Assembly: GCA_014382375.1 (NCBI GenBank)
Contig: JACNJU010000089.1
Location: forward strand, 1-45,131
Length of the DNA stretch: 45,131 nucleotides
Direction: 5' to 3'
Source: Rhodospirillaceae bacterium
GTDB lineage: Bacteria; Pseudomonadota; Alphaproteobacteria; Rhodospirillales; JABHCV01
Position 1 is the first letter of the stretch. Each line of letters opens with the position of its first letter. This document shows, in pieces, positions 1 through 45,131 of the stretch. The notes under the pieces were generated by a model. That model was not told the DNA's origin. It saw nothing but the letters and a program-made list of their open reading frames with translations, and ran no database searches. The position numbers were made by a program, and so were the translations under genes.

Positions 1-207
1 CCCACGGAGGTTGTTTGGCGGTTCGGGAAGGTACAGCCGGGTTCTGGCTGAAAACAAGGATGGCTTTTAAATCGGGGGGACCCATCTCCGGTGTTTTCTT
101 TTCCGGAAAATTTTGAAAATGGTTTTTTAATCCTCACTTTTCCTTACTATGTAGAGACTCTATGACTCAAGATAGCCGATACGACAACAGACACTGGACA
201 CGCCTGA
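1..207. other. left-edge stretch before the response regulator
   Basis: No complete gene is visible. Plus-strand frames stay open from the left edge to stops near 49, 70 and 113, so the tail of an upstream gene could be here, but none of the three short readings is recognisable. Positions 95-116 contain a short CCGG...CCGG repeat and A/T runs that might end an upstream transcript. No convincing sigma-70 promoter or strong ribosome binding site precedes the ATG at 208. Confidence 0.3.
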
Positions 208-795
208 ATGGCCGAACCCTACCTTGCCAACGTAAAATTCCTCGTCGTCGAGGATAATAAATTCATGCAGACCGTTATCCGGCGGGTGCTCAATTCGCTT
301 GGCACCAAGGAAGTGCGCGAATGCACCGATGGTGCTGATGCTTTAAAGGTTCTTAAAACCTTCCCCGCCGATATCGTCATAACCGATTGGGCGATGGAGC
401 CGCTGGACGGTATCGAGTTAACCCGAATGATCCGCACCGCCTCGGACAGCAATAATCCGTATGTGCCGATCATCATGCTCACGGCCTATTCGGAAATGAT
501 CCGGATCGTCGAGGCGCGCGACGCCGGTGTCAACGAATTTGTGGTCAAACCGATTTCCGTCAACACCCTGTTCAGCCGCATTCAGGCAGTGATCGAAAAA
601 CCACGGACATTCATCCGCATCAAGAATTTCTTCGGCCCTGACCGCCGTCGCAAGGACATGCCCTTTAACGAACCTGACAGGCGCAAGGGAAGGACCACCC
701 TGCCCGATAATCTGGGCTCAGACGGTCCGGATCTCGACCAGGATGAAATCAACACGCTGATGAACCCTGGCAAGGGCGAAGGCGAAGCGAGTTAA
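208..795 (+). CDS. CheY-like response regulator with a C-terminal tail
   Basis: Single-domain phosphoacceptor receiver, 195 aa. The receiver covers about residues 8-130, with the acidic pair E15/D16, phosphoacceptor D60 (in VITDWAMEP), T92 and K114-P115, all as expected for an active receiver. There is no DNA-binding or enzymatic output domain. The remaining 65 residues are unusual: two Arg-rich PDRR segments (about 144-162) and an acidic end, DLDQDEINTLMNPG, that resembles the N-terminal CheY-binding peptide of the flagellar switch protein FliM (LSQxEIDALL). By family it would relay a phosphorylation signal by protein contact, perhaps to the flagellar motor or another kinase pathway. No kinase gene is adjacent. 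The role of the tail is inference. Confidence 0.9.
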   Translation: MAEPYLANVKFLVVEDNKFMQTVIRRVLNSLGTKEVRECTDGADALKVLKTFPADIVITDWAMEPLDGIELTRMIRTASDSNNPYVPIIMLTAYSEMIRIVEARDAGVNEFVVKPISVNTLFSRIQAVIEKPRTFIRIKNFFGPDRRRKDMPFNEPDRRKGRTTLPDNLGSDGPDLDQDEINTLMNPGKGEGEAS

Positions 796-802
796 AGCCC
801 TT

Positions 803-1822
803 TTACAGGTGGTTTTTGATCAGCTCTTCGGCGATCTGAACCGTGTTCAGGGCCGCACCCTTTCGCAGATTATCGGCGACAACCCAGATGTTGAGGCCAT
901 TATCGATGGTTGGATCGCTGCGAATGCGGCTGACATAAACCGCGTCTTCACCAGCACTTTCAACCGGTGTCACATAACCTTCAGCGGCCCTGTGATCGAC
1001 AACGATAACGCCCGGTGCCGCTTGCAGGGCTTTACGCGCCTGATCGTCTGAAACCGGTTTTGCGAACTGGATATTGATCGCTTCGGCATGGCCGATAAAC
1101 ACCGGCAGACGAACGCACGTCGCGGTGACCTTGATCTTGGGATCAAGAATCTTTTTCGTCTCGACCACCATTTTCCATTCCTCCTTGGTCTGCCCGTCGT
1201 CCATGAAGGTGTCGATGTGGGGAATGCAGTTAAAGGCGATCTGCTTGGGGAAAACCTTCTGGTTGGAAGTTACCGGATCGTTGACGAAAATACCGCGGGT
1301 CTGGTTGAACAGTTCGTCCATGGCTTCCTTGCCACCGCCCGATACGGACTGGTAGGTAGAAACGACGACGCGTTCAATCCTCGCCAGCTCGTGCAGCGGC
1401 TTCAGGGCGACAACCATCTGGATGGTCGAACAGTTGGGATTGGCGATGATGTTCTTCTTGGTATAACCGGCGACCGCCTCAGGGTTAACTTCCGGCACCA
1501 CCAGCGGCACGTCAGGGTCCATGCGAAAGTGCGAAGTGTTGTCTATAACGACGGCCCCTGCGGCCGCAGCCTTCGGCGAAAATTCAGCCGAAACCTTGGC
1601 CCCCGGACTGGACAGCACAATATCGACGCCACTGAAATCAAAAGTCGCCAGATTCTGTACTTTCAGGATATCGTCCTCGCCAAAGGATATTTCCTTACCG
1701 ACGGACCGCTCAGATGCCAGTGCGATCACTTCGTCGACGGGGAATTTCCGCTCCGACAAAATGGTCAGCAGTTCATGACCAACGTTCCCCGTGGCCCCGA
1801 CGACTGCAACTGTGTAACCCAT
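803..1822 (-). CDS. asd: aspartate-semialdehyde dehydrogenase
   Basis: Converts L-4-aspartyl phosphate to L-aspartate 4-semialdehyde with NADPH, the branch step to lysine/diaminopimelate, threonine, methionine and isoleucine; cytoplasmic. 339 aa, the normal length. The N-terminal nucleotide-binding loop is GATGNVG (residues 9-15) and the catalytic cysteine is C131 in NPNCSTIQ. The start has a good ribosome site (GGAG, 8 nt upstream). It is last in the minus-strand direction after leuCDB, but 240 bp separate it from leuB. That gap holds a putative promoter, a Thr-rich leader peptide and a hairpin, so asd is probably regulated on its own by threonine attenuation. Confidence 0.97.
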   Translation of the reverse strand: MGYTVAVVGATGNVGHELLTILSERKFPVDEVIALASERSVGKEISFGEDDILKVQNLATFDFSGVDIVLSSPGAKVSAEFSPKAAAAGAVVIDNTSHFRMDPDVPLVVPEVNPEAVAGYTKKNIIANPNCSTIQMVVALKPLHELARIERVVVSTYQSVSGGGKEAMDELFNQTRGIFVNDPVTSNQKVFPKQIAFNCIPHIDTFMDDGQTKEEWKMVVETKKILDPKIKVTATCVRLPVFIGHAEAINIQFAKPVSDDQARKALQAAPGVIVVDHRAAEGYVTPVESAGEDAVYVSRIRSDPTIDNGLNIWVVADNLRKGAALNTVQIAEELIKNHL

Positions 1823-1888
1823 TTTCTTACTCCATAATCTCTATCGGTCTTAAGTTCCATTTCTAAAAAGGCATCCGCCAGATAAGCG

Positions 1889-1919
1889 AAAGGCCCGTCG
1901 GATGGAACCGCGGGCCTTT
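1889..1919 (-). terminator. leader hairpin / attenuator terminator before asd
   Basis: Perfect 9-bp inverted repeat: AAAGGCCCG (1919 to 1911) and CGGGCCTTT (1897 to 1889) on the minus strand, with a 13-nt loop. The following U-run is short (UUU, inside the stem, then CGCUU), so termination strength is uncertain. It begins 26 nt after the stop codon of the Thr-rich leader ORF. It could also simply end the leuCDB transcript. An alternative pairing of GGGUCUUU (1942 to 1935) with AAAGGCCC (1919 to 1912) would prevent this hairpin. Confidence 0.6.
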
Positions 1920-1945
1920 TGTTCGCGCACAAAGAAAGACCCCGG

Positions 1946-1996
1946 CTAGCCGCCAGTGGTGGTTTTCCTGGTTGTTTTGGTCATCTTGAAACGCAT
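1946..1996 (-). CDS. threonine-rich leader peptide (candidate attenuator)
   Basis: A 16-residue ORF, MRFKMTKTTRKTTTGG, between leuB and asd. Six of 16 residues are threonine and five of those fall within residues 8-14. Upstream is an AAAGGGA ribosome site about 8 nt from the ATG. Downstream come a terminator-like hairpin and then asd, an enzyme of the threonine pathway. This is the arrangement of the E. coli thrL leader, where ribosome stalling at Thr codons chooses between antiterminator and terminator. The same RNA can form a pause-type hairpin (CUGGC...GCCGG) at the end of the ORF. No isoleucine codons are present, so the signal would be threonine only. The coding assignment is inference from composition and context. 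Confidence 0.6.
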   Translation of the reverse strand: MRFKMTKTTRKTTTGG

Positions 1997-2025
1997 CGTG
2001 CTTGTCCCTTTAAATAACGGCCACA

Positions 2026-2054
2026 CTCATACCCCGAAGGAGGCACAAAAACAA
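2026..2054 (-). promoter_or_regulatory. candidate promoter for the asd leader
   Basis: On the minus strand, TTGTTT (2054 to 2049), a 17-nt spacer and TATGAG (2031 to 2026) form a moderate sigma-70-like match. Transcription would begin near 2019, about 23 nt before the Thr-rich leader ORF. The match is partial (3/6 and 4/6). Confidence 0.4.
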
Positions 2055-2064
2055 GAGCTTTGCA

Positions 2065-3174
2065 TTAGCCCGTCAGTTTTTCCATCTCTGCAACAATCGC
2101 CTCGCCCATGGCTGTGGTCGAGATTGCCGTCATCCCGTCTGAAACAATGTCGGCGGTACGCAGGCCTGCGCCCAGCACATTCTGCACGGCCTGTTCAATC
2201 AGGTCGGCGTCATCGCTCATATCGAAGGAATAACGCAGGCACATGGCGAAACTTAAAATGGTGGCGATGGGATTGGCCAGGTCTTGCCCGGCAATATCAG
2301 GGGCCGAGCCATGGACAGGTTCGTACATGGCGCGACGGCGACCGCTTTCGTCCGCTTCACCAAGGCTTGCCGAGGGCAACATACCCAGCGAGCCTGTCAG
2401 CATCGCCGCACAGTCGCTTAAAATATCGCCGAACAGGTTGTCGGTGACGATCACATCAAACTGCTTGGGATTGCGAACCAACTGCATGGCGCAATTGTCT
2501 GCGTACATGTGGTTCAGTTCCACGTCTGGATAATCACCTGCAATACCGGAGACGATCTCGCGCCAGAAGACACCGGATTCCATGACGTTGGCTTTTTCCA
2601 CCGACATCAGGCGCCCGGTACGCTTGCCGGCCATCTCGAAGCCGAGACGGGCGATCCGCTCGATTTCCTTATCCGTATAGACTTGCGTGTCAAAACCACG
2701 GCGGCTGCCGTCAGGCAATGTTTCGATGCCGCGCGGCTCACCAAAGTAGACGCCCGCGGTTAGTTCACGCAGGATCAGAATATCCAGCCCCTGAACGATT
2801 TCAGGCTTCAGGGTCGAAGCTTCGACAAGCGCGTCAAAAACAATGGCCGGGCGCAGGTTGGCGTACAGGTCCATTTCCTTGCGCAGACGAAGAAGACCGG
2901 CTTCCGGGCGATGCTCGCGGGCCACATTATCCCACTTGGGACCGCCGACGGCACCCAGCATAACCGCATCGACACTCATCGCGTCGGCCATGGTTTCATC
3001 GGTCAGGGCACTGCCGTGGGCGTCATAACAAGCGCCGCCAACAAGACCTTCGGTAACGTCAAAACTGACCGTGCGTTTTTTTGCCATCCAGTCGGTAACA
3101 CGCCCGACCTGTGTCATCACTTCCGGGCCGATGCCATCACCGGCCAGAATCAGGAGTTTCTTGTTGGCTGACAT
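2065..3174 (-). CDS. leuB: 3-isopropylmalate dehydrogenase
   Basis: NAD-dependent oxidative decarboxylation of 3-isopropylmalate to 2-oxoisocaproate, third step of leucine synthesis; cytoplasmic. I place the start at the ATG at 3174 ([20 protein letters not shown]), giving 369 aa. A further in-frame start at 3240 would overlap leuD and add 22 unlike residues. Visible family features are the GDGIGPEV N-terminus, the substrate-binding region around [16 protein letters not shown], and the metal/NAD region with [12 protein letters not shown] and [10 protein letters not shown]. It lies downstream of leuC and leuD on the same strand, 28 bp from leuD, as the last gene of leuCDB. Confidence 0.97.
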
Positions 3175-3202
3175 AATATGAAGGCTCTCTCTTGTTTGTT
3201 GA

Positions 3203-3808
3203 TTACAGCCAGGGCTGGCTGGCTTTGTTTTTTTCTTCAAAAGCAGTGATCTTGTCCGCTTTTTCCATGGTCAGGGCAATATCGTCCAGACCACCCATCA
3301 GGCAATGCTTGCGAAACGGGTCCATATCGAAGGAAATCTCGCCGCCATCGGGACCATTAATCGTCTGGTTTTCCAGATCAATGGTCAGGGTGGCGTTGGC
3401 ACCGCGCCCCGCGTCATCCATCAGTTTATCGACATCTTCCTGCGGCAATTTGATCGCCAGAATGCCGTTCTTGAAACAGTTGTTGTAAAAGATATCGGCA
3501 AAGTCCGTGGAGATGACGCAGCGGATACCAAAATCCAGAATTGCCCACGGCGCATGTTCGCGCGATGAGCCACAGCCGAAGTTGTCTCCGGCAACAAGAA
3601 TTTCTGCCTTACGGTAAGCAGGCTGATTGAGGACAAAGTCTTCGACCTCGTTACCCGCATCGTCATAGCGCATTTCAAAAAACAGGCTCTTGCCAAGACC
3701 GGTGCGCTTGATGGTTTTCAGGAACTGTTTGGGAATGATCATGTCGGTGTCGATGTTGATCATCGGCAAGGGTGCGGCGACACCGGTCAGCTTGGTGAAC
3801 TTTTCCAT
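3203..3808 (-). CDS. leuD: 3-isopropylmalate dehydratase small subunit
   Basis: With LeuC it isomerises 2-isopropylmalate to 3-isopropylmalate in leucine synthesis. 201 aa, the usual proteobacterial length. The swivelling-domain features are present: [14 protein letters not shown] near the N-terminus and [16 protein letters not shown] in the middle. The ATG overlaps the leuC stop codon by one base (TAATG), so translation is probably coupled and the two subunits made in equal amounts. leuB follows. Confidence 0.97.
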
Positions 3809-5214
3809 TAGTTGTCTCCCATCTTGCGAACGTCGGTCAGCTTGCCGGTGATGGCGGCGGCGGCGGCCATTTCGGGACCAACCAGGTGGGTCCGCCCACC
3901 CCTGCCCTGACGGCCTTCGAAGTTACGGTTCGATGTTGAGGCGCAGCGCTCGCCAGGTTCCAGTTTGTCGGCATTCATGGCCAGACACATGGAACAACCC
4001 GCGTCACGCCATTCAAACCCGGCGTCCGTAAAGATGACGTCCAGGCCTTCCTGTTCGGCCTGTTCCTTGACCAACCCTGAACCGGGCACAACCATGGCCC
4101 CGACCCCGGCGGCTACCGTGCGGCCCTTGGCAACGGCGGCGGCGGCGCGCAGATCTTCAATCCGACCGTTGGTGCACGAACCGATAAAGACCCGGTCGAC
4201 AGCGATGTCTTCGAGAAGCGTTCCCGCTTCAAGTCCCATGTATTCCAGCGAGCGAATGATGGCTTTGCGTTTGCCTTCGTCGGCCTCGTCGGCGGGATCG
4301 GGAACGGAGCCTGAAATCGGCAACACGTCCTCAGGCGATGTGCCCCAGGTGACTTGCGGAATCAGGCTGCTGGCATCAAGGGTGATTTCGGCATCGTAAG
4401 TTGCCCCGTCGTCGGTCACCAATGACTTCCAATACGTGATGGCGGCTTCCCAGTTGCCGCCCTTGGGTGCCATCGGGCGGCCCATAAGATAGTCAAAAGT
4501 GATCTCGTCAGGGGCAATCAGCCCGGCCCGGGCCCCGGCCTCGATGGTCATATTGCAGACCGTCATGCGACCTTCCATGGATAGGGCGCGGATGGCCTCG
4601 CCTGTATATTCGATCACGTAGCCGGTGCCGCCAGCGGTACCGATCTTGCCGATCATGGCGAGGATCAGGTCCTTCGCCGAAACACCGGCAGGCAAAGTGC
4701 CGGTAACATTAAAGCGCATGTTTTTGGCAGGCTTTTGCAGCAATGTCTGGGTCGCCAGCACATGTTCGACTTCCGATGTGCCAATACCGAAAGCCAGCGC
4801 CCCGAAAGCACCGTGGGTCGCGGTGTGGCTGTCGCCGCAAACAATGGTGGTACCGGGCAGGGTGAAGCCCTGTTCGGGACCAATAATGTGGACGACACCC
4901 TGACGGATATCATCCATGGACAGGTACGGCACATTGAATTTGGCGCAATTGGCTTCCAGGGTTTCAACCTGAATGCGTGACTGTTCTTCGGTAATGCCTT
5001 TATCACGGTCAATTGTCGGCACGTTATGATCAGCGACGGCCAGGGTGGCTTGCGTGTTACGGACGCTGCGACCGGCGTTGGCAAGTCCTTCAAAGGCCTG
5101 CGGGCTGGTTACTTCATGAACCAAATGACGGTCAATGTAGATGAGACTGGTTCCGTCGTCCTGAACATCAATGACGTGGTTTTTCCAGATTTTATCGAAC
5201 AGAGTATCAGCCAT
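3808..5214 (-). CDS. leuC: 3-isopropylmalate dehydratase large subunit
   Basis: Aconitase-family [4Fe-4S] dehydratase of leucine synthesis, partner of LeuD. 468 aa from the ATG at 5214 ([15 protein letters not shown]); a TTG three codons upstream is possible but less likely. Cluster ligands are visible as the cysteine in FIGSCTNGR and the pair in CSMCLAM. The motif [19 protein letters not shown] is typical. It is the first gene of leuCDB and follows the rplS terminator hairpin at 5256-5288. I see no leucine-rich leader peptide ahead of it. Confidence 0.97.
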
Positions 5215-5255
5215 CGTGATCAAGGCTTCCCTTTTCGTGTTTGAAAATCACCGGC

Positions 5256-5288
5256 AAGGCGGGCATCGGGAATCCCGGCACCCGCCTT
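5256..5288 (-). terminator. hairpin between rplS and leuC
   Basis: Two-tier inverted repeat: AAGGCGGG (5256-5263) with CCCGCCTT (5281-5288), and an inner CGGG-AAT-CCCG stem. It starts 11 bp past the rplS stop on the minus strand. The U-run after it is weak. It probably ends most transcription from the rpsP-rplS operon and separates it from leuCDB. Confidence 0.65.
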
Positions 5289-5298
5289 GAACTGGCTA

Positions 5299-5811
5299 TT
5301 ATTCTTCCGTAGCGGCTTCGTCGGCCTTTACGGCAGGAGCCGCGGCGACCTTCTTCTTGCCCTTCTTGGATTTGGACGTACCGTCGGCGCGGGACCTCGC
5401 CTTCGTGGCAGCGGCCGCTGCCTTTTCGGAAGTCGTCAGCTTACCTGAATAGCCATCGACCTTTTCGGCGATACGAGCAGACTTACCGGTGCGTCCACGC
5501 AGGTAATACAGCTTGGCGCGGCGGACATCACCACGGCGAACCACATCAATACTGGCAATATTCGGCGAGTAAAGCGGGAACACCCGTTCAACACCTTCAC
5601 CCGAAGAAATCTTGCGAACGGTGAAAGCCGAATTAAGGCCATCGTTCTTGCGACCGATGCAAACACCTTCATAAGCCTGAATACGCTCGCGGGTCCCTTC
5701 AACAACCTTGACGTTGACCCGAATGGTATCGCCAGCAGCGAATTCCGGCATGTCACGATCTGCGGTCAGCTTGCCAACCTGTTCTTTTTCAATCTCTTCA
5801 ATAACGTTCAT
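5299..5811 (-). CDS. rplS: 50S ribosomal protein L19 with a basic C-terminal tail
   Basis: Large-subunit ribosomal protein at the 30S-50S interface. Residues 1-125 are a normal L19 core (for example [20 protein letters not shown] and [16 protein letters not shown]). L19 is normally about 115-130 aa; this one has 170, the extra residues being a Lys/Ala-rich low-complexity tail (SKSKKGKKK near 145-155). A good ribosome site (GGAAGAGAA) precedes the ATG. It is last in rpsP-rimM-trmD-rplS. The tail is probably disordered and could contact rRNA; its function is unknown. Confidence 0.97.
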
Positions 5812-5868
5812 TGTTCTCTTCCTTACGTCCTTGAGGGTCTCATTTATTTCGACACCTCGTTAGATCCT

Positions 5869-6612
5869 CTAATTCTTTTTCTCGAAGGCGGCCCACAAGT
5901 CGGGTCGCCGCGTTCTGGTCATTTCCTCGGCCTGGGATTTTCGCCAGGCCTCAATCTTTTCATGGTGACCGGAAAGTAAAACTTCCGGCACCGTCATACC
6001 CCGCCACTGCTGGGGCCGTGTGTAGTGGGGATATTCCAGCAATCCCCGCTCGAAACTTTCTTCCTCGCCCGACATATCCGACCCCATGATGCCCGGCAGT
6101 AACCTGACACATGCGTCGATCATAGCCATCGCCGCGGGCTCTCCGCCCGAAAGCACGAAATCGCCGAGGCTGACCTCTTCAATTTCGTGGGCCTTAAGGA
6201 CCCGCTCATCAACGCCTTCGTAGCGTCCACAAAGCAAGACCAAACCCGCACCAGCCGCCAATTCCCGAACCCGTTCCTGGTTCAGTGGGCGGCCCCGCGG
6301 CGAGAGATATATCAGCGGTCTTTCGCCGCTTTCGGCCTTGACCTTCTCTATCGCCGCATCAACCACATCGGCCCGCATGACCATTCCAGGGCCACCGCCG
6401 AAGGGGGTATCATCCACGGAGCGGTGTTTATCGCTTGCAAAGCCGCGAATGTCCACCGTTTCCAACGACCAAATGCCGTCTTTTAGACCCTGCCCCGCCA
6501 ATGACTGACCCAGGGGGCCTGGAAACATCTCCTCGAACAGGGTCAGAACCGTTGCCTTCCAGGGCGCTTCCGGCGTATCAGACGGAGGCATTTCGGACCC
6601 TGTCCCTGTCAT
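5869..6612 (-). CDS. trmD: tRNA (guanine37-N1)-methyltransferase
   Basis: SPOUT-class enzyme that methylates G37 next to the anticodon using S-adenosylmethionine, preventing +1 frameshifting. I use the ATG at 6612 ([12 protein letters not shown]), giving 247 aa, because it has a GGAGTAGGAAA ribosome site and does not run into rimM. The longer ORF to 6696 would overlap rimM. The knot region with the SAM loop is visible in [13 protein letters not shown] and [17 protein letters not shown]. rimM ends 4 bp upstream. Confidence 0.96.
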
Positions 6613-6616
6613 TTTC

Positions 6617-7156
6617 CTACTCCATCGCCTCTGGCTCGGCTGGCTCCAACAGTCCCGGCGGAGGGTCAATGACGACCCGGCCACCCTTCGTATCAACCGT
6701 GGGCACCACGGCGCGGGTAAAAGGCACCATCACCACCCCCAAGTCACCGCCTGTAACCTCAAGGATCGCACCGGCACCAAAATCGTGCACTTCCTTGACA
6801 AAACCCAGCTTTCCACCATCGACCAGATCAGCCTTCAAACCAACCAGGTCTGAAAAGTAGAACTCGTCATCCGCAGGTTCCGGCAACGCCGCCTTGGGCA
6901 CATACAGGCGGGTCCCTTTCAGGGCCTCCGCTGCCGTTCGATCTTCGACGCCGCCAAGACGGGCGAACACTTGCCCCTTGGACTGGCCGACAACCTGGAT
7001 CGAATAGCTTGTCGCGCCGTTTTCCTCGAAAACGTCCCCGTAGCCGGAGATCCCTTTCGGGTCGGCGGTAAAGCTTTTGATCCGGACTTCGCCTTTCAGG
7101 CCCCGGGCACCAGTAATCGCACCGACGAAAATCAGTTCCGGGGAGGTTTCCGACAT
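6617..7156 (-). CDS. rimM: 16S rRNA processing protein RimM
   Basis: Assembly factor for the 30S subunit head that binds S19 and helps 16S rRNA maturation. 179 aa from the ATG at 7156 ([14 protein letters not shown]); the longer start at 7180 would overlap rpsP. The N-terminal RimM barrel ([18 protein letters not shown]) and the C-terminal PRC-barrel ([18 protein letters not shown], then [14 protein letters not shown]) are both recognisable. It sits between rpsP and trmD in the classic order. Confidence 0.95.
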
Positions 7157-7176
7157 TGCTCTACCGGCTGACCGGA

Positions 7177-7707
7177 TCAACCGGCCGCCTTGTCCTTTTC
7201 GGCTTCATCAGCAGCAGCTTCCTCGACCGGAACTTCCTCAGCAGCAGCTTCCTCGACCGGAGCTTCCTCAGCGGCAGCTTCCTCGACCGGAGCTTCCTCA
7301 GCAGCAGCTTCCTCGACCGGAGCTTCCTCAGCAGCAGCTTCCTCGACCGGAGCTTCCGCAGCCGGGGCATTGGCCGCTTCTTCTGCTTCTTTCAGGCGTT
7401 CCTGAGCTTTCGCCTTCGGCAAATGTTGTTTGGTCTGCTCATTGATCACAGGCTTCTTTCCCATACCGGCGTCAGCCAGGAAGCGGGCGACACGGTCGGT
7501 TGGCAGAGCGCCAACGCCCATCCAGTACTTGATGCGTTCATCCTTGAGCACCAGCCGTTCGGGATGGTCCTTGGCGACCATCGGGTTGTAGGTGCCAACC
7601 TGTTCGATAAAGCGGCCATCGCGGGGGCTGCGGGAATCGGCGATAACGAGGTGATAGAAGGGGCGTTTTTTAGCGCCACCCCGGGATAATCTGATTTTCA
7701 AAGCCAT
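7177..7707 (-). CDS. rpsP: 30S ribosomal protein S16 with an acidic repeat tail
   Basis: Small-subunit ribosomal protein. Residues 1-85 form the S16 core ([20 protein letters not shown]). S16 is usually 80-120 aa; here it is 176. The extra length is mostly five tandem copies of a 10-residue unit ([10 protein letters not shown]-like) encoded by five 30-bp repeats at 7211-7360, ending in a Glu/Lys/Ala stretch. The tail is strongly acidic and probably disordered. It is first in rpsP-rimM-trmD-rplS, 62 bp after ffh, with an AAAGGACAA ribosome site. Confidence 0.97.
7211..7360. repeat. five tandem 30-bp coding repeats in rpsP
   Basis: Five consecutive units of exactly 30 bp (7211-7240, 7241-7270, 7271-7300, 7301-7330, 7331-7360) differing at only a few bases. 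Each encodes about ten residues of the Ala/Glu tail of S16. There are no spacers, so this is a minisatellite inside a gene, and the near identity suggests recent copy-number change. Confidence 0.95.
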
Positions 7708-7769
7708 AGTGAATACTTGTCCTTTTGGTTTAAGTGAAACGTGTTATTAAAAAAATCTCGAATAAGTCA

Positions 7770-9170
7770 TCAGCGCATGCCGGGAGGCATCATGCCCGGA
7801 GGCATTCCGCCGCCCATTCCGCCAAGCAGACCTTTTTTGCCCATCTTGCCCATTTTTTTCATCATCGTGCCCATTTGCTTAAACTGCTTGAGCAACCTGT
7901 TGACCTCCTGAACGGAGGTTCCCGAACCGGCGGCAATGCGACGCCGCCTTGATCCGTTCAAAACTTTCGGTTTTTCTCTCTCGCCCGCTGTCATCGAGGA
8001 AATAATCGCCTGCTGACGAACAATCATCTTGTCATCAATGTTGGTTTCAGCCATTTGCTTTTTCATCTTCGAGATGCCCGGGATCATCCCCATCAGGCCA
8101 CCGACATCGCCCATCTTGCGAATTTGAGCCAACTGGTCGGCCATGTCATTAAGCGAGAACTGGCCCTTCATCATTTTCTTGGCCAGCTTTTCGGCGTCTT
8201 CCTTATTGATGGTCTCGGCAGCTTTTTCGACCAGACCGACGACATCGCCCTGGCCCATAATGCGACCGGCGACGCGTGCCGCCTGGAAGCTTTCCAGTTC
8301 ATCAAGCTTTTCACCGACACCCATCAACTTGATCGGTTTGCCAGTAACGGCGCGCATGGAAAGGGCCGCACCACCGCGGGCATCACCATCAACCCTGGTC
8401 AGGACGATTCCGGTAATGCCAACCTTTTCGTTGAATTCCCTGGCCATGGTGACGGCGTCCTGGCCGGTCATGGCGTCGGCAACAAGCAGGGTTTCTATTG
8501 GATTTGTGGCGGCGCTGACCTTTGCCACCTCATCCATCAGTTCCTGATCAATATGCAAGCGACCAGCGGTATCAAGGATGACCACGTCGCAGCCTTCACG
8601 GCGCGCACTATCCATGGCCCGCTTGGCAATCGCCAGCGGCTGTTCACCCATGACCATGGGCAGGGTCACCACCTCGGCCTGCTCACCCAGCACGGCCAGC
8701 TGTTGCTGGGCCGCCGGGCGGTAGACGTCAAGGGACGCCATCATGACTTTTTTCTTTTCGCGTTTCTGAATTCGTAAAGCCAGCTTGGCGCTGGTCGTGG
8801 TTTTACCAGAGCCCTGCAAACCAACCATCATTATGGCGACGGGGGGAGGTCCGGCCAGGTTAACCCCTGTTTCATCAAGGCCAGGCGCGTCGCCAGCGGA
8901 CCCATCACCGCCCAGCATCTCAACCATGTTATCATGGACAATCTTGATGACCATCTGGCCCGGCGTGACACTGCGCAGGACTTCTTCACCGACGGCCCGC
9001 TGCCTAACCGCTTCGATGAAGTCCTTGACCACATCGAGGGCGACATCGGCTTCAAGCAGGGCGAGGCGAATTTCGCGCAACGCCGCATCGACATCACCTT
9101 CCGAAAGCGCGCCGCGCTTGGTCAGGCCGTCAAAAATATCACCCAGTTTGCTTGTCAGGCTATCAAACAT
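7770..9170 (-). CDS. ffh: signal recognition particle GTPase
   Basis: Binds signal peptides of nascent membrane proteins together with 4.5S RNA and delivers them to FtsY. 466 aa. N domain about 1-90, then the G domain with P-loop GLQGSGKTTTSAKLA, DTAGRL, and the TRVDGDARGG region, then the methionine-rich M domain from about 300, ending in a flexible Gly/Met/Pro tail. The receptor gene ftsY is also in this window at 12777. The gene has its own probable promoter at 9298-9326. rpsP follows 62 bp downstream. Confidence 0.98.
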   Translation of the reverse strand: MFDSLTSKLGDIFDGLTKRGALSEGDVDAALREIRLALLEADVALDVVKDFIEAVRQRAVGEEVLRSVTPGQMVIKIVHDNMVEMLGGDGSAGDAPGLDETGVNLAGPPPVAIMMVGLQGSGKTTTSAKLALRIQKREKKKVMMASLDVYRPAAQQQLAVLGEQAEVVTLPMVMGEQPLAIAKRAMDSARREGCDVVILDTAGRLHIDQELMDEVAKVSAATNPIETLLVADAMTGQDAVTMAREFNEKVGITGIVLTRVDGDARGGAALSMRAVTGKPIKLMGVGEKLDELESFQAARVAGRIMGQGDVVGLVEKAAETINKEDAEKLAKKMMKGQFSLNDMADQLAQIRKMGDVGGLMGMIPGISKMKKQMAETNIDDKMIVRQQAIISSMTAGEREKPKVLNGSRRRRIAAGSGTSVQEVNRLLKQFKQMGTMMKKMGKMGKKGLLGGMGGGMPPGMMPPGMR

Positions 9171-9254
9171 CTTGCTCTTACAGGCCTTTTACGGTTCGTC
9201 CAAAAATTCCAAACACAAATGCGCCAGTGCGCGAAACTCGCGGACTGACGGCGC

Positions 9255-9279
9255 CCCATGAGGCGAAATAAATCATGGG
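9255..9279 (-). other. hairpin in the ffh 5' leader
   Basis: Inverted repeat CCCATGA (9255-9261) / TCATGGG (9273-9279) lies about 85-115 nt before the ffh start, inside the predicted 5' untranslated RNA. No U-run follows on the minus strand. Function unknown. Confidence 0.4.
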
Positions 9280-9297
9280 CGTCGGTGTAAGGCGCGC

Positions 9298-9326
9298 ACT
9301 CTATGGAGAGAGGCCCGGCAAGTCAA
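9298..9326 (-). promoter_or_regulatory. sigma-70-type promoter for ffh
   Basis: On the minus strand, TTGACT (9326 to 9321), a 17-nt spacer and TAGAGT (9303 to 9298) match the consensus 5/6 and 4/6. Transcription would start near 9291, leaving a leader of about 120 nt before the ffh ATG at 9170. Confidence 0.65.
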
Positions 9327-9501
9327 GCCCCGCTTGGGCAGGCGATGCGGGTGATCCGGCAACCAACGCTTTCGGCTTGGAATAGAAACCACTCCATGAT
9401 ATTCCTAAAGTAGTGATATTTTAAAATACACACTCATAAGTATTTATTTTAACCGCCCTCCTAGCGTCCTTTTTTAAAGAAGATGAACAGCGCCAATACC
9501 G

Positions 9502-9897
9502 ATGAAAAACAAACCACAAAAAAACAACCAGAAAGTGATCGAGCAACACATAGGCATACGCTTGCGTCATCAACGACTGACGTGCGGTTTGACACCTGAA
9601 GCCGTCGACAAATTGATCGGTGGCAGACCCGGAAAAACTAAAGCCTTTGAGAAAGGAGCATGTTTTGTTGGGCCGGGCGACCTTGTCGCTTTAAGTTCGG
9701 CCCTTGGTGTTGACGTTTCATTTTTCTTTAAAGGAGCCGAAAAAGACATCACAAAACCAGCCCCCCTGATGGACGCGCCCGCTGTTGTCGAAGACGCGAA
9801 ACAAATGGTCCAGGCCTATTACGCCATTGAAGACCCGGGATTAAGACGTAGTGTTGTTGATCTGCTCAAGGATATTGCAGAAGACGAAAGCTTCTGA
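9502..9897 (+). CDS. XRE-family transcriptional regulator
   Basis: 131 aa. An N-terminal helix-turn-helix of the alphaproteobacterial XRE type spans about residues 14-75 (IGIRLRHQRLTCGLTPEAVD... then LVALSSALGVDVSFFF). The recognition-helix region is divergent (IGGRPGKTKAFEKG). The C-terminal segment, AYYAIEDPGLRRSVVDLLKDIA, matches the short helical tail usual in these regulators. The ribosome site is weak, so the start is uncertain; a GTG at 9535 is an alternative. Its target is unknown. The next gene starts 42 bp downstream on the same strand. Confidence 0.8.
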   Translation: MKNKPQKNNQKVIEQHIGIRLRHQRLTCGLTPEAVDKLIGGRPGKTKAFEKGACFVGPGDLVALSSALGVDVSFFFKGAEKDITKPAPLMDAPAVVEDAKQMVQAYYAIEDPGLRRSVVDLLKDIAEDESF

Positions 9898-9939
9898 ACT
9901 CCCTTGACGGGCCGCATTTTCTGGACAATGTAGGTGATT

Positions 9940-10635
9940 ATGGAGATCACCCCGGACCCTATTGATGAAGCCCTGAAACCCACTGGACTGCTAAGGCTGG
10001 GCAGTTTTCAGCCGAAAGAATCTGACGGCGTTCCCGGTTATCAGGAGAAATGCAGCCTTGTCCTTGTCGGTAACGCCGGACCGGAAATGTGGCGGGTTTT
10101 TTCATCTTCAAGCTTAGATCAGAACGATCAAAATCCCCTTGATAATTGGTCACGGCAGGTGCTCGGCGATCTTTCGCAAGTTCTCGCGCAGCGTTTAGGT
10201 GTTAGCGTTCAGGCGCTTTTTCCTTTCGATGGACCACCTTACATGCCGTTCCAGGGCTGGGCGTTGCGATCAGGCACCGTTCACCCCTCGCCCATTGGGC
10301 CCATGATTCATGAGATCTATGGTTTGTGGCATGCTTACCGCGGCGCTTTGCTGATCGCGGCAGAGATAAAAGGCGATGCCCCCGAACAAATCACCAGCCC
10401 GTGCTTGCCTTGCGCTGAAAAACCGTGCCTGACCACCTGTCCGGTCGATGCTTTTTCGCAAGCCGGCTATGATCTTCCCGCCTGTCTGGATTTGTTGGAA
10501 GAACACCCGAACGGCGACTGTCTTTCAGCCAGTTGTCTGGCTCGCAGGGCCTGTCCTGTGGGGCGCGCTTTTATCTACGAGCCGGCCCACGCCCGCTTTC
10601 ATATGGAAAAATTTCTTAAAAGCCACCGCCCGTAA
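9940..10635 (+). CDS. putative Fe-S (ferredoxin-like) protein of unknown role
   Basis: 231 aa from the ATG at 9940; a GTG two codons earlier is also possible. No signal peptide or membrane segment. A cysteine-rich region near residues 148-208 contains CLPCAEKPCLTTCP and, after a spacer, DCLSASCLARRACPVG. This recalls a four-cysteine ferredoxin-like cluster with extra cysteines, as in the C-terminal part of epoxyqueuosine reductase-like proteins. The N-terminal two thirds show no family I recognise. It lies between the XRE gene and dapF, 49 bp before dapF. Probably an electron-transfer or radical-type accessory protein, but no function should be assigned. Confidence 0.75.
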   Translation: MEITPDPIDEALKPTGLLRLGSFQPKESDGVPGYQEKCSLVLVGNAGPEMWRVFSSSSLDQNDQNPLDNWSRQVLGDLSQVLAQRLGVSVQALFPFDGPPYMPFQGWALRSGTVHPSPIGPMIHEIYGLWHAYRGALLIAAEIKGDAPEQITSPCLPCAEKPCLTTCPVDAFSQAGYDLPACLDLLEEHPNGDCLSASCLARRACPVGRAFIYEPAHARFHMEKFLKSHRP

Positions 10636-10684
10636 ATCCTAAAACAGTGGACTTCCGGTGCCGTAGCGACATATTAAGCCCATT

Positions 10685-11518
10685 ATGGATGCAATAAACT
10701 TTCTGAAGATGCACGGTATCGGCAATGATTTTGTCGTCATTGATGCGCGTTTACGACGGATCGATTTGAGCCGCCAACAGGCACGCGCTATCGCCAACCG
10801 TCATACCGGTATCGGTTGCGACCAGTTGCTCGTCATCGAAACTGCCAACGACGAACATGCAGATGCCTTCATGCGCATCTACAATACGGACGGTAGTGAA
10901 TCCGAGGCTTGCGGTAATGGTACACGCTGTGTCGCCTCGTTGATTTTAGCCCAGAACAACAGCCGCCATTGCATTATCGAAACCCTCGCCGGTTTACTTG
11001 ATTGCGAGGCGGTCGAAGATGGTCAGGTTTCTGTCGACATGGGCCCGGCAAATCTTGATTGGCGCGATATTCCCTTAAGCGAGGCTATCGACACCCTGCA
11101 TTTAAATGCTGGTTCGGGCCCCTTGCAGGACCCTGTCGCGGTTAACATGGGAAATCCTCACGCAGTTTTCTTTGTTGACGATGCAGAGGCCGTCGACCTC
11201 GCCATTCACGGCCCAATTATTGAGAACCACAAACTTTTCCCTGCACGTGTCAATGTCGAGGTTGCCCAGGTTATATCACCGGCTCACATGCGCCTGCGCG
11301 TTTGGGAGCGTGGTGTTGGCGAGACCCTGGCCTGTGGATCAGGCGCTTGCGCCACCATTGTCGCAGCCTCCCTACGGGGCTTGACCGAACGACAGGCCAG
11401 CATCGACTTGAATGGCGGAACCCTGCACCTGCAATGGATGCCCGACAATCACGTCATGATGACCGGTCCCGTAGCGACCAGTTTTTCCGGGATTATTAAC
11501 CCGGCCCTGTTGGTATAA
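10685..11518 (+). CDS. dapF: diaminopimelate epimerase
   Basis: Interconverts LL- and meso-diaminopimelate for lysine and peptidoglycan synthesis; cofactor-free two-cysteine racemase in the cytoplasm. 277 aa, normal length. Start MDAINFLKMHGIGNDFVVID is typical. Catalytic cysteines lie in EACGNGTRCVA and ACGSGACATIVAA. mtaB follows 5 bp downstream and ftsY after that, a gene order common in alphaproteobacteria. Confidence 0.97.
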   Translation: MDAINFLKMHGIGNDFVVIDARLRRIDLSRQQARAIANRHTGIGCDQLLVIETANDEHADAFMRIYNTDGSESEACGNGTRCVASLILAQNNSRHCIIETLAGLLDCEAVEDGQVSVDMGPANLDWRDIPLSEAIDTLHLNAGSGPLQDPVAVNMGNPHAVFFVDDAEAVDLAIHGPIIENHKLFPARVNVEVAQVISPAHMRLRVWERGVGETLACGSGACATIVAASLRGLTERQASIDLNGGTLHLQWMPDNHVMMTGPVATSFSGIINPALLV

Positions 11519-11523
11519 ATCAG

Positions 11524-12780
11524 ATGTCAGCCCCACAAGTCGTCACCCTTGGTTGTCGCCTGAACACCCTGGAATCGGAAATCATGCGATCCCAGGCGAC
11601 CAAAGCAGGCCTTGACGACACCATTATCATCAACACCTGCGCGGTCACGGCTGAGGCCGAACGTCAGGCCCGTCAGACGATCCGCCGCCTGGCCCGAGAC
11701 AATCCGGCAAAGCGCATTATCGTCACCGGCTGTGCTGCCCAGCTAAAACCTGAAAAATTCGCCGCCATGGAGGAAGTCGACCGGGTTGTCGGTAATTCCG
11801 AAAAGATGGATGAAGCTTTGCTGGATGGCCCCGGCAGTGAAACCATAGCGGTTTCAGACATTATGAAACATGCCCGGGAATTTGAGGTGCCGATGATTTC
11901 CGGCTTTGCCGAGCGGACCCGCGCCTTTGTCCAGATTCAGCAAGGCTGCGATCACCGCTGCACATTCTGTATCATTCCCTTCGCCCGCGGCCCCAACCGC
12001 AGTGCCCGACCGGACCGTATTATCGAACAGGTGCGGACACTGACCGCAAACGGCCACTTTGAGGTGGTGCTGACGGGTGTCGATGTTTCATCTTACGGGC
12101 AAGACGACGCGGGTCTGCCGACCCTGGGGGCTTTGGCCCGGGACATTCTTGATCAGGTCAGCGATTTAAAACGCCTGCGCATCACATCCCTTGATCCGGC
12201 CTTTATCGACGATGACATACCGGCATTGCTGGCGGAAGAAGAACGCTTTATGCCGCACCTGCATCTGAGCCTGCAAGCTGCAGATGACATGGTCCTCAAA
12301 CGAATGAAACGTCGCCACAGCCGCAAGCAAGCCATTGATCTGGTTGCCCAAATACGCCGGGCGAGGCCTGACGTTGTCTTTGGCGCCGACCTGATTGCCG
12401 GCTTCCCGACAGAAACCGAGGCAATGTTTGAAAACACCTTAAACACGGTCACCGAAATGGGCCTGACTTACCTGCATGTCTTCCCCTATTCGAACCGACC
12501 TGGCACCGCGGCCAGCAAGATGCCAGCCCTGAACGGCACCCTTATCAAACAACGGGCCGCGCGCTTGCGCGAGACCGGTCAGCGGGCCCTTTTGAACTAT
12601 TTACATTCCTGTACAGGTGAGACCCATGAGCTTCTGGTCGAACAGGGCAGGAGCGGTCATTCCCGTCACTTCGCCCCGACTGAGCTAACCTCGGACGCCA
12701 CTGTCGGTACCATCATCAAAGCCCGGGTGATCGCCGTTGATACAGAAAAGGGACGGCTTGTTGCTGATGTGGTCACATGA
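11524..12780 (+). CDS. mtaB: tRNA t6A37 methylthiotransferase MtaB
   Basis: Radical SAM enzyme that converts t6A37 to ms2t6A37 in tRNAs. 418 aa. The N-terminal UPF0004 domain carries three cluster cysteines (in LGCRLN, NTCAVT and VTGCAAQ). The radical SAM triad is CDHRCTFC near residue 143. The C-terminal segment resembles a TRAM-like RNA-binding end. It starts 5 bp after dapF and its stop overlaps the ftsY start by 4 bp (ATGA), so the two are likely translated together. Confidence 0.94.
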   Translation: MSAPQVVTLGCRLNTLESEIMRSQATKAGLDDTIIINTCAVTAEAERQARQTIRRLARDNPAKRIIVTGCAAQLKPEKFAAMEEVDRVVGNSEKMDEALLDGPGSETIAVSDIMKHAREFEVPMISGFAERTRAFVQIQQGCDHRCTFCIIPFARGPNRSARPDRIIEQVRTLTANGHFEVVLTGVDVSSYGQDDAGLPTLGALARDILDQVSDLKRLRITSLDPAFIDDDIPALLAEEERFMPHLHLSLQAADDMVLKRMKRRHSRKQAIDLVAQIRRARPDVVFGADLIAGFPTETEAMFENTLNTVTEMGLTYLHVFPYSNRPGTAASKMPALNGTLIKQRAARLRETGQRALLNYLHSCTGETHELLVEQGRSGHSRHFAPTELTSDATVGTIIKARVIAVDTEKGRLVADVVT

Positions 12781-13709
12781 ATGAGGAACCCAAGGGCGGC
12801 TGGCTTAGCCGCTTAAAGCAGGGCCTGAGCCGCTCCGCCGCAAAACTCGCCGATCCGATTACCGCCGCTTTTACCAAGCGCCGCCTTGATGCAGCCGCCA
12901 TTGAGGAACTGGAAGAACTTCTCATTGGTGCCGATCTGGGTGTTGCCACGGCAAGCAAGATTACCGGCAATTTCGCCCGTACCCGCTTTGATAAGGAAGT
13001 CGACAGCGATGAAGTTCGCACGGCCCTTGCCGAAGAAATAGAGAAAATTCTCGAGCCGGTAGCCAAACCTTTCACCGTCGATACCGACCTGAGACCCCAT
13101 GTGGTGCTGGTCTGCGGCGTCAACGGCAGCGGCAAGACGACCTCCATTGGCAAGCTGGCCTGGCAACTGAAAGCTCAAGGACTGACGGTGATGATGGCCG
13201 CCGCCGATACCTTCCGCGCCGCCGCCATTGAGCAATTGCAAATTTGGGGTGAGCGAACAGACTCTGTCGTTATCGCGGGCAAGCCGGGTGCCGACGCTGC
13301 CGGTCTTGCCTATGACGCCTTTGCCCAGGCAAAAAGACAGGGCGTCGATGTGTTGCTAATCGACACCGCCGGACGACTGCAAAACAAGGCTGACCTGATG
13401 GCGGAGTTAGAGAAAATCATCCGCGTTATCCGCAAAATTGATGAAAGCGCCCCCCACGACTGCCTGCTGGTTCTCGATGCCACCGTCGGTCAGAACGCCC
13501 ATTCCCAGGTCGAGGTATTCAAGGATCTGGTCGATGTCAGCGGCCTGATGCTGACAAAGCTGGATGGCACGGCGCGTGGCGGCGTTGTCGTTGCCCTGGC
13601 CGAAAAATTCGCCCTTCCCGTCAACGCCATCGGTGTTGGTGAGGGCGTAGACGATATGCGGCCGTTCGAAGCCCGCGCCTTCGCCCGCTCGCTTATGGGA
13701 CTTTCCTGA
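12777..13709 (+). CDS. ftsY: signal recognition particle receptor FtsY
   Basis: Membrane-associated SRP receptor GTPase, partner of Ffh. 310 aa, consisting almost only of the NG domain; the long acidic N-terminal domain of E. coli FtsY is absent, as in many alphaproteobacteria. P-loop GVNGSGKTTSIGKLA, then AADTFRAAA, DTAGRLQNK and TKLDGTARGG. The start overlaps the end of mtaB. A long palindromic hairpin follows at 13737-13774. Confidence 0.97.
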   Translation: MNEEPKGGWLSRLKQGLSRSAAKLADPITAAFTKRRLDAAAIEELEELLIGADLGVATASKITGNFARTRFDKEVDSDEVRTALAEEIEKILEPVAKPFTVDTDLRPHVVLVCGVNGSGKTTSIGKLAWQLKAQGLTVMMAAADTFRAAAIEQLQIWGERTDSVVIAGKPGADAAGLAYDAFAQAKRQGVDVLLIDTAGRLQNKADLMAELEKIIRVIRKIDESAPHDCLLVLDATVGQNAHSQVEVFKDLVDVSGLMLTKLDGTARGGVVVALAEKFALPVNAIGVGEGVDDMRPFEARAFARSLMGLS

Positions 13710-13736
13710 TTATTTTTTGATCGTTATTGAAGAATC

Positions 13737-13774
13737 GAGCAACTTATCTGCGTTTAATTAAACGCAGGTTGCTC
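13737..13774. terminator. bidirectional hairpin between ftsY and the S8 protease
   Basis: GAGCAAC (13737-13743) pairs with GTTGCTC (13768-13774), and the interior CTGCGTTT / AAACGCAG (13748-13755 / 13760-13767) forms an 8-bp stem around AATT. Four bases (TTAT) bulge on one side. It lies between two convergent genes, 28 bp after ftsY and 5 bp after the protease. No clear U-run follows on either strand. Confidence 0.65.
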
Positions 13775-13778
13775 TAGA

Positions 13779-15050
13779 TCAGCACTCCGGTTTACGACGG
13801 GCGAACCCCCAACCGAAGACATCATCGCGGCCAGGAAGGCCGAGATCTTTGATATTTTTCTTTAACAGCGTGTCCAGGGCAGAGACCGTCTTGGCGTTGC
13901 CTTTGGCGATTTCCAGACCCATCAGGGCGGTGATAAACGGTGTTGCGAACGAGGTGCCGCTTTGCAGGCGACCGCCGCCACCGGGAGCCGCCGTATAAAC
14001 CTTAACGCCGGGGGCGGCAAAATCGATGTATTTTCCGGTATTGGCCTTGGAATAGATCAGGCCCTGATCGCTGATCGCGGTCACCGCTACAACACCTTCG
14101 TAGGCGGCCGGATAGGCCGGCTTGTCCGCACGGCCCCAGTTGCCACCGGCTGCCACCAACACCAGCTTCTGCTGAAGGGCTTTTTCGAAAATCCGCCGCA
14201 AGACCTTGTTGTCGGCACCAGCGACGCTCAGATTGATAATGTGAACCTTCTCGTCAATCAGCCAGTTTGCCGCTTTCAACAGACCGATGGCATTGCCGAC
14301 TTTTCGACCTTCTTCGTTGTATTCAAACATATTGGCGGCGCGCAGTTCGGCTCCCGGTAAAAGTCCACCCCATTCGGGTGTGCCGACCATGATGGCGGCA
14401 ACTGCCGTACCGTGATCTTTTGGCCCTTCCTTACGGCCCGCCTTATGGAACGACCTGTAGACGACTTTTTGCCCTTTGAGGGCCGGATGCGTCACATCAA
14501 CCCCGGCGTCAATCATGCCAATCTTGACCCCTTGGCCACAGGTGGCCGGGGCCCCTGTCCATCGGATCAGGGCGCGTGCGATCTTATTTGGAAACTCGAC
14601 GCCGGCAGAAGGATCAAACTGATGGTTGGCATCAATTTCAACACCGGGAAAACGACCACGCAGTTGTTTTATTGCCTTGGGAACGCTGACCCCGGGGGGC
14701 ACGCGCAGGCGCTGGACAACCATTTTCAATCCGGAAATCCTGACCGTTTCAATAACCTGATAACCCATGGAACGAATGCCCGAGGAAAAACTCCTTGGCG
14801 GATTGATGACAATCAGCTCGCCTTTTTCAAAACTGGTGTCTGGATTAAAGGTCTCGGCGTCGCCCGAAGCCGAGCCGTCGCTTTCACTCTCTGCCTTATT
14901 TTCGACGTCGCTTTCTTGATAGCCGATGACCCGGCCCTGAGCGTCGTATTTCAGAATTTTGGTTTTTGTTTCCTGTGCTGACAATGTTGCGGCAGACAAC
15001 GCTATAAAAAGCCCTGCCGCCAGCAAGCAAACGAAGTTTTTTAATTTCAT
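13779..15050 (-). CDS. secreted S8 (subtilisin-like) serine protease
   Basis: 423 aa with a Sec signal peptide (about residues 1-25, ending LSAQE), so it acts outside the cytoplasm. The catalytic triad is visible: Asp in IGMIDAGVDVTHP, His in DHGTAVAAIM, Ser in SGTSFATPFI. Between the signal peptide and the catalytic domain (about residues 30-160) lies a prodomain-like region with a Ser/Glu-rich linker and a segment (QRLRVPPGVSVPKAIKQL) resembling the inhibitor propeptides of subtilases. No transport or immunity gene is adjacent. The substrate is unknown. Confidence 0.88.
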   Translation of the reverse strand: MKLKNFVCLLAAGLFIALSAATLSAQETKTKILKYDAQGRVIGYQESDVENKAESESDGSASGDAETFNPDTSFEKGELIVINPPRSFSSGIRSMGYQVIETVRISGLKMVVQRLRVPPGVSVPKAIKQLRGRFPGVEIDANHQFDPSAGVEFPNKIARALIRWTGAPATCGQGVKIGMIDAGVDVTHPALKGQKVVYRSFHKAGRKEGPKDHGTAVAAIMVGTPEWGGLLPGAELRAANMFEYNEEGRKVGNAIGLLKAANWLIDEKVHIINLSVAGADNKVLRRIFEKALQQKLVLVAAGGNWGRADKPAYPAAYEGVVAVTAISDQGLIYSKANTGKYIDFAAPGVKVYTAAPGGGGRLQSGTSFATPFITALMGLEIAKGNAKTVSALDTLLKKNIKDLGLPGRDDVFGWGFARRKPEC

Positions 15051-15171
15051 TCTCTAACACCTTCCCCAGCCAAAATCCTGACACGCTAGCGCCAGCAAAC
15101 ACGCTTTATCCCAGATGCATATCAGTTTAGCAGGAAAAAGAAATAAATAAAATCAACGCAATGAAAGAACG

Positions 15172-15396
15172 TCAGACCTTGATGTCCAGGTAATATCCGC
15201 GCGGGACATCAGCCCGTGGCGGATTGACGTTTGCCAGCACCTTATCAAGGCGACCCAGAGCTCGGCGTTCATGAGGCGTCTCATTAGGATTGCTAACGGC
15301 TGCACGATTGCGGACCTGTTCAGCGGCGGTATAGCCCTTCGGCCGCTGACTGGTCAGCGCAATGGCGCGGGCGGGAATGCTCGATATCTGGCTCAT
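15172..15396 (-). CDS. small conserved-looking protein, function unknown
   Basis: 74 aa from the ATG at 15396 (MSQISSIPARAIALTSQ); an in-frame ATG at 15408 adds four residues and lacks a ribosome site. It is basic and Arg/Pro-rich, with no signal peptide or membrane helix, and ends PRGYYLDIKV. I do not recognise a domain. It is downstream of the 66-residue gene on the same strand; the structured RNA region at 15507-15613 lies between them and could control its expression. Confidence 0.6.
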   Translation of the reverse strand: MSQISSIPARAIALTSQRPKGYTAAEQVRNRAAVSNPNETPHERRALGRLDKVLANVNPPRADVPRGYYLDIKV

Positions 15397-15506
15397 GGTC
15401 TCTACCATGACCGTAAATGGTTAACGGAATCTGTAACCCGGTAAAGATTCTTTTTTAACCGAAAATTCAGGCACGACCAAAGGCCCGAAGCCGGTGTCGG
15501 GTCTCT

Positions 15507-15532
15507 AAAAAGCAGCCCCCCACTGGGACCGC
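15507..15532 (-). terminator. intrinsic terminator inside a switchable leader
   Basis: On the minus strand GCGGUCCC (15532 to 15525), a 5-nt loop AGUGG, and GGGGCUGC (15519 to 15512) form an 8-bp stem with two wobble pairs, followed directly by UUUUU (15511 to 15507). This is a textbook intrinsic terminator. Its 5' arm is also perfectly complementary to GGGACCGCA at 15603 to 15595, which would form an antiterminator. Confidence 0.75.
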
Positions 15533-15613
15533 AAAACCCTTAGCCATCCCTTCACCCGACTCTAAAGCAGGCAACACGGCGCGGCCAAAGAACCTGCGGT
15601 CCCTCAAGGGATC
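15507..15613 (-). ncRNA. candidate attenuator/riboswitch or ~110-nt small RNA
   Basis: Minus-strand RNA with a 9-bp perfect long-range stem, GGGACCGCA (15603 to 15595) with UGCGGUCCC (15533 to 15525). Enclosed is a second 8-bp stem, CUUUGGCC (15590 to 15583) with GGCUAAGG (15545 to 15538), that uses G-U pairs only on this strand, and a 37-nt apical loop. The 3' arm of the outer stem also forms the terminator at 15507-15532, so the two folds exclude each other. A short UCCC-UUGA-GGGA hairpin at 15600-15611 could sequester the antiterminator arm. It matches no riboswitch class I can recall. It may control the 74-residue gene or be a free small RNA. Confidence 0.55.
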
Positions 15614-15623
15614 AAGCGATTAA

Positions 15624-15655
15624 ATTCTTTCTCACTCCTAGAGGATGAGAAAAAT
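15624..15655. terminator. hairpin immediately after the 66-residue gene
   Basis: Near-perfect inverted repeat: TTTCTCA / TGAGAAA arms extended by AATT on both sides, with an inner TCCT-AG-AGGA stem. It starts at the stop codon of the minus-strand gene at 15657. The outer A/T pairs could act as a U-tract in either direction. Confidence 0.55.
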
Positions 15656-15656
15656 T

Positions 15657-15857
15657 CTAGGCGTCAGTGTTGATATGCTGACCCAGATTCGAATCCGAAC
15701 CCACGCCAGAAACATCAACGTTCTGTCCCGCTTGAACCGGGGGTGCTTGTGCTTGGGATAAGACTGCTGCCGCTACCTTGTCCTGTCGGAGTGTCCTTTT
15801 CAGGGTCTCGACGGCAAGATTAAAGTTAACCGGCGGCGCAGCCGGTATGATTGTCAT
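15657..15857 (-). CDS. small protein resembling putative motility-associated proteins
   Basis: 66 aa with a strong ribosome site (AAGGAGGTCAG) before the ATG. The centre, NLAVETLKRTLRQDKVAAAVLSQAQ, is amphipathic and resembles the short putative motility protein family (YjfB-like; SVAVLKKxxDxxxxxAxxLL). The C-terminus is Gly/Ser/Asp-rich. No signal peptide. A stem-loop follows directly. The family link is a weak impression; the gene itself is credible because of the ribosome site. Confidence 0.6.
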   Translation of the reverse strand: MTIIPAAPPVNFNLAVETLKRTLRQDKVAAAVLSQAQAPPVQAGQNVDVSGVGSDSNLGQHINTDA

Positions 15858-16016
15858 TCTGACCTCCTTTTTCCACTTCTATGTCATTGCCCAACATTCA
15901 GTTGAGCCCGTAGCGTTCTGCCACGAGCGAGCAGTATGGCATAAATAACTACAAAAGGGAATCGGATTGTCAATTCCGCCACAAAATCGACTGCACAGCC
16001 AAACGAGTCTTTAATT

Positions 16017-16048
16017 TTGACGCCAACTCACTGATTCTGTTATATAAT
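16017..16048 (+). promoter_or_regulatory. sigma-70-type promoter for the chemoreceptor-like gene
   Basis: TTGACG at 16017-16022, then an 18-nt spacer to TATATA (16041-16046), overlapping TATAAT at 16043-16048. This is a strong match. Transcription would start near 16054, about 35 nt before the ATG at 16091. It lies in the 233-bp gap 15858-16090; I see nothing else in that gap beyond the ribosome site of the divergent small gene. Confidence 0.7.
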
Positions 16049-16090
16049 AATCCCTTAGGCAAAAACCTTAAGGCAAACTGGGAGCACACT

Positions 16091-18025
16091 ATGGCTATTG
16101 AGCCATTTTCAAGCGATCAAACGCAAGGCCAATCCGGGCCCGAATCTACCGACTTTCAGGATCGCACTTTTATGGGCGGTATTGGCCTGTCAACGCGCTC
16201 TTCTCTGTTTGCTATGCTCGGTATCGCTGTGCTGATCTGTGGCGGTTTTGGACTTTATTATGCCGACAAGGAACTGGCAAAAGCCGATGCGATGCTTAGC
16301 CGAGCAACCGACCTCAACACTTTTGCCGCCGCCATCGAACGGGATGTCTGGCGCATCCGGGCCGAACAGGGAGAGTTGTCGAAAAAATCCTCCGACGCCG
16401 CCCGCGCCACCACCCAGGAGCATCTCGCACTGGCCGCTGCTCTTGGCCAAAAACTCGATGAACTTTATCAGCGCCCCGGGGCCGCCCCGATGGGCGAACA
16501 CGTTTCAACGCTGCGCGAGGCGGTTGCCCAATACGGCGAGCAGTATGAAAAGTCCATGCAACAGGCGGCAACCCCTGGGCCTGATTTAACCAGCCTGGAA
16601 GCTGATATACGCAGGGCCATCCGCAACATCGGCAAAACCCTGACCACGCTCAATTCTCTCAGCATCAATGAGACGATGATGGCGATCAGGGCGGCAACCA
16701 CGGAATTTGTCGAAGGCGGACTTAGCCGTGACCTGATTGTCATTGAAGGCCACCAAAAGGAATTCTACCGATTGCTGATTTCGATTCCCATGCCCGAAGA
16801 AACCAAGAGCGCCTTACAGCTTGGAATTAATGACTATAACAACGCCCTCACCGCATACGCCAAGGTCAAGCTGGTTGCCAATAATACGCGTGATCGTCTT
16901 GACGAAATCATTTCCTACATGACCCCCAGCGTTGATGCCATCACCGGCTATGCCGGAGGTAATTTTGTCGAAGCCAAAGCCGGGCGTGCCGCGCTTCGTC
17001 AACAGTATCGCACCTTGATTGCCGCTGGCGGCGCGGGCGCGGTCATGCTGATGCTGTTATTCGGCCTGGCCATGTTGCGATCCATATCCGGGCCCGTTTC
17101 CGCCGCCGCCAAGGCGGCGAAAAGTCTCAGGCGCGGTGATACGGATATTGCCGTCTGGGGATTGGCTAACGAGGATGAGACCGGCGACATCGCCCGCGCC
17201 TTCTGGGCTTTAAAAGGAAGCCTGATCGAAGCCAAAAAACTTGGCGAGGAAATGGATAAAATCAGGAGCGATGCCGAACGTGGTCGTGCCGCCAGCGCCG
17301 AAACAGAATGGTTGCGCCGTGACCTGGAGTCCATGAAGGCCGAGGCCGACAAGGGCAAGGAGGCGCTTGCCGAGGTCGCCCTGCTGCGCAAGGTCATCGA
17401 CGCCACTGCCGACACCATCAGCGAGAAACAGATCGCCAAAGACAACGAAGCACCACCTGCCCCTGCCCCAGAAGCGGCGAGCGATATGTCGCTGGACAGT
17501 ATTTCTTCGATCAGCAGACAGGTTGCACGTTCATCCGAAAATGTCACCGCCGCTGCCGACGAGGCCGAACGGACCGGCACCCTGATTAGAAACCTGTCGG
17601 ACGCATCGGGTAAAGTTGATGCTATCGAAAGCCTGATCGCCTTGATTGGCGAGCAATCGGATATGCTGGTGATCAACGCCCCGCCACAAAGTCCCGATAC
17701 CAATCTTATTATCCTGAACGGCGACGCTCGCACCAACGGCGCCGAAAATTTTGATGCCATCGCTCAGCGTTTCGACGCCATTCGCGCCGCCGCCAGTAAA
17801 GCCAACTGGGCGGTTCGTGATATTGGCAACCTGATTAAGGACTCGCGAGATGTCGCCCTCGACATCGCCCGCCTGTCATCAAGCGAAGCGCTCGAAGTGA
17901 CAACTGACCTTTTGCAACAATCTGAATACCTGCGGGGAATGCTCGATAATCTGGTCAATAAAATGCAAGACCAGATCACAGATGTCCCGGAGCAAAAGAC
18001 CAGCGACGAAGATTTACTTTCTTAA
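16091..18025 (+). CDS. chemoreceptor-like membrane protein with a degenerate signalling tip
   Basis: 644 aa, GGGAG ribosome site. TM1 at about residues 37-57, a helical periplasmic domain of about 250 residues, TM2 at about 309-332, a HAMP domain (about 333-385), then a long coiled coil (about 386-460), a Pro/Ala linker and a C-terminal helical region. The last part aligns loosely with the methyl-accepting chemotaxis signalling hairpin: [12 protein letters not shown] stands where IAxQTNLLALNA is expected. It is followed by an 11-15 residue insertion ([15 protein letters not shown]), then [19 protein letters not shown] in place of the conserved ARAGExGxGFAVVAxEVR. The usual CheA/CheW-binding tip is therefore not intact. 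It probably senses an extracytoplasmic cue but signals through something else, or has lost function. The 3' end overlaps that of pgk by 12 bp, tail to tail. Confidence 0.85.
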
Positions 18026-19207
18026 CACCTCGACCCCGGGAAGTTTCTTGCCTTCCATCCATTCCAGAAAAGCGCCACCGGCTGTTGAAATGTAAGAGAA
18101 ATCATCACTGACACCGGCGTGAGCCAGTGCCGCGACCGTATCGCCACCACCGGCGACACTGACCATTTGGCCCGCAGTTGTCATCCGCGCCGCGGCTTGG
18201 GCGACGGCGTTGGTGCCAGCATCAAAGGGCGGAATCTCAAAAGCGCCGAAGGGACCATTCCAGACCAGGGTCTTGCATTGCTCCAGCTTAGCCGTGACAT
18301 CGGCAACCGAAGCCGGGCCCACATCAAGCATCATCGCATCGGACGGTATGGCATCCAGGGCGACGGTTTGGCTGTCCGCCCCGGCTTTAAATTCACGGGC
18401 AACGACGGCGTCGACGGGAAGCACAATATCACAACCGGCTTTTTCGGCAGCGCTGAGGATGCCACGAGCCGCATCTGCCATATCTTTTTCGCACAAGGAA
18501 TTTCCAACATCGATACCCTTGGCAAACAGGAAGGTATTGGCCATGCCACCGCCGATGATCAGGACATCAACTTTTTGAGAAAGATTGCCCAGCACTTCCA
18601 TTTTTGTTGACACCTTGGCCCCACCGACGACGGCGGCGACTGGCGATTGCGGGTTTTCCAGTGCCCGCGCCAGGGATTCAACTTCGACCTGCATCAGCCG
18701 ACCGGCAGCCGATGGCAGCAAGTGGGCCAGCCCTTCGGTCGAGGCATGTGCCCGGTGCGAGCACGAAAACGCGTCGCTGACATAAAGATCGCCCAGGTTC
18801 GACAACTTCACCGCAAAGGCCTTGTCATTGGCTTCTTCATCGGCGTGGAAGCGCAGATTTTCCAGCATCACAATATCGCCTTCGGCCATCGCATCAATTG
18901 TCATCCGGGCGCTCTCGCCGACCGTGTCGGTAGCAAAGGCGACGGGATGGCCGCATGACTGGGACAAGGCCTTGGCAACCGGGGCCAGCGACATTTCGGG
19001 AACGACCTGTCCTTTGGGGCGTCCGAAATGAGAGATCACGATGACTTTGGCACCCTTGTCGGACAATTCCGTCAAGGTCGGCACGGTGCGGTCAATGCGG
19101 GTGGTGTCAGTGACCTGACCGTCCTTCATGGGTACGTTCAGATCGGCACGCACGAGAACCCGCTTACCCGCGACATCAAGGTCGTCAATGGTCTTGAATT
19201 GTGACAT
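18014..19207 (-). CDS. pgk: phosphoglycerate kinase
   Basis: Glycolytic/gluconeogenic ATP-forming step between 1,3-bisphosphoglycerate and 3-phosphoglycerate; cytoplasmic. 397 aa. N-terminal substrate region [21 protein letters not shown] and HFGRPKG; C-terminal nucleotide region [17 protein letters not shown] and [22 protein letters not shown] precedes the ATG. No other glycolytic genes are adjacent. The 3' end overlaps the chemoreceptor-like gene, with no room for a separate terminator. Confidence 0.98.
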
Positions 19208-19270
19208 GGCTAAAAGTCTCTCTTTTAAGGGAAAAGCAAAGCTGATGAGTTATCCTCATTGCAGCCCTGA

Positions 19271-19304
19271 AGCGCAACACCCCTTGGGGTGGGGAGCTGG
19301 CGCT
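19271..19304 (-). terminator. hairpin after the histidine kinase gene
   Basis: Inner stem CACCCC-TT-GGGGTG (19278-19291) and outer arms AGCGC / GCGCT (19271-19275 / 19300-19304). The outer arm touches the stop codon of the kinase. No U-run follows, so it may be an inefficient or Rho-assisted end, or an RNA 3' stabiliser. Confidence 0.4.
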
Positions 19305-20638
19305 TAACCTGCCGGCAGTTTCAACCTTGCCGCCAGCCCGCCCAGAGTTGAATGGGACAGGTCAAGCTTTCCTTCGTAGAGTTCGGCGACATCACGGACG
19401 ATGGATAACCCCAGGCCACTACCCGGAGTCGTCTCGTCCAGCCTGCGGCCCCTGTCGATGACATCCGAAAGCGCCGTTTCGGGGATGCCCGGGCCATCAT
19501 CTTCGATACTGAGCAACAACCACTGGCCTTCCTGCCTGCCGTCAACACGGACCTGTGAGGTCGCCCATTTGCAGGCATTGTCCATCAGATTACCAAGCAT
19601 TTCCTCAAGATCCTGTCGCTCGCCCTGGAATGACAGCCCCTCGACACCATGAACTGTGATTTCGATATTTTTCTTATCATGAATACGCATCAGGGTGCGC
19701 TGCAGGGCGAGAGTGGTTTCCCCCAGATCGGCGCGAACACCGAGGACACCACGGGAGCCTGCGGCCCGGGCTTTTGACAGATGGCGATTGATCTGGTCGT
19801 TCATCATCGCCGCTTCATGGCGAATGCTGTCGGCGACCTCGCCTTTAACGTGATTGGCCTCATTCAACAAGACAGCCAACGGTGTTTTCAGGGCGTGAGC
19901 CAGATTGCCAGCCTGGGTGCGGGCACGCTCAAGGATTTCCGTATTATGATCAAGAAGCCCATTGAGTTCATCGGCAAGGGGTTCAATTTCAGCCGCGAAC
20001 GGGCCGATCATGCGGGTCGCCCGACCGGCCCGAACCTGGGCCAGTTCTTCACGCATTTGAATAAGCGGCCTGATACCGAAACGAACCTGAAGAAAAGCCG
20101 CCGCCATTAACCCGATCCCCAACAGGGAAAGCGCGATAGCCAGAATTCCGGCAAAATCGCGGGTCGCCCTTTCGATATCGTCTGCGGGGCCCGCAACCAG
20201 AATGGTAACCGGCGCTCTTGCGTCAGGCAGGGTATAGGTCCGGGCCATGGCGCGCAGGGATTGATTTCTTGGTCCTGTAATGTAGAACGCGGTTTCGCTT
20301 TCCCTTGAAAGCTGGGCCGGGGTGGTTATTTTCTGATCCCAGAGAGAACGGGATTTATCGACCGGTTCACCGAGTGTCAGGATTTCCCAATACCAGCCCG
20401 AAAGAGGCCTGTTATAGCGCGGTTCGGCCGGATGCCGGGTGAGGACAGCATTGCCGGTCTCGTTGACCCCAGCCAGGGCCAGCAATTCTTCAAGCTGGTC
20501 GTGCATTTCCTTATCAAAATTGATTTCCACATGATTACGAAACAAACCCGTCAACACAAAACCGGTCACCACCAATGCTATGGCAATCCACAAAGTGGCG
20601 CCGAGCATCAAGCGACGATTGAGGGAAGGTCCGGTCAT
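19304..20638 (-). CDS. sensor histidine kinase
   Basis: 444 aa inner-membrane kinase. TM1 about residues 13-33, periplasmic loop about 34-163, TM2 about 164-184, HAMP-like linker, H-box NLAHALKTPLAVLL with phosphoacceptor H248, N-box NLMDNACKWA, G-boxes DDGPGIP and GSGLGLSIV. It resembles PhoQ/QseC-type kinases. Cognate regulator directly upstream (10 bp). Further upstream in the same direction are a PepSY protein and a cytochrome b, so a redox or cell-envelope signal is plausible. Confidence 0.93.
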   Translation of the reverse strand: MTGPSLNRRLMLGATLWIAIALVVTGFVLTGLFRNHVEINFDKEMHDQLEELLALAGVNETGNAVLTRHPAEPRYNRPLSGWYWEILTLGEPVDKSRSLWDQKITTPAQLSRESETAFYITGPRNQSLRAMARTYTLPDARAPVTILVAGPADDIERATRDFAGILAIALSLLGIGLMAAAFLQVRFGIRPLIQMREELAQVRAGRATRMIGPFAAEIEPLADELNGLLDHNTEILERARTQAGNLAHALKTPLAVLLNEANHVKGEVADSIRHEAAMMNDQINRHLSKARAAGSRGVLGVRADLGETTLALQRTLMRIHDKKNIEITVHGVEGLSFQGERQDLEEMLGNLMDNACKWATSQVRVDGRQEGQWLLLSIEDDGPGIPETALSDVIDRGRRLDETTPGSGLGLSIVRDVAELYEGKLDLSHSTLGGLAARLKLPAG

Positions 20639-20647
20639 GGCCCCTCT

Positions 20648-21319
20648 TCAGGTTTCTTTTTCTGACGGCGACAGTGAATAACCACGGCCGCGATGAGTCT
20701 TGATGGCCCCGAACCCGAGTTTTTTGCGCAAGCGACCAATGAACACCTCAATGGTATTGGAATCCCGGTCAAAATCCTGGTCATAAATGTGTTCAGTCAG
20801 TTCCGTGCGAGAGACAACCCTGTCCAGATGATGCATCAGGTAGGAAAGAACTTTCAGCTCGTTGGCGGTCAGCGTGACCGGCATCCCATCAAGCGTAACC
20901 TTGCCGCTGCGTGTGTCGAACTGTATCGGCCCGCAATCGATAAGCGGCTTTGCCAGTCCTGCAGAGCGACGAATCAGGGCACGCAGACGGGCCAACAGTT
21001 CTTCCATGTTGAACGGCTTGGTGACGTAATCATCTGCCCCTTTATCAAAACCCGAGACCTTCTCGCTCCAGGTTTCCCGCGCCGTCAGGATCAGCACCGG
21101 CATGGTTTTTCCCTGAGTGCGCCAGCGCTCAAGAACTGTCAGGCCATCAACCTTGGGTAACCCCAGATCGAGCACCACTGCGTCATAGGGTTCGGTCGTA
21201 CCGAGAAATTCACCTTCCTCACCATCGTTTGCGATGTCGATGGTGTATCCGGCTTCCTGCAACGCCTTGCCAATCTGCTTGGCCAGTTCAATCTCGTCTT
21301 CAACAATCAGAACCCTCAT
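20648..21319 (-). CDS. OmpR-family response regulator
   Basis: 223 aa. Receiver domain with E7/D8/E9 acidic residues, phosphoacceptor D51, T79 and K101; winged-helix DNA-binding domain from about residue 130 (LTANELKVLSYLMHH... then DSNTIEVFIGRLRKKLG). Its start overlaps the PepSY gene stop by 4 bp (ATGA), and the kinase follows. The obvious target candidates are this operon itself and the divergent cytochrome operon at 22592, whose promoter carries a long dyad. That is inference. Confidence 0.95.
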   Translation of the reverse strand: MRVLIVEDEIELAKQIGKALQEAGYTIDIANDGEEGEFLGTTEPYDAVVLDLGLPKVDGLTVLERWRTQGKTMPVLILTARETWSEKVSGFDKGADDYVTKPFNMEELLARLRALIRRSAGLAKPLIDCGPIQFDTRSGKVTLDGMPVTLTANELKVLSYLMHHLDRVVSRTELTEHIYDQDFDRDSNTIEVFIGRLRKKLGFGAIKTHRGRGYSLSPSEKET

Positions 21320-21738
21320 GGTTCTTGCTCCCTTTCCGGTATCTGGATGTTTTTTCGCGCCTTCTCTTCACCGTGACCCCTGACCTCGATGAGTTCGGCA
21401 GTCCGGGCATCCAGTTTAAGTTTCAGAAGATTGCCCTGCGGCGTCAACAATTTGATTTCATAGATAAATCCACTCATGAAATGATTGCTGTCCGCGTCCG
21501 TACCGCTTTCATTTTCAAAGCCTTCATCACCTTCATCTTCCAGCTCGACCTCGATGATTGATCCCTCGTAAATGGATTCAACTTTCTCAAGAATGAAAGC
21601 CAAGGCAACAATATCACCCTTTTCGACAGCAGCGCGGGCGCGTTCGTGGTCGGATACGTCATCGGCCTGGGCAGGCCCGGAAAACAGGGTAATGGCGGCT
21701 ATCAGGACCAGAAGATATCTCACGGCAGCAAACGCCAT
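21316..21738 (-). CDS. secreted PepSY-domain protein
   Basis: 140 aa from the ATG at 21738, which starts a clear signal peptide (MAFAAVRYLLVLIAAITLFS...AQA). The upstream-extended ORF is not credible because the signal peptide would be internal. The mature part, from DHERARAAVEKGDIVALAFILEKVE to YEIKLLTPQGNLLKLKLDARTAE, is a PepSY fold, with an acidic insertion (about 75-105) between its halves. It overlaps the end of the cytochrome b gene by 19 bp and lacks its own ribosome site, so it is probably translated by coupling. PepSY proteins often accompany such sensor/regulator pairs. Confidence 0.85.
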   Translation of the reverse strand: MAFAAVRYLLVLIAAITLFSGPAQADDVSDHERARAAVEKGDIVALAFILEKVESIYEGSIIEVELEDEGDEGFENESGTDADSNHFMSGFIYEIKLLTPQGNLLKLKLDARTAELIEVRGHGEEKARKNIQIPEREQEP

Positions 21739-22421
21739 ATAGCGGCAATGGAAAGGGCGACTGCCAGGGCAACGCGCCACCAGCCAACATTTGCGATACT
21801 GGAAATGTTTTCCCCGGCGGGGACTGATTTGTTCCCGTTCCACATAGCGCGGAGTAAATTTTCGCCCGACATCAGGCCATGACCAATAACGCCCAGCACA
21901 TGAAAACCAATCAGGAAGCCAAGCAGACCGGCAATCCCTTCATGCAGTTCGCCCAGGACGTTCGACATCCATGGCGATACAGTTTCAACCAGCGGTCCGG
22001 AATAACCATCATCGGATATGAACAGGCCACTGAAAGACGCCACCGTCAAGGTGACCAGAAGGGCGATGATCATCCAGCCGCCAACAGGATTGTGACCCAC
22101 GTAATAAGGTGCCTGAAACATGATCAGGTTTTTAGCGTATTCGCGGACCTTGGTCCAACCCTTGACGAAATCTGTAAACAGAGCGTGGCGGGAGCCGATA
22201 ACACCCCAGATGATACGAAAAACAATCATCGCCAGAATGACGATCCCGGAAACGATATGGATGTTGAACAACGCCCCGTCGGCTTCCGACGAAATCCAGA
22301 CGATGGCGACAAGAATCAACAGCGACCAGTGGAACACCCTTGTCGGCAGATCCCAGACACGGACGCTCTTGTGCTCTGAAATATTTTCAGGCGGTGCCTC
22401 TACGCTCATTGATTTGTCCAT
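21720..22421 (-). CDS. cytochrome b561-type membrane protein
   Basis: 233 aa from the ATG at 22421 (GGAGAG 10 nt upstream). Four transmembrane helices with the pattern of Ni-hydrogenase/b561-type cytochrome b: VWDLPTRVFHWSLL, GSRHALFTDF, YVGHNPVGGWMIIALL, LHEGIAGLLGFLIGFHVLGVIGHG. The histidines in FHW, NIH, LHE and FHV are the probable haem b ligands, so it would pass electrons across or within the inner membrane. It is paralogous to the first half of the protein at 22592. First gene of the minus-strand operon with PepSY, regulator and kinase. Confidence 0.88.
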   Translation of the reverse strand: MDKSMSVEAPPENISEHKSVRVWDLPTRVFHWSLLILVAIVWISSEADGALFNIHIVSGIVILAMIVFRIIWGVIGSRHALFTDFVKGWTKVREYAKNLIMFQAPYYVGHNPVGGWMIIALLVTLTVASFSGLFISDDGYSGPLVETVSPWMSNVLGELHEGIAGLLGFLIGFHVLGVIGHGLMSGENLLRAMWNGNKSVPAGENISSIANVGWWRVALAVALSIAAIWRLLP

Positions 22422-22504
22422 TATGAAGCAGCTCTCCAGAGACGATACACGAGAGGCCCAAAGTACCCTTACCGAGCCCTCTGTTGACTGTAGGTGTTCT
22501 AAGA

Positions 22505-22541
22505 TGAACGACACCTGAACCGGGACATCAGGCGTCGTTCA
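22505..22541. promoter_or_regulatory. 37-bp dyad overlapping the cytochrome operon promoter
   Basis: TGAACGAC (22505-22512) and GTCGTTCA (22534-22541) are perfectly inverted. Inside them CCTGA (22514-22518) and TCAGG (22528-22532) are also inverted, with one mismatched position between tiers and a 9-bp centre. The centre contains the -35 hexamer of the plus-strand promoter. It is a good operator candidate and lies between two divergent operons. Confidence 0.6.
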
Positions 22542-22550
22542 GCTTATAAT
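22522..22550 (+). promoter_or_regulatory. promoter of the cytochrome b-DHC/SHP operon
   Basis: GGGACA (22522-22527), 17-nt spacer, TATAAT (22545-22550). The -10 is perfect and the -35 matches 4/6. The predicted start near 22557 leaves a leader of about 35 nt before the GTG at 22592. Confidence 0.65.
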
Positions 22551-22591
22551 GTGTAGCTTGTCGACCATCGATAAAGAAGGACCCCACCGCC

Positions 22592-23713
22592 GTGCCCGAC
22601 ACTGAAATTAAAGATCACAAAGTCAAAGTATGGGACTTGCCGACAAGGATATTCCACTGGTCGCTTGTCGCCCTGGTCATGATCGGTTTGATTACCGGTT
22701 TTCTGTCGCCCGAATGGTGGATGGGCGTTCATTTGTGGGCAGGTTACGGAACCGTGTTGCTGGTTATCTTCCGTCTTGTCTGGGGTATTTTTGGTTCTGA
22801 ATATTCCAGGCTGGAAACCTTCACCTTTACGCCCAGGGAAGTTATCGCCCATATCCGGGAAGTGTTTTTCCTGCGCCCGACGCATTACATTGGCCATAAC
22901 CCGGCTGGCGCCTTGATGATCTTCGCGCTTATTTTCATTCTCGTCGGGATCACCTTAAGCGGTCTTCTGGTGCTTGGCGGTGAGGAAAATCAGGGGCCGC
23001 TTGCCGGGGCCGCCAATTATCAGGTCGGCGACCTGGCCGCGGGCATTCACAGCACCCTGACCGTTATTCTGATGGCCCTGATTGTCTTTCATGTTTTCGG
23101 CGTCTTTACGGAGATTCGCCTGAGCGGGGAAAACCTCATCAAATCCATGATCGACGGGTACAAACGTGTCCCCGACAGCATCAAGCCACCCACCCACCGT
23201 GATGCCCGACCGCTTGCTGCAATAACGGCAATGACCGGTTTCGCGATGATTTCCGGTTCCCTGCTGTGGGCATTTTCGACCATGCCGCCCTCTGGGTTGC
23301 TGAAGATGACCGAGAACGAGGATTTTCAAACCGAGTGTGGCGATTGCCATGAGGTCTATCACCCAAGTCTGCTGCCGCGTGCCTCATGGACCAGCATGAT
23401 GGCCAGTCTGGATGATCATTTTGGCGAAGATGCCAGCCTTCCCCCGAAAACCGCGATTGCCATAACCGCCTATCTGTCCGCCCACGCCGCCGAAGAATGG
23501 GACACAGAAGCCGCCAACCGCTTCCGCAATGTTTCCCCCGAAGCACCAATCCAGATTTCTGCAACCCCATACTGGGTTCGCAAACACAACGAAGTAGACG
23601 CTGACATCTTCAAGCGAAAAGGTGTCGGTGGAAAATCCCATTGTAAATCCTGTCATCAGGACGCCGCCAGCGGACGTTTTGACGACCAGAACATCAAAAT
23701 CCCGAAAGAATAG
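22592..23713 (+). CDS. cytochrome b561 / diheme cytochrome c (DHC) fusion
   Basis: 373 aa, GTG start. Residues 1-200 are a four-helix cytochrome b (VWDLPTRIFHWSLVAL, YIGHNPAGALMIFAL, histidines H22, H47, H153 and H167 as probable haem b ligands). A fifth hydrophobic segment at about 206-230 is followed by a periplasmic domain with two haem-attachment motifs, CGDCH (249-253) and CKSCH (351-355). That domain closely parallels the separate DHC protein at 24155: both have the SWxxMMAxLxxHFGEDASL stretch and the RKH...KSxCxxCH end. In characterised systems cytochrome b, DHC and SHP are separate proteins; here b and one DHC are joined. First gene of a plus-strand operon. Confidence 0.9.
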   Translation: MPDTEIKDHKVKVWDLPTRIFHWSLVALVMIGLITGFLSPEWWMGVHLWAGYGTVLLVIFRLVWGIFGSEYSRLETFTFTPREVIAHIREVFFLRPTHYIGHNPAGALMIFALIFILVGITLSGLLVLGGEENQGPLAGAANYQVGDLAAGIHSTLTVILMALIVFHVFGVFTEIRLSGENLIKSMIDGYKRVPDSIKPPTHRDARPLAAITAMTGFAMISGSLLWAFSTMPPSGLLKMTENEDFQTECGDCHEVYHPSLLPRASWTSMMASLDDHFGEDASLPPKTAIAITAYLSAHAAEEWDTEAANRFRNVSPEAPIQISATPYWVRKHNEVDADIFKRKGVGGKSHCKSCHQDAASGRFDDQNIKIPKE

Positions 23714-23724
23714 GAGTGACCCCA

Positions 23725-24153
23725 ATGAAAATGTTAAGCCTTGCTATTGCTCTGAGTACTGTTTTGTCTGCCACCCTTGGCGCCAATACCGCCCAGGCGA
23801 ACCCGGCCCGTGACGCCATTGTCGCCGCCTTCGCCGCCCAGGCAAAAGCCGAAAACCCTTCCTTTGCAGGTTTTTCTGCGGCTGCTGGCAATACCCTGTT
23901 CAACTCGACACATTCAGGCGGCAAACCTGATACACCTTCTTGTACTTCCTGCCACGGGACCACACCGTTTGCCACCGGCGAGACACGCGCCGGAAAAGTG
24001 ATCGAACCCATGGCCGTATCGAAAAACCCTGGTCGTTACACGGACACCGAAAAAGTCGATAAGTGGTTTTTCCGAAATTGCAGAAGCGTCCTTGGCCGCG
24101 AATGCACGGCCCAGGAAAAGGGTGATTATCTGACTTACATGATCTCCCAATAG
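23725..24153 (+). CDS. shp: SHP-type monohaem cytochrome c (DUF1924)
   Basis: 142 aa from the ATG at 23725, with an AGGAG ribosome site. Signal peptide about 1-25 (AQA). Single haem motif CTSCH (73-77) inside GGKPDTPSCTSCHG, and an RNC segment near the end (N118, C119, then C127). These resemble Rhodobacter sphaeroides haem protein SHP, where, from memory, an asparagine in that RNC segment is the sixth haem ligand and the haem binds oxygen and other small molecules. It would receive electrons from DHC. It starts 11 bp after the fusion gene and ends just before dhc. Confidence 0.88.
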   Translation: MKMLSLAIALSTVLSATLGANTAQANPARDAIVAAFAAQAKAENPSFAGFSAAAGNTLFNSTHSGGKPDTPSCTSCHGTTPFATGETRAGKVIEPMAVSKNPGRYTDTEKVDKWFFRNCRSVLGRECTAQEKGDYLTYMISQ

Positions 24154-24154
24154 G

Positions 24155-24682
24155 ATGATCCGTTTCCTCACCCTTTGTGGATTGCTTGCCGTCCTCGCCT
24201 CACCAGCGATGGCCGGTGGGCCTTTTCCACCGATTACCAGTGAGGCGGTGAAAACCGAATGCGCTGAATGTCATCTTTTATACCGTCCGCAAATGCTGCC
24301 GGCGAAATCCTGGGCTGCCATGATGGCTGACCTTGCCAATCATTTTGGCGAAGATGCCAGCCTGGCACCTGGAACATTGAAGGAAGTGACTGACTATCAT
24401 CTGGCTCACGCCTCGGATGTCGACCAACCCCGTCGGGCGAAGAAATTTCTCGCCGGGGTAGACCTCAGCAACCCGCCAATGAAAATTTCCGACACACCGC
24501 GATTTATCCGCAAACACGACGACGTCCCGGTCGCCGCTTTCACCAGCAAGGCTGTCGGCTCAAAATCACGCTGCCAAAAATGCCATACCAAGGCGGCGGA
24601 AGGGAATTTTGAAGATGATTTCGTTGTCATTCCGGGCTACATCAATGTCTTCGGGGTTCTGGTCAAAAAAGTATGGGAATAG
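24155..24682 (+). CDS. dhc: diheme cytochrome c (DHC)
   Basis: 175 aa with a signal peptide (about 1-20, AMAGG). Haem motifs CAECH (36-40) and CQKCH (140-144). The spacing and intervening sequence match the C-terminal domain of the protein at 22592, so this operon encodes two DHC modules, one free and one membrane-tethered. DHC is the known electron donor to SHP. It begins one base after the shp stop, so the two are co-translated. Confidence 0.9.
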   Translation: MIRFLTLCGLLAVLASPAMAGGPFPPITSEAVKTECAECHLLYRPQMLPAKSWAAMMADLANHFGEDASLAPGTLKEVTDYHLAHASDVDQPRRAKKFLAGVDLSNPPMKISDTPRFIRKHDDVPVAAFTSKAVGSKSRCQKCHTKAAEGNFEDDFVVIPGYINVFGVLVKKVWE

Positions 24683-24698
24683 ATTTGGACGCGACTTT

Positions 24699-25364
24699 AT
24701 GAGCAGTGATGACCCAGAAGCATTCCTTCGCCAAGTTTACGGGGCGACAGACGGCGAGGAACTGGCGTCCATATACGATGACTGGGCGACCCGTTATGAC
24801 AGCGACCTGACGGGGTTCGGGTACCGAAACCCGGCCGTCGCAGCAGGCTTGATTGGTCGGCATGTTGACACGGCTAGCGGCACCCTGCTGGATGCCGGTT
24901 GTGGCACCGGCTTACTGGGGGAGATCCTGTCTCACATGGGCTATCATGATCTTTCCGGGATTGATCTTTCCCAAGGTATGCTGGACCAGGCGGCGGCAAA
25001 GTCTGTCTATGCGAACCTCCAACAAATGGCGCTGGGCACAGACCTGGCGTTTGAGGATGGGCGCTTCTCTGCCGTTGTTTCATTCGGAGTTCTGACCGCC
25101 GGACACGCACCGCCCCAGTCCCTTGACGAAATGATCCGGATCACCAAACCCGGTGGATACCTGATTTTTTCCTTAAGCAATCTGGTTTATGAACCGCTTG
25201 GATTTAAGGACAAGCTCGCCAGTCTCAATGCCGAAGGGCGTTGGCACGAAATTGAACGCACAGCGTTTTTTCCGGTCCTGCCCGGCTCCGTTTCAGAAGC
25301 CACCGTTGAAAGTTGTATCTTCGTATTTCAAACCAGCCCGGCAAAAGCAACCCCCAACCCGTAA
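24699..25364 (+). CDS. class I SAM-dependent methyltransferase
   Basis: 221 aa from the ATG at 24699 (MSSDDPEAFLRQVYGATDGEELASIYDDWA); the longer frame overlaps dhc and is not used. The Rossmann methyltransferase motifs are clear: LLDAGCGTGLLGEIL (motif I) and LSGIDLSQGMLDQA. The N-terminal AxxYDDWATRYDSDL is common in small-molecule methyltransferases such as the Williams-Beuren/UbiE-like groups. It starts 16 bp after dhc. The substrate cannot be told; a link to the cytochromes may be only positional. Confidence 0.85.
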   Translation: MSSDDPEAFLRQVYGATDGEELASIYDDWATRYDSDLTGFGYRNPAVAAGLIGRHVDTASGTLLDAGCGTGLLGEILSHMGYHDLSGIDLSQGMLDQAAAKSVYANLQQMALGTDLAFEDGRFSAVVSFGVLTAGHAPPQSLDEMIRITKPGGYLIFSLSNLVYEPLGFKDKLASLNAEGRWHEIERTAFFPVLPGSVSEATVESCIFVFQTSPAKATPNP

Positions 25365-25381
25365 GAGATCAATAAGCAAAG

Positions 25382-25603
25382 ATGGTCACGACAGAACACA
25401 TCTATTTTGGTGGCTATGCTATTGTGATTGGGGGGTCACTTATCACCGTTCTCATCGCCAGAAGAGCGGCCAGGGTTAACGACCTGGAAGAGGCAAAAAA
25501 GAAACTGGAGGCAAATCGCCACCCTGAACCCGACCCTGCGGGAGAAAATGAAACCTTGCAGGATACCCAAGATTTACCAGAAGGAAATAAAGAAGATGAA
25601 TGA
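25382..25603 (+). CDS. small single-span membrane protein, CcmD-like in outline
   Basis: 73 aa. One transmembrane helix about residues 9-28 (FGGYAIVIGGSLITVLIARRAA) followed by a charged helix (DLEEAKKKLEANR) and an acidic tail. The outline, with GGYA before the helix and a basic stretch after it, resembles CcmD, but a better ccmD is present in the ccm operon at 31054. Ribosome site weak. It overlaps the next gene by 8 bp, so they are probably one unit. Function unknown. Confidence 0.6.
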   Translation: MVTTEHIYFGGYAIVIGGSLITVLIARRAARVNDLEEAKKKLEANRHPEPDPAGENETLQDTQDLPEGNKEDE

Positions 25604-26327
25604 GGATCTTCTCAATATCGTCAAGATTATCCGGGCAAAAATGAACATGATCATTTTAGCGCTCTTTGTCTCAACCTCAATGATCGCTGGCTGGTCCGTC
25701 GTTCAGTTGTTCATTGAACAACCCTATCTTGAGAAAACCGATGAAATGTTGGAGCGCGTCGCCCGTGACGATTTGAAGTTGCTGGGAATCGTCCATGACA
25801 TTCGCTACGACGTCATTCAGGTTCAACAATACCTGACTGATATTTCTGCAACCCGCGGCCTTGATGGCCTGGATGACGGTTTTAAACAGGCCGCGTTATA
25901 CGCCGAGGATTTTAGAAAAGCGATTGCCGAAGCGCATGAAATTGCAGATTCGGTCAATCTGTCTGAAGTAACAGGCTCTCTCAATAATATTACAGAAGAA
26001 TTCGACCTCTTTTATGATCATGGTGTAAAAATGGCGGCCCGATATATCGCTGAAGGGCCGGCGGGCGGAAACAAGATGATGCCAGATTTTGATTCCAGGG
26101 CAAAAACGCTTTCCGGGAGTGTCCTGGATTTGTTCACCATGATCGGGGACAACGCAAGCGCCGACCTTTTGGAAACAGAAGAGTCCATCGATACCCTGAA
26201 AGATAATAACGAGACGATGATTCTTCTCGCCATTTTCCCGGCCCTGCTCGGCGTTCTCGCCGCCGTCTTCGGGATCGTCGCGGTCAGGAGAATTTGCAAG
26301 GTGCTGGAATCCGATTCCAGTCGTTAA
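25596..26327 (+). CDS. sensor-only membrane protein (chemoreceptor-like input domain)
   Basis: 243 aa from the ATG at 25596. TM1 about residues 17-40, a mainly helical periplasmic region of about 165 residues (for example VARDDLKLLGIVHDIRYDVIQVQQYLTDISATRGL), and TM2 about 207-231, ending after only a dozen cytoplasmic residues. The layout resembles the four-helix-bundle input domain of chemoreceptors with HAMP and signalling parts missing. No frameshifted continuation is visible in the 14 bp before the convergent ccmI. It must act through a partner, possibly the small protein it overlaps. Confidence 0.7.
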   Translation: MNEDLLNIVKIIRAKMNMIILALFVSTSMIAGWSVVQLFIEQPYLEKTDEMLERVARDDLKLLGIVHDIRYDVIQVQQYLTDISATRGLDGLDDGFKQAALYAEDFRKAIAEAHEIADSVNLSEVTGSLNNITEEFDLFYDHGVKMAARYIAEGPAGGNKMMPDFDSRAKTLSGSVLDLFTMIGDNASADLLETEESIDTLKDNNETMILLAIFPALLGVLAAVFGIVAVRRICKVLESDSSR

Positions 26328-26341
26328 CAAGCTAAAGGTTT

Positions 26342-27502
26342 TTATGGTAGCAGGGCAGCGCGGACAGCTGCTTCGTCGGCCTTGTCGACCTCGCCCAGAA
26401 CCCGGTAGGCACGCTCCAGGCGCAACCAACCGTCCTTGTTCTTGGGATCATCCTTCATTTTGCTGGCCAGCCGTTCAACCATGGAGCGGATCATCTGGTT
26501 ACGATCCCCTTCCGCCATTCCCATCGCTTCCTTGACATCCGCTGTGGTCGGTCCCGGCGCGGGTGCCTGGATATTTTGTTGAAGCTCTTTTGCCAGCGCC
26601 AATGCTTCGGCGCTGGGCGTTATTGTCGCCGGGTCAATGCCTGAATCACGGGCGGCACGGTCGATCTGCTGGTTTAGGACGCTCAGCCACGGGGCATCCG
26701 GCGGCGACAACGTCGCCAGATCAATCCACATCTGCATGGCGCCACGGACGTCGTCCTGCTGGGCCTTGTACATGCCCAGATAATAGCGCGCCTTGGGATC
26801 AGTATTATCGGCGGCGAGGGCTTTTTCAAACAGGCTGCGCGCCTTCCCGGAAATTTCGGAATCGGCGGCCAGTGTCAGAGCTTCGCCATAATCAACGGCA
26901 AGTTCGGCACTTTCCTCGCTTACCCGGTAAGCCTCGGCGTAAGCCATGGCGGAGTCCGGATAACGACCCAGCGACAAATATGTACGGGCAAGCAACGTCC
27001 AACCGCGCAGATCATCCGGGTTATTTTTAAGATAGGCCGATAATTTGTCTGCAGACTGGCTGATTTTCATCTGCTCTTCATTTTGCCCGACTTTGGCTCT
27101 TAAATCCCGTCCGGCCAGCGGTTGATCGGGGCGGTCCGGGCTGCCCAGGTTGAGATACAACAACACAGCACCAACCGGCATCAACACCGTCAGGACGGCG
27201 ATCATCAGGCCGTTTGATCCTGATCCCACAGCTTTTGTGACGGTCTCTCCACTGTCGGCAGCAGCCAGCATACGGCGCTTGATTTCGGTGCGCGCGGCTT
27301 CGCCCTGGTCGGCGCTTAGCAGGCCACGCTCAAGATCGGCATCAATTTCCAGCAATTGGTCCTTATAGACGTTGATGTCGTAGTCTTCGCGCGGCGCATT
27401 TTCACGCACCTGCCGTTTGACAAGCGGCCACAGCATAATCACCAGCACGCCAAGGGCGAGGGCGGCAGCGATGGCCCACAATTGTAATGTCTCAACACTC
27501 AT
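26342..27502 (-). CDS. ccmI: cytochrome c maturation protein CcmI
   Basis: 386 aa. Two transmembrane helices (about 7-26 and 98-116) flank a cytoplasmic loop, and a periplasmic TPR domain follows (LLARTYLSLGRYPDSAMAYAEAYRV and SLFEKALAADNTDPKARYYLGMY). CcmI holds apocytochrome c C-termini and delivers them to CcmF/CcmH. Last gene of the ccm operon, 3 bp after ccmH. Confidence 0.92.
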   Translation of the reverse strand: MSVETLQLWAIAAALALGVLVIMLWPLVKRQVRENAPREDYDINVYKDQLLEIDADLERGLLSADQGEAARTEIKRRMLAAADSGETVTKAVGSGSNGLMIAVLTVLMPVGAVLLYLNLGSPDRPDQPLAGRDLRAKVGQNEEQMKISQSADKLSAYLKNNPDDLRGWTLLARTYLSLGRYPDSAMAYAEAYRVSEESAELAVDYGEALTLAADSEISGKARSLFEKALAADNTDPKARYYLGMYKAQQDDVRGAMQMWIDLATLSPPDAPWLSVLNQQIDRAARDSGIDPATITPSAEALALAKELQQNIQAPAPGPTTADVKEAMGMAEGDRNQMIRSMVERLASKMKDDPKNKDGWLRLERAYRVLGEVDKADEAAVRAALLP

Positions 27503-27505
27503 GGT

Positions 27506-28060
27506 CTAGGTTTCGTCCTTCATCAGGTCCTCAAGGCGGCGGCTTTCCTCGTTGCTTAAGGCAGCCGGGGTCGTCTCGGCCACACTTGTGCTGCTACGTC
27601 GACGGTAAAAGACAACTACCACGAACAGACCAAGACCAATGATCAACAAGGGCCCGAACCACAGCGCGTAGGTAGCGACCTTAAATGGCGGATTGAGCAG
27701 GACAAAATCGCCATAGCGCGAGACCATGTAGTCAGTCACCTGATCGTTGCTGTCACCCGCGAGGAGCCGTTCGCGAACCAGCACCCGCATGTCACGAGCA
27801 AGATCGGCGTTGGAGTCATCGATAGACTGATTTTGACAAACCACGCAGCGCAGGCCCTTGGAAATTTCCCGTGCCCGCACCTCCAGCACCGGATCATCCA
27901 GAACCTCGCTCGGCTCAACGGCCAGGACAGGCGAAAAACTCAGAGCCAGCAACAGCGCCACTACCAAGCCCGCGACAGCGGGCCGCCACCACTGCGGCAA
28001 GCCAGGAGAGCGGAGCGAACGCCCGGCGCCTGAGGGGCCATATAAAAAACCAAAAATCAT
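27506..28060 (-). CDS. ccmH: cytochrome c maturation thioredoxin-like protein CcmH
   Basis: 184 aa from the ATG at 28060, which also keeps it clear of ccmG. N-terminal signal/anchor, then the redox motif LRCVVCQNQSIDDSNADLARDMR, and a C-terminal membrane helix (about 130-150). It reduces the haem-binding cysteines of apocytochromes. The N-terminal 25 residues before the signal helix (Ser/Gly/Arg-rich) are longer than usual, so the true start could be further in. Start overlaps the end region of ccmG closely. Confidence 0.92.
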   Translation of the reverse strand: MIFGFLYGPSGAGRSLRSPGLPQWWRPAVAGLVVALLLALSFSPVLAVEPSEVLDDPVLEVRAREISKGLRCVVCQNQSIDDSNADLARDMRVLVRERLLAGDSNDQVTDYMVSRYGDFVLLNPPFKVATYALWFGPLLIIGLGLFVVVVFYRRRSSTSVAETTPAALSNEESRRLEDLMKDET

Positions 28061-28062
28061 CC

Positions 28063-28599
28063 TCAAAGTTTTCTGAGCTCCTGAACAATCGGCCATAAAG
28101 TGCTTTCCCAGTTTTCCGGGGTGATCGGACCCACATGCTTGTAGCGAATAAAGCCGCGCCTATCGACGAAGAAGGTTTCCGGCGCACCGGTGACGCCAAA
28201 GGCAATCGCCGCCTTGCTTTGCGGATCATCACCAATCAGCGTGTAGGGGTCGCCGCGTCGGGCCAGCCAATTGGGGCCATCGTCAGGGTTTTTCTCGCGC
28301 CAGTCGATGCCGTAAATGGAAACTAGTTTCTGTTCGGCTATTTTCATCAGCATCGGGTGTTCGGCGAGACATGCCACGCACCACGAGCCGAAAATGTTGA
28401 CCAGTGTCACCTGCCCTTTAAGGTCCTCGCTTGAAAGTCCCCGCACCTGCCCCTTGATCGGCTTCAAATCAAACGGCGGCACTTCCTGATCGATCAACAT
28501 GGAGGGCATATCACGCGGGTTGAGAGTCAATCCCTTGGCGAAGTATCCGGCGATAACAAGAAAGATCGCCAGCGGCAGAAGGTACATCAGGCGGTTCAT
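28063..28599 (-). CDS. ccmG: thiol:disulfide oxidoreductase CcmG/DsbE
   Basis: 178 aa membrane-anchored periplasmic thioredoxin. Anchor about residues 4-24; active site WCVAC (C74/C77) in NIFGSWCVACLAEHP; cis-proline region GAPETFFVD. It keeps CcmH or apocytochrome thiols reduced during haem ligation. Its ATG overlaps the ccmF stop by 4 bp. Confidence 0.96.
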   Translation of the reverse strand: MNRLMYLLPLAIFLVIAGYFAKGLTLNPRDMPSMLIDQEVPPFDLKPIKGQVRGLSSEDLKGQVTLVNIFGSWCVACLAEHPMLMKIAEQKLVSIYGIDWREKNPDDGPNWLARRGDPYTLIGDDPQSKAAIAFGVTGAPETFFVDRRGFIRYKHVGPITPENWESTLWPIVQELRKL

Positions 28600-30581
28600 G
28601 GATTTGCCGCCACCGCAGGTTTTCGATTGCGCCGCGCCGGGGCACCAATCCGGTAACGCCTGTCAGAAATGCTGATCACCCCACCGAACACCATGAGCAT
28701 CGAGCCTGCCCACATCCAGGCGACCAGCGGGTTGAAATAAATGCGCGTCACGAAGCCACCGTCCTGACCATCGGGGTCGCCAATAACCGCGTACAGATCG
28801 CCTGAGAACAGGGAATGGATAGCCGCTTCAGTGGTCGGCATCTGACGCACAGGGTAATTGCGTTTCTCGGCCTTCAACGTAACCACATCCTGACCATTCT
28901 TGCTGACCCGAAAGGTCCCTTCGATGATCGTGTAGTTAGGCCCCTGACCCTGCCTGGCGCCAACAAAGGTGTAATCGTAGCCTCCAACATTAACCTGATC
29001 ACCGGGCTTCATGACCTGGATGCTTTCAACTTTCCAGCCACCCGCCCCGGCCATACCGGCAATGGCGATGGCCATGCCCAAATGGGCCATAGTCATTCCC
29101 CACGAGGCCCGTGGCTGGCGCATCAATCGACCCAGCGACGCCACCAATGGTTCCCTGAACAGCTTAACCCGCTCTGCCAGTTCAACCAGTGTCGAGGTGA
29201 CAAGCCAAGCCGCCAATCCCAGACCGACCAAGGCCAGAAACGGTCCTTCGCCAGCCAGCGCGATAACCGCCGCAACGGCAAGGGCGGCAACGATAAATGC
29301 GATTTTAAGGCGAAGCGCCGCCTGTACAATGTCGGCGCGCTTCCACGACAGGAATGGGCCGAAGCCCATGGCCATGAACATCGGCACCATCAGCGGGATA
29401 AACACCGAATTAAAGAACGGCGGGCCAACGGAAACTTTCGTGCCGCCAACCGCGTCAAGGAACAGCGGGTAAAGGGTGCCCAGCAAAACCACGGCACAGC
29501 CCGTCGACATGACAAGGTTATTCAAAAGCAAACCACCTTCTCGTGATATCGGCTTGAAAACACCGGTACTGCGCAAAGCCGGGCCCCGCATGGCGAACAA
29601 GACCAGTGAGCCGCCAATGACAATCATCAGAAGCAGCAAAATAAAGACGCCGCGTTCCGGGTCGGTGGCGAAAGCGTGGACCGATGTCAGCACCCCGGAG
29701 CGTACCAGGAAGGTACCGAGCAGGCTCATGGAAAAAGCGAGAATGGCGAGGAAGATCGTCCATGTCTTCATGGTGTCGCGTTTTTCAACAACGATCGCCG
29801 AATGCAACAGCGCCGTTCCGGCCAGCCATGGCATGAAGGAAGCGTTCTCGACCGGGTCCCAGAACCACCAGCCACCCCAGCCAAGTTCATAATACGCCCA
29901 CCACGAACCAAGGGCGATGCCGACCGTCAGGAACGACCAGGCGGCCAGCGTCCATGGTCGCACCCAGCGCGCCCACGCGGCATCAACACGGCCCTCAATC
30001 AGGGCGGCGATAGCGAATGAGAAAGCCATCGAGAAGCCAACGTAACCCAGATACAAAAATGGTGGATGAAAGGCCAGCCCCGGGTCCTGCAACAGCGGGT
30101 TCAGATCGCGCCCGTCAAGAGCCGGCGGGAAGACCCGCTCGAAGGGGTTGGACGTCAACAGCATGAACAGATAGAAGCCGACGGCGATCAACGACTGCAC
30201 GCCAAGCACCCGTGCCCTTAGGGTCGGCGGTAAATTGCCGCCAAACAGGGCAACGGCCGAGCCAAAGGCGGCGAGAATGAACACCCACAAAAGCAATGAG
30301 CCTTCATGGTTGCCCCACACACCGGCGACCTTGTAGAGCATCGGTTTCAGGGAATGGGAATTCTGGACAACATTAACGACGGAAAAGTCGGAAACAACGT
30401 GCGAATAAGTCAGGCAGCCAAAAGCGAATGCGACCAGCAACACCTGTGAAATGGCAGAAGGCTTATCCATGGCCATCCACACCGCATTACCCCGGTGAGC
30501 CCCGATCATCGGCACCACGGCCTGAACAATGGCGACAAACAGCGCCAGGACAAGGGCAAAATGACCGGCTTCGGCGATCAT
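28596..30581 (-). CDS. ccmF: haem lyase subunit CcmF
   Basis: 661 aa multi-spanning inner-membrane protein, core of the haem-apocytochrome ligation complex with CcmH and CcmI. The WWD motif is intact in LGWGGWWFWDPVENASFMPW, and conserved histidines are visible (GNHEGSLLLW, LLHSAI). Overlaps ccmE (upstream) and ccmG (downstream) by 4 bp each. Confidence 0.98.
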   Translation of the reverse strand: MIAEAGHFALVLALFVAIVQAVVPMIGAHRGNAVWMAMDKPSAISQVLLVAFAFGCLTYSHVVSDFSVVNVVQNSHSLKPMLYKVAGVWGNHEGSLLLWVFILAAFGSAVALFGGNLPPTLRARVLGVQSLIAVGFYLFMLLTSNPFERVFPPALDGRDLNPLLQDPGLAFHPPFLYLGYVGFSMAFSFAIAALIEGRVDAAWARWVRPWTLAAWSFLTVGIALGSWWAYYELGWGGWWFWDPVENASFMPWLAGTALLHSAIVVEKRDTMKTWTIFLAILAFSMSLLGTFLVRSGVLTSVHAFATDPERGVFILLLLMIVIGGSLVLFAMRGPALRSTGVFKPISREGGLLLNNLVMSTGCAVVLLGTLYPLFLDAVGGTKVSVGPPFFNSVFIPLMVPMFMAMGFGPFLSWKRADIVQAALRLKIAFIVAALAVAAVIALAGEGPFLALVGLGLAAWLVTSTLVELAERVKLFREPLVASLGRLMRQPRASWGMTMAHLGMAIAIAGMAGAGGWKVESIQVMKPGDQVNVGGYDYTFVGARQGQGPNYTIIEGTFRVSKNGQDVVTLKAEKRNYPVRQMPTTEAAIHSLFSGDLYAVIGDPDGQDGGFVTRIYFNPLVAWMWAGSMLMVFGGVISISDRRYRIGAPARRNRKPAVAANP

Positions 30582-31057
30582 TTCGGGGTTTCCCCGGCGA
30601 CGTGCCCCTGACGTTTCATTTCTTTGCTCATATCATCCCACTTGCCGGATTTTTTCAGCGCATCGGCAACTTCCGGCGGCATGTAATTCTCGTCGTGCTT
30701 GGCCAGAACCTCGTCAGCGATGAAGACACCGGCTTTGAACGTCCCCTCGGCAACAACGCCCTGTCCCTCGCGAAACAGGTCAGGCAGGATGCCGCGGTAG
30801 CTGACATTGATCGAATTGGCCATGTCGGTGACCTTGAACTTAACCACTGCGTCAGGATGTTTCTCGACACTGCCTTCCTCGACCAGTCCGCCCAGTCGTA
30901 AACGCTGGGTGGCCGAAACCTGTTTCTCGACGATGTCCGTCGGGCTGTGGAAGAAGACGATGCTTTCCTCAAACGCCCTTAAGGTCAGGGCGGCGGCGGC
31001 GGCAATCAGCAACAGCGCCAGGCCGACGAACGTCAGTCTTTTATGCTTTCTTTTCAC
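30578..31057 (-). CDS. ccmE: periplasmic haem chaperone CcmE
   Basis: 159 aa, GTG start. N-terminal membrane anchor (about 8-27), OB-fold domain, and the haem-binding histidine H121 in VLAKHDENYMPP with Y125 nearby. It binds haem covalently and carries it from CcmC to CcmF. The GTG start overlaps the ccmD stop by 4 bp (GTGA) and the gene overlaps ccmF by 4 bp. Confidence 0.97.
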   Translation of the reverse strand: MKRKHKRLTFVGLALLLIAAAAALTLRAFEESIVFFHSPTDIVEKQVSATQRLRLGGLVEEGSVEKHPDAVVKFKVTDMANSINVSYRGILPDLFREGQGVVAEGTFKAGVFIADEVLAKHDENYMPPEVADALKKSGKWDDMSKEMKRQGHVAGETPK

Positions 31058-31230
31058 TCAGGCTTATCCTTTGTTGAAACCTCAAGGGATTGCAGCGTCA
31101 CTTCATTTTCACGAAGGCCGCGCAGACTGGTGACTAGCATGACGATCATCACCACGGCGGTGACCCCGTAACTGGGCCAGATATATGCACCGTAGCCGCC
31201 CATATCGAGAAATTCCTTGATCATGCTCAT
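31054..31230 (-). CDS. ccmD: haem exporter accessory protein CcmD
   Basis: Read from the sequence between ccmC and ccmE: 58 aa starting MSMIKEFLDMGGYGAYIWPS, with one transmembrane helix (about 22-38) and a charged cytoplasmic end. The GGYGAYIWPSYG lead-in is the CcmD signature. An AAGGAT ribosome site lies just before the ATG at 31230. CcmD helps release holo-CcmE from the CcmABC complex. Its stop overlaps the ccmE start by 4 bp. Confidence 0.9.
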   Translation of the reverse strand: MSMIKEFLDMGGYGAYIWPSYGVTAVVMIVMLVTSLRGLRENEVTLQSLEVSTKDKPE

Positions 31231-31250
31231 ATCCTTAAAAAATACTTCGC

Positions 31251-31973
31251 TTAACCGTGAACCTGCTTCAGGCGCGCAATACGGATCTTGTTGGCGATAA
31301 TTTCAGTTCTGATTCGGATTAAAAGCACCCACAGATAATAAGTGGTGAACGCGACCGCCATTAACAACAACGGCCACAACATGGAGGCATCAATGGAAGG
31401 TCCACCCATCTTGATAACACTGGCCGGTTGATGCAGGGTATTCCACCAGTCGACGGAAAACTTGATGATCGGCACATTGATAAAACCAACCAGCACCAGT
31501 ATCGATGACGCCCTGGTACCCCGCGTCGGATCATCAAAGGCATTAACCAGCGCAATATAGCCCAAATACAGGAACAACAGCACCAGCATGGATGTCAGGC
31601 GCGCATCCCAGACCCACCAGGTGCCCCACATGGGCTTGCCCCAGAGTGATCCCGTAAACAGCGCCAGAAACGTAAAGCAGGCGCCAATCGGGGCCGTCGC
31701 CTTGGCCGCCACATCGGCCAGCGGGTGCTTCCAGATCAGACCGACCGCCGCGGCGATGGCCATACTCGAATAGCAGAACATTGCCATCCACGCCGCAGGC
31801 ACATGCACATACATGATACGGACACTGTTGCCCTGCTGGTAATCGGCAGGTGAGTTGAAAAGCCCAAGATAGAGCCCGGCCCCGCCAAGCAACACCGTCG
31901 CCCAAGCCATCCATGGCTGGACGACACTGGCGATGCGCAGGAAACGGGTTGGGTTAGCAAAACGGTGTAGCAT
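31251..31973 (-). CDS. ccmC: haem handling protein CcmC
   Basis: 240 aa from the ATG at 31973 (MLHRFANPTRFLRIA); a GTG at 32039 directly after ccmB would add 22 atypical residues. Six transmembrane helices; the tryptophan-rich motif WGKPMWGTWWVWDARLTSML and flanking histidines (YVHVPAAW) mark the haem-handling site. CcmC loads haem onto CcmE. Confidence 0.96.
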   Translation of the reverse strand: MLHRFANPTRFLRIASVVQPWMAWATVLLGGAGLYLGLFNSPADYQQGNSVRIMYVHVPAAWMAMFCYSSMAIAAAVGLIWKHPLADVAAKATAPIGACFTFLALFTGSLWGKPMWGTWWVWDARLTSMLVLLFLYLGYIALVNAFDDPTRGTRASSILVLVGFINVPIIKFSVDWWNTLHQPASVIKMGGPSIDASMLWPLLLMAVAFTTYYLWVLLIRIRTEIIANKIRIARLKQVHG

Positions 31974-32039
31974 GTAAATCTCTTGCTTAAAGGGGCTCGT
32001 AGGAAGGTCGGTTTTAACGCCTGGCTTGGTAATTGTCAC

Positions 32040-32705
32040 TCATTCGATGGCTTGCCTGACACCTGCCGCCGCCGCCCAGGGACAAAGCGCAAGCGCCCCC
32101 ATCAGGAAAGCGCCGAGAATCAAAAGTTGGGCGTTGGCTTCAAAGCCACCGATCACCGCGTCGACGGCGCTGACACCAAAAATAAGAACCGGAATATAGA
32201 GCGGCAGAATCAATAACGCCAGCAGCACACCACCACGGCGCGAGCCCAAAATAAGCGCTGCCCCGACCGCCCCGATCAGGCTTAAGGACGGGGTGCCCAG
32301 CAACAGCGCCACAATCAGCATGGGGAAGCCTTCGGCGTTCATGTTGAGCAATACGGCAAGCAAAGGGGCTGCAACAATCAGCGGCAGGCCGGTGGTCAGC
32401 CAGTGGGCCGCCACTTTTGCCAGCACCGCCACCTCAAGGGTAATCGGCGACAGGCTGAGCAATTCAAGTGATCCGTCCTCAAAATCCGTCTGAAACAATC
32501 GCTCCAGCGACAGCATGGAAGCCAGCAAGGCCGCCACCCAGATCACACCGGCGGCAATACGGGCCAGAATATTGGGTTCAGGGCCGACACCGAAGGGAAA
32601 CAGAACCACGGCGATAACGAAGAACATCACCACCATCATGTTATCCATACCCTGACGGGTCGCCAGATGCAGGTCACGCTTGAGGATGGCCATAAAACCG
32701 CTCAT
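32040..32705 (-). CDS. ccmB: haem exporter permease CcmB
   Basis: 221 aa, six transmembrane helices, permease partner of CcmA. FQTDFEDGSLELLSLSP is a typical CcmB segment. Start overlaps the ccmA stop by 4 bp. Acts with CcmA and CcmC in ATP-driven release of holo-CcmE. Confidence 0.95.
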   Translation of the reverse strand: MSGFMAILKRDLHLATRQGMDNMMVVMFFVIAVVLFPFGVGPEPNILARIAAGVIWVAALLASMLSLERLFQTDFEDGSLELLSLSPITLEVAVLAKVAAHWLTTGLPLIVAAPLLAVLLNMNAEGFPMLIVALLLGTPSLSLIGAVGAALILGSRRGGVLLALLILPLYIPVLIFGVSAVDAVIGGFEANAQLLILGAFLMGALALCPWAAAAGVRQAIE

Positions 32706-33343
32706 GAGGCTTGCCTGATGGCGAAGCCGGCCAGATCGAGAACTTTAAAACTCTCAAGACCCATATCCGAATGGGTTGAAATAACCACCATGCCGCCGCC
32801 TGCCCGGTGGGCTGCGATGGTCGCCTCAAGGGCTCCTATGGTCTGTTTGTCGAGCGCCGTTGTTGGTTCATCAAGCAACCACAAGGGTGCCGGAGCGGCA
32901 AGAATACGGGCCAGATTGACCCGGCGTTTTTGCCCGGCCGAAAGAAAGCGCCCCGGAACCTCAGCCAAATGGGCAATACCAAAGGCTTCAAGGGCGGCCA
33001 TTACGGCGCTTTGAGTTTTTTTTCCGCGGCCCCGCAAGGATGCCCAGAAGGCGACATTTTCGGCGACACTGAGCACCGGTTTGACGGCGTCGTGATGTCC
33101 GACATAGTGCATCCGGTCGGCATGGGCTTCCGGGTCTTCCCGGATTTCTTCGTTATTCCAGCTTAAACTTCCGGCGGCTTGCGGAAGCAGCCCGCTCATC
33201 AATCTTAGCAGGCTCGATTTGCCACTGCCGTTGGGGCCAATCAGAACCAACGCCCCGCCAGCATCCAGATTGAAGTCAAGGTCGGTGAAGACGGTCCGCT
33301 CGCCGCGCACACAAATCAGATTTTGGCCACAAAAAATGCTCAT
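32702..33343 (-). CDS. ccmA: haem exporter ATP-binding protein CcmA
   Basis: 213 aa ABC ATPase. Walker A GPNGSGKSSLLRLM, signature region LSAGQKRRVNLARIL, Walker B LWLLDEPTTALD, H-loop STHSD. First gene of ccmABCDEFGHI. No sharp promoter is obvious upstream; a TAGGAT box on the minus strand at about 33390-33396 is a weak -10 candidate. Confidence 0.96.
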   Translation of the reverse strand: MSIFCGQNLICVRGERTVFTDLDFNLDAGGALVLIGPNGSGKSSLLRLMSGLLPQAAGSLSWNNEEIREDPEAHADRMHYVGHHDAVKPVLSVAENVAFWASLRGRGKKTQSAVMAALEAFGIAHLAEVPGRFLSAGQKRRVNLARILAAPAPLWLLDEPTTALDKQTIGALEATIAAHRAGGGMVVISTHSDMGLESFKVLDLAGFAIRQAS

Positions 33344-33410
33344 GAAATTCTTTTGCCAGATGGGACAGAAGTGGCAGAGCGCAAAAGGTATCCTATTTAA
33401 GGCCCTGCTG

Positions 33411-33457
33411 AAAAAGAAAAAGTCGACCGAACCACAGGGGAGTTGAGTTCGGCCGAC
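33411..33457 (-). terminator. strong intrinsic terminator
   Basis: On the minus strand GTCGGCCGAAC (33457 to 33447) pairs with GTTCGGTCGAC (33432 to 33422), 11 bp with one wobble, loop TCAACTCCCCTGTG, followed by TTTTTCTTTTT (33421 to 33411). It insulates ccmA from transcription arriving from the upstream operon. Confidence 0.85.
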
Positions 33458-33530
33458 AAGTTGAGGCTATAAACGCCTTTTGAGGGACCAGAGAGGGGGG
33501 TCTCTGGATATGCAGCATGGGATGCCGCAT
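33411..33530 (-). ncRNA. candidate small RNA with C-rich loops
   Basis: Three consecutive minus-strand stem-loops. First, AUGCGGCAU-CCC-AUGCUGCAU (33530 to 33510), 9 bp. Second, CCAGAGA-CCCCCC-UCUCUGG (33507 to 33488), 7 bp. Third, the terminator with CUCCCC in its loop. Every loop exposes a run of C. In alphaproteobacterial and other small RNAs such loops pair with Shine-Dalgarno sequences of target mRNAs. No strong promoter is visible immediately upstream, so it may instead be processed from the 3' end of the CoA-ligase operon transcript. Confidence 0.5.
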
Positions 33531-33779
33531 GAAGGATATTAAAAGGGGAGAGTGTGGCGACTTTATGACCCAATTAGCCATAAATAAGGCGAAACTGTGA
33601 TTTAGTGTAACGAGAGGGTAACAGCCAGATGTCGAGACCGGTTGGAGCACTTTTAAACCTGGGCCAAAAGTTACCCCTTCTATATGCTAATCGGGATTAC
33701 GCAAAAATTTGCTGTCCCGTAAGCAGGGGCACACGTTTCGACGATGCGGCGCGAAACCTCCAAACCCTTACGGCGGGGA

Positions 33780-35015
33780 TTAATCGTAGGAGCGCTTATC
33801 CTCGATGACGAGGCCATCGTTGGGCAGGGAACCGGTGTCGGTGAAACTAACGCTGCCCCTCAGTTTACAGATGTTTTGCAGAGTTTCGGCAATGGCTGCC
33901 TCAAGGGCTTCACCGTGCTCGACGACTTCACAGACCAGGGTCATGGCGTCTTTATCATCCAGCGTTTCGACAACAAGGCGGGCGCGTTTGATTTCCTTAT
34001 GGCGCGCCACCACTTGAGCAACCTGTTCGGGGTGGACGAACATACCCTTGATCTTGGTCGTCTGATCGGCCCGGCCCATCCAGCCTCTAAGGCGCATGTT
34101 GGTGCGCCCGCAAGGGCTTGCGCCTGCCATCACCGCCGACAAATCACCGGTTGCGAAACGGACCAGCGGATATTCCTTCGAGAACAGGGTGACAACGACC
34201 TCGCCGACTTCGCCCTCGGGCAGCGGGTCACCGGTACCGGGGCGGACGATTTCAACAATCACCCCTTCATCGACAATCATTCCTTCGGCGGCGTCAGATT
34301 CGTAAGCGATCAGGCCAAGATCGGCCGTCGCGTAGCACTGATAGGCAAGCAAACCGTGCTCGGCCCATTGGTCGCGCAAGGGCGGCGGGAAATATTCACC
34401 GCTGACCATGGCCCGCTTGAAGCTCGAGGCGTCCTTGCCAGCCTGCTCGGCTTTTTCCAATAGAATTTTAAGGAACGACGGGGTCCCGGTGTAGGCTGCG
34501 GGTTTCAGGTCGGCAATGACATCAAGCTGCTGCTCGGTGTTGCCGATACCGGCAGGGATGACGGCGCACCCCAGGGCACGGGCCCCTGAATCCATCATGA
34601 AGCCACCCGGCGTCAGGTGATAGGCGAAAGTGTTGTGAACCAGATCTCCTTTGCGAAAACCGGCGGCGTACAGAGCGCGCGCAATGCGGAAGAAATCATC
34701 CGTCTGGCCTTCGGGTTCATAAATCGGTCCCGGCGACTGGAAAATCCGCGCCAGACCACCGCTGGCCATGGCCGCAAGGCCGCCAAACGGGCGGTCTTTT
34801 TTCTGCCCTTCAATCAAGTCCGACTTGCGGGTAACGGGCAAACTGGCAAGGGCTTCAGGCGTGTTAATCGCGGTCGCGTCAACGTCACTAAAAAGAGCCG
34901 AGAAATAGGGCGCATTTTTCCTGGCGAAGTCGACCTGGTCGGCCAGCGCCGTCATCTGCGCGCTCTCGCGTTGATCTCCCGAGCGGGTCTCAAGATCGTC
35001 GTAATAAGCGCTCAT
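33780..35015 (-). CDS. phenylacetate-CoA ligase-like acyl-CoA synthetase
   Basis: 411 aa AMP-forming CoA ligase of the PaaK type, about the usual length. Recognisable parts are YTGTPSFLKILLEKA, the adenine-binding region AYQCYATADLGLIAYES, and RFATGDLS plus GRADQTTKIKGMFVHPEQV near the C-terminus. The true substrate may be an aryl or short carboxylic acid. It is last in the operon with the ABC transporter, starting immediately after livF stops, so it probably activates the imported compound. Confidence 0.88.
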   Translation of the reverse strand: MSAYYDDLETRSGDQRESAQMTALADQVDFARKNAPYFSALFSDVDATAINTPEALASLPVTRKSDLIEGQKKDRPFGGLAAMASGGLARIFQSPGPIYEPEGQTDDFFRIARALYAAGFRKGDLVHNTFAYHLTPGGFMMDSGARALGCAVIPAGIGNTEQQLDVIADLKPAAYTGTPSFLKILLEKAEQAGKDASSFKRAMVSGEYFPPPLRDQWAEHGLLAYQCYATADLGLIAYESDAAEGMIVDEGVIVEIVRPGTGDPLPEGEVGEVVVTLFSKEYPLVRFATGDLSAVMAGASPCGRTNMRLRGWMGRADQTTKIKGMFVHPEQVAQVVARHKEIKRARLVVETLDDKDAMTLVCEVVEHGEALEAAIAETLQNICKLRGSVSFTDTGSLPNDGLVIEDKRSYD

Positions 35016-35831
35016 TTAAGCCAGCCAGCGTTTGCGCCTGCGGTAATGTTTGACATCACGAAAGCTCTTGCGGGCACCCGAGCTAAGGCCCAGGTAAAAT
35101 TCCTTAACGTCTTCGTTTTCGGCAAGCGACTTGGCGTCACCTTCCATAACGACGCGGCCGTTTTCCAGAATATAGCCGAAGTCCGCATGTTTAAGCGCGA
35201 CCATGGTATTTTGTTCGGCGAGCAGGAAGCTGACACCTTCATTTTTGTTCAGGGCGTCGACAATTTCAAAAATTTCCTCGACCAGTTGCGGGGCCAGTCC
35301 CATGGACGGCTCGTCGAGCAAAATCATTGTTGGATTGGCCATCAAAGCCCGGCCAACCGCCGTCATCTGCTGCTCGCCCCCTGATGTGTATCCGGCCTGT
35401 GAGGTACGGCGTTCTTTAAGACCCGGGAAATAGTGGTAAACCTTTTCAAGCGACTGGTTGATTGCGCTGGCCCCGTCGGTGCGGGTATAGGCACCGGTCA
35501 ACAGGTTTTCCTCGACCGTCAGATGCTCGAAACAATGGCGTCCTTCCATCACCTGGACAACGCCTTTTTTAACCAGATCGGACGGCGTCAGTTTATCGAT
35601 ACGTTCGCCCCGGTATTCGATATTGCCCTTGGTGACATCACCACGTTCGGCCCCAAGCAGGTTGGAAATCGCCTTCAGGGTTGTCGATTTTCCGGCCCCG
35701 TTGGCGCCCAGAAGGGCAACAACACCTCCTTCGGAAACCTCAAGGGAGACACCCTTCAACACCAGGATCACATGATCGTAAATGACCTCGATGTTGTTAA
35801 CAGTCAGAAGCGGGCTTCCGTTTTCAGTCAT
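35016..35831 (-). CDS. branched-chain-type ABC transporter ATP-binding protein (LivF)
   Basis: 271 aa from the ATG at 35831 (MTENGSPLLTVNNIEVIYDH); a longer frame would run through the upstream hairpin. Walker A GANGAGKSTTLKAI, a signature region in which SGGEQQMTAVGRAL replaces the usual LSGGEQQ, Walker B MILLDEPSMGL. LivF is usually 230-240 aa; the extra C-terminal residues end in a basic RRRKRW. Second ATPase of the transporter with the LivG-like protein at 39379. Confidence 0.93.
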   Translation of the reverse strand: MTENGSPLLTVNNIEVIYDHVILVLKGVSLEVSEGGVVALLGANGAGKSTTLKAISNLLGAERGDVTKGNIEYRGERIDKLTPSDLVKKGVVQVMEGRHCFEHLTVEENLLTGAYTRTDGASAINQSLEKVYHYFPGLKERRTSQAGYTSGGEQQMTAVGRALMANPTMILLDEPSMGLAPQLVEEIFEIVDALNKNEGVSFLLAEQNTMVALKHADFGYILENGRVVMEGDAKSLAENEDVKEFYLGLSSGARKSFRDVKHYRRRKRWLA

Positions 35832-35872
35832 CGTAAACCAACCGTTGGTAAATTTGTATGGATAGACAGAAC

Positions 35873-35914
35873 GGATTGGCCGAACCCTATATCTCAAGCG
35901 GGTTCGACCAATCC
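35873..35914 (-). other. mRNA hairpin between the binding-protein gene and livF
   Basis: GGATTGG-C-CGAACCC (35873-35887) and GGGTTCG-A-CCAATCC (35900-35914) form a 15-position stem with one mismatch and a 12-nt loop. It starts 11 bp after the binding-protein stop and has no U-run on the minus strand. Such hairpins often protect the 3' end of an abundant upstream mRNA, so the binding protein is made in excess over the ATPase. Confidence 0.6.
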
Positions 35915-35924
35915 TGATCCTGGT

Positions 35925-37244
35925 CTAGTTGCAGGTACGAGGCGTAATGCCTTTTTCTGCAGCGTATTTGGCCGCTGATGCTTCGATCATCGGGCGGACA
36001 ATATCATTCATGGGCTCGATCCAGTCGGATACGAATTCCCACTGCTGACCTTTCCATTCCTGGATACGAAGCGGCGTGCCGCCTTCGTGGTTCAGGCAGG
36101 TAATCTTAACCGGTTTCATGAAGCGGCTAAGGCCAAGCTTGGACAGTTTGGCATTGGTCAGGTCGAGGTTTTCAAAGCCCCAGCGGATTTGCTCACCCGT
36201 CATCGCCTTGTTGCCATACTTGCTCATGGCGGTACGGATCGCTTCGGATACGAAGACCGAGTTGATCAGGCCACGGTTATAAAGAACTTCACCGACCAGA
36301 TCTTCCGTCGTCGTTCCATTGCCCTTGCCATAGACATGTTGGAAGATGTCCTGGTGAACAATGAAGTTTGAACCCGGCGAATGGAAGGCAGCCGATTTAT
36401 AACCGATCGCAGCTTTACCGGCCGGACGGGTATCAGGCTCTGCACCGGACCACCAGGCACCGATGAACTTGTTCATCGGGAAACCAACAGCAGCGGCTTC
36501 CTTGATGGCGGTCTGGTTCATGACGCCCCAGCCCCACATGAAGACCCAGTCGGGACGCAGCTTGCGACCGATGCTCAGCCATGTTGCTTTCTGTTCCAGA
36601 CCCGGATGGGTAACAGGGAACTTGTGGAACGTGAAACCATACTTTTCAGCCAGTGTTTCCAGCGTCGGGATAGGCTCCTTGCCATAGGCCGAGTCGTGAT
36701 AGACGAGGGCGATCTTCTTGCCCTTCAAGTTGGCCATGCCGCCTTCTTCGCTGCCAACGTAGCGGACCAGCGCCGAAGCCTGACTCCAATAGGTCGAAGG
36801 GGCGGTGAAGACATACGGAAAAACACGACCGTCAGAAGCATCGGTACGACCGTAGCCCATGGAGAAGACCGGAATTTTATCTTTCGCGGCACGCTCGATG
36901 ATGGCGTAGGTGATGCCGGTTGAAAGCGGGCTAAAAGCAGCCGCGCCGGTTTCGCCCTTGCCTTTAAGACGCTCGTAGCATTCGACGCCGCGGTCGGTGT
37001 TGTAACCGGTGTCGCATTCTTCGACGACCAGCTTGACGCCGTTGATGCCGCCGTCACGGGCGTTGAGCATTTTGTAGTAATCCATGGCACCATCAGCGAA
37101 CGGGGTGCCATTAGGAGCGTACGGGCCGGTCCGGTAAACCAAGCTCGGAATAAATTGTTCGGCTGCCTTGGCTTCACTAACGGCAAAGCCGCTAACGCCA
37201 ACAGCCAGGCCAACAGCGGCCAGGATCAGTTTAGTAAATCTCAT
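35925..37244 (-). CDS. ABC transporter substrate-binding protein (LivK-like)
   Basis: 439 aa periplasmic binding protein. Signal peptide about 1-27 (VSEAKA-AEQ). Type I periplasmic-binding fold with YRTGPYAPNGTPFADGAMDYYKML, then a Cys pair region (EECDTGYNTDRGVECYE) common in this subgroup. A strong ribosome site (GGGAGG) indicates high expression. Unlike true leucine-binding proteins (about 370 aa), this longer subgroup is often found next to acyl-CoA ligases and may bind aromatic or other organic acids. The ligand is unknown. Confidence 0.92.
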   Translation of the reverse strand: MRFTKLILAAVGLAVGVSGFAVSEAKAAEQFIPSLVYRTGPYAPNGTPFADGAMDYYKMLNARDGGINGVKLVVEECDTGYNTDRGVECYERLKGKGETGAAAFSPLSTGITYAIIERAAKDKIPVFSMGYGRTDASDGRVFPYVFTAPSTYWSQASALVRYVGSEEGGMANLKGKKIALVYHDSAYGKEPIPTLETLAEKYGFTFHKFPVTHPGLEQKATWLSIGRKLRPDWVFMWGWGVMNQTAIKEAAAVGFPMNKFIGAWWSGAEPDTRPAGKAAIGYKSAAFHSPGSNFIVHQDIFQHVYGKGNGTTTEDLVGEVLYNRGLINSVFVSEAIRTAMSKYGNKAMTGEQIRWGFENLDLTNAKLSKLGLSRFMKPVKITCLNHEGGTPLRIQEWKGQQWEFVSDWIEPMNDIVRPMIEASAAKYAAEKGITPRTCN

Positions 37245-37337
37245 TGGAATCCTCCCTTTTGGATATTCTTGGTGCTTACGTTAATGATTAAATCGATTGA
37301 TCTCAAGTAAACCCTAAATTGATGTCAAAATTGTGCC

Positions 37338-38417
37338 CTAATAGGGGAACGGCCACAAACGCAATTTTTCCTTTCCGATTTGCCACAAACGGGCAAGTCC
37401 GTGCGGTTCGACGATCAGGAAAAAGATAATCAGCGCCCCGAAAATCATAAACTCCATGTGGCTGATCAAATCGACGGAGATATTCAGGCCAAACATGGTC
37501 GGCGCATTGGACAGGAAAATCGGCAGCAAAACAATAAAGGCAGCGCCCATGAAGGAGCCCAGTATGGAGCCCAGTCCACCGATGATAATCATGAACAATA
37601 TCTGGAAAGAACGTGTAATATCAAAGGCTAACGCCTCAACACTCGAGGTATAGATGAACGCCCACAGGGCACCGGAAATACCGCAATAAAAAGAACTGAC
37701 GGCAAAGGCGCCAAGTTTCGTCTGCAGCGGTTTGATGCCAATGATCTCTGCCGCGATGTCCATGTCGCGGATCGCCATCCAGCTACGACCAACGTGAGAG
37801 CGGACGATATTTTTCGCCGCCAACGCCAAAACGCAGACAATTACCAGGGTAAAAAGATATTTGTTGGCCGGGCTAGCCGAGGAGCCGGTGACAAAAAAGT
37901 CCCCAAATACGGCCCGCGGCGGGGCGCTGATCACACCAGATGAAGAATAATTGGTGAACCAGGGGAACTTGTTGAACATCCAGATCAGGAAAAATTGCGA
38001 TGCCAACGTCGCCACCGCAAGATAAAACCCCTTGATCCGCAGGCTGGGAAGGCCGAATAAAACGCCAACGGCGGCCGTGATAACGCCAGAAAGAAGAAAC
38101 ACGATGACGATGTTCATTTCCGGAAAAGCGACCGCCAGCTTGTAAGCCGCAAATGCACCGGTGGCCATAAATCCACCCGTGCCAAGGCTCAATTGCCCAG
38201 CGTACCCGGTCAACAGGTTGAGGCCAAGGGCAGCCAGCGAGAATACCAGGAACGGCAGCATGATTGTCGACAGCCAGTATTCACTGGCCAGCATCGGCAC
38301 CCCGACAAAGGCGACGACCAACATCAGGACCATCATGACACGGTCCTGCAGGATCGGGAAAATCGCCTGATCCTTGGCGTAGCTGGTCTTGAATTGTCCG
38401 GCCTCGCGATACAACAT
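37338..38417 (-). CDS. branched-chain-type ABC permease (LivM)
   Basis: 359 aa, about ten transmembrane helices. Typical LivM segments are LGLNLLTGYAGQLSLGTGGFMATGAFAAY and RSHVGRSWMAIRDMDIAAEIIGI. Ends in a basic cytoplasmic stretch. It starts 4 bp after the LivH-like gene; 93 bp separate it from the downstream binding-protein gene. Confidence 0.94.
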   Translation of the reverse strand: MLYREAGQFKTSYAKDQAIFPILQDRVMMVLMLVVAFVGVPMLASEYWLSTIMLPFLVFSLAALGLNLLTGYAGQLSLGTGGFMATGAFAAYKLAVAFPEMNIVIVFLLSGVITAAVGVLFGLPSLRIKGFYLAVATLASQFFLIWMFNKFPWFTNYSSSGVISAPPRAVFGDFFVTGSSASPANKYLFTLVIVCVLALAAKNIVRSHVGRSWMAIRDMDIAAEIIGIKPLQTKLGAFAVSSFYCGISGALWAFIYTSSVEALAFDITRSFQILFMIIIGGLGSILGSFMGAAFIVLLPIFLSNAPTMFGLNISVDLISHMEFMIFGALIIFFLIVEPHGLARLWQIGKEKLRLWPFPY

Positions 38418-38421
38418 TTAC

Positions 38422-39357
38422 CTAAACCCTCTCGATAATTTTTTCGCCGAACAGTCCTTGCGGACGGAACAGCAGGAAGGCCAGCGCCAGCATATAGGCG
38501 AACCAGTCCTCGATTGCGCCACCGAAGGCAGCGCCCCAGAATACTTCGGCTACTTTTTCACCCATGCCGATAATCAAACCGCCGATAATGGCGCCGGGAA
38601 TCGATGTAAAACCACCCAGAATCAACACCGGCAGGGCTTTCAGGGCAACCAGCGTCAAGGTGAACTGAACCCCCAGCTTGGTTCCCCACATGATACCCGC
38701 AACCAGGCCAACAAGACCGGCAACCGCCCAGACAATGGCCCAGATGGTTTTTAAGGGAATACCAACAGAAAGCGCCGCCTGATGATCGTCGGCAACAGCG
38801 CGCAAGGCCCGCCCGATGCGTGTTTTCTGGAAAAAGATGGCAAGTACAGCGACCAAGGTACCGGCCGAAGCGGCGGCGACCAGGTCAAACTGATTAACCA
38901 GAATGCCCAAAAATTCAATGGGCGCGTTGGGAATGCCCAGATCAAGCACTTTGACGTCACTGCCCCACAGGGTCTGGCCGAAGCCATCGAGGAAATAACT
39001 AAGCCCGATGGTCGCCATAAACAAAATAATCGGCTCCTGATTAACCAGTTTCCTAAGCACCACCTTCTCGATGGCCATCGCCAGCGCAATCATCACAATG
39101 ATGGTGCTGATCAAAGCCAGCCATATGGGGAAGCCATGTTCGATCAGGCCGACAAGGGTCAGCGCCGCAAACAGCACCATCGCTCCCTGGGCAAAATTGA
39201 AAACGCCGGAAGCCTTGAAAATCAGCACGAAACCGAGCGCCACCAGCGAATACATGACACCCGCAAGTAAGCCGCCAAGCACCACTTCGATGAAGAACAG
39301 GGGATATTCATATATCTCGATAAACGGCGAGACAAAAATGGCTGTCAGGAATTCCAT
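38422..39357 (-). CDS. branched-chain-type ABC permease (LivH)
   Basis: 311 aa, about eight transmembrane helices. Contains the LivH signatures GLLAGVMYSLVALGFVLIFKASGVFNFAQGAM and RIGRALRAVADDHQAALSVGI. Forms the membrane channel with the LivM-like protein. The LivG-like gene is 21 bp upstream. Confidence 0.94.
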   Translation of the reverse strand: MEFLTAIFVSPFIEIYEYPLFFIEVVLGGLLAGVMYSLVALGFVLIFKASGVFNFAQGAMVLFAALTLVGLIEHGFPIWLALISTIIVMIALAMAIEKVVLRKLVNQEPIILFMATIGLSYFLDGFGQTLWGSDVKVLDLGIPNAPIEFLGILVNQFDLVAAASAGTLVAVLAIFFQKTRIGRALRAVADDHQAALSVGIPLKTIWAIVWAVAGLVGLVAGIMWGTKLGVQFTLTLVALKALPVLILGGFTSIPGAIIGGLIIGMGEKVAEVFWGAAFGGAIEDWFAYMLALAFLLFRPQGLFGEKIIERV

Positions 39358-39378
39358 TACAAGGACACCTCGCTGGTC

Positions 39379-40176
39379 TTAATCATGGGCGACCCCCAGA
39401 TAGGCATCTATAACCAGCTGATTGGTACGCACTTCGTCCGGCGAGCCGTCAGCCAGCTTGCGGCCGTAGTCAAGCACAACCACATGGTCGGAAATATCCA
39501 TGACCACGCCCATGTCGTGTTCGATAAGGACAATGGTGGTGCCAAATTCATCATTAACGTCGAGGACATAACGGCTCATATCCTCTTTTTCTTCCAGGTT
39601 CATGCCGGCCATCGGCTCGTCGAGCAAAAGCAGTTCCGGTTCGGCAGCCAGCGCCCGCCCCAGTTCGACCCGCTTTTGCAAGCCGTATGGCAAGCGCCCG
39701 ACCGGGGTTTTGCGGATATGTTCAATTTCCAGAAAATCAATAATGTTCTCGACGAATTCGCGATGCTCAAGCTCTTCCTTGCGGGCCGGTCCCATGTGCA
39801 GGGCTTGCCAGAACAGGTTTTTGTGCATTTTCGTGTTACGCCCGGTCATGATGTTGTCGAGCGTCGACATGCCCTTGAAAAGGGCAATGTTCTGAAATGT
39901 CCGGGCGACGCCCTGACGGGCCGCGTGGTGCGGCTTCATCTGGCGACGGGTTTCACCTTTATAGGTAATGGTGCCCTGCTGGGGATGATAAAACCCGTTG
40001 ATGACATTCAGCATCGAGCTTTTGCCGGCCCCGTTAGGGCCGATGATGGCAAGGACCTGGCCATCGCGGACTTCAAAACTGATGTTGGCGAGGGCCTGAA
40101 CACCGCCAAATGAAAGCGAAACGTCGTCAACACGAAGGACCACGTCGCCGAAGGTGCGCTCACCGTGGGCGCTCAT
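39379..40176 (-). CDS. branched-chain-type ABC transporter ATP-binding protein (LivG)
   Basis: 265 aa. Walker A GPNGAGKSSMLNVI, Walker B ELLLLDEPMAGM, H-loop LIEHDMGVV. The signature region is PYGLQKRVELGRAL, with the serine of the usual SYGxQR replaced by P-Y-G-L, as seen in this subgroup. Its start overlaps the CoA ligase stop by one base. Confidence 0.94.
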   Translation of the reverse strand: MSAHGERTFGDVVLRVDDVSLSFGGVQALANISFEVRDGQVLAIIGPNGAGKSSMLNVINGFYHPQQGTITYKGETRRQMKPHHAARQGVARTFQNIALFKGMSTLDNIMTGRNTKMHKNLFWQALHMGPARKEELEHREFVENIIDFLEIEHIRKTPVGRLPYGLQKRVELGRALAAEPELLLLDEPMAGMNLEEKEDMSRYVLDVNDEFGTTIVLIEHDMGVVMDISDHVVVLDYGRKLADGSPDEVRTNQLVIDAYLGVAHD

Positions 40177-42119
40177 TATGCGGTCTCCTTCATGGCCGGA
40201 TCGTACCGCACAGCTTCGCGGATCTCCAGATCGGCCTTGATGAGACCTTTGCGTCCATCCTCAAACGTCACCTCGGCCTCGACCGGAATGTGAGTCTTGT
40301 CCGAATACAGCGCGTCAATCAACTCTTCGTAACGCTCGGCAATGAAGTTACGGCGCACCTTGCGGGTCCTGGTCAGTTCGCCATCATCTGCGTCCAGTTC
40401 CTTGTGCAGGATCAGGTAGCGCTTGATTTGCGAGCCTGACAGGTGCTCATCGGTTGCCAGATCAGCATTCACCCTCTCGACGCATTCCTGAATCAGATCA
40501 TAAACTTCGTTGCGACCGGCAAGATCCGTGTAGCCGGAATAGGCCAGATTGCGCCTTTCGGCCCAGTTTCCGACAGCTTCCAGGTCAATATTGATAAACA
40601 CCGCGACGTAGTCGTTTTCGTTGCCAAAAGCCACAACTTCCTTGACGAACGGGAAGAACTTGAGCTTGTTTTCCAGATATTTGGGGGCAAACATTGAACC
40701 ATCGTTCAACTTGCCGACATCTTTTGCCCTGTCGATAATTTTCAAATGGCCGTCTGCATCGAAGAAGCCGGCATCGCCCGTATGGACCCAACCGTCCGGG
40801 GTCTTGGTTTCAGCAGTTGCTTCATCGTTTTTATAGTATCCGACAAAGACACCCGGACTTTTAAACATTACTTCGCCGTTATCTTCAATACGGATATCCA
40901 CATCCGGGCACGGCCTGCCGACTGTATCGACACGAACCTCTCCGTTGGGCTGGGTTGTGATCAGCACCGAGGCTTCCGTCGAGCCATAAAGTTGTTTGAT
41001 GTTGATCCCCAACGAGCGATAAAAATCAAAAATTTCCGGCCCTATGGCTTCCCCTGCTGTATAAGCGATGCGGAACCGCGAAAACCCAAGCACGTTTTTC
41101 AAGGGGCCATATATCAGGATATTGCCCACCATGTAGCGCAAGCGATCAAATAGCGAAACCTCTTCTCCGTCCAGAATGCGGGTGCCAACACGCCCGGCTA
41201 ATTCCATGAAATATTTGAATGTTTTTTGCTTGAAAGGGGCCGCATCTTCCATCCGGATCGTTACTGTCGTCAGGATGTTCTCGAAAATTCGGGGCGGCGC
41301 AAAGAAATAGGTCGGGCCAATCTCACGCAGGTCGGTCAATACGGTCTCGCTGGATTCCGGGCAACTGACACAAAAACCGGCAACATAGGCCTGGCTAAGG
41401 GAAAACAGGTTATCGCCGACCCAGGCCATGGGCAAATAGGCCAGCGCCTCTTCGTCTTCGTGCAGCCCTTCCTGATTAACACCGTTGCGGGCTGTAATAA
41501 TCAGGTTGTCGTGACTGAGCATCACACCCTTGGGCTGGCCTGTTGTCCCTGAGGTGTAAAGCATGATGGCAATGTCGCTGCCCTTGCCGGCATTGATTTT
41601 TTCCTCGGCAAATCCCGGGTGGTCGGCGTCGAACTGACGGCCTTTTTCCTGAACATCCTCCAGGGAATGAATGAACGGCTGGTCATAGGCGCGCATGCCC
41701 CGCGAGTCTTTGTAAATAATAAGTTCAAGTTTGGGGCAGCGATCTTTGATTTCAAGCAGCTTGTCGACCTGCTCCTGGTCTTCGGCGAGGGCGAAGCGGG
41801 CGTCGGCATGTTCAAGCACGAACTGCATTTCTTCGGCAACCGAGTCCTGGTAGACCGGCACCGGAACCCCACCATCGAATTGCGCTGCTACCATGGCCCA
41901 ATAAAGATGCGGGCGATTGTCGCCGATAATCGCCAGACGGTCGCCGGTTTCAAACCCGTACGCCGCAAGACCACACGCCAGGGCGCGGATTTCCTTTGCA
42001 CTTTCAGCCCAGGTCCAGGCTTGCCAGATACCGAAGTCTTTTTCACGGATGGCAGGACGCGAACCACGCACACGAGCATTTTCTGCTAACAGCTTGGGGA
42101 ATGTATCGAGGTTGTTAAT
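40176..42119 (-). CDS. long-chain-type acyl-CoA synthetase, probable ATT start
   Basis: AMP-forming ligase. Motifs: ATP-binding YTSGTTGQPKGVMLSH, GEVMFKSPGVFVGYYKN, DGWVHTGDAGFFDADGHLKIIDRAKD. First gene of the transporter operon. The conventional start is GTG at 42071 (631 aa), but the frame stays open upstream and encodes NNLDTFPKLLAENARVRG, which looks like the normal N-terminus of this family. No ATG, GTG or TTG occurs in frame between that GTG and the stop at 42192-42194. An ATT at 42119 sits 8 nt after a perfect GGAGG (42132 to 42128), so I place the start there (647 aa). It probably activates the acid imported by the transporter. Confidence 0.85.
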   Translation of the reverse strand: MNNLDTFPKLLAENARVRGSRPAIREKDFGIWQAWTWAESAKEIRALACGLAAYGFETGDRLAIIGDNRPHLYWAMVAAQFDGGVPVPVYQDSVAEEMQFVLEHADARFALAEDQEQVDKLLEIKDRCPKLELIIYKDSRGMRAYDQPFIHSLEDVQEKGRQFDADHPGFAEEKINAGKGSDIAIMLYTSGTTGQPKGVMLSHDNLIITARNGVNQEGLHEDEEALAYLPMAWVGDNLFSLSQAYVAGFCVSCPESSETVLTDLREIGPTYFFAPPRIFENILTTVTIRMEDAAPFKQKTFKYFMELAGRVGTRILDGEEVSLFDRLRYMVGNILIYGPLKNVLGFSRFRIAYTAGEAIGPEIFDFYRSLGINIKQLYGSTEASVLITTQPNGEVRVDTVGRPCPDVDIRIEDNGEVMFKSPGVFVGYYKNDEATAETKTPDGWVHTGDAGFFDADGHLKIIDRAKDVGKLNDGSMFAPKYLENKLKFFPFVKEVVAFGNENDYVAVFINIDLEAVGNWAERRNLAYSGYTDLAGRNEVYDLIQECVERVNADLATDEHLSGSQIKRYLILHKELDADDGELTRTRKVRRNFIAERYEELIDALYSDKTHIPVEAEVTFEDGRKGLIKADLEIREAVRYDPAMKETA

Positions 42120-42240
42120 TTTTAGAGCCTCCGCAGGGTAGAATGTGTCCTTTTTCTTCGTTCCGGGCTTATTTTTCCCGATTCCCTCTAATCAACACAG
42201 GCGGCACTGAGCCGCAAGCAGTTTTTAAAGTCAAGTGGAA

Positions 42241-42264
42241 GTTAACGTTAACGTCACGTTGACA
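42241..42264 (+). promoter_or_regulatory. dyad with perfect -35 element upstream of acnA
   Basis: GTTAACGTTAACGTCACGTT (42241-42260) continues into GAC. It contains the palindrome GTTAACGTTAAC and an imperfect dyad GTTAACGT-C-ACGTTGAC. TTGACA (42259-42264) is a perfect -35 hexamer, but no good -10 lies 16-19 nt downstream. The motif recalls, from memory, LiuR-type (MerR family) operators of acyl-CoA and branched-chain catabolism genes. It lies between the CoA ligase operon and acnA and could serve either. Confidence 0.45.
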
Positions 42265-42372
42265 TCCTTTATTTCATCGTCCGGGATCAAGTTTCCTACT
42301 GGTAGACGTGGACTTCAATGCAAAAATATACTATCGAAAGCAACAATCCCCCGGACATTTAAGGACCGAACC

Positions 42373-45054
42373 ATGACCACTTTCGGAACCGACACCCTGA
42401 AAACCCGCCGCAGCCTGAACGCCGCCGGAAAATCATATGATTATTACAGCCTTGAGGCTGCCGCCGAAGCCGGACTGGGCGACATTTCAAGACTGCCGTT
42501 CTCGCTGAAGGTGCTGCTGGAAAATCTCCTTCGCTGGGAAGACGGTCGCACCGTCACCGTTGATGATATCAAGGGCATGGCGAGCTGGCTGGACAACCGC
42601 CGCTCCGATAGTGAAATCGCCTACCGTCCGGCGCGGGTGCTGATGCAGGACTTCACCGGCGTTCCCGCCGTCGTCGATTTGGCCGCCATGCGCGACGCCA
42701 TGGTCGCCATGGGTGGCGACCCACAGGCGATCAATCCACTGTCGCCGGTTGATCTGGTCATCGATCATTCTGTAATGATCGATTTTGCGGGCACCGCCGA
42801 CGCCATGGAAAAAAACGAGGCTATGGAGTTCGAGCGCAATCAGGAACGCTATGAATTCCTGCGCTGGGGGCAAAGCGCTTTCGATAATTTCCGCGTCGTG
42901 CCACCGGGAACCGGGATCTGCCATCAGGTCAATCTCGAACATCTGGCCCAGGTCGTCTGGACTGGCGGCGAGGATAACTCGGTTGCCTACCCTGATACCC
43001 TTGTCGGCACTGACAGCCACACCACCATGGTCAACGGACTGGCCGTGCTCGGCTGGGGCGTTGGCGGCATTGAGGCCGAAGCCGCCATGCTTGGCCAGCC
43101 GGTGTCCATGTTGATTCCGGAAGTTGTCGGCTTCAAACTGACCGGCAAGATGTCCGAAGGGATCACCGCCACCGATCTGGTTTTGCGGATTGTCGAGATG
43201 CTGCGCGGCAAGGGCGTCGTTGGCAAGTTCGTCGAATTTTACGGACCCGGCCTCGATAACCTGTCCCTGCCGGACCGGGCGACAATCGCCAACATGGCCC
43301 CGGAATATGGCGCTACTTGCGGCTTTTTCCCCATCGATCAGGAAACCCTGCGTTATCTGGAATTCACCTCGCGCGAGCCTGATCGCATCGCCCTGGTCGA
43401 AGCCTACGCCAAGGCCCAGGGAATGTGGCGCGACGCCACCACCCCGGACCCGCTTTTCACCGACACCATGGAGCTGGATATCGCCAGCATCGAGCCTGCC
43501 ATTTCAGGGCCCAAGCGCCCGCAGGACCGCATCGCGCTGAAAGATTCAACAGTGGCCTTCAAGGCTACCCTGAAAGATATGGCCGGTGTCGATGCCCCGC
43601 GCAGTGCTGGCGTCGAAGGCTCAAGCCATGATCTTAAAGACGGTGACGTGGTCATCGCCGCCATCACCAGTTGCACCAATACCTCGAACCCGTCGGTGCT
43701 CATCGCCGCCGGTCTTTTAGCCCGTAACGCCGCCGAAAAAGGCATGCGCTCCAAACCCTGGGTCAAGACCTCACTGGCACCGGGCTCTCAGGTCGTCGCC
43801 GATTATCTGGAAGCCGCGGGTTTGCAAGAACACCTTGATACCCTGGGCTTCAACATTGCCGGTTTTGGTTGCACCACGTGCATCGGCAATTCCGGTCCCT
43901 TGGCCGCGCCCATTGCCAGCGCTATCGAGAGCGGCGATCTGATTGCCACCGCCGTGCTCTCAGGCAACCGCAACTTCGAAGGCCGCATCAGCCCGCACGT
44001 CAAAGCCAACTATCTGGCCTCGCCGCCGCTTGTTGTCGCCTATGCACTGGCCGGTTCCATGACCCGCGACATGAGCGCCGATCCGCTTGGCAAGGATTCC
44101 GGGGGCAACCCGGTTTACCTGAAGGATATCTGGCCATCGAACGAGGAAATTCGCGAGACCATTTCCAAAGCCCTGACGCCGGAGATGTTCCGCGCCCGCT
44201 ATGCCAATGTTTCGCAAGGACCGAAGGCGTGGCAGGAAATTTCCGTCGCCGAGGGCGAGACCTACAACTGGCAGCCGGGATCGACTTACATCCAGCGCCC
44301 GACCTTCTTCGAGGGTCTCAGTGGAGCACCCGCCGAAATCACCGACATCACCGGCGCAAGGCCACTGGCCATTCTTGGAGATTCGGTGACCACCGATCAT
44401 ATCTCGCCGGCTGGCGGCATCGCCACGGACGGACCGGCGGGTGCTTACCTGAACGACCATCAGGTCGCGGCAAAGGACTATAACTCCTATGGTTCGCGGC
44501 GCGGCAACCACGAAGTGATGATGCGTGGCACCTTCGCCAACATTCGCATTCGCAATGAAATGGCACCGGGCACGGAAGGCGGTGTCACCCGCCACATGCC
44601 ATCCGGTGACGTTATGAGCATCTTCGATGCGGCCATGCGTTATGCCGATGAGAACGTTCCACTAATCGTTTTTGGCGGCAAGGAATACGGCACCGGCTCA
44701 AGCCGCGACTGGGCCGCCAAGGGCACCCGTCTGCTGGGTGTCAAGGCAGTGATCGTCGAGAGCTTCGAGCGTATTCACCGCTCCAATCTGGTCGGTATGG
44801 GCGTACTTCCGTTGCAATTCAAGGATGGTATGACCCGCCAGACCCTGAAGCTGGACGGTTCGGAAACCTTCGAGCTTACAGGGCTTTCCGGGGGCCTGAA
44901 ACCGGGCATGGACGTGGCCCTTCACATTCACCGTGTTGACGGCGTCAAGGAAGAAGTCACCCTGACCTGCCGCATCGACACCCTTGATGAAATCGAATAC
45001 GTTAAGGTCGGCGGTATTTTGCAGTTTGTGCTGCGCAATATGGTTAAGAGCTAG
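42373..45054 (+). CDS. acnA: aconitate hydratase A
   Basis: 893 aa from the ATG at 42373 ([19 protein letters not shown]); the frame is open from 42235 but that part is not aconitase-like. Isomerises citrate and isocitrate in the TCA cycle with a [4Fe-4S] cluster; cytoplasmic. Cluster ligands: the cysteine in [12 protein letters not shown] and the pair in [14 protein letters not shown]. Other motifs are [22 protein letters not shown] and the swivel domain [19 protein letters not shown]. Located near the ccm genes, as often in alphaproteobacteria. Divergent from the CoA ligase operon. Confidence 0.98.
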
Positions 45055-45066
45055 AAACCTCCCGCC

Positions 45067-45131
45067 TCACATCCATCCCTGATGGAATTCTTCGGGCAGC
45101 GGGAACCAGCGCAGCGTTTCGGCACTGTTGG
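45067..45131 (-). CDS. C-terminal end of a minus-strand gene cut by the window edge
   Basis: The minus strand reads ...NSAETLRWFPLPEEFHQGWM and then a TGA stop at 45069-45067, continuing past the right edge. The composition looks protein-like and it would converge on acnA with 12 bp between. I cannot name the family from 20 residues. Confidence 0.45.
   Translation of the reverse strand, partial: NSAETLRWFPLPEEFHQGWM

Follow-up and report, generated by a model that had tools for sequence, protein, structure and literature searches.

A structured RNA 3′ of a small-protein gene in a Rhodospirillaceae bacterium, with a long hairpin and a terminator-like stem that share one arm

INTRODUCTION

The locus described here raises the question whether an RNA in which two stems compete for one arm is a switch for the gene that follows it or the structured end of the transcript of the gene that precedes it. 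Transcription attenuators and riboswitches with antiterminator/terminator pairs contain two mutually exclusive stems that have one arm in common. The same arrangement occurs on the minus strand of a 45,131-nucleotide stretch of DNA from a Rhodospirillaceae bacterium (the window), between two genes for small proteins of 66 and 74 residues. A preliminary description, made from the sequence alone, read it as a terminator/antiterminator switch in front of the 74-residue gene that belongs to no known riboswitch or leader class. The pairing, conservation and predicted folding of this RNA were analysed, together with the two flanking genes.

RESULTS AND DISCUSSION

The long hairpin and the alternative stem

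The 66-residue gene (15657-15857, minus strand) is an open reading frame with an NFNLAVE motif and a GGAGG sequence just upstream. Directly 3′ of its stop codon a short hairpin is predicted (15621-15656), which shares 33 of its 36 bases with the sister species G001. Further 3′ on the same strand lies a long imperfect hairpin (15525-15603) composed of 11 pairs, a U-U mismatch, 10 pairs and smaller apical stems; the 11-pair outer stem is GGGACCGCAGG/UUUGCGGUCCC. The perfect 9-bp helix that had been described is present, with GGGACCGCA (15603-15595) pairing to TGCGGTCCC (15533-15525). Its 5′ arm (15595-15603), the presumed antiterminator arm, differs from the sister sequence at base 15603. The inner helix depends on G-U pairs that exist only in minus-strand RNA, as had been proposed: the hairpin has a calculated energy of -46.2 kcal/mol on the minus strand and -25.4 kcal/mol on the plus strand. 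A small hairpin said to mask the antiterminator arm can indeed form, but it is weak (-4.9 kcal/mol) and is not kept in the same form in G001, where folding gives another local hairpin able to cover part of that arm.

The alternative stem (15512-15532, minus strand; eight pairs, loop of five) borrows the arm GCGGTCCC (15532-15525), which pairs with GGGGCTGC (15519-15512) and is followed by T5 (15511-15507). A pattern scan recovered the same site. Six of its eight pairs are GC and the stem runs directly into TTTTT, so that the window sequence has the form of an intrinsic terminator; the sister has TTTAAA at the position of the U5 tract (15507-15511). The site resembles an intrinsic (Rho-independent) terminator or 3′ UTR hairpin in its G+C-rich stem and U5, placed after a stop codon on the strand of the gene. 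It differs from such elements in that folding calculations assign one arm to a stronger upstream helix, and in that its U tract is not conserved in the sister.

Conservation in the sister species

A 301-base query from the locus gave matches in five of 60 related genomes, the own genome included. The match in G001 spans the whole query at 82% identity; those in G003, G004 and G019 are short and lie inside query positions 247-301, immediately upstream of the 74-residue gene. When the alignment with G001 is divided into segments, which were chosen after it had been seen, the 5′ arm (15602-15583) is identical at 20 of 20 positions and the outer 3′ arm (15535-15525) at 11 of 11, the inner 3′ arm (15547-15536) at just 8 of 12 and the apex (15582-15552) at 17 of 31. 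The terminator 3′ arm plus U tract is identical at 11 of 13 positions, and all 16 bases of the terminator stem are the same, followed in the sister RNA by UUUAAA instead of U5. As background, four-fold degenerate sites in four neighbouring genes are identical at 403 of 578 positions.

The 28 substitutions are divided equally between 31 unpaired columns (14) and 78 paired columns (14). Among the 39 pairs of the window fold, 12 are changed in G001, of which five still pair and seven do not (one through a gap); just one changed pair is a two-sided compensation. Substitutions, gaps aside, break six pairs, compared with 10.7 expected at random (P 0.014), in a test that covers one species pair and takes its structure from one of the two sequences. 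The pairs of both competing stems are kept in G001 save for one base of the outer 9-bp helix. Because the arms are kept while the apex varies, selection probably acts on the hairpin in the two species with a clear copy.

Search beyond the sister and comparison with chance

All six family genomes share the gene order, in which the 74-residue gene comes next after the 66-residue gene. The stretch between them varies: it is longer and holds several hairpins in G003, is A+T-rich in G002 and is short in G005. In G004, which represents another genus of the family (loci L018 and L047), a different long hairpin occupies the same place.

A covariance model (R1) was built from two sequences, those of the window and G001. 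It matched four of 294 genomes of the order at E≤0.1, strongly in the window genome and G001 and weakly in G097 (E 0.013) and G037 (E 0.084); these E-values are per genome, so chance matches are expected at that level, and strict filters can lose weak matches. The model also matched the wrong strand of its own locus (E 7e-4 in the sister, 0.0075 in the window), so that E-values near those figures carry little weight. The score of G003 was 14.1 bits (E 0.17), and its intergenic stretch holds GGTTCTTTAGCCG and GGCCAAGGGG, which resemble the inner arms. In a three-way alignment (A2), in which the placement of G003 is doubtful, seven of 40 pairs show a two-sided change and the covariation term is unfavourable (+0.45). 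The R1 search thus gave a clear long hairpin in two of the six family genomes and no clear match in the other four. Conservation, for which a covariance search had been suggested, was found in part: the arms are conserved in one sister, and wide conservation was not found (4/294 order genomes).

Folding of the 126-nt minus-strand sequence gave a z-score of -2.8, equalled by two of 200 shuffles. Terminator-like sites number two in 951 bases, compared with 1.1 (sd 1.2) in shuffled sequence, and the terminator as such is therefore not beyond chance. The shared arm was judged with a looser definition of a terminator-like site (at least six pairs, four of them GC, and five T in eight). In about 156 kb of the own genome, comprising the window and six further stretches, one of 32 such sites, the present one, has a perfect 9-bp anti-arm within 100 nt upstream; the counts were none of 41 in the sister (six stretches, 120 kb) and one of 248 in shuffles. 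Under a stricter terminator definition the anti-arm accompanied one of three sites in the own genome, none of three in the sister and none of 17 in shuffles. A perfect 9-bp anti-arm beside a terminator-like site is uncommon. Taken alone the shared arm is moderate evidence, since it had been picked from the whole window. It is unlikely that the complementary segments are a chance set without any role: such a reading would suit a z-score of just -2.8, an element clear in two species only and the unlike intergenic sequence of the remaining four family genomes, but it sits poorly with a sister that keeps the arms and changes the apex, and with the result of the pair-retention test.

Predicted folding of the growing RNA

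Growing chains were folded at equilibrium. Chains starting at 15660 or 15620 were taken at six lengths, all of which include the whole 3′ arm; at every length the probability of the long outer helix is at least 0.99 and that of the terminator stem 0.0. Chains that start at 15598 lack most of the outer 5′ arm, and in these the terminator stem appears with probabilities of 0.0, 0.0, 0.13, 0.64, 0.68 and 0.85. In G001 the terminator stem stays at 0.0 at all seven lengths folded. These probabilities, which describe equilibrium and not kinetics, indicate that the long hairpin is the default and that switching would need a factor holding the 5′ arm; the sequence points to no such factor. The long hairpin, forming first, may oppose the adjoining terminator, and termination at U5 may consequently be poor.

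The 74-residue gene and its upstream box

The 74-residue gene, conserved and without an assigned function, extends from 15172 to 15396 on the minus strand. The conserved start codon is the ATG at 15396, and another in-frame ATG at 15408 is absent from G003, G004 and G005. A search of 297 order genomes found the gene in 124. Upstream of it lies GATTCCGTTAACCAT (15417-15431, minus strand), a CtrA-like box with a GANTC site and a putative promoter element of this gene. For Caulobacter, TTAACCAT has been reported to be a form of the CtrA site without a gap, and activating sites to lie near -35 (PMC6180460).

Among the best 30 loci of the 74-residue gene by score, which include the six family genomes and two apparently closely related loci (L027 and L039), 24 have an in-frame ATG that is preceded at 27-29 nt by a TTAAC box. 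The box lies at other distances in L034 and L037 and is lacking in L019, L020, L026 and L028, of which L020 is truncated where its contig ends. For each locus the script accepted the nearest ATG preceded by a box within 60 nt and is thus biased toward finding one; for a single 56-nt stretch the chance expectation of TTAAC is 4.5%. A GATTC sequence (a GANTC site) adjoins the box in the window, and a GANTC site does so in 11 of the 30 loci when counted by eye. The exact 15-mer occurs once in the whole genome, and with up to two mismatches it occurs at 13 places, compared with one for the reversed control. The conserved box and ATG place the promoter of the 74-residue gene most likely at about 15440-15400, after the hairpin, with promoter activity and CtrA binding both predicted from sequence. 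This arrangement suggests a very short leader and perhaps cell-cycle or motility control.

The family of the 74-residue protein gave below-cut-off matches only in Pfam, and the protein gave one match in the PDB (E 0.61). A FlgM-like identity was considered and rejected, as the two matches of PF04316 in the own genome are both below threshold and both lie away from this gene. A C-terminus resembling DVPRG[YF]YL was seen in family members (L013-L042).

These data bear directly on the switch that had been proposed for the 74-residue gene. If it were a true transcription attenuator, the 66-residue transcript would either stop at U5 or read into the 74-residue gene, the outcome being set by a signal that either releases the shared arm or sequesters it. 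We regard this as improbable. The pairing is mutually exclusive, both stems are largely kept in the sister, and the terminator reaches 0.64-0.85 at the last three of the six lengths in chains lacking most of the 5′ arm. On the other side, the RNA lies after one gene and before the likely own promoter of the next, and not in a 5′ leader behind a promoter as in known attenuators: the box, conserved in 24 of 30 loci, is 3′ of the RNA and of the terminator. With the 5′ arm present the terminator stem is at 0.0, and the sister U tract reads TTTAAA. Holders of the gene do not generally share the structure (R1 matches in 4/294 genomes, the gene in 124/297), nor do they generally have the upstream gene (7/297); four of the six family genomes gave no clear match (G003 at E 0.17), and no Rfam family was matched. 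A read-through transcript from the preceding 66-residue gene is nonetheless conceivable.

Known RNA families and the 66-residue gene

An Rfam covariance scan of the RNA gave no match at gathering score or at E≤1, which agrees with the earlier statement that no known riboswitch or leader is involved; in the sister, two sub-threshold matches at E≤1 both lay elsewhere. The RNA thus differs from attenuators and riboswitches also in lacking an Rfam match and wide conservation. As a minus-strand RNA structure outside Rfam, with arms conserved in the sister, the element itself was upheld. A repeated palindromic (REP-like) element was considered and rejected: there is one full copy, and six other matches cover 14-27 bases at E about 0.1 or weaker. 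Elsewhere in the window, 9214-9265 (minus strand) matches the ffh sRNA (RF01793) at 39.2 bits (gathering score 35).

Relatives of the 66-residue gene are present in all six family genomes (alignment A1) and in seven of 297 order genomes, one of the seven being a weak match (E 0.0046) with an internal stop. No Pfam or NCBIfam match exceeded the cut-off, and Pfam gave below-cut-off matches only, so the motility-associated label once attached to this gene finds no family support in either database. The divergently transcribed gene at 16091-18025 (plus strand) encodes a 644-residue protein with a HAMP match below cut-off, possibly a signalling protein.

Four-fold sites of the 66-residue gene are identical to the sister at 32 of 35 positions, compared with 371 of 543 in three other tested genes, which suggests a constraint on the RNA beyond the protein; these sites could reflect a wider RNA function. 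Small RNAs made from mRNA 3′ ends are a known class, and the present element, recognised from sequence, resembles them in being structured and in lying where a small-protein mRNA would end. A small regulatory RNA with the long hairpin as its body, processed from the mRNA of the 66-residue gene or started just upstream, is accordingly conceivable, and we give it limited credence. The compact structure with conserved arms would fit, as would the raised identity that extends from the Shine-Dalgarno sequence through the gene (203 of 217 nucleotides), over its four-fold sites, to the hairpin after the stop codon (33 of 36). Against it, a scan for one promoter type found no sigma-70-like promoter in 15150-16100, and the element was not clearly detected beyond the sister.

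A structured 3′ end as the preferred reading

The most economical account, and our preferred one, is that a genus-level hairpin is located in the 3′ end of the mRNA of the 66-residue gene; we consider this fairly probable, its function being deduced from the sequence. The minus-strand transcript of that gene would end in a structured 3′ region, with the long imperfect hairpin (15603-15525) as its main feature. After the hairpin come a G-rich stretch and U5, which could take over its 3′ arm to form the short terminator-like stem. The hairpin most likely marks and protects the mRNA 3′ end, and some weak intrinsic termination may occur near 15507. The 74-residue gene would not be under its control and probably has its own promoter 3′ of the hairpin. 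Since the calculated fold favours the long hairpin and the U tract is poorly conserved, we infer that the two-way pairing is mostly a by-product of a strong arm adjoining a G-run and not a regulated switch. Counting against this account, the conservation comes from one species pair, the inner 3′ arm is identical at 8 of 12 positions and there is one two-sided compensation; the identity of all 16 terminator-stem bases in the sister also leaves room for regulated termination. A combined form, which we rate lowest of all, would make the 66-residue gene's transcript a dual-function mRNA with a genus-level 3′ regulator, whose long hairpin and terminator compete for one arm. Binding of a protein or antisense RNA to the 5′ arm would then switch termination on, and a stable regulatory RNA would be set free.

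CONCLUSIONS

As it stands, the hairpin adds modestly to the annotation as a real structured 3′ end, and the site is a reminder that shared-arm pairing alone makes no switch. The conserved small-protein family with a fixed spacing from box to start codon across much of the order is a candidate member of the CtrA regulon, and this CtrA-linked family is possibly the more useful of the two results.
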